From positions 62,001 to 126,000 of the forward strand of contig NZ_JAPNXS010000004.1 in assembly GCF_030397575.1 (NCBI RefSeq): a stretch of 64,000 bases of DNA, in the 5' to 3' direction. The stretch is from Psychromonas sp. 14N.309.X.WAT.B.A12 (GTDB lineage: Bacteria; Pseudomonadota; Gammaproteobacteria; Enterobacterales; Psychromonadaceae). This document shows, one piece after another, positions 1 to 64,000 of the stretch. A program made the translations under genes and the position numbers. Position 1 is the first letter of the stretch. Each line of letters starts with the position of its first letter. The notes below the pieces were generated by a model, which was given only the letters and a program-made list of their open reading frames with translations, did not search any database and was not told the origin of the DNA.

Positions 1-1
1 T

Positions 2-1081
2 CCTGTGGTCGTTGATTTAGCAAAAATGCCACATTTATTAGTGGCGGGTACAACCGGTTCAGGTAAATCTGTTGGTGTGAACTGTATGCTAGTGAGTTTA
101 TTGTATAAATCTTCTCCTGAAGATTTACGCATGATCTTAATCGACCCTAAAATGTTGGAGTTAAATGTTTACGAAGGCATCCCTCATCTACTTACCGAAG
201 TCGTAACCGACATGAAAGATGCAGCCAACGCTTTACGCTGGTGTGTTGGTGAGATGGAACGTCGTTATAAACTATTAGCTGAAATCGGTGTCCGAAACTT
301 AGCGGGTTACAACTCAGCGATTAAAAAAGCCAAAGCGGCTGGCGAGCCTATCTATGATCCGTTGTGGAAGCCAGGCGATAGCATGGCTGAAAGTGCACCG
401 GAGTTAGAAAAGCTACCGACGATCGTAGTTGTGGTCGATGAGTTTGCTGACATGATGATGATTGTAGGTAAAAAGTGTGAGGAGTTAATTACACGTATCG
501 CACAAAAAGCACGTGCTGCAGGTATTCACCTTATCCTTGCTACACAACGACCATCTGTCGATGTTATTACTGGTTTGATTAAAGCAAATATTCCAACACG
601 TATTGCTTTCCAGGTATCGAGTAAAATTGACTCCCGTACTATTCTTGGTCAACAAGGTGCGGAAACACTATTAGGCCATGGTGATATGTTGTACATGCCA
701 CCAGGTTCAGGTATGCCGACTCGTGTACATGGTGCATTTGTCGATGATCATGAAGTACATAAAGTGGTTGCGGATTGGAAAAAACGTGGCCAACCAAATT
801 ATATTCAAGAGATTTTAGCTGGCGATGCAGACCTTGATATGCTGTTGCCTGGAGAACAAGCTGAAGGTGAAGAGGAAATCGATCCATTGTTTGATGAAGT
901 GGTTGCTTTTATTACTGAAACCAGAAAAGTTTCTATCTCTAGTATTCAACGTAAATTCCGCATCGGTTACAACCGTTCTGCGCGTTTAGTTGACCAATTA
1001 CAAGCTCAAGGTGTGATTAGTGCACCTTCTGGTGCTAATAGTAATCGTGATGTATTAGCTCCACCACCTGTTAAGGATTAA
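2..1081 (+). CDS. ftsK: DNA translocase FtsK, C-terminal part (5' end outside window)
   Basis: Septal DNA translocase that pumps chromosome ends through the closing division septum and activates XerCD recombination at dif. The reading frame is open to the left edge, so only the last 359 residues are present. Visible are the Walker A motif GTTGSGKS near the start of the fragment, the Walker B stretch [12 protein letters not shown], the [12 protein letters not shown] block, and a C-terminal winged-helix gamma domain (about the last 65 residues, containing [20 protein letters not shown]) that reads KOPS orientation sequences. The N-terminal membrane part and linker lie upstream. lolA follows after 5 bp, as in many gammaproteobacteria, and its ribosome site AAGGA lies inside the end of ftsK. 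Confidence 0.97.
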
Positions 1082-1086
1082 AAAAA

Positions 1087-1701
1087 ATGAAAAACAAATT
1101 AATTATCGCATTGACTCTATTGTTTTGTACCTTGTCTGCTGCACATGCGGACACTGACAGTGAATTATTACAACAAAAATTAGCTAAAGTGAGCACCATG
1201 CAAGCCGACTTTTCACAGCAGGTGATTAGTGCTCAAGGTGATTTAATTCAACAGAGTGTAGGTAAATTAACCATTGCGCGCCCAGGTAATTTTCATTGGC
1301 AGGTAACATCACCAGATGAAGAGTTGATAGTCTCTAATGGCATTGATATGTGGTTATACAGTCCATTTATTGAACAAGTGACTATTATGAACTTTTCTGA
1401 TGCGATTGCAGGTACGCCGTTTGCTTTATTATCAGGTGCAGATACATCTGAATGGCAAAACTTCGATGTTAAAAAAGTAAATAACACATTTGTTGTGACT
1501 AATAATCAGAATAAAGTAAATGCGAATCAGTTTACGTTTATATTTGATAAAGCAGATAATATTAGCCAATTTAGCGTAAAAGAAACGCAGGGCCAAACCA
1601 GTACTTTTACATTAAGCAATAATAAAACTGCAACTAACCTTGCTGATGATTTTTTTGAGTTCGATATCCCTGCAGGTATTGAGATAGACGACCAACGCTA
1701 A
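1087..1701 (+). CDS. lolA: Outer-membrane lipoprotein carrier protein LolA
   Basis: Periplasmic chaperone that takes lipoproteins from the LolCDE complex and carries them to LolB in the outer membrane. The 204-residue protein has a signal peptide (MKNK, a hydrophobic core, and a cleavage site after AHA at about residue 21), followed by a single LolA domain with the typical opening [17 protein letters not shown] and the FHW and DMWLY segments. The length matches the family. Its stop codon shares one base with the rarA start (TAATG), so the two are probably translationally coupled. The order ftsK-lolA-rarA supports the call. Confidence 0.96.
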
Positions 1702-3029
1702 TGCAAGATCTGTTCTCCTTCGAAAATCAATTTCAGCCCTTGGCCGCCCGCATGCGGCCTAAAAACTTTGACCAATATATTGGTCAATCTCACCTTGTTG
1801 CAAAAGATAAACCACTACGTAAAGCATTAGAAGCGGGTTACGCGCATTCTATGATTTTATGGGGGCCACCAGGAACAGGTAAAACAACACTTGCAGAACT
1901 GATTGCAGAATATTGCGATGCACATGTGGAAAGATTATCTGCGGTTACTTCGGGTATTAAAGAGATTCGTGCAGCTATTGATATTGCCAAACAAAACCAA
2001 GTTGCAGGCCGCCGTACTTTATTATTTGTCGATGAAGTACATCGTTTTAATAAAAGCCAGCAAGATGCTTTCCTCCCTTATATTGAAGATGGTACCTTTT
2101 TATTTATTGGTGCTACTACTGAAAACCCTTCATTTGAACTGAATAACGCATTACTTTCTCGTGCTCGTGTTTATCTATTAAAAAAGCTAACAGAAGCTGA
2201 AATAGTCGAAGTGATTATGCAAGCATGTCAATCATCAATTGGTTTAGCAGAACAGAATATTGAATTTGCTGAAGGCGTATTAGATAAGCTAGCTCAGCTA
2301 GTACAAGGGGATGCACGAAAGGCATTAAATTATCTAGAATTATTAAGTGACATGGGCGAACAACATAATAACAAACTAGTTATTGATGTATCTTTATTAA
2401 TGGAAATAGCAGGGCGAGAAGGTGTTAGCTTTGATAAACAAGGCGATCTTTTTTATGATTTGATTTCTGCTTTTCATAAGTCTGTTCGTGGTTCAGATCC
2501 AAATGCAGCTTTATATTGGTATGCACGAATGCTTGCTGGTGGTTGTGACCCTTTATATGTGGCGAGACGTTTATTGGCCATTGCTTCTGAAGATATTGGT
2601 AATGCGGATCCAAGAGCGATGCAAGTAGCTATGTCTGCTTGGGACTGTTTCACTCGAATTGGGCCTAAAGAAGGTGAACGAGCAATTGCACAAGCTGCGG
2701 TTTATTGTGCCTGTGCAGCTAAAAGTAATGCAGTTTATACGGCCTTCGCACAGGCTAAGCAAGCAGTAGAGGCTTATCCTGATTTAGACGTGCCAGTCCA
2801 TTTACGTAACGCACCAACAGAGTTAATGAAATCATTAAACTATGGTGAAGGTTATCGTTATGCGCACGATGAACCTGGTGCTTTTGCTGCTGGAGAAGTG
2901 TATTTACCTGAAGCATTAGCTGGAATGGAGTTTTATCATCCAGTAGAGCGTGGCTTAGAAAGTAAAATTGCAGAAAAACTACGCTATTTAAAGAATAGTG
3001 ATCAACAAAGTGATAAAAAACGCTATTAA
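1701..3029 (+). CDS. rarA: Replication-associated recombination AAA+ ATPase RarA (MgsA)
   Basis: AAA+ ATPase related to clamp loaders that acts at stalled replication forks and interacts with SSB. The 442-residue protein has Walker A GPPGTGKT at residues 55-62, Walker B FVDEVH around 109-114, and the sensor motif [10 protein letters not shown]. The C-terminal half carries the tetramerisation region ([28 protein letters not shown]). The start is fixed by the overlapping TAATG with lolA. It belongs to the ftsK-lolA-rarA-crcB-serS run on one strand. Confidence 0.96.
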
Positions 3030-3070
3030 TCCATACTCAGTTATCAATGGTTTGTGTTTAAGGATGTAAA

Positions 3071-4752
<1,682 letters not shown>

Positions 4753-4783
4753 ATTAGTCTAAAGCTAAAGGTATTAATTCATG

Positions 4784-4812
4784 AAAAAAGGAGCGTAATG
4801 CTCCTTTTTTTT
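4784..4812 (+). terminator. Rho-independent terminator after serS
   Basis: A-rich stem with GGAGC (4790-4794) pairing GCTCC (4800-4804) around the loop GTAAT, followed by eight T. It closes the ftsK-to-serS run. The mirrored A run upstream means it may also work on the minus strand for the small gene downstream. Confidence 0.9.
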
Positions 4813-4856
4813 CAGTGTTTTTTTATTTATAAAGATCAGCTTTTCTCAGTTACTCG

Positions 4857-5060
4857 CTAATCATCATCGTTATAATCACTCAATACTAAGTTTGCTGCTG
4901 CAAATGCAGCCGATTCTCTTACTTTTTCTGGTAAATTTGTATCCTGCGCAATTTCATCCAATGTATTAACCGCACAAGAAATTGCTTTAGGCACATAAGC
5001 TGTATCGCCACTACCAATAAGGTTAATGAGATTTTTAGTTTTTTCGCTATATTTGAACAT
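4857..5060 (-). CDS. Unrecognised small soluble protein (67 aa)
   Basis: I do not recognise a family. The 67-residue product starts [16 protein letters not shown], is rich in alanine and acidic residues, and ends in an acidic tail (SDYNDDD). It has no signal peptide, membrane segment or cysteine pair. It looks like an all-helical cytoplasmic protein, with [16 protein letters not shown] and [14 protein letters not shown] as two clear amphipathic helices. AAGGATC lies just upstream of the ATG on the coding strand, a good ribosome site. It stands alone between the serS terminator and sulA. A palindrome resembling a CRP/FNR-family site lies about 140 bases upstream of its start. Confidence 0.7.
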
Positions 5061-5195
5061 AGTAGATCCTTATTACAACACATTTAGCTAAATTTTGATT
5101 CAGTCTTCTAGTGTAATTAATTTGCTGTTTTTTACAAAACTTACACGAATAAAACAGCCTATAAAGCGAGTATAAACAAGGCAACTTAGTAGCAA

Positions 5196-5209
5196 ATGAC
5201 CTGGGTCAA
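5196..5209. promoter_or_regulatory. Palindromic FNR-like site upstream of the 67-aa gene
   Basis: ATGACCTGGGTCAA is an almost perfect dyad (TGACC-TG-GGTCA) with the half-site spacing of CRP/FNR-family operators (TTGAT-N4-ATCAA), but with C and G in place of the inner T and A. It lies in the 271-bp gene-free stretch between the small minus-strand gene and the end of sulA. Which regulator would bind is not known from sequence. Confidence 0.3.
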
Positions 5210-5331
5210 GTTTAGCTACATTAAATGACTTTTTACCATTGTTAACTTGTTGTTAATACTTCATGTCGACTAAGTATGCACATAACTTTGCAATGTCTGT
5301 TAGTAATAAAGTTTTTAATTTATAACATTGT

Positions 5332-5748
5332 TTATTGATTACAGTAGATAAAGCAACTTGTGTTGGTTTGTTGTGCATCTGTTTCGATGATCGAACGAGC
5401 TTGTGTAGACAACTCATTAACCCAAGTTACTACAGTGCAATAATTGTTACTTTTTAATAGCGCCGATAACAGCGTTAATTGATCATTTACTTTACTTGAA
5501 TCAATCATCAACACACGACTTTTATCGATGCCTGCTGCTTGAAAGAATTGTGTGTTTGGCTTCCCCGGTGGAGCTAGAAACAGTATCCAGCCTTGATCTT
5601 CACCTGCTTGTATATGCGACAACAATTTTTGATAGTTGTTTTCTTGATAATGCACATTCACTAACTCAGTATTTACTGCCGTTGCTGGCTCATAATCCTG
5701 TAATAAAAATGGGTTAACTTGTGTTGTTGTCATTAATCTAGATAGCAT
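5332..5748 (-). CDS. sulA: SOS cell division inhibitor SulA
   Basis: SulA binds FtsZ and blocks septation during the SOS response until removed by Lon. The 138-residue product shows the family's core: GWILFLAPPGKP, then FFQAAGIDKSRVLMID, and the NNYCTVVTWVNELS strand, matching the order of the RecA-like SulA fold. Start chosen at the ATG at 5748, because AGGTG sits 6 bases upstream of it; the GTG at 5757 would overlap that ribosome site. A near-consensus LexA box lies 22-42 bases upstream, which strongly supports the name. Sequence identity to enterobacterial SulA is modest, so the identification rests on motif order plus the box. Confidence 0.88.
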   Translation of the reverse strand: MLSRLMTTTQVNPFLLQDYEPATAVNTELVNVHYQENNYQKLLSHIQAGEDQGWILFLAPPGKPNTQFFQAAGIDKSRVLMIDSSKVNDQLTLLSALLKSNNYCTVVTWVNELSTQARSIIETDAQQTNTSCFIYCNQ

Positions 5749-5770
5749 ATGATTCACCTGTATAAATAAA

Positions 5771-5790
5771 CACTGTATGTAACAACAGTA
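5771..5790 (-). promoter_or_regulatory. LexA (SOS) box of sulA
   Basis: The site contains CTGT-N8-ACAG exactly (CTGT 5773-5776, ACAG 5785-5788) and fits the 20-base SOS consensus well in its flanks (CACTGT ... ACAGTA). It lies immediately upstream of the sulA ribosome site. LexA is expected to repress sulA here until RecA filaments form on damaged DNA. Confidence 0.9.
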
Positions 5791-6016
5791 TTCTTATTTT
5801 TTGCATTGATCAAGTAAATTTTGTCTATATTGCTCATTTTTTGTGTTTTTTGATTAAATGTTCGACTAATTTACTGTGGTGGCGAGGTGTTTAGTGATCA
5901 GAATAGTCAGTAATTGGTTTAAAAATAATAAACGGTTGGATGGTTTTAGTATTTTAGAAGAGTATTTACGTTTAAGTATGTATATTAATCACGCAAATTA
6001 GTGGGGTTATTAGATA

Positions 6017-6043
6017 TAAAAAAACCTGCTCAGGAGCAGGTTT
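6017..6043 (-). terminator. Rho-independent terminator after rdgC
   Basis: Ten-base perfect stem AAACCTGCTC / GAGCAGGTTT with a two-base loop. Read on the minus strand it is followed by a run of T (the AAAA block at 6018-6024 on the plus strand), so it terminates rdgC. Confidence 0.85.
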
Positions 6044-6071
6044 AATTGGATTAAATTAATGCTTTTACTGT

Positions 6072-6980
6072 TTACAAGCTTTGTTCGCCACCGAAAATTT
6101 CCACTAATGAAGGGACAAGTTGTTTTATCTCTCCGGTCATCAATATAAAGTCTGCATCAAAACGTGCTGCATAATCATCTGCTTCGATGTGTTCATTTTG
6201 TTCTTGCAATACGTCAGAGAATTTTAGGCGTTTTAGTGCAAACTCTTCTCCAATCACAAAGGAGATACTATCAGCCCAATTTAATGCTAGTTTAGTAACA
6301 AACTTATCTGAGTCTAAATGTTTTTTAATCTCATCCGACAGAAGATCCTGTTGCTTACAACGAATAATACCGCCGCCTTCCAAGGCTGAGCATAGTTCTG
6401 CTTCATCTTCTAGTTGGAAGTTTGCAGGAATATTGCCTTCAACTAACCAATCGGTCATTACAACATCCGTTTGGTTTTGTAATTGAACAGGAACCACTGG
6501 CAAACTACCTAAGGTTTTACGTAGTAGCGAAATAAGTTCTTCTGCTTTACGAGCACTCGAACAGTCAACATATAACATGTTGGTTTCATTATCTATCCAT
6601 GCGAAAGTTTGAGAGGTACGACTAAATGCGCGAGGCAGCAGTTGCATAATAATGTCTTCTTTCAAACTATCTTTTTCTTTTTTCTTTAATGCTCGACCTT
6701 GCTCTAACTCAATAGCTTCAACACGTTCATTCAATTGATCTTTAATGACGCCGGCTGGCAACATCTTTTCTTCTTTTTTAAGGCATATCAAAATTTGTTT
6801 TTGGTGAATGTGTGTGAACATGCTGCCATTTTTCCCCATTGGAAAAACCCAGCCTAGTTTTGAAATATCTTGGCTACCACAAGGTTTAAATTTAAATTCC
6901 TCTAGGTTTCTTTCTAGTGCGCTGTCGTCTTGTTCCATAGGACGAGTAAAACGATAAACTTGAAGGTTTTTAAAAAACAT
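6072..6980 (-). CDS. rdgC: Recombination-associated protein RdgC
   Basis: Ring-shaped double-stranded DNA-binding protein that limits RecA access to DNA. Start chosen at MFFKNLQVYRF, the conserved RdgC N terminus, with AAGGTG seven bases upstream; the frame is open 27 codons further but without a ribosome site. The resulting 302 residues match the family length (303 in E. coli). Visible family segments are GWVFPMG, LPRAFSRTSQTFAWID and LALNWADSISFVIGEEFALKRLKF. It is transcribed on its own, with a terminator after it. Confidence 0.95.
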   Translation of the reverse strand: MFFKNLQVYRFTRPMEQDDSALERNLEEFKFKPCGSQDISKLGWVFPMGKNGSMFTHIHQKQILICLKKEEKMLPAGVIKDQLNERVEAIELEQGRALKKKEKDSLKEDIIMQLLPRAFSRTSQTFAWIDNETNMLYVDCSSARKAEELISLLRKTLGSLPVVPVQLQNQTDVVMTDWLVEGNIPANFQLEDEAELCSALEGGGIIRCKQQDLLSDEIKKHLDSDKFVTKLALNWADSISFVIGEEFALKRLKFSDVLQEQNEHIEADDYAARFDADFILMTGEIKQLVPSLVEIFGGEQSL

Positions 6981-7345
6981 GAAATGCACCTTAATATGTA
7001 AGAGGTTAAATAGCCCTCGAGTGTAAATGATTTTATAACAAGCATCAAAACTTGCTTTCATGAGGTAACAAATATTTCATTATTGATTACCTATTTTGAT
7101 ATATTAATTTGGTTTTTATATATTATTTATGCCTATACTAGTGCAACAAGTTCTTTTTTATTTGGTAAATGATTAAACCTTACTCTTAGCTTCTCTTCGC
7201 GCCAGTTTAGAAAGTAAGTGGTTATTAATATGTCATAGAACAATTAAATGCATTATAAACTTAAATAAAATAGTGCTATCTTAACTGCATGATTTTATTT
7301 AGTTATTATCAGAGTTGTTATTTTATCAAGATACGGATTTTTTAT
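6981..7345. other. Divergent intergenic region between rdgC and the TonB receptor gene
   Basis: About 365 bases of very AT-rich DNA that must hold the promoters of rdgC (leftward) and of the receptor-YfiR-GGDEF operon (rightward). I see no convincing operator, riboswitch or hairpin in it. The plus-strand frame is open from 7289 but without a ribosome site at that position. Confidence 0.5.
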
Positions 7346-9361
7346 ATGGAAATTACTAAAGCAACTATCATGTCGAGTGTGAAACGTTATCAATATTTTT
7401 ATACTGTTTTATTCGCACTATCTAGTACTGCATTCATTACTCATCCCGCTTACGGGAAGTCAGAGGAATATAATGAAGCCGATGATTTACCGAGTTTAGA
7501 TTTTGATAGTCTAATGGCAGCGGATATTCAAGTGACGTCTGCCATGAAGCGTTTACAAAATAAATCTGACACTGCCGCTTCTATTTATGTACTTACTAAT
7601 CGAGAAATAATCCAATCAGGTGTTACTTCCGTTGCTCAAGCATTGACTTTAGTACCCGGTATGCAAGTGCGAAAATTAGATAATAACCAATGGGCTATTA
7701 CCACTAGAAGTACTGCGGGAAGACATTCTAGTAAATTATTGGTGATGATTGATGGTCAAAGCATTTATAACCCTGGTTTTGCAGGTGTGTATTGGGAAGC
7801 TATTAATGTTCCTCTGTATGATATAGAACGTATAGAGGTTATACGTGGTCAGGGAGGACTACTATGGGGAAGCAATGCGACCAATGGTGTGGTTAATATC
7901 ATTACTAAACATACCGCGGATACGCGCGATAATATAGTGCAATTGGCTACTGGCACAAAGCAAGATTATAAGGTCGATTTTAGAGTCGGTGGCGATTTAG
8001 TCAATTACAGTTCCTTTAGAATTTCTGGTGGTGTTGAGCAAACTGATGAGTCGAGTAAAAGCGAAAAGGACTTGTCTGCACATGATGATGGCAAAAAACA
8101 AAATCTAAATGGGCGAGTTGATTTTAATATTAATGATGATTTAAGTTTATTAGCGCAAGTTTGGTATAACAATATTGATATGGGGCAAAACTTAAGGTTA
8201 GCTGATGTTAATACGAATCTATCAAGTTATGTTTATGACCAATATACCCTCGATTATTTACAATTAATGACACGGTTAGATCACCGTATATCCCCTGTTT
8301 CAAATCAAATGCTACAGGTTTCCTTTAGCTCTCAACGCGGCGAACAAGCTTATTATAGAGATAAATTTTTAACCACAGACATTGATTACCAAATGAATAC
8401 GTTAATCAAACATACTCAGTTTGATTGGGGGGTAAACTATCGTTACAGCGATGTGTTTATTGAGGAGAACGATTTTTTTAGCAATCTCAGTAATCTCAAT
8501 CATTATGATCACTTTGGTGGATTCATCCAATTTCAATTTAATCTGGTTCCTGACAAATTTAAACTGATTATTGGTAACCGTTCAGAAAAAAATAGTTTCA
8601 CCGGGTGGGAGCATCAACCTATGGTTCGTTTTTTATGGACTCCTGAATCTCGTCATACTATTTGGGGAGCTGTTTCTCAGGGAGTACGTGTACCTTCATT
8701 TCTTGAATACAATAATATTGCTCGTGTTAATTCATCTTTAGGTATTAGAAGTGACATAATAGGTAATAATGATATTGATGCAGAAAAGTCATTCTCTAAA
8801 GAATTGGGGTATCGATACAGTGAAGATAACTGGGGAGTTGATATATCTCTATTCCATACGAAAGCACGTAATGTGTTGGTGATTGACCCAGACGTTAACG
8901 ATACCTTTACTTACATTACCTATAATTTTGTCTCCGATGGTGAGCTAACAACCTATGGTGGAGAAGCAACGTTAAATTGGAGTCCTAACCGTAAACTTAA
9001 TACTGAAATTGGCTATAGTTTAACTTCTTATCAATATGATCTGCCAGCAGGTACAACAGAAGCGATCGGTCATGATGCTTATATGCGTCAACTTATTGCA
9101 AAAGCCAATATTACTTTAACCGATAACCATCATTTGTCTTTAACTTATAGGATTGAAGATGGCGAGGCCTATGATACAAAAGATTACGCAGTATTAGATG
9201 CTAGCTGGCGATGGCAAATTAATGATACCGTTACTTTTTCATTAACGGGTAACAACTTGTTATATGGGAAACATATTGAATATGGTAATAGTAGTGAAGC
9301 TTATACGGTTGTCACTTTTATTGAGCCTAGTTATTTAGCTCAAATAACGGCAAAATTCTAG
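7346..9361 (+). CDS. TonB-dependent outer-membrane receptor
   Basis: Outer-membrane beta-barrel receptor driven by TonB-ExbBD. About 671 residues: a signal peptide ending near HPAYG, a TonB-box-like segment (DIQVTSA), a plug domain (NREIIQSGVTSVAQALTLVPGMQV, then LVMIDGQSIYNPGF, IERIEVIRGQGGLLWG and NATNGVVNIITK) and a 22-strand barrel ending in an aromatic-type C terminus (ITAKF). The start is uncertain: ATG 7346 has a weak CGGA 8 bases upstream, and ATG 7370 (MSSVKRYQYF) also gives a good signal peptide. The ligand cannot be told from sequence. It is followed 10 bp later by a YfiR-like gene and then a GGDEF-EAL gene, so it may act as a signal-sensing receptor rather than only as an importer. 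Confidence 0.92.
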   Translation: MEITKATIMSSVKRYQYFYTVLFALSSTAFITHPAYGKSEEYNEADDLPSLDFDSLMAADIQVTSAMKRLQNKSDTAASIYVLTNREIIQSGVTSVAQALTLVPGMQVRKLDNNQWAITTRSTAGRHSSKLLVMIDGQSIYNPGFAGVYWEAINVPLYDIERIEVIRGQGGLLWGSNATNGVVNIITKHTADTRDNIVQLATGTKQDYKVDFRVGGDLVNYSSFRISGGVEQTDESSKSEKDLSAHDDGKKQNLNGRVDFNINDDLSLLAQVWYNNIDMGQNLRLADVNTNLSSYVYDQYTLDYLQLMTRLDHRISPVSNQMLQVSFSSQRGEQAYYRDKFLTTDIDYQMNTLIKHTQFDWGVNYRYSDVFIEENDFFSNLSNLNHYDHFGGFIQFQFNLVPDKFKLIIGNRSEKNSFTGWEHQPMVRFLWTPESRHTIWGAVSQGVRVPSFLEYNNIARVNSSLGIRSDIIGNNDIDAEKSFSKELGYRYSEDNWGVDISLFHTKARNVLVIDPDVNDTFTYITYNFVSDGELTTYGGEATLNWSPNRKLNTEIGYSLTSYQYDLPAGTTEAIGHDAYMRQLIAKANITLTDNHHLSLTYRIEDGEAYDTKDYAVLDASWRWQINDTVTFSLTGNNLLYGKHIEYGNSSEAYTVVTFIEPSYLAQITAKF

Positions 9362-9371
9362 GTATATACCC

Positions 9372-9917
9372 ATGTTTATTTTACGTAAGACTAGTCTTAT
9401 ATTGATATCGCTATTACTTTTCCTTATATCAGGAAATACTATGGCGAACTCAAGAGAAGATGCTATAAAATCTGGTTTTATATACAATTTTGCGCGCTAT
9501 TCGCAAGGAAGCTGGTTTAACGCCAGTCAACAAAACAGTTACAACATTTGTAGCTTTAATCCTGACTTTATTGTTTCTGCAGCTAAAACATTGAAGGCGC
9601 TTTCTATAGAAAATCGGCCTGTTGAGTTAGTCCTGTTAACAAATGATAATCCAAGTCTGACTAACTGTAATACTCTATTCATATCAAAAGCAGATGCTGA
9701 TGTTTGGCATGCTATATCGAAAAATGAAGTGATATCTTCCTTAATGCTAGTAGGAGAATTTGATGGATTTTTATCTTCTGGAGGTCATATTAATTTTTTT
9801 ATAATTAGTGGCAAAGTCAGGTTTGAAGTATCACCAAGTCGATTAAGGAAATCCGGTATAAAAATGAGTTCTAAAGTGCTGCGTTTAGGTAGGATTTATC
9901 AAGGAGGAGAACAATGA
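9372..9917 (+). CDS. YfiR-like periplasmic regulator (DUF4154)
   Basis: Periplasmic protein of the YfiR/DUF4154 family, whose known member in Pseudomonas represses the membrane diguanylate cyclase YfiN (TpbB). 181 residues with a signal peptide (cleavage near GNTMA), the family opening AIKSGFIYNFARY, the GGHINFFIISGKVRFEVSPSRLRKSGIKMSSKVLRLGR C-terminal block in conserved order, and cysteines at 60 and 99, whose 39-residue spacing equals that of the C71-C110 disulfide of Pseudomonas YfiR. The stop overlaps the next gene's start by four bases (ATGA), so the two are probably co-translated. Its gene pair with a CHASE-like/GGDEF protein matches the yfiR-yfiN pairing. Confidence 0.88.
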   Translation: MFILRKTSLILISLLLFLISGNTMANSREDAIKSGFIYNFARYSQGSWFNASQQNSYNICSFNPDFIVSAAKTLKALSIENRPVELVLLTNDNPSLTNCNTLFISKADADVWHAISKNEVISSLMLVGEFDGFLSSGGHINFFIISGKVRFEVSPSRLRKSGIKMSSKVLRLGRIYQGGEQ

Positions 9918-11968
9918 TTTTTCCTCGCACTTTGACAGGATCTTTGAATGCTAAATTATTAATGATTTTAATGATGGTCGCATTATTTAGTAGTATGACT
10001 ATTGCTGCAATGTTTACTGTTTATGAGTTAAATTCAGTCACTAAAGCAGAAGAGTCAAAGTTAAATTCCATTGCCAAAATACTTGCCCCTAATCTTACCG
10101 CTACCCTTATATTCCAAGATGAAACAAGTGCTGCTGAACAATTAGAGTCATTATTAGGGCAAAGTAATATTGTCAGTGCCGCAATAATTGATAAAGATGG
10201 CGAGCAATTTGTAGGTGTGTCTACAGAAAAAAATAATCAGATAACGATTTTTAACAAATTGATGGTAAGTTCGACTCCTTTAATGATGAAAGGTGTTGAG
10301 TACGGCTTATTGACAATTAGTGCTGATTATTCAGTGATCGAACGTAGCTTACTGTTTTTCAGTTTCTTTTTACTGGCAATTTTAGCCTTAATTTTACTGC
10401 TCAGTTTTTTACTTTCTCTTTTCTTAAGAAAAATTCTTATTTATCCATTAACTCATTTAGCCAGTGTTGCAGAGCGTGTCACTAACACTAATAACTATAA
10501 TTTACGATCTAAAGTGTTATCCAGTGATGAAGTGGGTAATCTCGCTAACTGCTTTAACTCTATGCTAGAAACTATAAAACAGCGTGATAACTCATTGGAA
10601 GAAACAGTACAGCAAAGGACAAGTGCATTAGAAGTTGCTAATAATAAGTTAACCACTCAGGCTTTTAGTGACCCCTTATCCGGTTTACCGAATCGACGTT
10701 ATATTTTAGATAAATTAGCCAACTTAGTGAGCTGTTCCGAACAGCATGAATTTGCATTATTAGGTTTAGATTTAGATGGCTTCAAAGAGATTAATGACAC
10801 TATGGGGCACGATTATGGTGATTTACTGCTCATTGAAGTTAGTCGTTGTATTACACAGATTCTTGATAATGGATCCACATTAGCCCGTTTAGGTGGGGAT
10901 GAATTCCTGATTCTAGTAGAAGGAAATGTAAGTGAAGCAGGTTTAAGCTCTTTAGCAAATACCATTAACCAGGAACTTGCAAAAGGATTTTTGATTGAAG
11001 GTAAGCATGTATTTGTAACCACAAGTATTGGTATTGCGCTATTTCCTGTAGACGGTCAAAGTGTCGAGAACTTAATCAAATATGCTGATCTTGCTATGTA
11101 CAAATCTAAAGAAGCTGGACGTAATAGCCATCATTTTTTTGAGCAAAATATGCTTAATGCTGTTATTCAAAAACATCAACTAGTTGAGGATCTTCGTCAT
11201 AGCTTAGCCAATGAACATTTTGAGTTATATTACCAACCTATTGTTAACCTTTTAACTAATAAAATGTGCAAAGCGGAGGCCTTGATTCGCTGGAATCACC
11301 CTGAGCGAGGCTTGATTCCACCTAATGAGTTTATTGCGATAGCTGAAGAGGTGGGGTTAATATTAGAGATGGGTGAATGGGTTGCTCGTACGGCTGCTCG
11401 TGATCTCGCTCAGTTTAAAAAGTTAGGGGCTGCAGACGATTTTCAAATTAGTATTAATGTTTCTCCAGTACAGTTTAAAGGCGATGGTCAGTGGATTTTG
11501 GATTGGTTTAAATACACAGAAACATTAGGTTTACCACGTGATGCGATTATCATAGAAATTACTGAGAACTTATTAATGGAAAGCGAAGACTCAGTCCGAG
11601 CTCAGCTTACTAAGTTAAAAAAACGTGGTATTGCGATTGCGATTGATGATTTTGGTGTCGGTTACTCTTCATTATCTTATTTACAGAAAATGGATGTCGA
11701 TGTATTAAAAATAGATAAATCATTTGTTGATGAATTAGAAAATGAAAAAAATAGTCGTGAACTTTGCCAAGTGATTATTATGATGGCACACCATTTAGAT
11801 ATTCAAGTGGTTGCTGAAGGAATAGAGAATGCAGCCCAAAAGCAAATTTTAACCAATGCGGGTTGCGAGTTTGGACAGGGTTATCTATTTGCCAAACCAC
11901 TACCCATTGAAACCTTTAAAAGACAGTATTTTATCCATAGTTCACCTATAGATTTAAGTTTGATATAA
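9914..11968 (+). CDS. Membrane sensor with GGDEF and EAL domains (YfiN-like)
   Basis: Inner-membrane protein predicted to make and/or break cyclic di-GMP. The 684 residues comprise TM1 (about 15-38), a periplasmic sensor region (40-145) like the CHASE8 part of YfiN, TM2 (about 147-172), HAMP (173-225), a short coiled coil, GGDEF (about 255-415) and EAL (about 425-665). The synthase motif GGDEF (327-331) is intact. The inhibitory RxxD site five residues before it is absent (DNGS there). The phosphodiesterase motifs EAL (455-457), ITENLLM, DDFGVGYSSL and KIDKSFV are intact, so both activities are possible. It follows the YfiR-like gene with a four-base overlap, suggesting the YfiR-like protein controls it from the periplasm. 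Confidence 0.93.
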   Translation: MIFPRTLTGSLNAKLLMILMMVALFSSMTIAAMFTVYELNSVTKAEESKLNSIAKILAPNLTATLIFQDETSAAEQLESLLGQSNIVSAAIIDKDGEQFVGVSTEKNNQITIFNKLMVSSTPLMMKGVEYGLLTISADYSVIERSLLFFSFFLLAILALILLLSFLLSLFLRKILIYPLTHLASVAERVTNTNNYNLRSKVLSSDEVGNLANCFNSMLETIKQRDNSLEETVQQRTSALEVANNKLTTQAFSDPLSGLPNRRYILDKLANLVSCSEQHEFALLGLDLDGFKEINDTMGHDYGDLLLIEVSRCITQILDNGSTLARLGGDEFLILVEGNVSEAGLSSLANTINQELAKGFLIEGKHVFVTTSIGIALFPVDGQSVENLIKYADLAMYKSKEAGRNSHHFFEQNMLNAVIQKHQLVEDLRHSLANEHFELYYQPIVNLLTNKMCKAEALIRWNHPERGLIPPNEFIAIAEEVGLILEMGEWVARTAARDLAQFKKLGAADDFQISINVSPVQFKGDGQWILDWFKYTETLGLPRDAIIIEITENLLMESEDSVRAQLTKLKKRGIAIAIDDFGVGYSSLSYLQKMDVDVLKIDKSFVDELENEKNSRELCQVIIMMAHHLDIQVVAEGIENAAQKQILTNAGCEFGQGYLFAKPLPIETFKRQYFIHSSPIDLSLI

Positions 11969-12026
11969 CATTGTAATTATCTGCTTTAACTACAGAAACA
12001 ACACTTTTATGACAGTTAGCATACAG

Positions 12027-12044
12027 TTGTAATATAAATGTAAT
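12027..12044 (+). promoter_or_regulatory. Pho box upstream of phoB
   Basis: TTGTAAT-ATAA-ATGTAAT: two 7-base direct repeats with a 4-base spacer, the PhoB-box layout (CTGTCAT-N4-CTGTCAT), ending 53 bases before the phoB start. The first repeat and spacer are nearly identical to the stronger box in front of pstC at 49.35 kb. It implies autoregulation of phoBR by phosphate starvation. Confidence 0.7.
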
Positions 12045-12097
12045 AGTCAGTGGTAATAATACCCTTATTTAATATACATAATGAGTAGGTGAATTGA

Positions 12098-12781
12098 ATG
12101 GCGAGTCGAATTTTAGTAGTTGAAGATGAAGTAGCAATTAGAGATATGTTAAGTTTTGTTTTAGAGCAACATGGCTATGAAACGTTAGAAGCTGATAACT
12201 ACCAAGCTGCATTGACTCATTTACATGAACCTTACCCAGACCTTATTCTATTAGATTGGATGTTTCCTGGTGGTAGCGGTATTCAATTATTAAAATTTCT
12301 AAAACAAGATGAAATTTTACGTCAAATCCCAGTAGTAATGTTAACTGCTCGTGGTGAAGAGGAAGATAAAGTACGCGGTTTAGAAAATGGTGCCGATGAT
12401 TATGTGACTAAGCCTTTTTCACCAAAAGAATTAATGGCACGTCTTAAAACCGTTATGCGCCGCGTTAACCCAACATCATTAGATGACACATTGAAAGTGG
12501 GAAAACTAAAGTTAGACCCCGTTTCTCACCGTGCTACATTAAATAATTCAGCGCTAGAAATGGGCCCAACTGAATTTAAATTACTACACTTCTTTATGAC
12601 CCATCCAGAGCGAGTTTATAGCCGAGAGCAGTTATTAAATAACGTATGGGGGACGAATGTTTATGTCGAAGATCGCACTGTTGATGTGCATATTCGTCGC
12701 TTGCGAAAAGCACTAGTTGATCATGACCATTTAGTGCAAACTGTGCGTGGTGCGGGCTATCGTTTTTCAACTCGCTCATAA
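12098..12781 (+). CDS. phoB: Phosphate regulon response regulator PhoB
   Basis: OmpR-family response regulator that activates the Pho regulon under phosphate limitation. The 227 residues hold a receiver domain with acidic residues E9/D10, the phosphorylation site D53 (LLDWMFPG), T83 and K105 ([14 protein letters not shown]), and a winged-helix DNA-binding domain ([39 protein letters not shown]). It is followed by phoR after 66 bp. A Pho box lies upstream. Confidence 0.96.
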
Positions 12782-12847
12782 CCTGCTTATTTGCAGTGGT
12801 TCATGATAGGAATAAATGACGAATAACAATCGTCCCAATGTAGAGTA

Positions 12848-14143
12848 GTGCATTTGAAAGTATATACATGGAAACAATTATCCTGGGCAATTTTCTTAAT
12901 TTATGTGCCTGTTATTATTCTAGGTTTATTAACCGGTGTGTTAGTTGAATTATTATTAGTCTCTACAATAGTGCATATTGGCTGGCATTATTATTTCTTA
13001 AAAAAATTAAATGACTGGTTATGGGTCAGTAGAAGTACAGTGTTACCACAAGGTAAGTCCGTTTGGGAGCATGCTTATATTGGTATTCATAATATGCAAC
13101 AAAGAAACCGTAAACGACGTAACCGTTTAGCGAATGTTATTAGTCGTTTTCGTGAAGGCTCTGAAGCATTACCAGATGCTGTTGTGGTATTTAAAAGTGA
13201 TGGTGAAATTGTTTGGTGTAATCGACTTGCACAGTATCAGTTAGGCTTTAAATGGCCCGATGATGCTGGGGATAATATTACCAACTTAATTCGACATCCG
13301 GATTTTGTTGAATACCTTCGCAGCGAAGCTTATAACGAACCGTTGGATCTCATTTCGCCTATTAATATCGATAAAATTCTTGAGTTTAGGGTCATGCCTT
13401 ATGCAAAAAATCAGCGCTTGTTGATTGTGCGTGACGTTACAAGTTATCGTCAAATGGATGAAACTAGGCGTAATTTTGTTGCTAATGTTTCCCATGAGTT
13501 ACGCACGCCATTAACTGTATTACAGGGTTATATTGAGATTTTAGAGATGAGTGCTCAAGATAATAAAATGCAGTTAAAGACTATCAACGTATTAGATCAA
13601 CAAACGGCAAGAATGTGTTCATTGGTTGAGCAATTGATGACATTATCGAAAATTGAAGGGGCAGCAACCTTAGATTTTTATGAGAGTATTAATATCCCAG
13701 CTTTATTAACTCAAATAGAGAATGAAGCTGTGACTTTAGGACGTAAAAAATCCCAATCAGTTCAATTTAAGGTTGATCCTAAATTGTCTGTGGTGGGGGA
13801 TGAAATGCAATTACGTAGCGCCATGTCGAATCTAGTTTATAACGCCATTAACTATACACCGGAAGGCGGTAGTATTAAGGTATTATGGAAGAAGTTACCC
13901 GAGGGTGCTTATTTCTGTGTAATGGATACGGGTGATGGCATTGCCCCTGAACACATACTACATTTAACTGAGCGTTTTTATCGTGTTGATGCATCTCGTT
14001 CACGAGACACAGGTGGTTCGGGTTTAGGCTTATCGATTGTTAAGCATGCTTTATCGCATTATGACACACAACTGCAAATTGAAAGTAATGTGGGTGAGGG
14101 CAGTCAGTTTTCATTCATCATCCCTAATAGTTACGTTCATTAG
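12848..14143 (+). CDS. phoR: Phosphate regulon sensor kinase PhoR
   Basis: Inner-membrane histidine kinase/phosphatase partner of PhoB, controlled by the Pst transporter and PhoU. The 431 residues have two N-terminal membrane segments (about 12-50) with almost no periplasmic loop, as usual for PhoR, a PAS domain (about 105-200), HisKA with the phosphorylated H216 (NVSHELRTPL), and HATPase_c boxes N (NLVYNAINYTPEGG), G1 (DTGDGI) and G2 (GGSGLGLSIV). The start is a GTG (reading on as HLKVYTWKQLSW); a TTG two codons later is also possible, and no clear ribosome site decides. Confidence 0.95.
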   Translation: MHLKVYTWKQLSWAIFLIYVPVIILGLLTGVLVELLLVSTIVHIGWHYYFLKKLNDWLWVSRSTVLPQGKSVWEHAYIGIHNMQQRNRKRRNRLANVISRFREGSEALPDAVVVFKSDGEIVWCNRLAQYQLGFKWPDDAGDNITNLIRHPDFVEYLRSEAYNEPLDLISPINIDKILEFRVMPYAKNQRLLIVRDVTSYRQMDETRRNFVANVSHELRTPLTVLQGYIEILEMSAQDNKMQLKTINVLDQQTARMCSLVEQLMTLSKIEGAATLDFYESINIPALLTQIENEAVTLGRKKSQSVQFKVDPKLSVVGDEMQLRSAMSNLVYNAINYTPEGGSIKVLWKKLPEGAYFCVMDTGDGIAPEHILHLTERFYRVDASRSRDTGGSGLGLSIVKHALSHYDTQLQIESNVGEGSQFSFIIPNSYVH

Positions 14144-14166
14144 ACTAGAGTAAGGATTGATCACAA

Positions 14167-14224
14167 TTAGTTGAATAGGCTTATCTACTATTTTTTGTAT
14201 GGTAAATAATCATTATTCAACTAA
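14167..14224. repeat. Inverted repeat in the phoR-moxR gap
   Basis: Perfect 11-base arms, TTAGTTGAATA at 14167-14177 and its complement at 14214-14224, separated by 36 bases. It lies 24 bases after the phoR stop. There is no T run, so if it is a terminator it is not a classical one; it could equally be an operator pair for the moxR operon. Confidence 0.5.
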
Positions 14225-14409
14225 CTCTGACATACATTAAGCATTAATAAATATCCTCATAAATAGATCTCTTATTAATTTTCAATTATTTAAATCACTT
14301 CATTAACGATAACAACTACTCTATTATGATTAGCATTATTTACGTTTAATATAACTTTAATACCGTTCATTAAATGCGTAGATCGGTATCATCATGATAG
14401 GGATAATCA

Positions 14410-15322
14410 ATGCAACCATTGCTGAATAATATCGTCACAGCTGTTAGTCACGTTTTATTGGGAAAAGAAAAACAGGTAAAATTAGCCGTTGCCTGCTTGA
14501 TTGGTCGAGGCCACCTCTTACTAGAAGATTTGCCAGGAATGGGGAAAACCACACTCGCTCATTGTTTAGGTAAAGTACTAGGCTTAGATTATCAACGCGT
14601 ACAATTTACCAGTGACCTATTACCCGCTGATATTTTAGGTGCAGCGGTGTTTGATAAGCATCAATCACAATTTACATTTCACCCTGGCCCTATCTTCACA
14701 CAGTTACTATTAGCAGATGAGATAAATCGCAGCACCCCCAAAACGCAAAGTGCTTTATTAGAAGCAATGGAGGAAGGTCAAGTAAGTATTGAAGGTGAAA
14801 CGCGTTTATTACCTTCACCGTTTTTTGTGATTGCTACACAAAACCCTAGCTCTCAATCTGGTACTTTTATGTTGCCTGAATCGCAATTAGATCGCTTTTT
14901 GATGCGCCTCAGCTTAGGTTATCCTGATCATCAATCAGAGCGTTTATTGTTGCAAGGTATTGACCCTCGCCAACGCATTACTGATATGCAGCCTGTTATA
15001 ACCCATGAACAGTTACATAAATTACAACAAGAGGTCAGCGGGGGTACGTTGTAGCGATGCGTTACTCGACTATTTACAAAAATTAGTTACCTTTACTCGT
15101 GAAGATGGACACTTTACCTATGGTTTATCTCCACGAGGGGCACTTGCATGGTTAAGTGCTGCAAAGGCATGGGCCTTATTAGCAGGACGTGATTATGTCA
15201 TTCCAGAAGATATACAAGAAGTTGCTGCTGCTGTATTAGGACATAGAGTTCGAGGTGGTGACGTTGAGCATGAACATGATCTTATTGATTACTTATTAAC
15301 ATCGGTAGCGGTAATCGTTTAA
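14410..15322 (+). pseudogene. MoxR-family AAA+ ATPase, interrupted by a one-base frameshift
   Basis: MoxR ATPases are chaperone-like AAA+ proteins coded next to DUF58 (von Willebrand-like) and transglutaminase genes. Frame 1 (14410-15054) carries Walker A LPGMGKTT (41-48), Walker B LLLADEINR, FVIATQNPSSQSGTF and the arginine region QLDRFLMRL, then hits TAG at 15052. The remaining C-terminal lid (CSDALLDYLQKLVTFTRED, YGLSPRGALAWLSAAKAWALLAGRDYVIPEDIQ) continues in the next frame and stops at 15322. Removing one base at the run of five G (15040-15044) restores a single 303-residue protein of normal length with no other damage. Either a recent mutation or a homopolymer sequencing error. The DUF58 gene begins right after the restored stop. 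Confidence 0.88.
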
Positions 15323-16315
15323 ATGAGTAAACAAAAAGAAGATTTTCCCGCCCCAATATCCGCTTTACAAAAGCGCTTTTTTAAATGGGTAGATAAACGT
15401 AACCCGATGGCAAAAGAAGTGCTTCTTAACAGAAAAAATTTATATATATTTCCAAGCCTAACTGGATTATGTCTATTTGCATTAAGTTTTATTCTTTGGT
15501 TACTTGGCACTAGTTATCAAAATAACTTGGTGCTGGCGTTAAGTTATTTATTATTAAGTTTAATGATAGTGGCGATCTTCCATACCTATGCCAACTTAGC
15601 TGGATTAACCATTAAAATACTTGGGGTTAAGCCTGTATTTGTTAATGACATAGCTCATTTTAGTTTACAGCTCAGTGGCCACCGTCATAGAAACTATGAA
15701 AACCTAATGGTTCGCTGGAGGCAAGGAGAGCCTGCTTGTTTTGATCTGCAAGGTGGTCAAATACTGTCGGTACAAATACCTTTACTCGCCAATAAGCGAG
15801 GCATATTACGACCTGGAAAGTTGCTTATAGAAAGTGCCTTTCCTTTAGGGGTGATCCGTTGTTGGACATGGGTAAATTTACAAACCTCAGCTGTTGTTTT
15901 TCCTCAACCAATCAAAGGGCCTTTTCCGACACAATTAAGTCGCGGTGAAACTGGTGAGCAAGGAAGTGGAGGGCAGGGGACTGATGATTTTGATGGTTTG
16001 AGAGTTTATCGGGCAGGTGATCCTATAAAACATATTGCTTGGAAACATTATGCGCGCGAACAAGGTTTATATTCTAAGCAATATACTGCGCAATTACAGC
16101 GTGATTGTTGGCTCAATTGGGATGAATTTAGTCTGTATCAGGGAGAACAAAGGTTAAGTGCTCTTTGCTATTGGGCTCTACATTTTGAAAGTATTCAACA
16201 ACCCTATGGTTTATCCCTGCCTAATAAACAGATTAAACCGAACATAGGTGAACAGCACCGTTTAAATGTACTAACTTCATTGGCTCGTTTGAATATTGAT
16301 GGAGGTACTCTGTAA
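15323..16315 (+). CDS. DUF58 domain protein of the MoxR/transglutaminase operon
   Basis: Membrane-anchored protein of unknown molecular role. The 330 residues have two adjacent membrane segments (about 37-80), a beta-rich middle, and the DUF58 signature at about 214-245 (GTDDFDGLRVYRAGDPIKHI then AWKHYAREQGLYSKQY). Its ATG follows the MoxR frame's stop codon directly and the next gene starts 1 base after its stop, a tight operon moxR-DUF58-tgpA typical of this family. By context it may act with the ATPase on envelope proteins or on the transglutaminase; this is inference. Confidence 0.9.
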   Translation: MSKQKEDFPAPISALQKRFFKWVDKRNPMAKEVLLNRKNLYIFPSLTGLCLFALSFILWLLGTSYQNNLVLALSYLLLSLMIVAIFHTYANLAGLTIKILGVKPVFVNDIAHFSLQLSGHRHRNYENLMVRWRQGEPACFDLQGGQILSVQIPLLANKRGILRPGKLLIESAFPLGVIRCWTWVNLQTSAVVFPQPIKGPFPTQLSRGETGEQGSGGQGTDDFDGLRVYRAGDPIKHIAWKHYAREQGLYSKQYTAQLQRDCWLNWDEFSLYQGEQRLSALCYWALHFESIQQPYGLSLPNKQIKPNIGEQHRLNVLTSLARLNIDGGTL

Positions 16316-16316
16316 T

Positions 16317-18305
16317 ATGCAAAATCCACAGGATATTTTCCAACAACAGAAATTGATCCGACATGATAACTTGCTATGGTTATTAGTTGCGCAAGGTGTG
16401 GTTATTTTACCTTTATTAATGCAACTCCCAATGTGGTTATGGGTGATATGGGGCGGATCCTTATATTGGAGATGGAAAATTTATGCAGGGCAACGTCAGT
16501 TTCCTGGCAGTATAAGTAAATTGGCTATTAGTATTGCAGCAATTGCTGGGTTGCTTCTAACTTATCAAGGTGCTTTTGGTGTGGAGGCTATGGTCGGCTT
16601 TTTGGTCTTTACTTTTATTATTAAGTTATTAGAGCTACGCAGTAGAAAAGACGGCTTATTAATCATTTTTATTGGTTTTATTGCAGTAGCGGCACAGTTT
16701 CTTTTTATTCAGTCTATCTGGGCTACTTTATATGCGGCTGTTTCTTGCATGGTATTGATCACCGCTTGGAAAACTATTTATGCCACGCGTGAATTAGCTG
16801 TAAAGCATAAATTAACAAGCGGTAGTATTTTATTGTTACAAGCGATACCGTTAATGTTGGTAATGTTTGTAGTGATGCCTCGGCTTGGCCCTTTATGGCA
16901 TACGCCTTTATTAAATCAACAAGCACAAACAGGTTTTAGTGAAACTTTATCACCAGGTGATATTGGTAGTTTAGTGCAATCTACTGGCACTGCTTTTAGA
17001 GTAACTTTCCTTGATGATTCAACGCCAAGACAAAGTGAATTGTATTGGCGAGGGTTAATACTTGAAAACTTCGATGGGCGAACTTGGACACGACCAAGAC
17101 ACCCTCACTTTACAGATATAGCCCCTATTGCTAAACAAGGTGATGTAGAAACGGTTAATTATGAAGTACTGATGGAAGCGCATCGTTACCCTTGGTTGTT
17201 TAGTTTAGCAAACCCTATCAAAGCGAATACCGGTGCAGTCCGTTCTCGAATAACCAGCAATGGTTTATTGGTTGCACGAGAGCCGTTAAACACTCGTTTA
17301 CAATACCAAGTGGCGAGTGTGAACCCTCGAGATACTTTAATTCATGAATTATCTTCACAACAACGCGAGCAATTAACTACTTTGCCAGAAGGGTTTAACC
17401 CTAAAGCGGTGGCTCTGGCAAAAACGTGGCGTAATACCTTAGGCTCACCTGATGCAATTATTGCCAAAGCTTTAGCTTTTTATCATCAAGATTTCTACTA
17501 TACGTTAAGTCCACCGTTACTGGGGGAGAATAGCGTTGATGACTTTTTATTTTCTTCAAAGCAGGGGTTTTGTGAGCACTTCGCTAGTAGCTTTACGGTG
17601 CTAATGCGTGCAGCTGATATTCCAGCAAGAGTTGTGGTGGGTTACCAAGGAGGTCGTTATGATGCTTCTGAGAATTATTGGAGTATCCGACAAGCCGATG
17701 CACATGCATGGACAGAAGTGTGGTTAACTGGGATTGGTTGGCAACGTGTCGACCCAACGAGTGCCGTTGCCCCACAACGTGTGGAGCAAGGAATTGATAA
17801 TGCATTACAAGCAGCAGATAGAAGTCGTATAGCAGCAGGGCAATTTAGCGCGCCACAATGGTTAACTCATTTACGTTATCGTTTTGATGCTGCAAACTAC
17901 TTATGGAGTCGTTGGGTACTTAGTTACGATGCGCAACAACAAAACCAATTACTTAAACAATTATTTGGTGGCAAAGAGCCTTGGCGGGTTGGTTTAATAT
18001 TTTTAGCCATTATTTCATCGTTAATGGGCTGTTATATTGCTTTGGTTATTCGCCCCAAATGGCAAGCTCGTAGCCCGTTACAAAAAAGCTTGTCTCAATT
18101 TGATAAAACCTGCCAGCAATGGAAATTACAACGTGCAGATCATGAAACCTTAGCACAGTTTTGTTTACGGTTAGGGACGAAACAGCCGCAATTATTAGAG
18201 GCTTGTCAACGCCTTGGGGCTTTATCTCAAGCTGCTTTGTATGACCCTAAGGAAGATAATCAGCAACAGTTAATGACAGCGTTAAAACGGTTTCCCAAGG
18301 AGTGA
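16317..18305 (+). CDS. tgpA: TgpA-type membrane transglutaminase-like protease
   Basis: Inner-membrane protein with a periplasmic transglutaminase-core domain, like Pseudomonas TgpA, which has a cysteine-protease-like catalytic site. Start chosen at the ATG at 16317, with GGAGG 11 bases upstream; this gives 662 residues. The N-terminal part (DUF3488) has about five membrane segments up to residue ~195, followed by the core domain with the triad Cys419 (GFCEHFAS), His463 (ADAHAWTEVW) and Asp479 (RVDPTSAV). A last membrane segment (about 560-580) precedes a short cytoplasmic DUF4129-like tail. It is the third gene of the operon begun by moxR. Confidence 0.92.
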   Translation: MQNPQDIFQQQKLIRHDNLLWLLVAQGVVILPLLMQLPMWLWVIWGGSLYWRWKIYAGQRQFPGSISKLAISIAAIAGLLLTYQGAFGVEAMVGFLVFTFIIKLLELRSRKDGLLIIFIGFIAVAAQFLFIQSIWATLYAAVSCMVLITAWKTIYATRELAVKHKLTSGSILLLQAIPLMLVMFVVMPRLGPLWHTPLLNQQAQTGFSETLSPGDIGSLVQSTGTAFRVTFLDDSTPRQSELYWRGLILENFDGRTWTRPRHPHFTDIAPIAKQGDVETVNYEVLMEAHRYPWLFSLANPIKANTGAVRSRITSNGLLVAREPLNTRLQYQVASVNPRDTLIHELSSQQREQLTTLPEGFNPKAVALAKTWRNTLGSPDAIIAKALAFYHQDFYYTLSPPLLGENSVDDFLFSSKQGFCEHFASSFTVLMRAADIPARVVVGYQGGRYDASENYWSIRQADAHAWTEVWLTGIGWQRVDPTSAVAPQRVEQGIDNALQAADRSRIAAGQFSAPQWLTHLRYRFDAANYLWSRWVLSYDAQQQNQLLKQLFGGKEPWRVGLIFLAIISSLMGCYIALVIRPKWQARSPLQKSLSQFDKTCQQWKLQRADHETLAQFCLRLGTKQPQLLEACQRLGALSQAALYDPKEDNQQQLMTALKRFPKE

Positions 18306-18309
18306 TGAT

Positions 18310-20067
18310 ATGCTCAATAAATTTCATTTTTTGCTCTTAGGTCATCTATTTTTGTATATGGCGTTGATGAGTTCTCCTGTGAATGCTAATTCATTAATTT
18401 CAACATCTTTGAACAAAGTAATTGAACGTTTCGCTGTACCCGCATTCACACGTAATATATTTGTCGATCAACAGCTTCAGCAGGCTTGCCAACATTATGA
18501 TCTGAATCGTCGTCAATGTGCCACTGATAAAAGTTTGCCCTTAGCTGTACCGAGTCTTACTGAAGCGACGGCAATGGCTAAGCCGGGAGATCTATTCTTG
18601 ATTCGTGCTGGTCGTTATCAGCAAGTTTTACACTTGGTCCAAAACGGGACTGCCTTGGCTTATATTGGTTTTAGCGCATTTCAACATGAACCTGTCATTA
18701 TCACTGGTGTTAACTCTCAAGATCAAGGCGAACAATACGGTGCTATATGGTTAGATGAAGTGTCTTATAATTTAGTTAATGGATTAACAGTAGAAAAGAG
18801 CATTGGATTTGGGCGCTTTATTAATGCCCATCACAATATTTTTTCTGATAACCACTTCAGTGGTTCTAGTCTTTATAATAACGGTAAAGGGGCAAGTAAA
18901 CGTGGCGGTTTATACATTGCTTTTAGCCATCACAATAGCATTCTTAATAACCACTTTCAGAAGGGCACGGACCTATTAGCCTTAGTGCACTCCAACTACA
19001 ATTTAGTAGAAGGTAACGAGATGTCATTAGCTGGCCATGATCTATGGAATATAAAATGTGGCAGTTTTAATGTCATTAGAGGTAATATATTTAGCAATAA
19101 AAAACAGAAAATTGGCTCTGTATTTGATTGTGAATCAGCAACCATGAATTGGCATGGCAATGGCCGCTTTAAACAAGTTCAGCCTGTTTTAGATACAAGT
19201 CAATATAATGTTATTGAGCACAATATTTTCAAAGACGCCGTACGCTACTATTCAGCCAGCGGCGGTAACGGTATTCAATACGCGGGGCAAAATGGAATTA
19301 TTCGCTTTAATGTTTTTTACCACACCAACGTTGGTCTTAGTTTAGCGAGTTATCAAACAGAAGCTGCCTATAATTATGGTAATCGTATTTATAACAACAC
19401 CTTCCATGATAATTGGTGTGTTGGTATCGCCGTGGGTCGTTGGCAAAAACGCTTTGAAGATAACCAATTTGTTAATAATATTCTCTGGAACAACCAAGGG
19501 TTAAGTGCAAATCAATGCAAAGACATCAGTGCGAAGCAGGTTTTATTTATTGCTGGTGAAGGAGACCAATGGTTTTTAAATAATAATATCGGTAGTGAGC
19601 AAAGTAATAAAGTGATTGGGTTATGGGGTAGCAACAAACAAATGAGTGTGTATGATTTTGAAGGTAGTTTTATCCCTGTACAGTTTAAAGGTACTTTAGC
19701 GATTGACCCTCTATTTGTAGATCCGGTTGAATCTAATTATCACCTCTCCACGCACAGTCCGATGATCGATGCAGGTGTCTTATTAACCGCAATCCGTAGT
19801 GCCAGTGGGGCGGGTAAAGTCATCGAAGTTAGTGATAGTCAGTTCTTTTTTGACGGACAGGGGATCGCAGGCGTACACGGTGATAAGATCGTAGTTCGAT
19901 CAAGATCCACGGGTAGATTACAATATGCGACGATTGTTAACATTACCCCTGAACAGCGTCTAATTCATCTCGATAAAGCAGTCACATGGCAAAAAGGCGA
20001 TCAGGTTTCATTAGTTTATCACGGAGAAAATCCTGATATTGGTGCCTTTGAATATGTTCAAAAGTAA
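18310..20067 (+). CDS. Secreted right-handed beta-helix protein
   Basis: 585 residues with a signal peptide (cleavage near PVNAN, about residue 27) and a long right-handed parallel beta-helix region (about 150-470): repeated N-rich coils such as NLVNGLTVEKS, NIFSDNHFSG, NSILNNHFQKG, NLVEGNEMSLAGHD, NVIRGNIFSN, NVIEHNIFKD and GNRIYNNTFHDN. This is the fold of pectin/alginate/chondroitin lyases and related carbohydrate-binding proteins. The C terminus (about 490-585) is a separate small beta domain ending GAFEYVQK. A catalytic site cannot be assigned with confidence, so a lyase role is only a possibility. It starts 4 bp after tgpA, so it is co-transcribed with the transglutaminase operon. Confidence 0.8.
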   Translation: MLNKFHFLLLGHLFLYMALMSSPVNANSLISTSLNKVIERFAVPAFTRNIFVDQQLQQACQHYDLNRRQCATDKSLPLAVPSLTEATAMAKPGDLFLIRAGRYQQVLHLVQNGTALAYIGFSAFQHEPVIITGVNSQDQGEQYGAIWLDEVSYNLVNGLTVEKSIGFGRFINAHHNIFSDNHFSGSSLYNNGKGASKRGGLYIAFSHHNSILNNHFQKGTDLLALVHSNYNLVEGNEMSLAGHDLWNIKCGSFNVIRGNIFSNKKQKIGSVFDCESATMNWHGNGRFKQVQPVLDTSQYNVIEHNIFKDAVRYYSASGGNGIQYAGQNGIIRFNVFYHTNVGLSLASYQTEAAYNYGNRIYNNTFHDNWCVGIAVGRWQKRFEDNQFVNNILWNNQGLSANQCKDISAKQVLFIAGEGDQWFLNNNIGSEQSNKVIGLWGSNKQMSVYDFEGSFIPVQFKGTLAIDPLFVDPVESNYHLSTHSPMIDAGVLLTAIRSASGAGKVIEVSDSQFFFDGQGIAGVHGDKIVVRSRSTGRLQYATIVNITPEQRLIHLDKAVTWQKGDQVSLVYHGENPDIGAFEYVQK

Positions 20068-20125
20068 TCTTTACCTTTATCATGATAGGTTATAACAACA
20101 GTCCTCTAATTTAAAAGTGAAGCCT

Positions 20126-20881
20126 ATGAACAATCGTAAACTTGCTAACAAGCTAGATCAATTTTTAGAAATCCATCAATTTAAAGATTATTGCCCTAAT
20201 GGTTTGCAAATTGAAGGAAAAGAGCAAGTAAAAAAAATAGTAACCGGAGTAACGGCCAATCAAGCTTTAATTGATGCTGCCATCGAATTAAACGCCGATG
20301 CCATTTTAGTTCATCATGGATATTTTTGGAAAGGTGAAGCGCAACAGATTGTTGGGATGAAATATAATCGTATCAAGGCATTAATCAAAAATGATATTAA
20401 TCTGTATGCTTACCATCTCCCTTTGGATGTGCATCCTGAACTGGGCAATAATAAACAATTAGCTAAATTATTAGGTATCACAGATAGACGCCCATTAGAG
20501 CCATGGGACAAACGTAGTGTTGGTCGAGTGGGTAAGTTTGAACAAGCGATTACGCCACAGGCTTTATCAGAGACCATTACTCAGCAACTCGATCGTGAAC
20601 CTTTATGGATCGACGGTGGCAAACCTGAGATTAAAACTATTGCTTGGTGTACGGGTGGTGGACAAGATTATATTACGATTGCTGCTGAACAAGGGATTGA
20701 TGCCTTTATTAGCGGTGAAATATCGGAACGCACAGTACATATCGCTAAAGAGATGGGGATTCATTATTTTGCTGCAGGCCATCATGCAACAGAACGTTAT
20801 GGTGCTAAAGCATTAGGTGAGTGGTTAGCCAATGAAATGGGGTTTGAAGTCACATTTATTGATATTGATAATCCTGTCTAA
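20126..20881 (+). CDS. ybgI: Nif3-like dinuclear metal-centre protein (YbgI)
   Basis: Nif3/YbgI-family protein: a toroidal hexamer with a two-metal site; in E. coli it is linked to GTP cyclohydrolase type I-like annotation, but its biochemical role is unsettled. The 251 residues show the opening DYCPNGLQIEGK, the metal ligands in ILVHHGYFWKG and YHLPLDVHPELGNN, and in the C-terminal half DAFISGEISERTVHIAKE and YFAAGHHATERYG. Start chosen at the ATG at 20126, which has an AAGTGA ribosome-like site; a GTG three codons earlier is possible. The line-up with E. coli YbgI is clear along the whole length. Confidence 0.94.
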   Translation: MNNRKLANKLDQFLEIHQFKDYCPNGLQIEGKEQVKKIVTGVTANQALIDAAIELNADAILVHHGYFWKGEAQQIVGMKYNRIKALIKNDINLYAYHLPLDVHPELGNNKQLAKLLGITDRRPLEPWDKRSVGRVGKFEQAITPQALSETITQQLDREPLWIDGGKPEIKTIAWCTGGGQDYITIAAEQGIDAFISGEISERTVHIAKEMGIHYFAAGHHATERYGAKALGEWLANEMGFEVTFIDIDNPV

Positions 20882-20909
20882 GATTCAAAATACTTTTATT
20901 TTATAATGG

Positions 20910-20935
20910 ATAATGCATTTTTAATTATGCATTAT
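20910..20935. repeat. Hairpin-forming inverted repeat after ybgI
   Basis: Nine-base arms ATAATGCAT (20910-20918) and ATGCATTAT (20927-20935) around the loop TTTTAATT, 29 bases after the ybgI stop. It probably helps end the operon, although no clean T run follows. Confidence 0.5.
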
Positions 20936-21104
20936 TCACTCATGTTTTCTTTTATCCCCCCTTATAATTCATAGAGATAGTTAACCTTTTTATAGGTGTT
21001 TTATTCTTGTTTTATAGCTGAAGTGAGATAAACATAACAAAATATTATGATTCCTATAATAACTTATTATTATAAATGCTAGTTTGCCCAGTGTAAGTTC
21101 TTAC

Positions 21105-21250
21105 ACCAATTATATTAAATAAGTGATCTAAATTTTGCGTGGGAAAATGTCTTAGTTCATTCTTCAATGGCTATTTCCTTTATGAAATGTACAACGAAGA
21201 AATAAGCCATTTTAACAAGCAAAATAGATCAGTTAATTAGTGTGATTGGT
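21105..21250. mobile_element. MITE-like inverted-repeat element
   Basis: 146-base non-coding element with long imperfect terminal inverted repeats. The left end reads ACCAAT-TATATTAAATAAG then TGATCTAAATTTTGC and GAAAATG; the complement of the right end reads ACCAATCACACTAATTAAC then TGATCTATTTTGC and TTAAAATGGCTTA. The two arms align over about 55 bases. The right arm is also similar to the right arm of the element at 49.1 kb (AAGCCATTTT, then AGCAAAAT, then ATTTAATATAATT). It codes for no protein. It sits in the 776-base gap between ybgI and oppA; the rest of that gap is AT-rich and must hold the oppA promoter, with nothing else recognised. Confidence 0.65.
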
Positions 21251-21657
21251 TTTATTCAGTAAGGTGCTATTCAACCTTATTGTAGGGAATTTATCTCTAT
21301 GCTAATCGAACTGGGTGATTGTAAATATCAGGATAATACAATCCCTTAACATTTTTTACATCATGGAATGATATTAACCATTATCGTATAGCAGTTAATT
21401 TATAAGCAGTGTCATCAACTGAATATGGCTTATCCATCTATTGGTTGAAATACAGGCGATTCTCATTACTATAAATTAATATGCCTCCCTATTTTGGTGC
21501 AACTTATCTTTTCTATTATGTGTTTTGTTTTTATCTTTATGATTTATATGTGTTTTCTCTTTGGCTCTTATCTTGCTTACCTTACTGGAGTTAATTAAAT
21601 GTAAACTGAAATATATCTTCAAAATGCACAAACCGAATACAATTAAAGGAATTAAGC

Positions 21658-23289
21658 GTGAATAAAAATAATATAACAAAAGCGTTACTCGCCGGTTTAA
21701 GCCTTTCTTTTGCAGCTTCTTCATTTACAGCGATTGCTGCTGACGTACCGGCTGGTACTAAGCTCGCTGAGAAACAAGAACTAGTAAAAGGAAATGGTTC
21801 AGAGGTGGCGTCAATTGACCCACATAAAACACAAGGTGTACCTGAATCTAATGTTATTTTAGATTTGTTAGAAGGATTGGTGACACAGGATGCTGAGGGA
21901 AATACTATCCCTGGCGTAGCCGAAAGTTGGGAAACTACGGACAATAAAACCTTTATTTTCCATCTCCGTAAAAATGCTAAATGGTCTAATGGTGATCCCG
22001 TCACAGCGCATGATTTTGTATACAGCTTTCAACGTGCAGTCGATCCCGCAACAGCGTCTCCTTACTCATGGTACTTGGATATGACCACCATGTTAAACGC
22101 TGCAGATATCATTGCCGGTAAAAAAGATAAAAGCACATTAGGTGTTAAAGCAATAGATGACTACACCTTCGAAGTTAAGCTCGCGACACCTGTTCCTTAT
22201 TTTGTCATGATGATGGGACATACCACCATGATGCCAGTACATAAAGCGACGGTTGAAAAGTATGGTGAGCAGTGGACTAAGCCTGAAAACTTTGTAGGTA
22301 ATGGCGCTTTTGTGATGAGTAAATGGGTGGTGAATGAGCGCATTGAAATGACACCGAATAAAAACTATTGGGATAATGATAAAACGGTTTTGACTAAAGT
22401 GACTTATCTGCCATTAGAAAACTATGTCGCTGAAATGAATCGTTTTCTTGCCGGTGAAATAGATATGACTTACGACGTGCCAAATGAGCATTTTAAACGT
22501 TTGAAGAAAGAGCATGCAGAGTCACTCGCGATCAAAGGCGACCTGTGTACTTATTATTACAGTTTAAACACGCATAAAGCGCCTTTTGATGATCTACGTG
22601 TCCGTAAAGCAGTTTCTTATGCCATTGATCGTGATGTAATCGCTAAGTTTTTACTAGGTAAAGGCGAAAAGCCTGCTTATGGATTAACGCCTGAAATTGT
22701 GGCGCATTTTGATCCGGTATTACCCCCTTATGCAAAACTAACTCAAAAAGAGCGTAATGCAGAAGCTAAGAAATTATTAGAAGAAGCCGGTTATAACGCA
22801 GCTAATCCACTTAAGTTTTCGCTACTTTACAATACCAGTGAAAACCACAAAAAGTTAGCCGTTGCAATCGGCTCAATGTGGAAGAAAACCCTAGGTGTTG
22901 AAGTGACTTTAGAAAATCAAGAGTGGAAAACTTACCTAGAAACTAAAAACCAAGGTAACTTCCAAGCTGCACGTGCTTCATGGTGTGGTGACTACAATGA
23001 AGCTTCTACTTTCACTTCGTTAATGGAAGGTAACAACACCACTGGTGGTGTACATTATAAAAGTGCAGAGTACGATAAGCTAACGGAACAAGCGATTCTC
23101 AGTACTTCAGAGGAAGAGCGCCAGAAGCTATATTATGCACAAGAAGCATTACTTGCTAAAGATATGCCGATTATTCCAATCTACCAATATGTTAAAGCTC
23201 GTCTACTCAACCCGCATGTCGGCGGTTATGCCCATCATAATGCCGAAGATAAAAACTATTCTAAAAATATGTATATCATCGCAGATTAA
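21658..23289 (+). CDS. oppA: Oligopeptide ABC transporter, periplasmic binding protein OppA
   Basis: Captures oligopeptides in the periplasm and delivers them to OppBCDF. The 543 residues begin with a signal peptide cleaved near AIAA (about residue 28), followed by the SBP_bac_5 domain (NGSEVASIDPHKTQG; LEGLVTQDAEGNTIPGVAESWE; RKNAKWSNGDPVTAHDFVYSFQR). The family's YYSLNTHKAPFDDLRVRKAVSYAIDRD block is complete. The start codon is GTG with AAGGAATT upstream. A stable hairpin lies between oppA and oppB, in keeping with the usual excess of binding protein over permease. Confidence 0.95.
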   Translation: MNKNNITKALLAGLSLSFAASSFTAIAADVPAGTKLAEKQELVKGNGSEVASIDPHKTQGVPESNVILDLLEGLVTQDAEGNTIPGVAESWETTDNKTFIFHLRKNAKWSNGDPVTAHDFVYSFQRAVDPATASPYSWYLDMTTMLNAADIIAGKKDKSTLGVKAIDDYTFEVKLATPVPYFVMMMGHTTMMPVHKATVEKYGEQWTKPENFVGNGAFVMSKWVVNERIEMTPNKNYWDNDKTVLTKVTYLPLENYVAEMNRFLAGEIDMTYDVPNEHFKRLKKEHAESLAIKGDLCTYYYSLNTHKAPFDDLRVRKAVSYAIDRDVIAKFLLGKGEKPAYGLTPEIVAHFDPVLPPYAKLTQKERNAEAKKLLEEAGYNAANPLKFSLLYNTSENHKKLAVAIGSMWKKTLGVEVTLENQEWKTYLETKNQGNFQAARASWCGDYNEASTFTSLMEGNNTTGGVHYKSAEYDKLTEQAILSTSEEERQKLYYAQEALLAKDMPIIPIYQYVKARLLNPHVGGYAHHNAEDKNYSKNMYIIAD

Positions 23290-23358
23290 TCGCTGAGGTT
23301 TTATACCATTTAAGGTGAGAGGTTAACGCCTCCCATTATCTATTTTGTATCATATCAA

Positions 23359-23385
23359 GCACGCTGATCAACATGATTAGTGTGC
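23359..23385 (+). repeat. Intercistronic hairpin between oppA and oppB
   Basis: GCACGCTGATCA / TGATTAGTGTGC, a 12-base stem containing two G-T pairs with the loop ACA, 70 bases after the oppA stop and 30 before oppB. No T run follows. It is likely to stabilise the oppA message or partly terminate before oppB, giving more OppA than transporter. Confidence 0.6.
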
Positions 23386-23414
23386 CTGTTGTGATCTATT
23401 AAATTGAGAATGTT

Positions 23415-24335
23415 ATGTTTAAATTTATCTTAAAGAGAGTGATTGAGGCTATTCCTACACTGTTAGTTTTAATTACTGTTTCTTTCTTTTTGATGCGCTT
23501 TGCACCAGGAAGTCCTTTTTCCAGTGAACGTGAACTACCCCCGCAGGTAATGCAAAACATCAATGCAAAATATGGTTTGGATAAACCTGTTTTTGAACAA
23601 TACACCACCTATTTAACCAATGTACTACAGGGTGATTTAGGGCCATCATTTAAATACCAAGACTTTACCGTTAATGAGCTGGTGGTTGCTGCTTTACCCG
23701 TTTCAGCAAAAATTGGAGCTTTTGCTTTTATCTTTGCCCTCGTGTGTGGTGTTGCAATTGGCACCATCGCGGCACTAAAGCAAAATACGTGGCTTGATTA
23801 TGGCTTAATGTCAACGTCGATGCTCGGCATTGTCATGCCATCCTTTGTATTAGCACCTGTACTTATTTATATCTTTTCCATTGGCTTAGGTTGGTTCCCA
23901 GCTGGTGGATGGTTTGATGGATCGTTGAAGTATATGGTGTTGCCAGTGTTAGGGATGGCGATGATGTATGTGGCAACCTTTGCGCGTATTACACGCGGTA
24001 GCATGATTGAAACACTTAATAGTAACTTTATCAGAACTGCACGTGCAAAAGGCTTAAGCTTCTCTTATATCGTACTGCGCCACGCCTTAAAACCTGCCAT
24101 GTTACCTGTTGTTTCTTATATGGGGCCTGCCTTTGTGGGGATTATTACTGGTTCCGTTGTTATTGAAACTATCTTTGGTTTACCTGGTATTGGCAAACTA
24201 TTTGTTAACGCTGCATTTAATCGAGATTACTCGTTAGTAATGGGGATCACCATTTTAATTGGATTATTGTTTATCGTATTTAACGCCATTGTAGATATTT
24301 TATTGGCGTATGTTGATCCAAAAATTCGCTATTAA
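23415..24335 (+). CDS. oppB: Oligopeptide ABC transporter permease OppB
   Basis: Inner-membrane permease subunit. The 306 residues have six membrane segments; the first starts at once (FKFILKRVIEAIPTLLVLITVSFF), which is characteristic of OppB/DppB, and the second region carries the EAA loop (IRTARAKGLSFSYIVLRHALKPAMLPV). Gene order oppA-B-C-D-F is complete, with 11 bp to oppC. Confidence 0.95.
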   Translation: MFKFILKRVIEAIPTLLVLITVSFFLMRFAPGSPFSSERELPPQVMQNINAKYGLDKPVFEQYTTYLTNVLQGDLGPSFKYQDFTVNELVVAALPVSAKIGAFAFIFALVCGVAIGTIAALKQNTWLDYGLMSTSMLGIVMPSFVLAPVLIYIFSIGLGWFPAGGWFDGSLKYMVLPVLGMAMMYVATFARITRGSMIETLNSNFIRTARAKGLSFSYIVLRHALKPAMLPVVSYMGPAFVGIITGSVVIETIFGLPGIGKLFVNAAFNRDYSLVMGITILIGLLFIVFNAIVDILLAYVDPKIRY

Positions 24336-24346
24336 GGACTGAGTAG

Positions 24347-25249
24347 ATGTTTACAAAAAAACAAAATGTGGAGGCGGTGGAAGCCTTTTCTAGCAACCTA
24401 GAAATACAAGGTCGTAGCCTTTGGCAAGATGCACGAATTCGTTTTATGCGTAACAAAGCGGCGATGGTCAGTTTAGTTATCTTAGCCGCGATTGTATTAG
24501 CCGTTATTTTTGTGCCGATGATGGCTGAGTTTGCCTATGATGATACCGATTGGTACGCGTTACATGAAGGACCATCTGCAACGCATTTATTTGGTACCGA
24601 TAGCTTAGGCCGGGATCTCTTTGTTCGTACCTTTATTGGCGGACGCATCTCCATGATGGTAGGTGTACTTGGAGCGGTTGTTGCTGTGATTATTGGTACT
24701 GTCTACGGTGCAACGTCTGGCTTCATTGGCGGTAAAGTTGACCGAATTATGATGCGTGTTTTAGAAATCCTCTATGCTATTCCTTTTATGTTCTTAGTGA
24801 TTGTATTAGTCACCTTTTTTGGGCGCAATATTGTACTTATTTTTGTTGCTATTGGTGCGATTGCTTGGTTAGACATGGCGCGTATCGTGCGTGGACAAAC
24901 ACTGAGCTTACGTAGCAAAGAGTTTATTGAAGCGGCACATGTATCGGGTGTGAGTAAATGGAATATTATTCGCCGCCACATTATTCCTAATGTGTTGGGG
25001 ATTGTTGCCGTTTACTCCACGCTACTAGTACCTAGTATGATCTTGACTGAATCCTTCTTAAGCTTTTTAGGGCTTGGTGTGCAAGAGCCAATGACCAGTT
25101 GGGGAGCGTTATTGCAAGAGGGAGCACAAAGTATGGAAGTGGCAATTTGGCAATTAGGTTTTCCGGCTGCTTTTATGGTGATCACGTTATTTTGTTTTAA
25201 CTATATTGGTGATGGTCTACGTGATGCGTTAGATCCAAAAGACCGATAG
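24347..25249 (+). CDS. oppC: Oligopeptide ABC transporter permease OppC
   Basis: Second inner-membrane permease subunit. 300 residues with a cytoplasmic N terminus (SLWQDARIRFMRNKAAMVSL), a first membrane segment (about 39-60), the periplasmic segment ending HLFGTDSLGRDLFVRTFIGGRISM typical of OppC/DppC, and the EAA loop (FIEAAHVSGVSKWNIIRRHIIPNVLG) that docks on the ATPases. It partners OppB. Confidence 0.95.
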   Translation: MFTKKQNVEAVEAFSSNLEIQGRSLWQDARIRFMRNKAAMVSLVILAAIVLAVIFVPMMAEFAYDDTDWYALHEGPSATHLFGTDSLGRDLFVRTFIGGRISMMVGVLGAVVAVIIGTVYGATSGFIGGKVDRIMMRVLEILYAIPFMFLVIVLVTFFGRNIVLIFVAIGAIAWLDMARIVRGQTLSLRSKEFIEAAHVSGVSKWNIIRRHIIPNVLGIVAVYSTLLVPSMILTESFLSFLGLGVQEPMTSWGALLQEGAQSMEVAIWQLGFPAAFMVITLFCFNYIGDGLRDALDPKDR

Positions 25250-25268
25250 TTGCATTAAGGAAACAAAA

Positions 25269-26234
25269 ATGAGTTTATTAGATGTACAAGATCTCCATGT
25301 GGAGTTCACTACCCAAGACGGTAATGTTACAGCCGTTAACGATTTAACGTTTTCACTGCAACCAGGCGAGACACTGGGGATTGTTGGTGAATCAGGTTCA
25401 GGTAAATCACAGACAGTGTTTGCCTTAATGGGATTATTGGCAAAAAATGGCATTATTTCTGGTAGTGCAAAATTTGAAGGTAATGAAATTCTTAATCTAC
25501 CGGAGAAACAATTAAATAAAGTGCGTGCTGAGCAAATTGCGATGATTTTTCAAGATCCAATGACATCATTGAACCCTTATATGAAAGTCAGTGCGCAAAT
25601 GATGGAAGTGCTTATTTTGCATAAAGGGTTAAGTAAAAAAGCCGCTTTTGAAGAATCTGTTGAAATGCTAGAAGCGGTTAAAATACCAGAGGCACGCAGT
25701 CGTATTAATATGTACCCTCATGAGTTCTCTGGGGGGATGCGTCAACGTGTAATGATTGCAATGGCACTACTGTGCCGCCCTAAATTACTCATTGCAGATG
25801 AACCAACAACAGCACTCGATGTGACCATTCAAGCGCAAATTATGGATCTCTTAAATGAATTAAAGCATAAATTTAATACGGCGATTATTATGATCACCCA
25901 TGATTTAGGCGTAGTGGCAGGGAGCTGCGATAAAGTGTTAGTCATGTATGCCGGACGTACGATGGAATATGGATCGGTTAACGAGATATTTTACCAACCA
26001 AGCCATCCCTACACGGAAGGGTTATTAAAAGCGATTCCTCGTTTAGATAGTCAAGCAGATGAATTACCCACCATTCCTGGTAATCCACCTAACTTACTAA
26101 ACTTACCACAAGGCTGCCCTTACCAAGATAGATGTCATCGAGTGGTACAGGGGGAATGCGATCAAACTCCACAGTTAACGGCGTTTGCTGAAGGGCGTTC
26201 ACGTGCTTGTTTTTCTAATTGGGAGTCATGGTAA
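25269..26234 (+). CDS. oppD: Oligopeptide ABC transporter ATPase OppD
   Basis: ATPase subunit. The 321 residues have Walker A GESGSGKSQT (about 38-47), the Q loop IFQDPMTSLNP, the signature FSGGMRQR, Walker B LLIADEPTTALD, the switch histidine ITHDLG, and the C-terminal oligo_HPY zone with a cysteine cluster (CPYQDRCHR, then C further on) that in OppD/DppD homologues holds an iron-sulfur centre. Its stop overlaps the oppF start (TAATG). Confidence 0.95.
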   Translation: MSLLDVQDLHVEFTTQDGNVTAVNDLTFSLQPGETLGIVGESGSGKSQTVFALMGLLAKNGIISGSAKFEGNEILNLPEKQLNKVRAEQIAMIFQDPMTSLNPYMKVSAQMMEVLILHKGLSKKAAFEESVEMLEAVKIPEARSRINMYPHEFSGGMRQRVMIAMALLCRPKLLIADEPTTALDVTIQAQIMDLLNELKHKFNTAIIMITHDLGVVAGSCDKVLVMYAGRTMEYGSVNEIFYQPSHPYTEGLLKAIPRLDSQADELPTIPGNPPNLLNLPQGCPYQDRCHRVVQGECDQTPQLTAFAEGRSRACFSNWESW

Positions 26235-27223
26235 TGGAAACAGATAAAAAATTAATACTCGATATTAAATCATTAAAAGTACAGTTTAATATCCCTTCTA
26301 AATCACTGTTACCTTGGGCAAAACCGATCCCTTTAAAAGCAGTGGATGGTATTGACCTTAAACTCTATGAAGGTGAAACATTAGGTGTAGTAGGGGAGTC
26401 TGGTTGTGGTAAATCAACACTCGCTCGAGCCATTATTGGGCTAGTGCCAGTAAGCTCAGGGCAAGTGGTGTGGTTAGGAGAAGACCTAGCTACCTTAAGT
26501 GAACAAGCAATGCGTGATAAACGTAAACAGATTCAGATGATTTTCCAAGATCCACTCGCGTCGTTAAATCCGCGCATGAACGTGGGAGATATTATTGCTG
26601 AGCCATTACGGACTTTTTATCCTAAGTTAAGTAAACAGGAAGTGAAAACACAGGTGAAAGAGATCATGGATAAGGTCGGTTTATTACCTAATGTGATCAA
26701 TCGCTACCCACATGAATTCTCTGGTGGTCAGTGTCAGCGGATTGGGATAGCACGTGCCCTGATTCTAAAACCAAAAATGATTATCTGTGATGAGCCGGTG
26801 TCTGCTTTAGATGTATCAATTCAAGCACAGGTGGTGAATTTACTGAAATCATTACAGAAAGAGTTAGGGTTAAGCCTGATCTTTATTGCTCATGATTTAT
26901 CTGTCGTGAAACATATCTCTGACCGTGTGCTAGTGATGTATCTCGGTAATGCTGTCGAGTTTGGTACTTGTGATGAGTTATTTGCCGATCCGAAACATCC
27001 TTACACTAAAGCACTGATGTCTGCAGTGCCAATTCCTGATCCTAATATTGAACGAAATAAAAAAGTACAAATGTTAGAGGGGGATTTACCATCACCGATG
27101 AATCCACCATCGGGTTGTGTATTTAGAACACGTTGCCCTATTGCCGTTGATAACTGCAGTCATTGTGAAACACTGCTTAAAGGTAGCGAAACTCACGCAA
27201 CTGCTTGTATTTTAGAAGTGTAA
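26234..27223 (+). CDS. oppF: Oligopeptide ABC transporter ATPase OppF
   Basis: Second ATPase of the transporter. Start chosen at the ATG at 26234, which overlaps the oppD stop and has GGGAG 8 bases upstream; the frame is open a few codons earlier. The 329 residues match OppF (334 in E. coli): KAVDGIDLKLYEGETLGVVGESG, then CGKSTLARAIIGLV (Walker A), FQDPLASLNPRM, FSGGQCQRIGIARAL, Walker B ICDEPVSALDVS, and the C-terminal cysteine-bearing CVFRTRCPIAVDNC. Confidence 0.95.
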   Translation: METDKKLILDIKSLKVQFNIPSKSLLPWAKPIPLKAVDGIDLKLYEGETLGVVGESGCGKSTLARAIIGLVPVSSGQVVWLGEDLATLSEQAMRDKRKQIQMIFQDPLASLNPRMNVGDIIAEPLRTFYPKLSKQEVKTQVKEIMDKVGLLPNVINRYPHEFSGGQCQRIGIARALILKPKMIICDEPVSALDVSIQAQVVNLLKSLQKELGLSLIFIAHDLSVVKHISDRVLVMYLGNAVEFGTCDELFADPKHPYTKALMSAVPIPDPNIERNKKVQMLEGDLPSPMNPPSGCVFRTRCPIAVDNCSHCETLLKGSETHATACILEV

Positions 27224-27265
27224 TTTACTAACCGGTATTACCACGTGATCTAAAGCAAGATGATA

Positions 27266-27297
27266 AACACCAATCAAAGTATTTTGTGATTGGTGTT
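27266..27297 (+). terminator. Hairpin terminator after oppF
   Basis: Perfect 11-base stem AACACCAATCA / TGATTGGTGTT with a 10-base loop, 42 bases after the oppF stop. Only a short pyrimidine-rich stretch (TACTTCCC) follows, so efficiency is uncertain. Confidence 0.6.
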
Positions 27298-27436
27298 ACT
27301 TCCCTATTTCAAACATCAAATCTTCTTATTATTTTCATTAAATTGTAAAAAATGTCTTCATGCATTGAAATGCTCGCCATTTATACCTTATTATGTGCCC
27401 CAAGAAATACAATCGAATATCATTTAGGGAATTATA

Positions 27437-28540
27437 ATGACTACATATAACATTGCTTTATTAGCTGGTGACGGCATCGGTCCTGAAGTTATGAAGGAAG
27501 CGGTAAAGGTTTTAAAATTAGTTGAAGAGCGTAACGCTGACGTTAACTTTGAATTAAACGACGTATTATTTGGTGCTGCTGCTTACTTTGCAACTGGCAA
27601 ATCTTTCCCTGAAGAAACAAAAGTGGCTTGTGATAAAGCAGATGCTATCTTAAAAGGTACGATTGGTTTAAATCACGAAGACTCTCAAAAAATCCCTGTT
27701 GATGAACAACCTGAACGTGGTGCATTATTACCATTACGTCGTCGTTACAATACTTATGCTAACTTCCGTCCTGTTTACTTACCAAAAGGCCTAGCACACT
27801 TTTCTCCATTAAAAGAGTCGGTAGTGGGTGAAGGTATCGACATCATGCTAATCCGTGAATTAGTAGGTGGTTTATACTTTGGTGAGAAAGAAACAGGTGT
27901 TGATGCCCAAGGCAAGCGTTTCGTACGTGAAGTTTTAGAATACGATGAAGATCAAATTCGCCAAATTATCCGCGTTGGTTTTGAAGTTTCAATGAAACGT
28001 AAAAAAGTAATGCACAACATCCATAAATCAAACGTATTGAAATCAAGTGTTTTATGGAATGAAATTGTTGAAGAAGAAAGCAAAAACTTCCCTGAAGTTG
28101 AAGTAATCAACATTCTTGTTGATGCTGCTGCAACTTACCTATGTCTAAAACCAACTATGTTTGACGTAATGGTAATGGAAAATATGTTTGGTGACATTTT
28201 AAGTGACCAAGGTGGCGGTATCTTAGGTTCTCTAGGCCTTATGCCTTCTGCTTGTAAAGGTCCTGAGAAATCTTACTACGAACCATCACACGGCTCTGCA
28301 CCAGATATCGCTGGTAAAGGTATTGCTAACCCATACTCAATGATTGGTTCTGTTGCACTAATGCTAGAAATGAGCTTTGGTATGGAAAAAGAAGCGAAAA
28401 ACCTGTGGGCTGCAATGCAAAGTGTATTTGCAAATGGTTACTCAACATCAGACCTATCTAAAGAAGGTGAAGCGAACTTAGTAAGTACTGCTGAATTCGG
28501 TGATATGGTTTGTGAAGAATTAGCTAAAATGCCTGTATAA
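27437..28540 (+). CDS. Isocitrate/isopropylmalate dehydrogenase family enzyme (divergent LeuB-like)
   Basis: NAD-dependent beta-decarboxylating dehydrogenase family. The 367 residues show the family's PERGALLPLRRRYNTYANFRP, the LeuB-type RELVGGLYFGE with the catalytic tyrosine, the catalytic lysine in NIHKSNVL, and the metal aspartates in NILVDAAATYL and MFGDILSD. Differences from normal LeuB are clear: HK in place of DK before the catalytic SNVL, IGLNHEDS in place of the GGPKW segment, and GGGILGSLGLMPSA after the aspartates. It stands alone, not with leuA/C/D, so it may act on another 2-hydroxy acid. It has its own ribosome site (TAGGGA) and a strong terminator. Confidence 0.82.
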   Translation: MTTYNIALLAGDGIGPEVMKEAVKVLKLVEERNADVNFELNDVLFGAAAYFATGKSFPEETKVACDKADAILKGTIGLNHEDSQKIPVDEQPERGALLPLRRRYNTYANFRPVYLPKGLAHFSPLKESVVGEGIDIMLIRELVGGLYFGEKETGVDAQGKRFVREVLEYDEDQIRQIIRVGFEVSMKRKKVMHNIHKSNVLKSSVLWNEIVEEESKNFPEVEVINILVDAAATYLCLKPTMFDVMVMENMFGDILSDQGGGILGSLGLMPSACKGPEKSYYEPSHGSAPDIAGKGIANPYSMIGSVALMLEMSFGMEKEAKNLWAAMQSVFANGYSTSDLSKEGEANLVSTAEFGDMVCEELAKMPV

Positions 28541-28569
28541 TCATTTTTAATAAATGATTAGATAATGTT

Positions 28570-28599
28570 AAACCACGTTATATAACGTGGTTTTTTTTT
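28570..28599 (+). terminator. Rho-independent terminator after the LeuB-like gene
   Basis: A perfectly self-complementary 24-base block (AAACCACGTTAT and its mirror ATAACGTGGTTT), followed by T to 28599. The next gene's ribosome site GGAGAAAG begins right after the T run, so yaeQ must use read-through or a promoter inside this block. Confidence 0.9.
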
Positions 28600-28611
28600 G
28601 GAGAAAGTAAA

Positions 28612-29145
28612 ATGGCATTAAAGCCGACTATTATTAAAATGAACATCAATGTGTCTAATTTAGATGATGATGTTTATGAAACGATCCCATTGACGATTGC
28701 TCAACATCCATCGGAAACCACTGAGCGTATGGTTACTCGTACGCTTGCTTTTGTATTGAATAATCAAGAGTTTCTTAGCTTTACTAAGGGATTAAGTGAA
28801 GCCGATGACCCTGATATTTGGGCAAAAAACTACAGTGATGAATTTTTGTGTTGGATTGATGTAGGGGAGCCTGCATTTGAGCGAATTAGAAAAGCCTGCC
28901 ATCAAGCCAAAAGTGTGAAAGTGTATACTTTTAATACTAAGTCGAATGTGTGGTGGAAACAGTCAGAGAAAGAGTTCAACACAACTAAAGCGCAGGTATA
29001 TCAATTTGAGTTTGAGCAAATTCAAGCCTTTGCTGCATTAGTAGAGAGAACGATGGATTTTAGTATTACCATGACTGATAATGTGTTCTATATTGCCACT
29101 GATAAAGGCAGTTGTGAAGTTAACCTAGTGACATTAAAAAGTTAG
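28612..29145 (+). CDS. yaeQ: YaeQ family protein
   Basis: Protein of the YaeQ family, whose structure is of the PD-(D/E)XK nuclease-like type; the molecular role is unsettled. The 177 residues line up end to end with E. coli YaeQ: the opening MALKPTIIKMNINVSNLD, IAQHPSETTERMVTRTLAFV, SEADDPDIWAKN, CWIDVGEPAFERIRKACHQA, and the closing VNLVTLK. GGAG lies 8 bases before the ATG. It lies between a terminator and thiI. Confidence 0.93.
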   Translation: MALKPTIIKMNINVSNLDDDVYETIPLTIAQHPSETTERMVTRTLAFVLNNQEFLSFTKGLSEADDPDIWAKNYSDEFLCWIDVGEPAFERIRKACHQAKSVKVYTFNTKSNVWWKQSEKEFNTTKAQVYQFEFEQIQAFAALVERTMDFSITMTDNVFYIATDKGSCEVNLVTLKS

Positions 29146-29236
29146 TCATAGGTAAAACATTGCACACTACAATTCACAGCGTATAATCCGCACTTCTTAA
29201 AATTAACACAGTCCTGAATCCAAGAGTGGTACCCCC

Positions 29237-30691
29237 ATGAAATTTATCGTTAAGCTTTTTCCTGAAATCATGATGAAAAGTAAACCTGTGCGTAAGCGCT
29301 TTAGCAAGATGCTACAGGGAAACATTCGTAATGTACTAACTCGCCATGATCAAGATATTAAGGTAATTCTAGAGTGGGATAAAATCATTGTTCGTAGTGA
29401 AAACAATGATCCAGATAATAAAGCGAAGGTGATCCATTATCTGAAAAGCACGCCAGGTATTGCACACTTTTTAGAAGTTACTGAATCCACTTTTACTGAT
29501 ATTCATGATATTTATGAGCAAACAAAAAACTGTTTTGGCGATAGCTTAGCAGGTAAAACATTCTGTGTTCGTGCTAAACGAATAGGGACACATGACTTTG
29601 GTTCAAATGAAGTTGAACGTTATGTTGGTGGTGGTTTAAATCAACATACTGAAGCGCTTTCGGTTAAATTAAAAAATCCAGATGTGACCGTTAATATTGA
29701 AATAAACGAAGATAAATTGTTTATGATTGACCAACGTCACCAAGGTTTAGGTGGATTTCCACTAGGGACACAAGAGTCAGTATTATCGCTTATTTCAGGT
29801 GGTTTTGATTCTGGCGTATCCAGTTACAAGTTATTGAAACGTGGTTCACGTGTACATTACTGTTTCTTTAACCTTGGTGGGGCTGCACATGAAATTGGCG
29901 TGAAACAAGTGGCTTATCATCTGTGGGAGCGTTTTGGTGCTTCACATCGTGTTAAATTTGTTTCTGTGCCTTTTGAACCGGTTGTCGCAGAAATTCTTGA
30001 AAAAGTAGATAACGGTCAAATGGGCGTTGTGTTAAAACGTATGATGATGCGTGCCGCGAGTAAAGTGGCTGAAAATTTAGCGATTGAAGGTCTAGTAACC
30101 GGTGAAGCATTAGGGCAAGTGTCAAGTCAAACACTTCGTAACCTTTCAGTGATTGACCAAGTAACGGATACCTTAATTCTGCGCCCATTAGTGGCCACTG
30201 ATAAACAAGAGATTATCGATTGTGCTCGTGATATTGGCACTGCTGAAATATCTGAAACGATCCCTGAATATTGTGGTGTTATTTCACAGCGTCCAACAGT
30301 TAAAGCTGTGATGAGTAAAATTCAGAAAGAAGAATCAAACTTCAATATGGATTTAATTGATCAAGTAGTTGCTGATGCAGTGACATTGGATATTAAAGAG
30401 ATTGCTGCAGCTGCTAAACAGCAAGTGCCTGAAGTTGAGTCTGTTTCTGCATTCGCAGAAAATGAAATCTTACTCGATATTCGCTCTGCAGAAGAGGAAG
30501 ATGAAAAACCATTAGAGATTGACGGTGTTCAAATTAAACATATCCCTTTCTTTAAACTCGCGAATCAGTTTGAAAAGTTAGATCAAAGTAAAACTTACTT
30601 GCTTTATTGTGAACGAGGCGTGATGAGTCAGTTACAAGCTTTGTACCTAAAAGAAGCGGGTTATGAGAATGTGAAGGTATATAGACCTTAG
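29237..30691 (+). CDS. thiI: tRNA 4-thiouridine synthetase / thiazole sulfur carrier ThiI
   Basis: Adds sulfur to U8 of tRNAs and supplies sulfur for thiamine thiazole synthesis in organisms with this pathway. The 484 residues contain the NFLD and THUMP domains (about 1-165), the PP-loop AANH domain with SGGFDS at 187-192, and a C-terminal rhodanese domain (about 400-484). Both reactive cysteines are kept: Cys346 (EYCGVIS, E. coli C344) and Cys458 ([11 protein letters not shown]. coli C456). The full-length E. coli-type form with the rhodanese domain is thus present. Confidence 0.96.
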
Positions 30692-30722
30692 TCAGTCATA
30701 AGATTAAATCAGTTTATGAGAT

Positions 30723-30750
30723 AAAACGGCATTAAATATGCCGTTTTTTT
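30723..30750 (+). terminator. Rho-independent terminator after thiI
   Basis: Stem AAAACGGCAT / ATGCCGTTTT around a five-base loop, with the T run extending to 30750. Confidence 0.9.
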
Positions 30751-30858
30751 ATTCAATCAGCTTTTTAATTCAAAGTTTTTTAAAAATTAATAGGTGATTT
30801 AATATAAAAAGTCGTATCCTGAAGCTACTTCCATAAATCATTAAAAGGATATCCAAAT

Positions 30859-31041
30859 ATGCCACATTCAATTGATAACTATAGATTAATTACTGGTAAA
30901 GATGATTCAGAGTTTTGTAAACGTATTACTAAAGCGTTAAGTGAAGGTTATGAGCTTTATGGGTCTCCAACAATGACATTTAATGGGCAACATGTAGTCG
31001 TAGGCCAAGCTGTCATTAAAAGACCTTCTCAACTGGTATAA
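30859..31041 (+). CDS. DUF1737 domain protein (60 aa)
   Basis: Short protein of the DUF1737 family: YRLITGKDDSEFCKRITKAL, then SEGYELYGSPTMTFNGQHVV and VGQAVIK are its typical order. The function is unknown. AAAAGGATATCC gives a ribosome site before the ATG. It stands alone between two terminators, so it is probably a monocistronic small gene. Confidence 0.82.
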   Translation: MPHSIDNYRLITGKDDSEFCKRITKALSEGYELYGSPTMTFNGQHVVVGQAVIKRPSQLV

Positions 31042-31066
31042 ATAGCTAACTACCCCAAGTAAGCAG

Positions 31067-31090
31067 GCCTAGTTAAACTAGGCTTGTTTT
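31067..31090. terminator. Terminator between the DUF1737 gene and elyC
   Basis: Seven-base stem GCCTAGT / ACTAGGC with the loop TAA, followed by TTGTTTT. It ends the plus-strand DUF1737 gene and overlaps the last codon of the converging elyC gene. Confidence 0.75.
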
Positions 31091-31892
31091 ATTCTACACT
31101 GCTTTGTACTGGTAATATCTCTTCTTCGCGCAATTTCTTAAGTATCCATTGCTGTAACTGTCCCAAATATTCATGCATCGAGAGCTCTGATTTATAAAGC
31201 TGATAAGCTGATGGAATGTAAGTATACCAAGGTAAACCATTCGTATCGTCTTTGGCAAGGTACATCGCCGGAGCCGGGGTTGGAGACTGATGGAAACGTT
31301 TAAATAACTGCATTGCTCGTGGCATATGTGTTGCGGAAGTTACTAACGCTGCTTTCTTACCATCGATAATTAATGACATTACTTTCGCTTCTTGTGCTGT
31401 ATCTTGAGTGTAATCTAATCTAATAATCTTCTGTTTTGGTATGTTTAACTCGGTAGCCAATTGCTCTAATAGTTGTGCATGGCTTTTCGTATCTCCAAAA
31501 CCAGATCCAGAAACAATAATCATCGCATCAGGGTTTGCATAGTGTAAACGAAGCACTTCACTAAAACGGCTTAAAGCAGTCGCTGAAAGTTGTCCAGTAA
31601 CGGGTAAGTTCGGGTCATCTATGCCAGAAGATCCTAGCACTAAGATATAATCAAAGGATTGGTCAGCTGCTAGCAAAGGTGGATATTGACGCTCTAAAGG
31701 TTTAGTTAAATGGTATGCAGCAGGCAGTAAACTGAATGAAAGTAAGATCAGAAAGCTACAAAGTGTGAGTATTTTTGCGACCACCTGACGGTCACTAAAA
31801 AACAACATTAAAAGGCTGACAAATAGTAATAATAAAGCGAAGGGGAGAGGCATTAATAATCCACCAACCCATTTTTTTATTATAAATTCCAT
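31089..31892 (-). CDS. elyC: Envelope biogenesis factor ElyC (DUF218)
   Basis: Inner-membrane DUF218 protein; in E. coli, ElyC is needed for peptidoglycan and enterobacterial common antigen lipid-carrier balance at low temperature. The 267 residues have two N-terminal membrane segments (about 12-60) and a periplasmic-facing domain with DYILVLGSSG, PDAMIIVSGSGFGDTKS, and AALVTSATHMPRAMQLFKRF. The full order matches E. coli ElyC. wecB/wecC, which belong to the same antigen pathway, lie 1.5 kb away. Confidence 0.92.
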   Translation of the reverse strand: MEFIIKKWVGGLLMPLPFALLLLFVSLLMLFFSDRQVVAKILTLCSFLILLSFSLLPAAYHLTKPLERQYPPLLAADQSFDYILVLGSSGIDDPNLPVTGQLSATALSRFSEVLRLHYANPDAMIIVSGSGFGDTKSHAQLLEQLATELNIPKQKIIRLDYTQDTAQEAKVMSLIIDGKKAALVTSATHMPRAMQLFKRFHQSPTPAPAMYLAKDDTNGLPWYTYIPSAYQLYKSELSMHEYLGQLQQWILKKLREEEILPVQSSVE

Positions 31893-32169
31893 CGAGATTC
31901 CTTTTGTTATTTATTGTGTTGTGAAATGATATTTATCAATAACCTAGCGTAAATACACTTGTAATTATATTGATACGGTTCATGTACCAATTTAGCTCAC
32001 TCACTTCTACCTATTTAGTTGAATGTTTGCGTTACAATATCATTATTTATTGTGTGAAGTGAACTGAAATTATTTGCTGACTCCGTGAGTATTGCTCTTA
32101 TCAAGATAGATTATTTTTGGTTAAAATCACGTATAATGGACTATTGAATTAGAGAAAAGAGACATTGCA

Positions 32170-32940
32170 GTGAATGACCATAACTTCGACCCAATTGCAG
32201 AAAAATTTGTAAAAAATATTTATGGCAGCGACAAAGGTAAGATCCGTAAAGAAGTGGTTTGGCGGGAGTTACAAGATTGTATTAAACGTTTAAATAAACC
32301 GTGTCTAAGGATCTTAGATGCTGGTGGTGGCTTTGGTTTTTTTAGCCAAAAAATGGCGGCATTAGGTCATCAAGTAGTATTATGTGATATTTCTGGTGAA
32401 TTATTAAAAGTCGCTAAAACACAACTTGATGGTCAACCTTACCAACAGAATGTCACCTTATTACACTGTCCTATTCAATCATTATCTGAGCATGTTACTG
32501 GGCAATTTGATCTGATTTTAAATCATGCTGTTTTAGAATGGTTAGCCGATCCGCAAGCGACTTTAACTAGTTTATTACAGTGGCTTAAAGATGATGGATT
32601 AATGTCATTAATGTTTTATAACAAAGAAGCCCAACGCTTTTTTAATTTAGTCTCAGGTAATTTAAATTTTGTAGAATTGGGTATGCCTCGCAAAAAAGTA
32701 GTACGTTTATCACCAACTAATCCGTTATACGAAAGAGATGTGTTAAATTGGCTTAAGCAAGCCCGTATGATGACTGTGCAGAAAACAGGTGTTCGGGTTA
32801 TTCATGATTACATGAAGTCACCTGACGTTGCTGAAAATAGTTTTGAACAACTATTAAAGATGGAAATGAATTATTGCCATCAGGAGCCATATGCTTCATT
32901 GGGCAGGTATACGCATTTAACCTTAAAGAGGGAAGGATAA
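32170..32940 (+). CDS. cmoM: tRNA 5-carboxymethoxyuridine methyltransferase CmoM
   Basis: SAM-dependent methyltransferase that makes the methyl ester mcmo5U at wobble position 34. The 256 residues follow E. coli CmoM (SmtA): FDPIAEKFVKNIYGSDKGKIR, the SAM motif LDAGGGFGFF (about 49-58), HAVLEWLADP, LSLMF-type MSLMFYNKE, PRKKVVRLSPTNP, TGVRVIHDYM and the tail EPYASLGRYTHLTLK. The start codon is GTG. The stop overlaps the next gene by TAATG. Confidence 0.95.
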   Translation: MNDHNFDPIAEKFVKNIYGSDKGKIRKEVVWRELQDCIKRLNKPCLRILDAGGGFGFFSQKMAALGHQVVLCDISGELLKVAKTQLDGQPYQQNVTLLHCPIQSLSEHVTGQFDLILNHAVLEWLADPQATLTSLLQWLKDDGLMSLMFYNKEAQRFFNLVSGNLNFVELGMPRKKVVRLSPTNPLYERDVLNWLKQARMMTVQKTGVRVIHDYMKSPDVAENSFEQLLKMEMNYCHQEPYASLGRYTHLTLKREG

Positions 32941-33164
32941 TGCAGTCCTACCATTTCAGAATTAATATTAATTATCAAGAGTTTGAAAAACTATATAGAG
33001 TGCCTAATACGGTGGTTAAAGTCCGCAGTGAGCAAGGAAAAACCATTCAGTTACCTGCGATGCGTTTTGTACCATTTTTTACACAACTAGGCGTAAGAGG
33101 GTACTTTGAGTTACAACTAACTGATGAAAATAAATTTCAACAGTTAATTTTTCTCCATGCTTAG
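32940..33164 (+). CDS. DUF2835 family small protein
   Basis: 74-residue protein of the DUF2835 family found in marine gammaproteobacteria, function unknown: YHFRININYQEFEKLYRVP at the start and LPAMRFVPFFTQLGVRGYFEL near the end are characteristic. Start chosen at the ATG overlapping the cmoM stop (TAATG), with AAGGA upstream. It is probably co-translated with cmoM. Confidence 0.87.
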   Translation: MQSYHFRININYQEFEKLYRVPNTVVKVRSEQGKTIQLPAMRFVPFFTQLGVRGYFELQLTDENKFQQLIFLHA

Positions 33165-33435
33165 CGTTTTCTTCATTTGACTTTTATTTGCTATTTTCTG
33201 TCTGGGTAATTGTTGTACCCTTAACTGAGTAGTTGCTCTGGTTAGTATAATTATCATGCGTCTTTACTTTGAATTTGACTTTTTTTATATATAATACAAG
33301 GAGTTTTCTGTTACTAAAGTAAATTAAGTTTCCCCTCATATTGGTTTTCAGTTGTTTTTGGTTGGGAAGCATTATCAATTTTTCCCAAATTATTTGCTTT
33401 ATTAGTACCGCCAATATCGTTTTATAGGATTTTTC

Positions 33436-34557
33436 ATGAAAAAAGTATTAACCGTTTTTGGAACTCGTCCAGAAGCGATTAAAATGGCGCCATTAGTACA
33501 TAAACTAGCGGCGGAGCCAACCATAGAGAGTAAAGTCTGCGTCACAGCACAACATCGTGAGATGTTAGATCAAGTGTTACAACTTTTTTCTATCAAACCT
33601 GACTATGATTTGAATATCATGAAAGCCGGGCAAGATCTTTTTGATGTCACTGAAAATATTCTACATGGTTTAAAGCAGGTATTGGATGATTTTCAACCTG
33701 ATGTGGTGTTGGTACACGGCGATACTACTACCTCTTTTTCTGCTTCATTAGCGGCTTTTTATAAACAGGTCAACATAGGGCATATAGAAGCAGGTTTGAG
33801 AACTGGCGACCTTTCTTCACCATGGCCAGAAGAGGCGAATCGTCGATTAACTGGTGTGTTAACACGATATCATTTCGCTCCTACGGAGTTATCTAAACAG
33901 AACCTATTGAAGGAACAGGTTGATGAAGCACACATTAGTGTGACAGGAAATACAGTGATTGACGCACTGTTATGGGTGAAAGATAAGTTAGAATCAGATA
34001 GGGCTTTGCTACGCAGTTTAGATGTTCAGTTTCCCTTTTTAGATGCCAATAGAAAAATGGTTTTAGTAACAGGTCATAGACGTGAAAGTTTTGGAGGTGG
34101 ATTTGAACGTATTTGTGAAGCGTTATCAAATATTGCCCAAGCCCAACCGGATATACAAATTGTCTATCCAATGCACCTTAATCCTAATGTTCGAGAGCCG
34201 GTTAATCGTTTATTGAGTCAGTTTGATAATATTTACTTAATTGAACCTCAAGATTATTTACCTTTCGTATATTTAATGAATCGTTGCTATTTGATCATTA
34301 CTGATTCAGGCGGAATTCAAGAAGAAGCCCCTTCATTAGGAAAGCCTGTATTAGTCATGCGTGACACTACGGAAAGACCTGAAGCCATTGTAGCTGGCAC
34401 AGTTAAATTGGTTGGGACTGATGTACAATGCATCACAGAACAGACACTTGCACTATTAACAGAAGTTAACAGTTATCAAACTATGGCCAAAGCCCATAAC
34501 CCTTACGGAGATGGTTTAGCCAGCGCTCGAATAGTAAATGAATTATTAAAGGATTGA
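33436..34557 (+). CDS. wecB: UDP-N-acetylglucosamine 2-epimerase WecB
   Basis: Converts UDP-GlcNAc to UDP-ManNAc in the cytoplasm for surface polysaccharide synthesis. The 373 residues contain the N-terminal [34 protein letters not shown], the active-site histidine region [28 protein letters not shown], and [18 protein letters not shown]. Its stop lies 2 bases before the wecC ATG. wecC is its usual next step. Confidence 0.96.
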
Positions 34558-34559
34558 TT

Positions 34560-35810
34560 ATGCCATTTCAAACGGTTTCAGTTATTGGCTTAGGATACAT
34601 TGGATTACCTACCGCTGCAGTGATTGCTTCACGCGGTATTGATGTAATCGGTGTTGATGTTATTAAAGAAGCAGTAGAAACAATTAATGCAGGGAAAATC
34701 CATATTGTTGAACCCGATTTAGATATCGTTGTTCGCAGTGTTGTGACCACGGGTAAATTGCGTGCAACAACGCAAGCTGAACCGGCAGATGTATTTATGG
34801 TGGCAGTACCAACTCCTTTTAAACAAACTGCAGACGCAATACACTCTCCTGACTTATCTTATATTGAGTCTGCTGCAAAAATGATTGCCCCAGTATTAAC
34901 CAAAGGTAATCTCGTCATTTTAGAATCAACATCCCCTGTAGGCACCACTGAAAAATTAGCGGGATGGTTAAAATTAGCCCGTCCAGACTTGTCTTTCCCA
35001 CAGGATAAAGGTGACCTAGCTGATATCAAAATTGCGCATTGTCCTGAACGCGTGTTACCCGGGCATGTCTTGCAAGAGTTAGTCTCTAATGACCGAGTGA
35101 TAGGTGGTATGTCCAGTGCTTGTAGTCAATTAGCGACTCAGCTTTATCAGAAATTCGTACGTGGTGAATGTATCGTCACTAATGCGCGTACGGCGGAAAT
35201 GGCTAAATTAACAGAAAACTCATTTCGTGATGTCAACATTGCTTTTGCCAATGAATTATCAGTAATTTGTGATAAATTGAAAATCAATGTTTGGGAGTTA
35301 ATCAGGTTAGCGAATCGCCATCCTCGAGTGAACATCTTAAACCCAGGGCCTGGTGTCGGTGGACACTGTATTGCGGTTGATCCTTGGTTCATTGTCGATA
35401 GTTGTCCTGAAGAGGCCAAAATAATTAAGCAAGCGCGTTTAATCAATGATGACAAGCCACATTATGTTGTTGAACAAATATTACGTGCAGCAGATGAGTT
35501 TAAACGTCCGGTTATTGCTTGTTTAGGCTTAGCGTTTAAGGCGGATATTGATGATTTACGTGAAAGCCCTGCATTAAATATTGTTGAAGATCTCGTAGCA
35601 AAAGGGTTCGCTGATATTATTGCTGTTGAGCCTAATATTAAAAAACTACCTGAGTCACTATCAAAATCAGGGCTACAATTAACTTCACTTGAAGAGGCAT
35701 TAGACAAAGCCAATGTAATTGTGGTGCTAGTTGACCATAAACAATTTAAAGCGACGGATCGTACTAAATTTGCAACAAAAGTCGTCATTGATACTCGGGG
35801 TATTATTTAG
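34560..35810 (+). CDS. wecC: UDP-N-acetyl-D-mannosamine dehydrogenase WecC
   Basis: Oxidises UDP-ManNAc to UDP-ManNAcA with NAD. Start at the ATG at 34560, with AAGGA at good spacing. The 416 residues show the Rossmann opening VSVIGLGYIGLPTAAVIASRG, VAVPTPFK, ESTSPVGTTEKL, CPERVLPGHV, the catalytic Cys270 in GPGVGGHCIAVDPWF, and the C-terminal CLGLAFKADIDDLRESPA. With WecB it makes UDP-ManNAcA. Confidence 0.96.
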   Translation: MPFQTVSVIGLGYIGLPTAAVIASRGIDVIGVDVIKEAVETINAGKIHIVEPDLDIVVRSVVTTGKLRATTQAEPADVFMVAVPTPFKQTADAIHSPDLSYIESAAKMIAPVLTKGNLVILESTSPVGTTEKLAGWLKLARPDLSFPQDKGDLADIKIAHCPERVLPGHVLQELVSNDRVIGGMSSACSQLATQLYQKFVRGECIVTNARTAEMAKLTENSFRDVNIAFANELSVICDKLKINVWELIRLANRHPRVNILNPGPGVGGHCIAVDPWFIVDSCPEEAKIIKQARLINDDKPHYVVEQILRAADEFKRPVIACLGLAFKADIDDLRESPALNIVEDLVAKGFADIIAVEPNIKKLPESLSKSGLQLTSLEEALDKANVIVVLVDHKQFKATDRTKFATKVVIDTRGII

Positions 35811-35855
35811 CTTCATAGGCTATTACTTCCCTGTAAAGTATTTAAAGGGAAGTAA

Positions 35856-37256
35856 ATGTCAGGACAACAGCATGTAAAAGACAGTGAAAATGTTTACTCG
35901 GCCTTATACCGAGTCATTGATTTTTTAACTATCCAATTAAGTTTGTTTTTAATCTTATCTATAAGAGAAGAGGCGTTTACTAACACTTATTTAGTGGTTG
36001 GCTTGATTGCTTCAATAGGTTTCTTTTTCGCCGCTGAAAGTTATCAATTATACCGTTGTTGGCGTCTCGGTGAATTTTCTCGCCTTTCCAGTTCGACCTT
36101 TATATGTTGGTTTGCTGGTGTATTTTGTGTTGTTGTCTTTTTGTTCTTTAGTAAAACTAGCTTAGATATCTCCCGGCTTATTGTTGGCTTATGGATCCTA
36201 TTTAATTGCATTGCATTAGGTGGCTGGAGATTATTGCTCTATCTCTTTATCTATAAACGTCGCAAAGCCGGCTTTTATACTCGCAAAGTCGCGGTTTTTG
36301 GATTAACACGATCGGGCGAGTTATTGGCGGAACAGTTTATTAACAAGCCTGAAACAGGCTATATTTTAGCTGGATTTTATGATGATAGAGCCGATCCACG
36401 TTCACCCAATAAATATAAAGAGCACCTTATCGGTGGTATCAATCAAGGAGTCGAATTAGCTAAAGCAGGCGGTATTGATGTTATCTATATTGCTCTACCA
36501 TTAGCGGCTCAAAAACGCATAGAAGGCGTATTGAGATCATTAGGCGATACTACGATTGATGTGTTTATCGTTCCTGACTTTTTCACCTTTAATCTGCTTA
36601 ATGCGCGTTTATCACACCTCGGTGCTATTCAAACCATTAGTGTTTATGAGTCACCAATGACCGGTCCCTCAAGATTATTAAAACGCCTCGAAGATATTCT
36701 AGGATCAATGCTTATTTTATTCCTCATTTCATTGCCTATGCTGTTAATAGCTCTCCTGATAAAAATAGACTCGCCAGGGCCTATACTATTTAAGCAATTA
36801 CGTTATGGCTTAGATGGTCGTGCTATTAAAGTCTGGAAGTTCCGCTCTATGAGCTCCATGGATAACGGAAAAGTGGTTAATCAAGCAGTCCAGGGGGATG
36901 CGCGCGTCACCAAGTTAGGGGCTATTTTACGTAAAACCTCTCTCGATGAATTACCACAATTTATTAATGTGCTGTTTGGTAGCATGTCTCTAGTGGGCCC
37001 TAGGCCGCATGCTGTTGCGCATAATGAGCAATATCGTAAGTTAGTTGATTACTACATGCTACGCCACAAAGTTAAACCAGGCATTACAGGTTGGGCGCAG
37101 ATTAATGGTTGGCGCGGAGAAACCGACACCTTAGTTAAAATGCAAAAACGTGTTGAGTTTGATTTAGAATATATTCGAAATTGGTCAATTAGTTTTGATC
37201 TTAAGATTATCTTTCTCACTATCATTAGAGGCTTTACGGATAAGAATGCTTATTAA
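35856..37256 (+). CDS. Undecaprenyl-phosphate phosphoglycosyltransferase (WcaJ-type)
   Basis: Starts polysaccharide repeat units by moving a sugar-phosphate onto undecaprenyl phosphate. The 466 residues have four N-terminal membrane segments, a CoA-binding-like middle domain (VAVFGLTRSGELLAEQF ... AGFYDDR), a membrane re-entrant helix (about 285-305) and the catalytic Bac_transf domain (SPGPILFKQLRYGLDG; VWKFRSMSSMDNG; TSLDELPQFINVLFGSMSLV; GPRPHAVAHNE; KPGITGWAQINGWRGET). The ending (IIFLTIIRGFTDKNAY) is like that of WcaJ-type glucose-1-phosphate transferases, but the sugar is not certain. AAGGGAAG precedes the ATG. It is the last gene of a three-gene sugar set. Confidence 0.92.
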   Translation: MSGQQHVKDSENVYSALYRVIDFLTIQLSLFLILSIREEAFTNTYLVVGLIASIGFFFAAESYQLYRCWRLGEFSRLSSSTFICWFAGVFCVVVFLFFSKTSLDISRLIVGLWILFNCIALGGWRLLLYLFIYKRRKAGFYTRKVAVFGLTRSGELLAEQFINKPETGYILAGFYDDRADPRSPNKYKEHLIGGINQGVELAKAGGIDVIYIALPLAAQKRIEGVLRSLGDTTIDVFIVPDFFTFNLLNARLSHLGAIQTISVYESPMTGPSRLLKRLEDILGSMLILFLISLPMLLIALLIKIDSPGPILFKQLRYGLDGRAIKVWKFRSMSSMDNGKVVNQAVQGDARVTKLGAILRKTSLDELPQFINVLFGSMSLVGPRPHAVAHNEQYRKLVDYYMLRHKVKPGITGWAQINGWRGETDTLVKMQKRVEFDLEYIRNWSISFDLKIIFLTIIRGFTDKNAY

Positions 37257-37816
37257 AGACATTATTGGTGATAGATAAAACACCTCACTTAAAGCAGTGA
37301 ACTATTTTCAGGCAGTTAAACAGTTAAGCCGTTATACCAACATCTTAACTTAGTATTTAGCCCCTGATGTTTGGTTTTCGGGGCGCTGGCTTCAGCCTGC
37401 TTGTTTTGACTTTTCCTCGTCCCCATGGTCCTTCGTGGTAATGCATCTCTATCTAAAGCGCTACATAGCATTAAGTACTGATTAATGCCTAAGCTCGTAC
37501 AGTCTGCTTTAACCTTATCAACAGTAAAAAACGGTAATATTATAGTGAGTACGCAATGGCTAATGCATTGTCTTGTTCATAATATTGAGAAGTTAAGGAA
37601 TAGTTTACATTAATCCAAGTGCTAAGCCCTTAAACCGCAATAATCCAACGTAATTAACCTCGTAAACACTCTTACAGCTCAATTTAATCAATCATTTATT
37701 GTAAAGTTAATAATCTATTTGAATCTCAAGTAAATATAAAATATTGTGTTTTTATAATTAAAATTCGTGCTGAGAATGAGAAATTCCACAGCCTCGTTGG
37801 GTTTCTAGGAGTAGTT
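37257..37816. other. 560-base gene-free stretch before the unknown 37.8-kb gene
   Basis: No gene of normal size is visible on either strand. The base composition is patchy: a G+C-richer block (about 37365-37440, with GCCCC ... GGGGC and GGCTTCAGCC self-complementary pieces) sits between very AT-rich flanks. The minus strand of that block reads as a short open stretch with basic residues (LPRRTMGTRKSQNKQAEAS), which might be the worn end of a gene, but I cannot assign it. The promoter of the unknown gene should lie near 37700-37800. Confidence 0.4.
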
Positions 37817-38617
37817 TTGGATATCGAAGAATACGTGCCTAGCATAGAGGGTACAAAAGACAAAACACATAGAGCTATTCGTGCAGCAATAGGGTTATGT
37901 CCGGCAGGTAGCGGAACATTGTTAGAAATTTTTAACATGTTATGGCAACCTCCCGCTGAAGCAAGAGCAGAAAAGTGGATTGCAGATGTTATTGATTCTC
38001 TAAATATACTCTCAGAAAAGGTAGACAACATAGAAAACCTGATAATTGATGAAGAATTTCAAAGTTTGTTAATAACCGCTAACCAGCTAGTTTTAAAGCA
38101 TCATCAGATCGAAAAAATTAAATTTTTTAGTAATGCTGTAGTTAATAGTCTTACAACACCAACTTTGAGTTATGACAAAAAAATTATCTTTATGAACCTT
38201 ATTGATGAACTAACTGTATCGCATATTAAAATTCTTGAAATGTTACGGAATGGAATTATTTGGGGGGTTGATAAGGAAACAACAGAGTCTCGTTATACTT
38301 ACTATTTATCTAGGGAGTTATTTAAACTAAAGCCTGATTTAGTGGGAGAAAGTTTGTTTGTTAAAAAAATTGTTCAGGATCTTTCACAGCACAATTTGTA
38401 TTTTGAATTTAAGTTACTTCTTCCTAATGTTGGTGATGTAGTTAGATCTGGCATTATTACGAATACAGATGCAGGGACAATAGGGTTAGAAATTCCAGTT
38501 TCAACCTTACCTGATAAAAAATTTGTGTTTAAGTCTAGTTTGAATGGTTTAGGGCTTGAATTTCTCAATTATATTAGTGAACTAAATCATAGTAAAAAGC
38601 CTGAGAAAGGTATTTAA
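37817..38617 (+). CDS. Unrecognised accessory protein (266 aa)
   Basis: I do not recognise a family. It starts at a TTG preceded by AGGAG at good spacing (LDIEEYVPS...). Residues about 15-50 form a Gly/Ala-rich, weakly hydrophobic segment (AIRAAIGLCPAGSGTLLEIF) followed by WQPPAEARAEKWIADV, a pattern seen in many unnamed accessory proteins where it precedes a helical bundle. Residues 55-190 are mostly helical with a coiled-coil tendency, and the last third (about 190-255) is beta-rich (FKLLLPNVGDVVRSG). No catalytic motif is visible. Codon use is AT-richer than in the neighbours, and it is bordered by gene-free DNA on both sides, so it was probably acquired. A 36-codon frame follows its stop directly (38618-38728), of doubtful status. 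Confidence 0.65.
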   Translation: MDIEEYVPSIEGTKDKTHRAIRAAIGLCPAGSGTLLEIFNMLWQPPAEARAEKWIADVIDSLNILSEKVDNIENLIIDEEFQSLLITANQLVLKHHQIEKIKFFSNAVVNSLTTPTLSYDKKIIFMNLIDELTVSHIKILEMLRNGIIWGVDKETTESRYTYYLSRELFKLKPDLVGESLFVKKIVQDLSQHNLYFEFKLLLPNVGDVVRSGIITNTDAGTIGLEIPVSTLPDKKFVFKSSLNGLGLEFLNYISELNHSKKPEKGI

Positions 38618-38841
38618 ATGAAACTTAGACAGAGGATTAGTTTTTTACTCCACATGTTAACCCCATTAGGACGGTGTTATACATTAGAAATATTACAGGT
38701 TCTGCTAAGCAGTGTTGGTCAAAAGTAGATTGTTTGCTAACTCACTTTTCAGGTGAGACAAACCATCCTATAAGCCTTCAATAAAGCTCAATCTAAATAA
38801 TGTTAATAAACAATACTTGGCTGCTTGATGCTAGTTATTTT

Positions 38842-38875
38842 AAAGTTTGCCGGCTATTAGTAGCCGGAAAACTTT
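38842..38875. terminator. Strong hairpin between the accessory gene and rsmF
   Basis: AAAGTTT-G-CCGGCTA paired with TAGCCGG-A-AAACTTT around the loop TTAG: a 14-pair stem with one mismatch, between converging genes. No long T run follows on either strand. Likely bidirectional end of transcription. Confidence 0.55.
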
Positions 38876-38906
38876 AGGTCTGATTTGAGATAGGTATTTT
38901 CAGCAG

Positions 38907-40352
38907 CTAAAAATCAAATAAGTTTTGGTCGATAATCAGGTCTCTAGGTCGGCTATTTTTAATACGATTATCTAATGATTTACCTAAACCAATGACATGC
39001 TCTTGATAGGTTAATAACACTTCACCTTTATTATTTTTTGTTTCAATGTCATGAATATCACGACCTTGATAATAAAGCTTTGCTTGTTCAGCTGTTAAAG
39101 ATACCTTGTTATTTGAAGCTTGTTGGCCATAACAAGTCGCAAACTCATGGGTTGCTCTGAAACCTGATTTACGGCCTTTACCAAACTGCTCAGCTACTTT
39201 TATGCCTAAACGAGAAAAGCGTAATTCAGTAATTAATGGGATTATATTCTCAGGGAAGATCCAAAATTCATCATCACGTTGGTAGAGAACACCACTGAAC
39301 TGATTAATTCCAAATTGAGTATTAAAGTAATCTAATAGATTTTTCTTAATGCTTGTTGGTGCAGCTTGAAAAGGAAACTTTCCTAAGCGTTTATTGGCTG
39401 GTTCACTTTCAACTAATCCTGTTTTTTGAATGGCTGCAACAAAAAATCCTTCGGTGTCGTATATTTGAGGCCAAATATGTAGAAATCCTTCTTGGGTCAA
39501 GGATTGCTCTGCGCCTTCGAATAAGTTTTCAAGCGATAAAAACTTAACTTGTTCAGGGTAGGTTTGTTGAAGTAAATGACAGACTTCTTGGTTTTCTTCC
39601 AGGCTTAATGTACAAGTTGAGTAAACCATCACACCGCCTGCTTTAAGTGCTTGAAAAGCGCTTTGTATTAGTGATTTCTGGGTCACTGCAATTGATTCAA
39701 TTGCACTTTGTTCCCAGTTCTTCATTGCATGTTTATCTTTACGCACGGTTCCTTCACCAGAGCAGGGTGCATCTAATAAAATGGCATCGAATGTATTAGG
39801 TAACCATTGACCAAACACTGCCGCATCAAAGTGTGTTAACGCGACGTTTTGGATCCCACATCGTTGTATATTGGCATGTAACATTTTGATACGACTTGAT
39901 GAGTATTCATTGGCAATCACTAAACCTTGGTGATTAGTCGCTGAAGCAAGTTGCGTTGTTTTTGAGCCGGGTGCAGCGGCGGCATCTAACAAAGTAGACT
40001 GATGGTTTGGTTGGAAGTGACTAAGCAATGCAGATACTGGCATCATGGAGCTGGCTTCTTGAATATAAAATAAACCAGCTAAGTGCTCTGCACTATTGCC
40101 CAGTGGAATTGATTCATCTTCTATCTCAATCCAAAACCCTTCTTTACACCATGGTACTGGTGTTAATGACCAATGGTGTTTGTCTGCGATAAGTTGGAAG
40201 TCTTCAATACTTATTTTAAGTGTGTTAACTCTAATAGCACGACGCAAAGGGCGTCGACATGCGTTAAGCAAATCATCGATATTTAACTGTTCAGGTAAAA
40301 TACCGATCATTTTATCGATAAAAGCTTGAGGTATAAAAGTATTGTTATCCAT
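38907..40352 (-). CDS. rsmF: 16S rRNA m5C1407 methyltransferase RsmF
   Basis: Methylates C1407 of 16S rRNA using SAM. The 481 residues carry the RsmB/RsmF fold: LDAAAAPGSKTTQLA (SAM site, about 123-137), LDAPCSGEG with Cys197 and YSTCTLSLEENQE with the nucleophile Cys247, the same number as in E. coli RsmF. A C-terminal PUA-like region follows (about 380-481). As in E. coli (yebS-yebT-yebU) it lies just downstream of letA-letB. Confidence 0.95.
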   Translation of the reverse strand: MDNNTFIPQAFIDKMIGILPEQLNIDDLLNACRRPLRRAIRVNTLKISIEDFQLIADKHHWSLTPVPWCKEGFWIEIEDESIPLGNSAEHLAGLFYIQEASSMMPVSALLSHFQPNHQSTLLDAAAAPGSKTTQLASATNHQGLVIANEYSSSRIKMLHANIQRCGIQNVALTHFDAAVFGQWLPNTFDAILLDAPCSGEGTVRKDKHAMKNWEQSAIESIAVTQKSLIQSAFQALKAGGVMVYSTCTLSLEENQEVCHLLQQTYPEQVKFLSLENLFEGAEQSLTQEGFLHIWPQIYDTEGFFVAAIQKTGLVESEPANKRLGKFPFQAAPTSIKKNLLDYFNTQFGINQFSGVLYQRDDEFWIFPENIIPLITELRFSRLGIKVAEQFGKGRKSGFRATHEFATCYGQQASNNKVSLTAEQAKLYYQGRDIHDIETKNNKGEVLLTYQEHVIGLGKSLDNRIKNSRPRDLIIDQNLFDF

Positions 40353-40368
40353 TGGGATCCTTACAAAA

Positions 40369-40387
40369 CGCGCACGATTAATGCGCG
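40369..40387 (-). repeat. Hairpin between letB and rsmF
   Basis: CGCGCA / TGCGCG stem with a seven-base loop in the 55-base space between letB and rsmF. No T run. It may reduce read-through or protect the letAB message. Confidence 0.4.
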
Positions 40388-40407
40388 CAAGATACCATAA
40401 TCTGATT

Positions 40408-43083
40408 TTAATTAGGAATGTTAAGTTTCCAATCTAACCAATCTTCATCTAATCCAGACTTTAGTTTAAAGGTTGAGTAGTTTGTTGCTGCTGGTTGTAA
40501 TGGTTTTTCATCGGTAGTACTCATGCTTATTCCACCTTTTAATAGCGAAGTTAATGAAGCGGCTTTGAGCGCGGCACCGGTTATGCCGATATCGAGGTTA
40601 AAGCCAGAGGCAGGCCAAAAAATGCTATTTTCACGAATAAGGTGTGCAAATTCAGGGTAGATGTTAATCATGATCTCTACTCCTGATGCATTGCTATTTA
40701 AGCGTTTATCTGTGACCTCTCCGATTTGTATTTGGCGATGATAGATCGGGCTACTAATGTTAGTAGAGCCAGCATTATCTGCATATAAAATGAGTGATAG
40801 TCCCACTTTATCTGCATTTAGTAGAGGGGCGGTTGTTTCGCCTTCAAATTGATTTTTTGCTGCGCCTTGCCCTGGTGCTACGTTAATGAATACGCCACTG
40901 ATCAGTGTTGAAAGGTGTTTGGCTCCGGATAATGAGATATCACTACGCACAACCCAGAAGCGACTGCCTTGCTTTGCAACCTTATCAAAATAATTATCCA
41001 TAATATCTAAGGTAACGACTACTCGGTTATTTTTATTTAGCGTCAATGCGCTAATTTCGCCTACTTCTAAGCCTTTTAACTTAACTTTATTGCCAACTTT
41101 TAAGTCAGAAGCATCGTCATAGAACAAGGTGACTTGTTTTGTGGGCTGTGTTGCATGTTGGTAATTATCATAAAGGCGGTATGTGCCATCTTGGGTTTTA
41201 TTATTTACCGCATCTGGTAGTAATTCAAGCGCAATGCCGCCCGTTGCGATGGATAAAAGTGATTGAGCGTTAACTTTAATGCCTGATAAACCGGCATCAA
41301 CGGCAAAGCCACTGACATTCCAAAAGATCGTTTGATCAGTGATTAAGTGTTTAAATTTAGGATTAATATTGATAGTGGTTTGCATCAAACTCGTATCATG
41401 CAACGTTAACTCACTGACTTCACCGATAGCGAGTTTATGATAATAAACAGGGGAACCGATACTGACAGAAGGTAACTCTTTACTTAATAATTTGACTTGT
41501 AGTGGTGTGGTAAATGCGTCTTTTCCTAATTTCGCCATCTCTTTAGAAGTATACAAATAGAAGCTATGACCTTGTTCAATAGTGCTTGTTGTTTGTTTAT
41601 CTACTGGCTTTTCATTGTATAAGGCAACACCGCCTTGAATGATATTTTGGATTGGTTTGCTATTAACTTCAACACCTTGCAAAGACGCTTTAACATTAAC
41701 GCCACTTAATAAATGAAACTTACTTTGTGAGTTAACAAGGTAATTAAATGCTTGGTTAATTTGTATTGTGACTTGTACATGCTCACTGTCGTTAGTTAAG
41801 GTTAAAGCATTAATCTGGCCAATGGTTAAGCCTTTGTATGTTACTGGGGCATTTTCACTTAACCCGTCAGCACTATCTGCTATTAAGGTAAGGCTTAGGT
41901 TATCTTGTGACTGAGGTTGATGTGATTGCACCATAAATTGTGTTTTTTGTGCTTCATCAAGATAATGCTCACCATGTGAAAAGCTGATGTAATCACCGGT
42001 AATCAAATTGCTTAAGTTCTTTATGTTAGCAAAAGACAGAGAGGCTTGCTCGACCCAAAACTCGGCACTTTCAGTGACTAGTTCACTGAAGGCAGGATTG
42101 ATGGTCGCTTCTGCAACAAACAACTGGCTGGTGGTGTCGTAACGAATATTATCAATACGTCCAATGCCGTGGCCTTTGAATAGAATGCCTGCTCTCTTAG
42201 GTAAATTATTGGTATTATTAAGCTGTAAGGTAATACTCAGCCCTTGTTTGCTGTCTGCAATATTATCAAACAATTGATATATTTGATTCTTTTCAGCAGG
42301 CTCCGAGTCATCGGGGCTATTAAACGTAATACCACCGGCAATTAAGGTGGTTAAACTATCTAGTTTAAACTCAACTCCTGAACGCGATAAATTGGCATTC
42401 AAACCACTAATATTCCAAAATTTACTCTTTTGTTTTACTAAATTGCTGTATTTTTTCTCTATAAATGCCTGGATATTGACGCGTTTGCCTGATTTATCCA
42501 ATCTGACACGTGCTATTTCACCCACTTGGATCTTCTTGAAAAATATAGGTGTGCCAATAGTGATGGAATCCGCATTCGTGCTACTTAAATTTAATAATAA
42601 TGCATTATCAGGAATAGTGATTGGCTGTTCTGCTGTTGCCATAAACTCTGTGGCATCATCACCTTCTCCGGGCAATATATTGATATAACTACCTGAGAAT
42701 AAGGTATCTAACCCCGTGATAGAGGTTAAAGAGGCTTTAGGTGATACTAACCATAATTTACTTTTCTCTTTTAGAAGGAAGGTCGCATGCGATTCAATTT
42801 CAGCGATCACGTTTACCCCATCAACTTCATCTAATTCGACTTTTTTGACGGTACCTACAATAACTCCTTTGTAACGAACTTTGGTTTTATCAACAATGAT
42901 CCCGCCAGCATTAGTAAAATGAATACTAATTTGAACATTCCGATGGGTAATGTTTTGAATTAGGATCCAAATTGCTAATACTGCTGCGATAAACGGCAAA
43001 AACCAAATCGGTGAAATTGATCTTGAAGGAGCAATGTCTGGCTGTGAAGTTGAGTCAGTGCTGGAGTTTATATTAGTTGGCAT
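40408..43083 (-). CDS. letB: Lipid-transport MCE tunnel protein LetB (YebT)
   Basis: Forms a periplasm-spanning tunnel of stacked MCE rings that carries lipids between the membranes. The 891 residues have one N-terminal membrane anchor (about 25-43) and seven MCE repeats, counted from the recurring pattern V.YKG..VG.V or its variants followed by FW-type strands (KLWLVS, KFWNIS, EFWVEQ, KFHLLS, IFWNVS, RFWVVR, IFWPAS) and the loop ending in (L/I)xxGGI. Seven rings is the LetB number (PqiB has three). It overlaps the preceding PqiA-like gene by 11 bases. Confidence 0.94.
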   Translation of the reverse strand: MPTNINSSTDSTSQPDIAPSRSISPIWFLPFIAAVLAIWILIQNITHRNVQISIHFTNAGGIIVDKTKVRYKGVIVGTVKKVELDEVDGVNVIAEIESHATFLLKEKSKLWLVSPKASLTSITGLDTLFSGSYINILPGEGDDATEFMATAEQPITIPDNALLLNLSSTNADSITIGTPIFFKKIQVGEIARVRLDKSGKRVNIQAFIEKKYSNLVKQKSKFWNISGLNANLSRSGVEFKLDSLTTLIAGGITFNSPDDSEPAEKNQIYQLFDNIADSKQGLSITLQLNNTNNLPKRAGILFKGHGIGRIDNIRYDTTSQLFVAEATINPAFSELVTESAEFWVEQASLSFANIKNLSNLITGDYISFSHGEHYLDEAQKTQFMVQSHQPQSQDNLSLTLIADSADGLSENAPVTYKGLTIGQINALTLTNDSEHVQVTIQINQAFNYLVNSQSKFHLLSGVNVKASLQGVEVNSKPIQNIIQGGVALYNEKPVDKQTTSTIEQGHSFYLYTSKEMAKLGKDAFTTPLQVKLLSKELPSVSIGSPVYYHKLAIGEVSELTLHDTSLMQTTININPKFKHLITDQTIFWNVSGFAVDAGLSGIKVNAQSLLSIATGGIALELLPDAVNNKTQDGTYRLYDNYQHATQPTKQVTLFYDDASDLKVGNKVKLKGLEVGEISALTLNKNNRVVVTLDIMDNYFDKVAKQGSRFWVVRSDISLSGAKHLSTLISGVFINVAPGQGAAKNQFEGETTAPLLNADKVGLSLILYADNAGSTNISSPIYHRQIQIGEVTDKRLNSNASGVEIMINIYPEFAHLIRENSIFWPASGFNLDIGITGAALKAASLTSLLKGGISMSTTDEKPLQPAATNYSTFKLKSGLDEDWLDWKLNIPN

Positions 43084-43705
43084 CGAGGTTAGCGTCCCAT
43101 ATTAAGCGAGTATCGAAACTTTGTGCTGCGAATAAGGTAGTGATCACTACCACAGTAAAAGAGGTTGCGGCAATTCCAGGGTATACAGATAAAAAGTTAC
43201 CTTTATCAAATACGGCCATCATAATTGAAATAACAAACAGATCGAGAATTGACCAGCGTCCTATCCAATCGACAATAGTATAGGCAAGAAGTTGCGTTTT
43301 AGGGTTTATCTTCCATTTGAAATGAGCGGCTAAAGATATCACAGCTAAAGCAATGATTTTTAGTACGGGCACTAGCATTGAAGCGACGAATACTATAATC
43401 GCGATACCAGTCATTCCTGTAGATACTAAGGTCATGATGCCAGAAAAAATGGTGTCTGGATAAGCTTCATTGTTTTTGAGTAAATACGTTATTGGATAAA
43501 TGTTAGCGGGAAAGATAAAAATAAACGCAATGCATAATAATGCCCAGGTTTTTTGGATACTGTGCTTCGTTCTCACTGAAATAGGGGTGCCACAATGCGG
43601 ACAGTGTGTTTTATTTAGGCTAATGGATGACGCTCGATCACACACTTTACATAGCTGTGTGTCTTGCTGAATCGCACTTAAGCCACTTTTTAATGGTTTA
43701 TTCAT
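43073..43705 (-). CDS. LetA C-terminal half (PqiA-like membrane protein)
   Basis: 210-residue inner-membrane protein equal to the second PqiA domain of E. coli LetA (YebS): a zinc-ribbon-like CKVCDR ... CPHCGTPIS motif, then RTKHSIQKTWALL and about four membrane segments, with DTIFSGIMTLVSTGM, LVPVLKIIAL and the closing VDWIGRWSILDLFVISIMMAVF. Start at MNKPLKSG, which overlaps the upstream half by 8 bases (AATGAATAA), so the two are co-translated. It overlaps letB by 11 bases. It partners the LetB tunnel at the inner membrane. Confidence 0.88.
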   Translation of the reverse strand: MNKPLKSGLSAIQQDTQLCKVCDRASSISLNKTHCPHCGTPISVRTKHSIQKTWALLCIAFIFIFPANIYPITYLLKNNEAYPDTIFSGIMTLVSTGMTGIAIIVFVASMLVPVLKIIALAVISLAAHFKWKINPKTQLLAYTIVDWIGRWSILDLFVISIMMAVFDKGNFLSVYPGIAATSFTVVVITTLFAAQSFDTRLIWDANLDAN

Positions 43706-44291
43706 TGGTAAAGAAGTCCCAATAATAAGCATTGCTGTATTCACATATCATACTCATGTTAAGAATTAACAAAGCGACTAAAAAGAATAGTCCATTATCG
43801 TAGTAGAGATCTGCATAACTATTTAGTTTGAACAGGGCGACCATGAAGCTGACGATGTAGACTTCTAACATAGACCAGTGAATGAGTAGACTGGTCATTT
43901 TAAGCACTGGACTTAATAAGTGAGGGCGCTTATTTAATACAATACAAGCGCTGCTAAAACACATACAAGCCGCAAGTAGCACAGGGGCGACTACGGCACA
44001 AAAAATAACTACAAAAGCGACAATAGGCGCAAAATCTATTAATAATAATGCCCCTTGTAATAAGTTAGTTTGTTCAGTCACTCCGAGTAAATGCACGGAA
44101 ACTAAAGAGAATGAAAAAGCGGGAGGAGCAAGTAATAATGCCGTGAGTGCTAAGGCTAATATTTTCTTGGCATTAGCGGCTTTCGCTTTATACAAAGTGT
44201 GTTGACAACGAGCACATTTGGCAACATAACCCTTTGTTAAAACAGGGCGTTCTGAAACTAGGTCGCAGTGCCTACAAATAATTGTATTCAT
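43698..44291 (-). CDS. LetA N-terminal half (PqiA-like membrane protein)
   Basis: 197-residue inner-membrane protein equal to the first PqiA domain of LetA: a zinc-ribbon pair CRHCDLVSE ... CARCQHTLY, then about four membrane segments, with the domain's end motif reduced to IHWSMLEVYIVSFMVALFK. In E. coli, LetA is one 427-residue protein; here it is two overlapping genes. Each half is complete as a domain and starts normally, so this looks like a stable split rather than a fresh frameshift. Confidence 0.88.
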   Translation of the reverse strand: MNTIICRHCDLVSERPVLTKGYVAKCARCQHTLYKAKAANAKKILALALTALLLAPPAFSFSLVSVHLLGVTEQTNLLQGALLLIDFAPIVAFVVIFCAVVAPVLLAACMCFSSACIVLNKRPHLLSPVLKMTSLLIHWSMLEVYIVSFMVALFKLNSYADLYYDNGLFFLVALLILNMSMICEYSNAYYWDFFTNE

Positions 44292-44377
44292 ACTTACTTA
44301 TCAGTAATTTGAGATACTGAATAAGATAGCAAACTAAATATAAGATGACAAAATTTGCATTCTTAAAGTACAAGTAG

Positions 44378-44397
44378 TACTGTATGTATACCCATGT
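44378..44397 (+). promoter_or_regulatory. Possible degenerate LexA box before yebG
   Basis: TACTGTATGTATAC matches the left 14 bases of the SOS consensus well (CTGT at 44380-44383), but the right half (CCATGT) does not contain ACAG. It lies 85 bases before yebG, whose E. coli homologue is LexA-controlled. Confidence 0.3.
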
Positions 44398-44481
44398 TAT
44401 TTTGCTGTGTCCATATTGACTACAGAATTAAAGTGAGTATGGGCATAAACCATCTTTAATTGTTATAACAAAGAGGCCACC

Positions 44482-44745
44482 GTGGCAGTCATCATTAAAT
44501 ACATTGTAGAAAGAAAGGGTGTTGAAAAAATGACCTTTACCAGTAAGAAAGAAGCCGATGCATACGATAAGATGCTAGATAGCGCTGATCAAATCGCATT
44601 ATTTCTAAGTGATAGTCCAGTCTCATTGGATGATCAGCAACTGGAAGAGCTAGGTCTATACATAGCGAGTAATAAAGACATAGTACAAAGCCTATTCAAA
44701 GGCAATAACTTTGGTACTGAAAAGGCTTCTGAAGCAGAAGATTAA
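44482..44745 (+). CDS. yebG: DNA damage-inducible protein YebG
   Basis: Small SOS-linked protein whose molecular role is not settled. The 87 residues start MAVIIKYIVERKGVEKMTFT and keep FTSKKEADAYDKMLDSAD, the YebG hallmark, with SPVSLDDQQLEELGLYIASN-type helices and an acidic tail. The start codon is a GTG-independent ATG-less frame in which GTG at 44482 (GTGGCAGTC) serves as start, preceded by AAAGAGG. It stands alone. Confidence 0.93.
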   Translation: MAVIIKYIVERKGVEKMTFTSKKEADAYDKMLDSADQIALFLSDSPVSLDDQQLEELGLYIASNKDIVQSLFKGNNFGTEKASEAED

Positions 44746-44782
44746 TCGGTATTTGATGAGTTAAATATCAACCTCTGATTTA

Positions 44783-45664
44783 TCAAACAAGCTTACTTGT
44801 AAAGCCCAATTTTGTTTTTATTTTTTCATAACACTTTTTGACTATGACATTTAAAGTAGCAGATAGACCCGCTTCTCTAATAGAGTAATAAATCCAATCT
44901 TGAGGCTTAGGTTTTGAAAATGCGTAATATAAAATTTGCTTTGCGAGTCTTTTTTTATATTTATGCTCACCCAACCAATGACGATGTTTCTTAATCGCTG
45001 TTAGTCTAGACTCATAGTTTTCAATATTAAGTTTAGTTAAGCTACTTATTATTCCACTGTGGTTACCTTGTCGATAATAAAATAAAGGTTGATGTAAATA
45101 GTGAATTTTACCGACCTGATTAAGTCGTATATAGATATCCCAATCTACTCCACACTTTAGCGTTTCATCAAAGAGCAAAGGAAGTATTGCTGCTTTAGAA
45201 ACAATCAGCCCTGACGTGCCACAATATAGATTACCTAGTCGGAGCTGTTTATCTTCTACAAATTCACCGACATTCGGTTGATGTATTTTTCCTGTCTCTA
45301 AATGCTCTAGTGAAGATAAACATGCGATACACTTATATTTTTCAATCGCTTTTATTTGTAATTCTATTTTATTGTTAAACCAAATATCGTCGTCATCTAA
45401 ATAAGCTATCCATTCACCTTTGGCTAATTTAGTACCTTGGTTCCTAGAATAACCATTACCCATGTTTTTAGTCGATTTATGATAATGAATTCGCTTGTCT
45501 TCAAAAGCTGAAATAACAGGTAGTAGATCAGTGGTTGAACAATCATCAACAATGATAATTTCTGTAATAGGGTAGGTTTGGCTCAATACGCTTTTAATCG
45601 CGCTTTCTAAATAGTCTGGGCGGTTGTACGCAGGAATAACGGCAGAAACAGAAACATTTATCAT
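44783..45664 (-). CDS. Family 2 glycosyltransferase
   Basis: Predicted inverting GT-A transferase adding a sugar to a surface polysaccharide. Start chosen at the second ATG (INVSVSAVIPAYNRPDYL), 8 bases after GAAGG; the first ATG at 45670 lies too near it. The 293 residues show the GT2 nucleotide region (SAVIPAYNRP), IIIVDDCSTTD, the metal motif AYLDDDDIW (DDD), and the acceptor segment CGVDWDIYIRLNQVG. No other sugar genes stand beside it; the wecB-wecC-WcaJ-type set is 8 kb away. Its substrate is unknown. Confidence 0.87.
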   Translation of the reverse strand: MINVSVSAVIPAYNRPDYLESAIKSVLSQTYPITEIIIVDDCSTTDLLPVISAFEDKRIHYHKSTKNMGNGYSRNQGTKLAKGEWIAYLDDDDIWFNNKIELQIKAIEKYKCIACLSSLEHLETGKIHQPNVGEFVEDKQLRLGNLYCGTSGLIVSKAAILPLLFDETLKCGVDWDIYIRLNQVGKIHYLHQPLFYYRQGNHSGIISSLTKLNIENYESRLTAIKKHRHWLGEHKYKKRLAKQILYYAFSKPKPQDWIYYSIREAGLSATLNVIVKKCYEKIKTKLGFTSKLV

Positions 45665-45872
45665 GTGCATGACCTTCCATAAAAAACTATTCGGACATTA
45701 AACATTATTAGTATGTATCAGTCTCAATACTACCAAAAATATAAGATAAGAGCGAAGACTTAATTTATTTACTATTTCTGCGGTTAAACTTTTGCGATAA
45801 GGCTAATTCAGGCTTTTAATATGCTTATTATTTGTCTAGAATGCCTGCTCGTTTTAAATTACTAAAATACAT

Positions 45873-45893
45873 ATGCTTTTTGGTTGGAAGCAT
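45873..45893 (+). promoter_or_regulatory. Candidate thrS operator: tRNA-Thr anticodon-arm mimic
   Basis: ATGCTTT pairs with GAAGCAT (six Watson-Crick pairs and a closing T-G) around a seven-base loop TTGGTTG. In this loop, position 2 is T (like U33) and positions 3-5 are GGT, the threonine anticodon GGU. It ends 18 bases before the thrS ATG, just before the ribosome site GAGGAA. The E. coli thrS operator works this way, with a hairpin that mimics the tRNA-Thr anticodon arm. Confidence 0.5.
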
Positions 45894-45911
45894 CACTGTG
45901 AGGAAATTAGC

Positions 45912-47819
45912 ATGCCAATTATTACTCTTCCCGATGGAAATCAACGTCAATTCGACAACACTACTTCTATAATGGAAATCGCTGCAGATATCGGCCCAGG
46001 CTTAGCAAAAGCTTGTATCGCTGGTCGCGTTAATGGTCAACTTGTTGACGCTTGTGATCCTATTGAAACCGATGCTGAAGTGGCGATCATCACCAGTAAA
46101 GATGATGAAGGTTTAGAAATATTACGTCATTCATGTGCTCATTTATTGGGGCATGCAATTAAACAATTGTACCCTGAAGCAAAAATGGCAATCGGTCCTA
46201 CCATTGATAACGGTTTCTACTACGATGTTGATCTAGACGTAACCATTAATGATGAAGAGTTAGCAAAAATTGAAAAACGCATGCAACAGTTAGTGAAAAC
46301 TAATTATAACGTTGTGAAAAAGAAAGTAAGCGTTGATGAAGCTATCGCTGTATTTAAAGAACGTAATGAACCATACAAATTAGAGATTCTTGAAGGTATT
46401 GATAAAGATGATCGTCCTGGTTTATACCACCACGAAGAATATATCGATATGTGTCGTGGACCACACGTTCCAATGATGAAATTTAGTCAATGGTTTAAAT
46501 TGATGAAAGTGTCAGGCGCATACTGGCGTGCCGATGCAGACAACAAAATGCTACAGCGTATTTACGGAACGGCTTGGGCGGATAAAAAACAGCTAAATGC
46601 TTACTTAAAACGTCTTGAAGAAGCTGCAAAACGTGATCACCGCAAAATTGGTAAGCAGTTAGACCTTTACCATATGCAAGAAGAAGCACCGGGTATGGTG
46701 TTCTGGCATCCAAACGGTTGGACTATTTTCCGTGAGCTAGAAAGCTATATTCGTGAACAAACCGTTGCCTTTGGTTACCAAGAAGTAAAAGCACCACAAA
46801 TTTTAGACCGTTCATTATGGGAAAAGTCTGGTCACTGGGATAAATACAAAGACGGTATGTTCTGTACTTGTAGTGAAAACCGTGATTACGCAATCAAGCC
46901 TATGAACTGTCCTGGCCATGTTCAAATCTTTAATCAAGGTCTAAAGTCATACCGTGACTTACCATTGCGTTTATCTGAATTTGGTTCATGTCATCGTAAC
47001 GAGCCGTCGGGTTCTTTACACGGATTAATGCGTGTTCGTGGTTTTACACAGGATGATGCACATATCTTCTGTACAGAAGAACAAATTCTTGAAGAAGTAT
47101 CTGCTTGTATCAATATGGTATTTGAATGTTATAAAACATTCGGATTTGAAGATATTGTGGTTAAGTTATCTACTCGCCCAGAAAAACGTGTTGGTGATGA
47201 TGCAACATGGGATAAATCTGAAGCAGCATTAGCACATGCACTAGATGAAAATGGTGTTAAATTCGAGTATTTACCAGGAGAGGGTGCTTTCTATGGTCCA
47301 AAAATCGAATTTACTTTATATGATTGTTTAGGTCGTGCGTGGCAATGTGGTACAATACAGTTAGACTTCTCAATGCCAGGTCGTTTAGACGCCACTTATG
47401 TGGGCGAAGATAACGAACGTCATACACCTGTTATGATTCACCGAGCGATTTTAGGTTCTTTAGAACGTTTCATCGGTATTTTAACAGAAGAGTATGCGGG
47501 TATTTATCCAACTTGGTTATCACCTCAACAGGTGGTTGTAATGAATATTACTGATAAACAGTCTGATTTTGTTACAGAAGTAGTCAATAAAATGAAAAAA
47601 ATGGGTATTAGAGCCATTTCGGACTTGAGAAATGAGAAGATAGGCTTTAAAATCCGCGAGCATACATTAAAGCGTGTTCCATACTTACTCGTAATCGGCG
47701 ACCAAGAGGTTGAAGCGAACGAAGTAGCAGTAAGAACACGTAAGGGTGATGACCTTGGTAAAATGCAGGTTGATAATTTCATCGACCATGTGAAACAAGA
47801 AATCATCTCCCGCTCATAA
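45912..47819 (+). CDS. thrS: Threonine--tRNA ligase ThrS
   Basis: Class II synthetase charging tRNA-Thr. Start chosen at [15 protein letters not shown], the conserved N terminus, with GAGGAA upstream; the frame is open 13 codons further. The 635 residues contain the TGS domain (1-62), the editing domain with [10 protein letters not shown] and the CRGPHVP motif, the catalytic core with zinc ligands in [12 protein letters not shown] and DDAHIFC, motif 2 ([20 protein letters not shown]), motif 3 ([17 protein letters not shown]), and the anticodon-binding domain (about 535-635). It heads the thrS-infC-rpmI-rplT operon. Confidence 0.98.
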
Positions 47820-47844
47820 CATTAATTACTTGGAGGAATTTGTT

Positions 47845-48387
47845 ATAAAAGGTGCAAAAAAAGCCCCGCAAACGGGCAACAAACATCGTTTAAACGATGA
47901 AATAACTGGTACTGAAGTACGTCTTTCTGACGCAGAAGGCAAACCTGTTGGTATTGTTTCTTTAGAAGAAGCTAAAGATATGGCATTTGAAGCAGATCTG
48001 GATTTAGTTGAAATCAGTCCAAACGCTGAGCCGCCAGTTTGTCGCATCATGAACTATGGCAAATTTCTCTTTGAAAAGAGTAAATCCGTTAAAGAACAAC
48101 GGAAGAATCAGAAACAGGTTCAGTTGAAGGAAATAAAATTCCGTCCTGGGACTGATGATGGCGACTATCAGGTAAAACTACGCAGCCTGGTTCGCTTTCT
48201 TGAAGAGGGTAACAAAGCCAAAGTAACGCTACGTTTTCGTGGTCGTGAAATGGCGCATCAATCACTTGGGATGGAATTATTAAATCGCGTTAAAAACGAT
48301 TTAGTAGAAATCTCTACTGTCGAATCTTTCCCTAAGTTGGAAGGTCGTCAAATGGTGATGGTACTTGGCCCTAAACGTGCTAGCTAA
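47845..48387 (+). CDS. infC: Translation initiation factor IF-3
   Basis: Prevents 30S-50S joining and proofreads start codons. No ATG, GTG or TTG stands at a usable place: GGAGG at 47832-47836 is placed 8 bases before ATA (47845), and the TTG further upstream lies inside that ribosome site. The ATA start gives 180 residues, exactly the E. coli length, and aligns with the E. coli AUU start (AUU AAA GGC vs ATA AAA GGT). Domains: N-terminal ([35 protein letters not shown]), helical linker, C-terminal ([28 protein letters not shown]). The poor start codon fits the known self-control of infC by IF-3. Confidence 0.95.
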
Positions 48388-48407
48388 GGCATAAAGAAGT
48401 ATTGAAG

Positions 48408-48429
48408 TGCGAATATGAAAGTATTCGCA
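48408..48429 (+). repeat. Hairpin between infC and rpmI
   Basis: TGCGAATA / TATTCGCA around the loop TGAAAG, 20 bases after infC. No T run. It lies where E. coli has the L20-bound control region of rpmI-rplT, so it may be part of that control or an attenuator. Confidence 0.5.
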
Positions 48430-48484
48430 TTATTTACTCGCCTTACTGGTTTAATTTAAATATTTTAACAATGCGGAGTTCGCA

Positions 48485-48682
48485 ATGCCTAAAATGAAAT
48501 CTAACAAAGGTGCTGCAAAGCGCTTTAAAAAGACTGCTTCTGGTGGTTTTAAACGTAAGCAATCTCACTTACGTCATATCCTTACTAAGAAATCTACTAA
48601 ACGTAAACGCCACCTACGTGCTCAAAGCATGGTAGCAAAAGTAGACGTACCTAGTATTAACAGAATGTTACCATTCGCTTAA
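48485..48682 (+). CDS. rpmI: 50S ribosomal protein L35
   Basis: 65-residue basic protein of the large ribosomal subunit: [20 protein letters not shown] at the start and [17 protein letters not shown] in the middle are typical, and the length matches the family. GCGGAG lies at good spacing before the ATG. It is between infC and rplT, whose L20 product usually controls both. Confidence 0.97.
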
Positions 48683-48698
48683 GTAAGGAATATATAAA

Positions 48699-49055
48699 AT
48701 GCCAAGAGTAAAACGCGGTGTACAAGCTCGTGCACGCCATAAAAAAGTCTTAAAACAAGCTAAAGGTTATTACGGAGCTCGCTCACGTGTTTATCGCGTA
48801 GCAGTTCAAGCAGTAACTAAAGCTGGTCAATACGCTTACCGTGACCGTCGTCAACGTAAACGTCAGTTCCGTCAACTATGGATTGCACGTATTAACGCTG
48901 CATCTCGTTTAAGCGGATTATCTTACAGCCGTTTCATCAATGGTCTTAAAAAGGCTTCTGTTGAAATCGATCGTAAGATCTTAGCTGATATTGCTGTATT
49001 TGATAAAGCAACATTTGCACATTTAGTAGAAGTTGCTAAAAAAGCGCTAGCTTAA
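48699..49055 (+). CDS. rplT: 50S ribosomal protein L20
   Basis: 118-residue assembly protein of the 50S subunit and usual repressor of its own operon. Motifs: the opening [20 protein letters not shown], then [19 protein letters not shown], the basic [20 protein letters not shown] and the C-terminal [21 protein letters not shown] before the ATG. A terminator follows. Confidence 0.98.
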
Positions 49056-49076
49056 TCATTATTGATTAACTGTATT

Positions 49077-49107
49077 GAAGGGGAGGCATTTATGTCTCCT
49101 TTTTTTT
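49077..49107 (+). terminator. Rho-independent terminator after rplT
   Basis: GGAGGCAT / ATGTCTCC (one G-T pair) followed by nine T. Closes the thrS-infC-rpmI-rplT operon. Confidence 0.88.
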
Positions 49108-49135
49108 GTCTAAAATTTGCCTTTACACTTCATTA

Positions 49136-49271
49136 ATACCAACCCCAGCAACTAATATCTTTTCGTCGATTGTTCAACAGGCGATGAAGAAAATCAATCT
49201 TCGAAATGTTTTAAAGTAAGCCATTTTTTCTGAGCAAAATCTAGCGCACTGATTTAATATAATTACAATAA
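49136..49271. mobile_element. Second MITE-like element, upstream of pstC
   Basis: Non-coding block whose right part (complement: attgtaATTATATTAAAT then CAGTGCG and CTAGATTTTGC, AAAAAATGGCTTA) is similar to the ends of the element at 21.1 kb, and which starts with ATACCAA. The left part (AGGCGATGAAGAAAATC, AATCTTCGAAATG) differs from that element, so it looks like a different member or a composite. It lies between the rplT terminator and the Pho box of pstC, in a 362-base gap otherwise holding only that promoter. Confidence 0.55.
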
Positions 49272-49353
49272 CAAACCTCTTAATTTAACACTCCTATATA
49301 TAATTTAACCTATCTTATTCGTTTGTCTCTTTTAAATAGCAGGAATATGACAG

Positions 49354-49371
49354 CTGTAATATAACTGTCAC
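49354..49371 (+). promoter_or_regulatory. Pho box upstream of pstC
   Basis: CTGTAAT-ATAA-CTGTCAC: two 7-base direct repeats with a 4-base spacer, nearly the full PhoB consensus, ending 46 bases before the pstC start. It predicts PhoB activation of the pst operon at low phosphate. Confidence 0.88.
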
Positions 49372-49417
49372 AAAAGAGAAATATAATCTTCGCCATCAAT
49401 TATGTTGGAGATAGTAA

Positions 49418-51643
49418 ATGGAACGTGATTTAGCGACCACGCTACAAGCGAATAAAAAGCGAGTGGTTAAGGATAAATTAGTCAAATATGGGGTAACAAC
49501 AGGCGGCTCGTTAGTGCTGGTCACGTTGTTGCTAATTTTCGGGTACCTTTTATACGTGGTTTTACCTATTTTTGCGCCGGTAAGTATTGAAGAAACCCAA
49601 TCCTTTCAACGTAAAGACGCGACACCTATTTATGCTCAGGGTATAGATGAACAAAACGAAGTTGCTTACCAAATGGATGAGCAAGGTTTATTGCGGTTTT
49701 ATTCCTTGAGAGATGATGATTTAGGTCAGACTTTACTCCAATATCAAGCCTTTGAAGATACTAACGAGATAACTAAAACAATGCCTGCAAAAGGCATTTT
49801 TGCGTTAACTAATATGAAAGGTGAAGTGAAAATAGTTAAACCTAGTTTCGGAACTACCTACCCAAATGATAAACGTTTAATTACACCTGAATTGGATTTT
49901 CCATTGGGAGAAGATGTTTTTGTTGTTTCAGAAAATCAACAACCTTTACATCATTTAGCCTTTGAAATGAACGAAGAGAACGCGGGTATTGCTGCGGTAA
50001 ATACTGATGGTGAAGGTGTCTACATGCTCATCTCAGGTGAAGAAAACTTCATGACGGGTGACGTTGAATGGTCTCAAGAGTTATTTACATTACCCGGTTT
50101 TCCAAACAAGGTTGACCAGTTATTGTTAACGCCTAATCTACGTAAATTATTTGTACGTAGCGCTAATGACCTAATGGTCTACGACATTAGTGATACCGAT
50201 GATATCCATATTGAGTCGGCGTTTAAAGTGAATGCTAAAGGCAGTAACGTTAATAATGTTCAGTTACTTACTGGTGCAAGCTCATTATTAGTAGCGAATG
50301 AAAATGGTGTGATTAGCCAGTGGTTCGAAGTGTTAGGTGAAAATAAACGTGAATTTACTTTTATTCGTGATTTTAAAGCGCCAGCTAAAGTGACTCATAT
50401 TGTTCCTGAGTTTTACCGTAAAGGATTCTTAACAACCACTGAAGCAGGTGAGTTGTCGATTTTCCATACAACAGGTGAGACTGAATTATTAACTGAGTCT
50501 ATCTCTAAAGCGGGTGCGTTGAATATTGCTATCTCTCCACGTGCTAATGCAATTTTAGTATCAGATAAAGACGTTATCAAACTGTACTCTGTTGATAATG
50601 AACATCCTGAAATTACATGGTCAGCACTATGGCAGGAAGTTTGGTATGAGGGTTATCCAGAGCCACAATATATCTGGCAGTCAACCTCTGCAAGTGATGA
50701 TTTTGAAGCAAAAATGAGTTTAGTGCCTATTTCATTCGGTACTATCAAAGCTGCTTTTTATGCCATGTTATTTGCGGTACCTATTGCTATATCAGCGGCG
50801 ATTTACACGGCATACTTCATGTCTCCGGGGATTCGTTCTTACATCAAACCAACCGTTGAAATCATGGAAGCATTACCAACGGTTATCCTAGGTTTCTTAG
50901 CAGGGCTATGGTTAGCACCAATCGTTGAAAATCAGTTACCGGGTATTATTCTTCTATTAATTACTTTACCAGCCAGTATTTTAGTGGCTGCGATAATTTG
51001 GACGAATTTACCTAAATCAATGAGCGATAAAGTAAGTGAAGGTGTCTTACCACTGGTACTACTTCCTATCTTAGTGGCGACTGGTTACTTCTCAATGGCC
51101 TTTAGTGAAACCTTGGAGTTATGGTTATTTAACGGAGATACACGTGTCTTCTTAACCAATGACCTAGGCATCAACTTTGACCAACGTAACTCATTAATCG
51201 TAGGTATTGCGATGGGCTTTGCGGTTATTCCAACTATATTCTCAATTGCTGAAGATGCCATTTTCAGTGTGCCTAAAAGTTTAACCATGGGTTCACTGGC
51301 ATTAGGTGCGACGCGCTGGCAGACATTGGCTAAAGTGGTTATTTTAACTGCTAGTCCAGGTATTTTCTCTGCCGTTATGATGGGTATGGGACGTGCTGTG
51401 GGTGAAACAATGATTGTATTAATGGCAACAGGTAACACACCTATTATGGATTGGAATATATTCGAAGGTATGCGTACGTTATCGGCTAACATTGCCGTAG
51501 AAATGCCAGAGTCAGAAGTAGGTAGTTCACATTACCGCGTATTGTTCCTCGCTGCATTTGTGCTGTTTATCTTCACCTTCTTCTTCAACACGGTCGCTGA
51601 GTTTGTTCGTCAGCGTCTGCGTGAAAAATATTCAAGCCTATAA
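49418..51643 (+). CDS. pstC: Phosphate ABC transporter permease PstC (large form)
   Basis: Inner-membrane permease for phosphate. The 741 residues are much longer than the ~320 of E. coli PstC: after the first membrane segment (about 25-50) comes a long soluble, beta-rich periplasmic part (about 55-420; pieces such as FYSLRDDDLGQTLLQYQ and LFVRSANDLMVYDISD look like propeller-type repeats), then the permease core (about 440-735) with EIMEALPTVILGFLAG, SLALGATRWQTLAKVVI (EAA loop) and GMGRAVGETMIVLMATGNTP. Large forms are known in Vibrio and relatives. A Pho box precedes it and pstA follows 16 bp later. Confidence 0.93.
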   Translation: MERDLATTLQANKKRVVKDKLVKYGVTTGGSLVLVTLLLIFGYLLYVVLPIFAPVSIEETQSFQRKDATPIYAQGIDEQNEVAYQMDEQGLLRFYSLRDDDLGQTLLQYQAFEDTNEITKTMPAKGIFALTNMKGEVKIVKPSFGTTYPNDKRLITPELDFPLGEDVFVVSENQQPLHHLAFEMNEENAGIAAVNTDGEGVYMLISGEENFMTGDVEWSQELFTLPGFPNKVDQLLLTPNLRKLFVRSANDLMVYDISDTDDIHIESAFKVNAKGSNVNNVQLLTGASSLLVANENGVISQWFEVLGENKREFTFIRDFKAPAKVTHIVPEFYRKGFLTTTEAGELSIFHTTGETELLTESISKAGALNIAISPRANAILVSDKDVIKLYSVDNEHPEITWSALWQEVWYEGYPEPQYIWQSTSASDDFEAKMSLVPISFGTIKAAFYAMLFAVPIAISAAIYTAYFMSPGIRSYIKPTVEIMEALPTVILGFLAGLWLAPIVENQLPGIILLLITLPASILVAAIIWTNLPKSMSDKVSEGVLPLVLLPILVATGYFSMAFSETLELWLFNGDTRVFLTNDLGINFDQRNSLIVGIAMGFAVIPTIFSIAEDAIFSVPKSLTMGSLALGATRWQTLAKVVILTASPGIFSAVMMGMGRAVGETMIVLMATGNTPIMDWNIFEGMRTLSANIAVEMPESEVGSSHYRVLFLAAFVLFIFTFFFNTVAEFVRQRLREKYSSL

Positions 51644-51659
51644 ATAGGAGTTAGTTATT

Positions 51660-53318
51660 ATGGGTAAATGGTTTAAATCAGGCACACCGTGGATTTGGAT
51701 GACGGGTGGTGCTGTAAGTTTGAGTTTAATCGCAGTAATTGGGTTAATTTTATTAATAGGTTGGAGAGGGTTAAGTTTCTTCTGGCCTGCCACTGTGTAT
51801 GAGTTTTCAATTGAAAATCAGCAGGCAGAAAAGTCGGTATTAATCGGTGAAATTTACGATACTGAACATGTATTGAAGCAACAACTGATTGATGGTGGTG
51901 TGACTGGGTTAGAAGATGAAGCTGATTCATTAGATCGCTTCTTACTTAAAATTGGTAATCGTGAATATGTTGATTTAGATTTCCAATGGATTCTAGAAAC
52001 TTATATTAAAGATAAAAAAGTAGCACATGATATTGTGGTCTTTGAACGTACTAAAAATGGTAATTTCTACGGATATCTAGAGGCGTTGAAAGAGGGTGAA
52101 CAAACCTTACCACTTACTAAAGATCAGTTAATTGATGAGCTACATGTTCGATTAGACCGAGCACTTGAGTTTCGTGATAAAGAGCACGATTTATTAACCG
52201 GTGATATTGGCCGAATCAATAATGACCTAGCGAATATTCGTTTAGAGCAACGTAAAGTTGAATTAGATGGTGAATTAACCGAGGCTAAAATTGCTGAGTT
52301 TAAAGCACAAAGTGATGCATTACGTGCTGAATACTTAGGCCTAGAGAATGAGTTATTTGGTTACCGTGACCAAGCTAAACGCGATACTGTCGTTGTAAAA
52401 GACATGACAGGGCGCTCGGTGAGCATGCCGTTATCTTATATATTAGATTTTTATCAACCAAACGATATGAGCTTCTTACAAAAGATAGGCCATTGGTTAC
52501 ACCAGGTTTACAAATTTGTACATGATGACCCACGTGAAGCGAATACAGAAGGTGGTGTTTTTCCTGCTATCTTTGGTACGGTATTCATGGTGATGCTAAT
52601 GGCGGTCATTGTGACACCATTTGGTGTAGTTGCCGCTATCTACTTACATGAGTATGCAGGTAAAAACAGTATCACTAAATTCATTCGTATCGCGGTAATT
52701 AATTTATCGGGTGTACCTTCAATTGTATACGGTGTATTTGGTTTAGGCTTCTTTGTTTATATCTTGGGTGGCAGTATCGATCAGCTACTTTACCCAGAAG
52801 CGTTACCATCACCGACTTTTGGTTCACCGGGTGTGTTATGGGCAGCGTTAACATTGGCTATACTTACTTTACCTGTTGTGATTGTATCAACAGAAGAGGG
52901 TTTAAGCCGCATTCCAAGTACATTACGTGAAGGTTCATTAGCACTAGGTGCTACAAAATCAGAAACCCTATGGAGAATTGTTATTCCAATGGCTAGTCCT
53001 GCGATTATGACAGGTCTTATTTTAGCGGTAGCACGTGCTGCCGGTGAAGTTGCACCATTGATGCTGGTAGGGGTGGTAAAAATTGCACCGACATTACCCG
53101 TTGATGGCAACTTCCCATACTTGCACTTAGAAAGAAAATTCATGCACCTTGGTTTCCATATCTATGATGTTGGTTTCCAAAGCCCGAATGTAGAAGCGGC
53201 ACGTCCATTAGTTTATGCAACGTCATTCTTACTAGTGACAGTGATTATCGGCCTAAACTTAGCAGCTATCGCAATTCGTAATAATTTACGTGAAAAATAC
53301 AGAGCATTAGAACATTAA
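51660..53318 (+). CDS. pstA: Phosphate ABC transporter permease PstA (large form)
   Basis: Second phosphate permease subunit. The 552 residues exceed the E. coli size (~296) by a periplasmic region (about 40-270) with a coiled-coil stretch (about 160-230; RINNDLANIRLEQRKVELDG). The permease core follows, with GGVFPAIFGTVFMVMLMAVI, PFGVVAAIYLHEYAGKN, AVINLSGVPSIVYGVFGLGF and the EAA loop REGSLALGATKSETLWRIVI. It has the same extended plan as the neighbouring PstC, so the two extra domains probably pack together in the periplasm. Confidence 0.93.
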   Translation: MGKWFKSGTPWIWMTGGAVSLSLIAVIGLILLIGWRGLSFFWPATVYEFSIENQQAEKSVLIGEIYDTEHVLKQQLIDGGVTGLEDEADSLDRFLLKIGNREYVDLDFQWILETYIKDKKVAHDIVVFERTKNGNFYGYLEALKEGEQTLPLTKDQLIDELHVRLDRALEFRDKEHDLLTGDIGRINNDLANIRLEQRKVELDGELTEAKIAEFKAQSDALRAEYLGLENELFGYRDQAKRDTVVVKDMTGRSVSMPLSYILDFYQPNDMSFLQKIGHWLHQVYKFVHDDPREANTEGGVFPAIFGTVFMVMLMAVIVTPFGVVAAIYLHEYAGKNSITKFIRIAVINLSGVPSIVYGVFGLGFFVYILGGSIDQLLYPEALPSPTFGSPGVLWAALTLAILTLPVVIVSTEEGLSRIPSTLREGSLALGATKSETLWRIVIPMASPAIMTGLILAVARAAGEVAPLMLVGVVKIAPTLPVDGNFPYLHLERKFMHLGFHIYDVGFQSPNVEAARPLVYATSFLLVTVIIGLNLAAIAIRNNLREKYRALEH

Positions 53319-53375
53319 TAGGTAAAAGTGATTAAACAGTTAACACTAACTATTAACGTATTAGACATTACAAAA

Positions 53376-53397
53376 TCACGCACATTAGTGTGCGTGA
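53376..53397 (+). repeat. Perfect hairpin between pstA and pstB
   Basis: TCACGCACA / TGTGCGTGA around TTAG, nine G+C-rich pairs, ending just before the ribosome site of pstB. No T run. Its place suggests control of pstB level or message stability. Confidence 0.6.
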
Positions 53398-53416
53398 ATA
53401 AAGAGTAGGAATGACA

Positions 53417-54229
53417 ATGATTGATTTATCAAACTTAAACGCGAAAACAAATGATTTAAATACGCTAACGCCTGAGAATACAGCGTTAGAAATTAAAAAC
53501 TTAGACCTGTTTTACGGTGATAAACAAGCTCTTCACAACGTATCAATGAAAATACCGAAAGGTAAAGTAACTGCGTTTATCGGCCCATCAGGTTGTGGTA
53601 AATCCACGTTACTACGTTGTATTAACCGTATGAATGACCTAGTGGAAATCTGTCGTGTGGATGGCAATATCGAACTACAAGGCATTAATATTTACGATAA
53701 GTCAGTTGATGTAGCATCACTACGCCGCCGTATCGGTATGGTATTCCAGCGTCCGAACCCATTTCCAAAGTCTATTTATGAGAATGTCGTATACGGTTTA
53801 CGCCTTCAGGGGATTAATGACCGTCGTACATTAGACGAAGCATGTGAAACGTCTTTACGTGGTGCAGCATTATGGAATGAAGTTAAAGATCGTTTGCATG
53901 ATAATGCATTTGGTTTATCAGGCGGTCAGCAACAACGTCTTGTTATTGCACGTGCGATTGCTATCGGACCAGAAGTCTTATTACTTGATGAACCAACATC
54001 AGCACTAGATCCAATCTCAACGTTAACTGTTGAAGAGCTGATTACTGAACTAAAGAAAAAATTCACGGTTGTGATTGTAACGCATAACATGCAGCAGGCA
54101 GCACGTGTGTCAGACCAAACAGCATTCATGTATATGGGTAAGCTAATTGAATATTCTGATACAAATACACTATTTACTTCACCAAAACAAAAACAAACAG
54201 AAGATTACATTACCGGACGTTACGGTTAA
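53417..54229 (+). CDS. pstB: Phosphate ABC transporter ATPase PstB
   Basis: ATPase of the phosphate importer. The ATG at 53417 is preferred because AGGA lies six bases upstream; an ATG two codons earlier abuts that site. The 270 residues carry Walker [11 protein letters not shown], the PstB-specific [28 protein letters not shown] (Q loop), the signature [14 protein letters not shown], Walker [13 protein letters not shown] and the switch histidine [13 protein letters not shown]. The C terminus TGRYG is typical. Confidence 0.96.
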
Positions 54230-54242
54230 ATAAGGAGCTAAA

Positions 54243-54947
54243 ATGGAAAACTTAAATTTAAACCGTCACATTTCAGGTCAGTTTAATACTGAGCTTGAAA
54301 GTGTGCGTAACCAAGTTATGCAAATGGGTGGTCTAATTGAGCAGCAATTAATTGATGCATTAACAGCAATGGCTGATAACGATTTAGAGCTAGCACGTGA
54401 AGTAATTGTAAAAGATAACGAAGTTAATCAATTTGAAACACGTGTTGACCAAGAATGTTCTCGTATCATTGCTAAACGTCAACCTGCTGCATCTGATTTA
54501 CGTTTAATCTTAACGATCATGAAAACCGTCACAGAGTTAGAGCGTGTTGGAGACAGTGTTGCCGCTATCGCAAAAATGGCGATTGAAAACCATGGTAAAA
54601 AAGTACCGTCACTGATTGGTCTAGAAAACATGGGGCAGATTGTTATAAAAATGCTGCATAATTCACTGGACTCATTTACGCGTTTAGATCTTAATACCGC
54701 GATTGCAGTGCATAATGAAGATAAAAAAGTAAATCGTCAGTATGAAAGTATCTTACGTGAATTAATGACTTTTATGATGGAAGATCCACGTTCTGTGCCG
54801 TTTGTACTTAACGTATTAGCGTCAGCGCGTGCTATTGAGCGTATCGGTGACAGATGTCAAAATATCTGTGAACAAGTTGTTTACTTAGTCAAAGGTATCG
54901 ATGTACGCCATGCAACAGAAGAAGAGATCAATTCACTGATTGAATAA
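54243..54947 (+). CDS. phoU: Phosphate transport and signalling regulator PhoU
   Basis: Helical-bundle protein that links Pst transport activity to PhoR and keeps the Pho regulon off when phosphate is plentiful. The 234 residues have two PhoU repeats with metal-binding motifs of the E/D-x3-D kind ([56 protein letters not shown]). AAGGAG at good spacing. Last gene of the pst operon; a terminator follows. Confidence 0.96.
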
Positions 54948-54967
54948 AGCGCTGGTTTGAACACTTC

Positions 54968-55002
54968 AAAAGCGTAGATAATTTGATTATCTACGCTTTT
55001 TT
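54968..55002 (+). terminator. Rho-independent terminator after phoU
   Basis: Fifteen-base perfect stem AAAAGCGTAGATAAT / ATTATCTACGCTTTT with loop TTG and a T run to 55002. Ends pstC-pstA-pstB-phoU. Confidence 0.92.
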
Positions 55003-55075
55003 CATTTTAACGACAAACCTTTGCAGCCTATGTAGCATCAGGTATACTGCGCCTTTTATTTACTGGAACCGTTAC

Positions 55076-56125
55076 ATGAAAGTTGCTGATTTTTCTTTTC
55101 ACCTCCCTGAAGAATTGATTGCGCGTTATCCAATGCCTGAACGTACTAATAGCCGTCTACTTTCATTAGAGGCTAATAGCGGCCAATTACAACATTTAAA
55201 TTTCACTGATATTATCGACTTAGTGGACGAAAAAGACCTGCTGATCTTCAATGACACACGTGTTATTCCAGCGCGTTTATTTGGTACTAAAGAAACAGGT
55301 GGAAAAATAGAAGTACTCGTAGAGCGCGTGCTCGATGAAACAACTTTTCTAGCACATGTACGCAGTTCAAAATCCCCAAAACCAGGTTGTAAATTATTAC
55401 TTGAAAACGATGTCAAAGCAGAGATGGTGCAACGTCAAGGTCCTTTGTTCGAAATCAAAGTAGACAGTGATGAAACTGTGTTACAAATACTAGAGCGTAT
55501 CGGGCATATGCCGTTACCTCCTTATATTGATAGACCCGATGAAGATGCAGATAAAGAGCGTTATCAGACTGTCTATAACAAAAATCCAGGTGCGGTAGCT
55601 GCCCCAACGGCGGGTTTACATTTTGACCAAGCTATTCTCGATAAAATAGCTGCTAAAGGTGCTGACTCTGCTTTTGTTACGTTGCATGTTGGTGCGGGCA
55701 CATTTCAGCCAGTAAAAGTAGATAATATACTCGATCATCAAATGCACAGTGAGTATGCCGAAGTATCGCAGCAAGTAGTGGATAAAATTATTGCAACAAA
55801 AGCCGCTGGTGGACGAGTTATTGCTGTAGGCACTACCTCTGTCAGATCCATTGAAAGTGCGGCAAGTGTTACCTTAGCAAAAGGGCTACCATTAGCGCCG
55901 TTCTTTTCTGAAACTAGTATTTTTATCTATCCAGGGTATGAGTTTCAACTGGTTGATGCAATGGTGACTAATTTCCATTTATCGGAATCAACTTTGCTGA
56001 TGTTGGTTAGTGCTTTTTCTGGTAAAGAGAATATTGACCATGCATACCAAACAGCAATACAAGAAAAATATCGTTTCTTTAGTTATGGCGACGCCATGTT
56101 CTTAACTAAAAAAACGGCATCATAA
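55076..56125 (+). CDS. queA: S-adenosylmethionine:tRNA ribosyltransferase-isomerase QueA
   Basis: Makes epoxyqueuosine in tRNA from 7-aminomethyl-7-deazaguanine and SAM. Start chosen at [19 protein letters not shown], the family N terminus, with GGAA upstream; the frame runs upstream into the phoU terminator and cannot be used. The 349 residues show [68 protein letters not shown] and HSEYAEVS. It precedes tgt, the earlier enzyme of the queuosine pathway. Confidence 0.96.
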
Positions 56126-56129
56126 AATA

Positions 56130-57343
<1,214 letters not shown>

Positions 57344-57404
57344 TAACACAACATTATTACCAAACCATTAGATAGTTTAATTTTTATACAATAAAGGATA
57401 TAAC

Positions 57405-57743
57405 ATGAGTTTATTTATCTCTCAAGCACATGCAGCAGCTGAAGGCGCACCAGCAGATGGCGGCGGCATGCAAATGATTTTTATGTTGGTTGTTTTTGCA
57501 GCTATTTTCTACTTTATGATCTACCGCCCACAAGCGCGTCGTACTAAAGAGCATAAAAACCTGATGGAAAGCATCAGCAAAAATGATGAAATATTAACAA
57601 CGGGTGGTTTAATCGGCCGTGTTGCTAAAATCAGTGCTGAAAGTGAATACGTTCAAATAGAGTTAAATGAAAATAACACTATCGTAATCAAAAGAGATTT
57701 TATTACAGCTGTATTACCAAAAGGTACGCTGAAATCAATCTAA
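57405..57743 (+). CDS. yajC: Sec translocon accessory subunit YajC
   Basis: Small inner-membrane protein of the SecDF-YajC complex. The 112 residues have one membrane segment (about 24-44; IFMLVVFAAIFYFMIYRPQ) and a cytoplasmic domain (RRTKEHKNLMESISKNDEIL, then TTGGLIGRVAKIS). AAAGGA upstream. It is followed by a hairpin terminator before secD, so secD may be expressed at a lower level. Confidence 0.95.
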   Translation: MSLFISQAHAAAEGAPADGGGMQMIFMLVVFAAIFYFMIYRPQARRTKEHKNLMESISKNDEILTTGGLIGRVAKISAESEYVQIELNENNTIVIKRDFITAVLPKGTLKSI

Positions 57744-57746
57744 ATT

Positions 57747-57772
57747 AAAAAGGCAGGTTATCCTGCCTTTTT
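57747..57772 (+). terminator. Hairpin terminator between yajC and secD
   Basis: AAAAAGGCAGG / CCTGCCTTTTT with loop TTAT, perfect, ending in a T run. It stands inside the yajC-secDF cluster, so it probably works as an attenuator. Confidence 0.82.
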
Positions 57773-57775
57773 GAC

Positions 57776-57820
57776 GACTAACATCGTAATAAATTATTTC
57801 TCTATGCTGTGATGTTAGTC
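57776..57820 (+). repeat. Ten-base inverted repeat before secD
   Basis: GACTAACATC (57776-57785) and GATGTTAGTC (57811-57820), perfect complements with a 25-base loop, ending 33 bases before secD. The meaning is unknown; it could close a second hairpin after the attenuator or shield the secD leader. Confidence 0.5.
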
Positions 57821-57853
57821 TTTTACCTTTAGCGTCAATTAAAGGACATTATC

Positions 57854-59716
57854 GTGTTAAACAAATACCCTCTTTGGAAGTATTTACTACTCGGGTTTAT
57901 CGTTTTATTTACCCTAGTTTATGCTGCTCCAAATCTTTATGGTGAAGATCCTGCTGTACAAGTTTCGGCCACTCGTGGTGCTAAAGTTGAACTATCTACT
58001 TTAGACAAAGTACAAGATATCCTTAAACAAAATAATATCTCACCAAAATCTACCGTTTTAGAAGATGGACAAATTCTTGTTAGATTGACTTCAAGTGAAG
58101 ATCAATTATTAGCTAGCGAAGCAATCAGTGCGAATATTGGTGATGGCTTTGTGACAGCGCTTAACTTAGCCGCAGCAACTCCTGCATGGTTAGAAGCCAT
58201 TGGTGGCGGGCCATTAAAGTTAGGCTTAGATTTACGTGGTGGTGTTCACTTCTTAATGGAAGTGGATATGGACGAAGCGATTAGTAAAGAGCAAGATCAG
58301 CTAGTTCAAGATTTACGCTCTGAATTGCGTGAACAAAAAATCCGTTATCGTGGCATTGAAAAAGCATCAACACAAACGGGCGTGATTGTTCGTTTTACTT
58401 CTCAAGATATCTTAGATGATGCGGTTGATTACTTGAAGCCACTGAACCCAGGTTACAGCTTTGCAGAAAAAGAGACGGGCGGGACTTTCTACCTCACCGT
58501 TAGCATGACAGATGAAAAACTCAAGTCTGCAAAAAATGATGCATTGGAGCAAAACTTAAGTATTTTACGTAACCGTGTTAATGAATTAGGTGTAGCTGAA
58601 CCATTAGTACAACGCCAAGGTGAAGATCGTATTGTAGTTGAACTACCTGGTATTCAAGATACTGCTCGTGCTAAAGAGATTTTAGGTGCGACAGCAACGT
58701 TAGAATTCCATGCGGTTGATTCTGATACTGATGTGTCTGATGCATTAGCTGGACGAATTCCTGCATCTTCTGCGCTATATAAAGAGCGTGATGGTTTACC
58801 TGTTGTTGTTAAGAAGAAAATTATCTTAACGGGTAATCACATTGTTGATGCACAGTCTGGTGCAGATGAATATGGCCGTGCACAGGTTAATATTTCTTTA
58901 GATTCTCAAGGCGGCAGTAAAATGTCTCGCTTTACTAAAGATAATATTGGCAAGCCAATGGCAACGTTATTTATTGAGTATTTACCAACAGGTAAGAAGA
59001 AAGCAAACGGTAAAGCTGAAACTGAAAAACGTATTGAAGTTGCAAATGTAGCAACTATTCAAGCTCAATTAGGCCGTAGTTTCCGTATTACTGGTTTAGA
59101 TAACACTGCTGAAGCACATAACTTAGCATTGTTACTTCGAGCAGGGGCTTTAACAGCACCAATTCAAATCGTTGAGGAGCGTACTATCGGTCCAAGCCTA
59201 GGTCAGCAAAACATCGATAATGGTGTTAAAGCGATGATTTATGGTTTATTAGCCGTTGTGCTGTTCATGCTTATTTACTACCGTAAATTTGGCGTAGTCG
59301 CAAATGCAGCTTTGATCTTAAACCTCGTCATGATTGTTGGCTTCATGTCGCTTATTCCAGGGGCAACATTAACACTACCAGGTATCGCAGGTATTGTACT
59401 AACGATTGGTATGGCGGTTGATGCTAACGTGCTTATTTTTGAGCGTATTCGTGAAGAGCTAAAAGCAGGTAAATCTGTTCAGCGCTCAATAAACGAAGGT
59501 TACTCAAATGCATTATCAACTATTGCAGATGCAAACATCACTACCTTTATTACAGCGGTTATCTTATTCGCAGTAGGTACAGGACCAGTGAAAGGTTTTG
59601 CGGTAACACTAGCAATTGGTATCTTAACTTCAATGTTTACATCTATCTTCGGTACACGTGCAATAGTTAATGCCGTGTGGGGTGGACGTAATGACATTAA
59701 AAAACTTTCTATCTAA
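57854..59716 (+). CDS. secD: Protein translocase subunit SecD
   Basis: Proton-driven partner of SecYEG that pulls secreted proteins on the periplasmic side. GTG start with AAAGGA seven bases upstream. The 620 residues show TM1 (about 8-27), the large periplasmic P1 domain (about 30-445; [52 protein letters not shown]), and five further membrane segments with the D-rich proton site in [19 protein letters not shown] and [19 protein letters not shown]. secF follows 12 bp later. Confidence 0.97.
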
Positions 59717-59728
59717 GCAGGGGGCACT

Positions 59729-60676
59729 ATGTTTGAAATAATTAAAACGAAGCAAACAATTGGCTTCATGAAATTTGCAAATCCTGCAACCTGGCTATCT
59801 TTATTTTTGGTATTAGCCTCTATCGTAACCTTAAGTATTAATTGGTTAAATTGGGGATTGGACTTTACCGGTGGTACATTAATTGAGGTAGGTTTTGAAC
59901 AGCCTGCAAACCTTGAAAATGTACGTACAACTTTAGCGGATGCTGATTTCCCTGATGCAGTTGTGCAACACTTTGGTAGTAGCCACGAAGTGATGGTGCG
60001 TTTAGCTCCTCGCGAAGGTGTAAAAGGGCAAGTGATCGGTAACCAAATATTAGATGCATTAACTAATGCAGATTTTGGTAACGTAGATATGCGTCGTATC
60101 GAGTTTGTTGGTCCAAATGTAGGTGATGAGCTAGCTGAGAATGGTGGTATTGCTATCATTATCGCACTGGTATGTATCATGTTATACGTAAGTATGCGTT
60201 TTGAGTGGCGCTTAGCAATGGGCTCTGTATTAGCACTTGCACACGATATCATTATTACATTAGGTGTTTTCTCGTTATTCCAAATTGAATTTGATTTGAC
60301 GGTATTAGCAGCATTACTGGCGGTAGTTGGTTATTCGTTAAATGATACGATTGTTGTATTTGACCGTATTCGAGAGAACTTCCGTTTATTAGCAACAGAT
60401 ACGCCTTCTGATATTGTTGATAAATCTTTAACGCAAACATTGAGCCGTACTATTATTACGTCTGGCACGACTATCTTAACGTTAGTTTCATTGTTTGTGG
60501 TCGGTGGTGAACTTATCCATGGGTTCGCAACTGCTTTATTGATTGGTATTTTTGTTGGTACTTATTCATCAATCTATGTAGCAAGTGCATTAGCAATCAA
60601 ATTAGGGATTTCTCGTGAGCATATGATTCCAGAAGTGGTGGAAAAAGAAGGTGCTGATCAAGACGCAATTATGTAA
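59729..60676 (+). CDS. secF: Protein translocase subunit SecF
   Basis: Partner of SecD. The 315 residues have TM1 (about 17-37), a periplasmic domain with the family motif GLDFTGGTLIEVGF and VDMRRIEFVGPNVGDEL, and five more membrane segments with VVGYSLNDTIVVFDRIREN and LTQTLSRTIITSGTTILTL. AGGGGG lies before the ATG. A strong terminator closes the cluster. Confidence 0.97.
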   Translation: MFEIIKTKQTIGFMKFANPATWLSLFLVLASIVTLSINWLNWGLDFTGGTLIEVGFEQPANLENVRTTLADADFPDAVVQHFGSSHEVMVRLAPREGVKGQVIGNQILDALTNADFGNVDMRRIEFVGPNVGDELAENGGIAIIIALVCIMLYVSMRFEWRLAMGSVLALAHDIIITLGVFSLFQIEFDLTVLAALLAVVGYSLNDTIVVFDRIRENFRLLATDTPSDIVDKSLTQTLSRTIITSGTTILTLVSLFVVGGELIHGFATALLIGIFVGTYSSIYVASALAIKLGISREHMIPEVVEKEGADQDAIM

Positions 60677-60700
60677 TTGTTAAGATTATCTTTAATATTA

Positions 60701-60728
60701 AAAAAGCACTGCATCGCAGTGCTTTTTT
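60701..60728 (+). terminator. Rho-independent terminator after secF
   Basis: AAAAAGCACTGC / GCAGTGCTTTTT around ATC, perfect 12-base stem with a T run. Confidence 0.93.
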
Positions 60729-60848
60729 GTCATAGCAACACTATTTTCAAACGTAATTGATTGATTAATTGTTCAATTGCAGGGCTAAAACTTTACATTA
60801 TCTTAGATATAGTACACTCTTGAAACTCTTGTTTAGAAGGGTTAAATC

Positions 60849-61787
60849 ATGCAAATATCTTTAAAAGCATTATTTCTAGTTTTCTCAGTTGTTACACTCA
60901 CTGCTTGTTCAAGCTTTAATAATGAAAATGACAGTTACACACTAGCCGCCACGGGACAAGGAAATTCCGTCTTTCCAATTGCAACTCCAGTACAAGTCAC
61001 TTATCAAGATGAAGTGAAATTGTTGCGACTTACTCAACTTATTTCAGATAAAGAAAATATTGATGATAAACAGCGTGCGGTGCTTCTGTACGAACGTGGT
61101 TTAATCTATGACCGTATGGGACTCAGTGCTCATAGTCGCTACGACTTTACTCAATCCATTAATTTAGATCCTACTCTTGCTGAGTCTTATAACTCATTAG
61201 GTGTCTATCTATTAATGGGCGAAGCTTACGATGAAGCCTTTGATGCTTTTGACTCTGCCATTGAACTGTCAGATACCATGCAATACAGTTACCTTCACCG
61301 GGCAATTGGTTTGTCATTAGTTGGGCGTTTAGATGGAGCACAGCAAGATATAGAACATTTCTATGATCTTGATAAAACGGACCCATATCGTGTTCTTTGG
61401 CGTTATATTATTAATTCTCAAGTTGATTTGCCGTCTGCAGAACAGCAACTAAATACAGTACAAAGAGAGCCGGAAGATAAACGTTTTGCTTGGGCGATTG
61501 TGGAAGTGATTAATGGTGATTTATCAGAGGAAGATTTCTTCGATAATATTGCTAATGGCATCCAAACCAATGAAGAATTGGCACAACGTTTATGTGAAGC
61601 TTATTATTATTTAGCGCACTGGCATATGAATAACAATGCTTTAGATAAAGGCATTTATTATTTAAAACTAAGTGCGGCAACCAATGTAAAAGACTTTATT
61701 GAATATAAATATTCACTGATTGATTTAGGCAATATTCAGAAAAAATTACAAGCTCAAGTGCAGAAAGCACAGCAAGCTGCTGAATAA
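60849..61787 (+). CDS. nlpI: Lipoprotein NlpI (TPR repeats)
   Basis: Outer-membrane lipoprotein that in E. coli brings the protease Prc to peptidoglycan endopeptidases such as MepS. The 312 residues have a lipobox LTACS (lipidated Cys near residue 20) and TPR repeats (LLYERGLIYDRMGLSAHSRY, then PTLAESYNSLGVYLLMGEAY, DEAFDAFDSAIELS, YSYLHRAIGLSLVGRLDGA). AAGGG before the ATG. The E. coli order (pnp-nlpI) is not kept here. Confidence 0.93.
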   Translation: MQISLKALFLVFSVVTLTACSSFNNENDSYTLAATGQGNSVFPIATPVQVTYQDEVKLLRLTQLISDKENIDDKQRAVLLYERGLIYDRMGLSAHSRYDFTQSINLDPTLAESYNSLGVYLLMGEAYDEAFDAFDSAIELSDTMQYSYLHRAIGLSLVGRLDGAQQDIEHFYDLDKTDPYRVLWRYIINSQVDLPSAEQQLNTVQREPEDKRFAWAIVEVINGDLSEEDFFDNIANGIQTNEELAQRLCEAYYYLAHWHMNNNALDKGIYYLKLSAATNVKDFIEYKYSLIDLGNIQKKLQAQVQKAQQAAE

Positions 61788-61805
61788 AGCATAAATATAA
61801 AGAGC

Positions 61806-61846
61806 AAAAAAATACCCGTAAAGTCATTCAATTTACGGGTATTTTT
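61806..61846. terminator. Bidirectional terminator between nlpI and nspC
   Basis: AAATACCCGTAAA / TTTACGGGTATTT with A and T runs on both sides, placed between converging genes. It can end nlpI on the plus strand and nspC on the minus strand. A second, weaker palindrome (CTGATATT / AATATCAG, 61857-61878) stands between it and nspC. Confidence 0.9.
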
Positions 61847-61886
61847 AGTTTTATGGCTGATATTCAATTAAATATCAGTCGGGTTT

Positions 61887-63026
61887 CTACCGACCTAAAG
61901 TCCCTTTAAAGTCTTCATAACCAAATTCATTCAATACTTCAATCTGCCCATTTACCTTTTCAAAGTAAATGCTCGGCATCTTCAAGCCATTAAACCAATT
62001 AAGTTTAACCATGGTATAACCGGCGCTGTCTAATAGGTGTAATTTTTGACCTATCTGTAAGGGTTGTGGAAATTGAGTTTCACAAAATTGATCGCCTGCT
62101 AAACAAGAGCAAGATCCGATCACATAGGGGAACTGGCCATCTTTTGACGCTTCTTTTACCGAAGCGGGTTCATTATAAATTAATGTATCTAAACGATGTG
62201 CTTCTGTTGCGCTATCTACGATCGCGGTTTTCTTCTCATTCTCAACTATATCGATGACGCTGACGACCAGATCTGCAGTACGTGTAATGATTGCTTCTCC
62301 CGGTTCAAGGTAGACTTGTAGGCTATGTTTTTCAGCAAATGCTTTTAACGCTAAGCCAAGCTTTTCAATAGGGTAGCCTGGATAGGTAAAAAAGATACCT
62401 CCACCTAAACTCAACCAAGATAATTTATCTAAGTAAGCCGCAAAAGTAGAGGAGATATGATCCAATACAGCAATAAAAGCATCAACATCTTTATTTTCAC
62501 AGTTCATGTGAAACATAAAGCCATCTACTTTATCGGTAACAGATAAGTCTAATAATGATTGTTTAACACCTAAACGAGAGTATGGGCGTGCTGGGTTCGC
62601 TAAATCTTGGCCTGCCACACTCATTTCTGGATTGATACGTAGGCCTAGCGAGGCATCATCTTTACATTTTGGGTAATGGTGAGTTAACTGTGATAATGAG
62701 TTAAAGATAATTTTATCTGACAGTGGTTTAACTGCTTCGATATCGGCATCGGAATAACCCACACTATAGGCGTGTGTTTCCCCTCCAAACTTTTCATGCC
62801 CTAATCTTACTTCATAAGGGCCTGAGCTGGTTGTGCCGTCTAAATAAGGTTTGATAGTGTCAAAGGTGCCCCAAGTTGAAAAGCACTTTAAAGCTAGGAC
62901 TAATTTAGCACCTGAGATATTTTTTAACTGTTTGGCTTTTTCAAGGTTATTGATTAACGCTTGCTCGTTAATCATGAAATAAGGTGTGTTTAAACTGTCT
63001 TTTGATGATTTATCAAGTACTGTCAT
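61887..63026 (-). CDS. nspC: Carboxynorspermidine decarboxylase NspC
   Basis: PLP enzyme (alanine-racemase/ODC fold) that makes norspermidine from carboxynorspermidine. The 379 residues carry the PLP lysine K47 ([12 protein letters not shown]), the glycine loop [16 protein letters not shown], the EPGEAI phosphate site, the HMNCENKD segment and the reactive cysteine region [11 protein letters not shown]. Norspermidine controls biofilm formation in Vibrio through NspS-MbaA, not seen here. The neighbouring minus-strand gene codes for the preceding enzyme. Confidence 0.96.
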
Positions 63027-63099
63027 AGTATTGTATTTACTCAGATAAAATGATGGCGAAGTGATCTCTTCGCCATAGTAAATAGAAAGGAGTTACTGA

Positions 63100-64000
63100 T
63101 TATTCAGCTACTAGCTCCATCACTTCCCAAGTTAAGCCAATTTTTGGCATTAAGTCTAAGAAATGATCAGGGTTTAACTGTTCAACATTAAACAAACCTT
63201 TGTCACTCCATTTTCCTTGGAAGTAAAGTAATGCTGCAGTGATCGCTGGTACACCTGTTGTATAAGAAATCGCTTGGTGCTCGACTTCATTGTATGATGC
63301 TTTATGGTCACAAATGTTGTAGATAAATACGCTTTTTGCGACGCCATCTTTTTTACCACGTAACCAAGTACCAATACAGGTTTTACCTGTGTAACCCGGT
63401 GCTAATGATGTTGGATCTGGCAAGATCGCTTTTAATACTTTTAGTGGCTCAACAGTAATGCCATCACATGTGGTTACTGGCTCTGTACTTAATAGGCCGA
63501 TAGTACGCATAACATTGAAGTAGTTTAGGTAGCTATCTGAGAACCCCATCCAAAATTCAATACGTTTAGCTGGGATATATTCAGCCATTGAACGTACTTC
63601 ATCATGTGCCATTGAATAGACTTTTTGCTTGCCTACGACTGGAAAATCAAACTCCATCATACGGCTATGGCAAGGTACTTGATGCCATTGCTTGTCTTCG
63701 TAATAAAAAGAGTCGCCTTGAATTTCTAGCATGTTTGTTTCTGGATCAAAGTTTGTTGCGAACTTTTGTCCATGGTCGCCTGCGTTGACATCCATCACAT
63801 CTATACTGTCAATTTCATCAAAGAGATGTTTGTGTGCATAGGTAGCAAATACACTAACAACACCAGGATCAAAACCTGCACCTAAAATACCTGTGATGCC
63901 TGCTTCTTTAAATCGCTCAGCAAAAGCCCATTGGGGATCGTAAGCTTCAGGAACTTGTTGGCCCGGGCTACATAAATCAGTCGCTACTGAAGTGTCTAGG
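63100..64000 (-). CDS. Carboxynorspermidine synthase (saccharopine dehydrogenase family), 5' end outside window
   Basis: NADPH-dependent enzyme that joins diaminopropane (or putrescine) with aspartate semialdehyde to give carboxynorspermidine (or carboxyspermidine), the substrate of NspC. The frame is open to the right edge; about 299 C-terminal residues are visible. Family segments are GILGAGFDPGVVSVFATYA, IDVMDVNAGDHGQKFATNF, EFWMGFSDSYLNYFNVMRT, GKTCIGTWLRGKKDG and EHQAISYTTGVPAITAALLY. It stands 73 bp before nspC on the same strand, the usual pair. Confidence 0.93.
   Translation of the reverse strand, partial: LDTSVATDLCSPGQQVPEAYDPQWAFAERFKEAGITGILGAGFDPGVVSVFATYAHKHLFDEIDSIDVMDVNAGDHGQKFATNFDPETNMLEIQGDSFYYEDKQWHQVPCHSRMMEFDFPVVGKQKVYSMAHDEVRSMAEYIPAKRIEFWMGFSDSYLNYFNVMRTIGLLSTEPVTTCDGITVEPLKVLKAILPDPTSLAPGYTGKTCIGTWLRGKKDGVAKSVFIYNICDHKASYNEVEHQAISYTTGVPAITAALLYFQGKWSDKGLFNVEQLNPDHFLDLMPKIGLTWEVMELVAE

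Follow-up and report, generated by a model that had tools for sequence, protein, structure and literature searches.

A putative trans-envelope relay of a TonB-dependent receptor, a YfiR-like protein and a GGDEF-EAL transmitter in Psychromonas, and a short peptide associated with YfiR-linked barrels

When YfiR systems without YfiB were described in 2012, no outer-membrane input to them was known. What might stand in YfiB's place is a question raised by a locus in the window (the whole stretch of 64,000 nucleotides that was analysed, from the marine bacterium Psychromonas sp. 14N.309.X.WAT.B.A12), where genes for a TonB-dependent receptor, a YfiR-like protein and a GGDEF-EAL transmitter follow one another on the same strand (Table 1). 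The receptor and YfiR-like genes are separated by 10 bp and the YfiR-like and transmitter genes overlap by 4 bp, the tight order that the first-pass annotation had described, and on sequence grounds the three form a single operon, flanked by a divergent rdgC gene upstream and by phoB-phoR downstream. A signal would probably pass from the outer-membrane receptor to the periplasmic protein and on to the c-di-GMP enzyme.

Table 1. Coordinates of the genes and motifs of the locus within the window
Feature	Position (nt)	Strand	Basis or remark
TonB-dependent receptor gene	7346..9361	+	Plug and barrel Pfam matches; 80% identity to L003
Conserved segment DDLPSLDFDSLMAADIQVTSAMKRLQ	7481..7558	+	After the signal peptide, reaches the Ton-box position; 26/26 identical to L003
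Core peptide LDFDSLM, proposed YfiR-docking tag	7496..7516	+	Core pattern in 57/64 linked receptors; also in unrelated YfiR-linked barrels
YfiR/HmsC-like periplasmic protein	9372..9917	+	181 aa; PF13689 97.5 bits
Inner-membrane transmitter, CHASE8-HAMP-GGDEF-EAL	9914..11968	+	684 aa; Pfam
Position of the inhibitory RxxD site	10865..10876	+	Reads DNGS; 5 residues before GGDEF
GGDEF catalytic motif	10892..10906	+	Sequence motif reading
EAL catalytic motif	11276..11284	+	Sequence motif reading

Both receptor domains, the Plug at 66.9 bits and the barrel at 103.6 bits, are over their Pfam cut-offs. Besides the in-frame ATG at 7346 there are alternatives at 7289 and 7370, and the last of these (MSSVKRYQYF..) is likely to be the real start, since the signal peptide then sits at the very N-terminus. 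The YfiR-like protein scores far above the cut-off of 24.9 bits for DUF4154 (PF13689, 97.5 bits), and reaches 28.6 bits with the curated YfiR model NF053586, under its cut-off of 85; the protein of locus L041, which has an OmpA-type neighbour, reaches 179. Its closest named relative among those fetched, from Psychromonas sp. B3M02, is 67% identical. Residues Cys60 and Cys99 correspond to C71/C110 of P. aeruginosa YfiR (PaYfiR), and C145/C152 have no counterpart. A C-terminal stretch, RFEV..P.RLRKSGIKMSSKVLRLGR, is retained and matches the PaYfiR surface region gripped by YfiB. This conserved surface, held in P. aeruginosa by both the linker and the domain of YfiB, shares part of its area with the site proposed for YfiN (PMC4887326, PMC4655355). 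A sequence search of the PDB returned YfiR as the sole match (E 0.73), and an AlphaFold model built from a two-row alignment was discarded (mean pLDDT 43).

All four Pfam domains of the transmitter are over cut-off (CHASE8 44.6, HAMP 26.1, GGDEF 141.6 and EAL 249.6 bits), and the EAL domain carries EALIRW, IEITEN, IDDFGVGY, LKIDKSFV and AEGIE. It had been claimed that this protein keeps both active sites and lacks the inhibitory RxxD site, and this agrees with the intact catalytic motifs and with the DNGS found at the inhibitory position. RxxD is absent from every Psychromonas orthologue sampled and kept in the sister loci L037, L040, L046, L051 and L056, as well as in the GGDEF-only loci L043, L044 and L048, so that its loss most likely took place within the Psychromonas lineage. 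As the EAL domain is intact, the net output could be c-di-GMP breakdown as well as synthesis. Searching the PDB by sequence with the periplasmic portion of this protein gave nothing useful.

Upstream of the receptor, no Fur-box-like site above shuffled background was seen in the window, in six relatives or at the second trio described below, and no upstream element clearly conserved among the relatives was found. An Rfam scan of the window and 11 related loci gave no family above the gathering score, and hence no cobalamin or c-di-GMP riboswitch that would point to the ligand.

Within the genus, DUF4154 occurs in 11 of 24 genomes (16 copies). Among the 20 genomes having a phoB match, the GGDEF-EAL end of the trio adjoins phoB in eight, with the trio lying between rdgC and phoB except in G003, where the contig ends; in the other 12, rdgC adjoins phoB with no trio gene between them. 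The trio was thus gained or lost as one block. The Psychromonas genome under study has eight plug-domain receptors and two YfiR-family genes, each directly behind one such receptor, an arrangement with a chance of about 6e-6 if positions are random and about 3300 genes are assumed. The second DUF4154 gene, at C1:497 kb, belongs to another trio, whose third gene encodes a CHASE8-type hybrid histidine kinase and is followed by a REC-GGDEF-EAL gene.

A wider sample of about 100 loci was fetched from matches in the order and class, their domains being called with profiles built from both trios of this Psychromonas genome, and 105 YfiR loci were counted (L003 and L059 are a near-duplicate pair). 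A same-strand TonB receptor lies directly upstream in 55 of them and within two genes in 68, and a CHASE8-type transmitter is present at 95 (43 kinases, 30 GGDEF-EAL and 22 GGDEF). Five further loci of the 105 encode YfiR-histidine kinase fusions, in which we read a coiled coil and a membrane segment as joining the YfiR domain to the kinase; a TonB receptor adjoins four of the five, which ties the YfiR domain to inner-membrane transmitters. Chance adjacency of receptor and YfiR-like gene is ruled out by these neighbour counts and by the probability for the genome itself. Co-occurrence of the three genes beyond this strain, on which the first-pass annotation had let its proposal depend, is found: the gene order recurs among Psychromonas genomes and in many loci outside the genus, and the predicted three-gene relay is conserved across proteobacteria. 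The 37 loci with no TonB receptor within two genes include some with YfiB, four with another barrel and two with a motif-bearing receptor further off; the rest have no visible partner.

On a tree of the YfiR proteins, partner labels change at least 19 times and output labels at least 13 times (deep branches are weak), so the parts seem to have been repeatedly mixed. The starred clade that holds the window protein has 16 loci, each combining a TonB receptor with a GGDEF or GGDEF-EAL output; it is separate from the long branch that contains the YfiRs with an OmpA-type gene nearby (L038, L041 and L052). The receptor tree recovers the same clade, minus L074, where the receptor is cut by a contig end.

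The N-terminus of the window receptor reads DDLPSLDFDSLMAADIQVTS. Compared with the receptor of L003, a stretch following the signal peptide is identical at 26 of 26 positions, against nine of 31 for the residues immediately before it. In an alignment of 64 full-length YfiR-linked receptors, this stretch runs into the Ton-box position with the consensus D-L-x-x-L-S-L-E-E-L-M-x-I-E-V-T-S. Its core, L-S-[LF]-E-E-L-M, is a peptide of about seven residues (LSLEELM type) between signal peptide and Ton box; the pattern fits 57 of the 64 receptors, and one leucine is invariant in 63. In the genome itself the peptide is present in two of the eight plug-domain receptors, these being the two YfiR-linked ones, and in none of the six unlinked. 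Part of this pattern could reflect shared descent, as the linked receptors group together in the receptor tree.

A profile of 41 positions of the conserved stretch (A1) was searched in whole genomes, counting matches that start in its first seven positions with E up to 1e-4; matches starting later cover the plug alone and served as an internal control. In the genus, A1 was found in 10 of 11 DUF4154-positive genomes and in none of 13 negative ones. The corresponding figures were 47 of 57 against 2 of 312 in the class (Fisher p 6e-47, ignoring shared descent) and 59 of 84 against 3 of 265 in the phylum (p 1e-42, again ignoring shared descent), the three samples overlapping one another. In the phylum sample, 64 of the 82 counted receptor matches lie no more than 6 kb from a DUF4154 gene, and the remainder are mostly on contigs without a DUF4154 match.

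The peptide is not confined to TonB receptors. In four YfiR loci without one (L031, L034, L054 and L078), the gene immediately upstream encodes a 350-residue Phenol_MetA_deg-type barrel; only the L034 protein passes the cut-off of that family, and the other three are homologues of it. These barrels have neither plug nor Ton box, and their mature N-termini read ADLSLQELF, ADLSLQDLY, AELSFQDLL and AEFSLQELF. Seven more, distant members of the family were found in 198 genomes of the order, and no YfiR or CHASE8 gene was found in the fetched flank of any of them; the six with a readable N-terminus begin with a RPDSHAPIxxMGDHTH-like sequence and none has the peptide. The difference (4/4 against 0/6) has p 0.005, but the four linked barrels are kin, a single family and probably one event. 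No other observation hints as strongly that the peptide follows partnership with YfiR and is not an extension of the Ton box. The peptide is short and amphipathic, and a loose pattern for it also matched 8 of 1092 other ORFs, two of them being the YfiR-linked barrels. A likeness to the first helix of YfiB (KFTPEQITAM in L041) was considered and is not claimed, because the crystal structure with bound YfiR shows little of that helix, the contacts there being made by other residues (PMC4887326).

The reading we favour, with a probability of about 0.7, is a trans-envelope relay of three components, in which the receptor tail would dock on the YfiR-like protein and alter occupancy of the CHASE8 domain, and hence c-di-GMP. 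The outer-membrane receptor would bind a ligand, and its short N-terminal periplasmic tail (LDFDSLM, beside the Ton box) would dock on the YfiR-like protein in a manner dependent on the state of the receptor. Such docking may sequester the YfiR-like protein, so that more or less of it would occupy the CHASE8 domain of the inner-membrane transmitter, and c-di-GMP would rise or fall with the altered load. The tail may compete with CHASE8 for the YfiR surface, with the ligand altering availability of the tail as it does for the Ton box. That a TonB receptor takes YfiB's place, as had been proposed at the outset, is well supported by gene order, co-inheritance and the shared N-terminal peptide; that ligand binding frees a YfiR-like repressor, put forward along with it, is an inference. 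More tentatively, at slightly under even odds, the peptide may be a portable YfiR-docking tag of about seven residues (L-S-L-E-E-L-M type), which on the mature N-termini of unrelated barrels would make them sensors for a modular YfiR-CHASE8 relay with diguanylate cyclase, GGDEF-EAL or histidine kinase output.

The receptor might instead only import the ligand, with the YfiR-like protein sensing it in the periplasm and the conserved segment being an extended Ton box. PaYfiR crystals do bind vitamin B6 and tryptophan, and the nearest folds are ligand-binding domains (PMC4887326); the alternative partner, a Phenol_MetA_deg-type barrel, could also be a transport channel. An extended Ton box fits poorly, however, with a plug-less and Ton-box-less barrel that has the peptide when linked to YfiR and lacks it in unlinked homologues, or with its absence from the six unlinked TonB receptors of the genome, and we regard import followed by sensing as unlikely. 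Still less probable, to the point of being improbable, is that the YfiR-like protein acts by itself, sensing redox state or envelope stress on behalf of the GGDEF-EAL protein, the receptor being merely co-transcribed. YfiR as a sensor by itself in YfiB-less systems was proposed by Malone et al. 2012 (PMC3375315), where periplasmic redox control of YfiR is also reported, and the C71/C110-type cysteine pair is kept in both the window clade and the YfiB-type clade. The second disulphide pair, which P. aeruginosa YfiR needs for folding, nevertheless has no counterpart here, and the receptor and YfiR-like genes are gained or lost together and stay neighbours over great divergence.

If the relay operates as proposed, many proteobacteria would turn a surface ligand, via a TonB receptor, into a c-di-GMP or phosphorelay output. 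The seven-residue peptide could then find such sensors by sequence and could, in principle, tell signalling receptors from those that serve transport only. No report of a link between YfiR and TonB receptors was found in the open-access literature, judged from titles, abstracts and term counts, and none of the shared peptide in the same literature.

The arrangement of receptor, YfiR-like and GGDEF-EAL genes was borne out, but its kind had already been named in NCBIfam and is partly described by Malone et al. 2012. The NCBIfam families TOL_0244 receptor, TOL_0243 YfiR-like protein and YfiR-associated histidine kinase (NF053590-NF053592) comprise the same three kinds of gene, although the third gene of the window encodes a GGDEF-EAL protein and not a histidine kinase. 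Among curated models, the window receptor and YfiR-like protein score best with TOL_0244 (NF053590) and TOL_0243, and the transmitter matches the kinase model over its N-terminal part; all three proteins fall below the cut-offs (370/645, 75/125 and 116/194, respectively), as does the second trio, which has a kinase (533/645, 104/125 and 151/194). According to Malone et al. 2012 (PMC3375315), yfiB is missing from most of the divergent systems, and their output may be GGDEF-EAL, HPT or a kinase; TonB is not mentioned there and, as far as accessible, the paper names no replacement for YfiB. The YfiR-YfiN core, the GGDEF-EAL or histidine kinase output and the lack of YfiB in that account are shared with the loci studied here, which differ in having a receptor (the window) or a peptide-sharing barrel (other loci) in YfiB's place.

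Like YfiBNR and HmsCDE of P. aeruginosa, E. coli and Y. pestis, the locus combines a YfiR-family protein, a CHASE8-GGDEF transmitter and an outer-membrane partner. The partner is a TonB-dependent receptor rather than the OmpA-type lipoprotein YfiB, and the transmitter adds an EAL domain and has no RxxD site, whereas the canonical output is GGDEF only. In comparison with YfiBNR, the YfiR-like protein has the first disulphide pair and not the second, and sits in another branch of the tree.

Transducing TonB receptors of the FecA/FpvA type signal through an N-terminal periplasmic extension. The window receptor resembles them in having such an extension, proposed here to serve signalling. No anti-sigma or sigma factor gene is found among its immediate neighbours (rdgC, the YfiR-like and GGDEF-EAL genes, and phoB-phoR). 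Unlike FecA and FpvA, it has no STN domain (Pfam finds only Plug and barrel), the extension being a short peptide and not a folded domain; if the docking-tag reading is true, this would be an outer-membrane signalling route distinct from the STN/anti-sigma route.

The genome that holds the window trio carries a second one, made up of a TonB receptor, a YfiR-like protein and a hybrid histidine kinase of the CHASE8 type that has two receiver domains; a REC-GGDEF-EAL gene comes next.

In four other loci carrying YfiR-family genes, the position of the TonB receptor is taken by a Phenol_MetA_deg-like barrel, and all four barrels also bear the N-terminal peptide of the YfiR-linked TonB receptors. 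Receptors matching the YfiR-type N-terminal profile were also seen in five genomes without a DUF4154 match (G624, G800, G803, G421 and G444); each of these may be an orphan partner or a weak match arising by chance, or the YfiR gene of that genome may have been missed.

Features of the fetched YfiR loci (coordinates within each locus).
Locus	Coordinates	Feature	Remark
L004	5025-12557	second trio	window's genome (G000:C1), about 495-502.6 kb
L031	5427-6497	Phenol_MetA_deg-like non-TonB barrel	
L034	7191-8243	Phenol_MetA_deg-like non-TonB barrel	
L054	6748-7803	Phenol_MetA_deg-like non-TonB barrel	
L078	1027-2070	Phenol_MetA_deg-like non-TonB barrel	
L055	4034-6007	YfiR-adjacent transmitter, altered GGDEF motif	
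L063	6228-8129	YfiR-histidine kinase fusion	
L069	4958-6949	YfiR-histidine kinase fusion	
L070	5017-6987	YfiR-histidine kinase fusion	
L071	5969-7915	YfiR-histidine kinase fusion	
L118	4409-7129	YfiR-histidine kinase fusion	
L110	6258-6803	YfiR gene	transmitter gene comes next

The YfiR-adjacent transmitters of six loci (L055, L057, L062, L064, L065 and L077; 640-693 aa) have SGDEF or AGDEF in place of GGDEF, and the two of them put through Pfam are CHASE8-HAMP-PAS-GGDEF proteins without EAL. In the five fusions, the link between the YfiR domain and the histidine kinase is predicted to consist of a long coiled coil plus a membrane segment; four of the five adjoin a TonB receptor. The L110 transmitter is a single polypeptide of 1664 aa that carries kinase, GGDEF and EAL domains together with three receiver domains.
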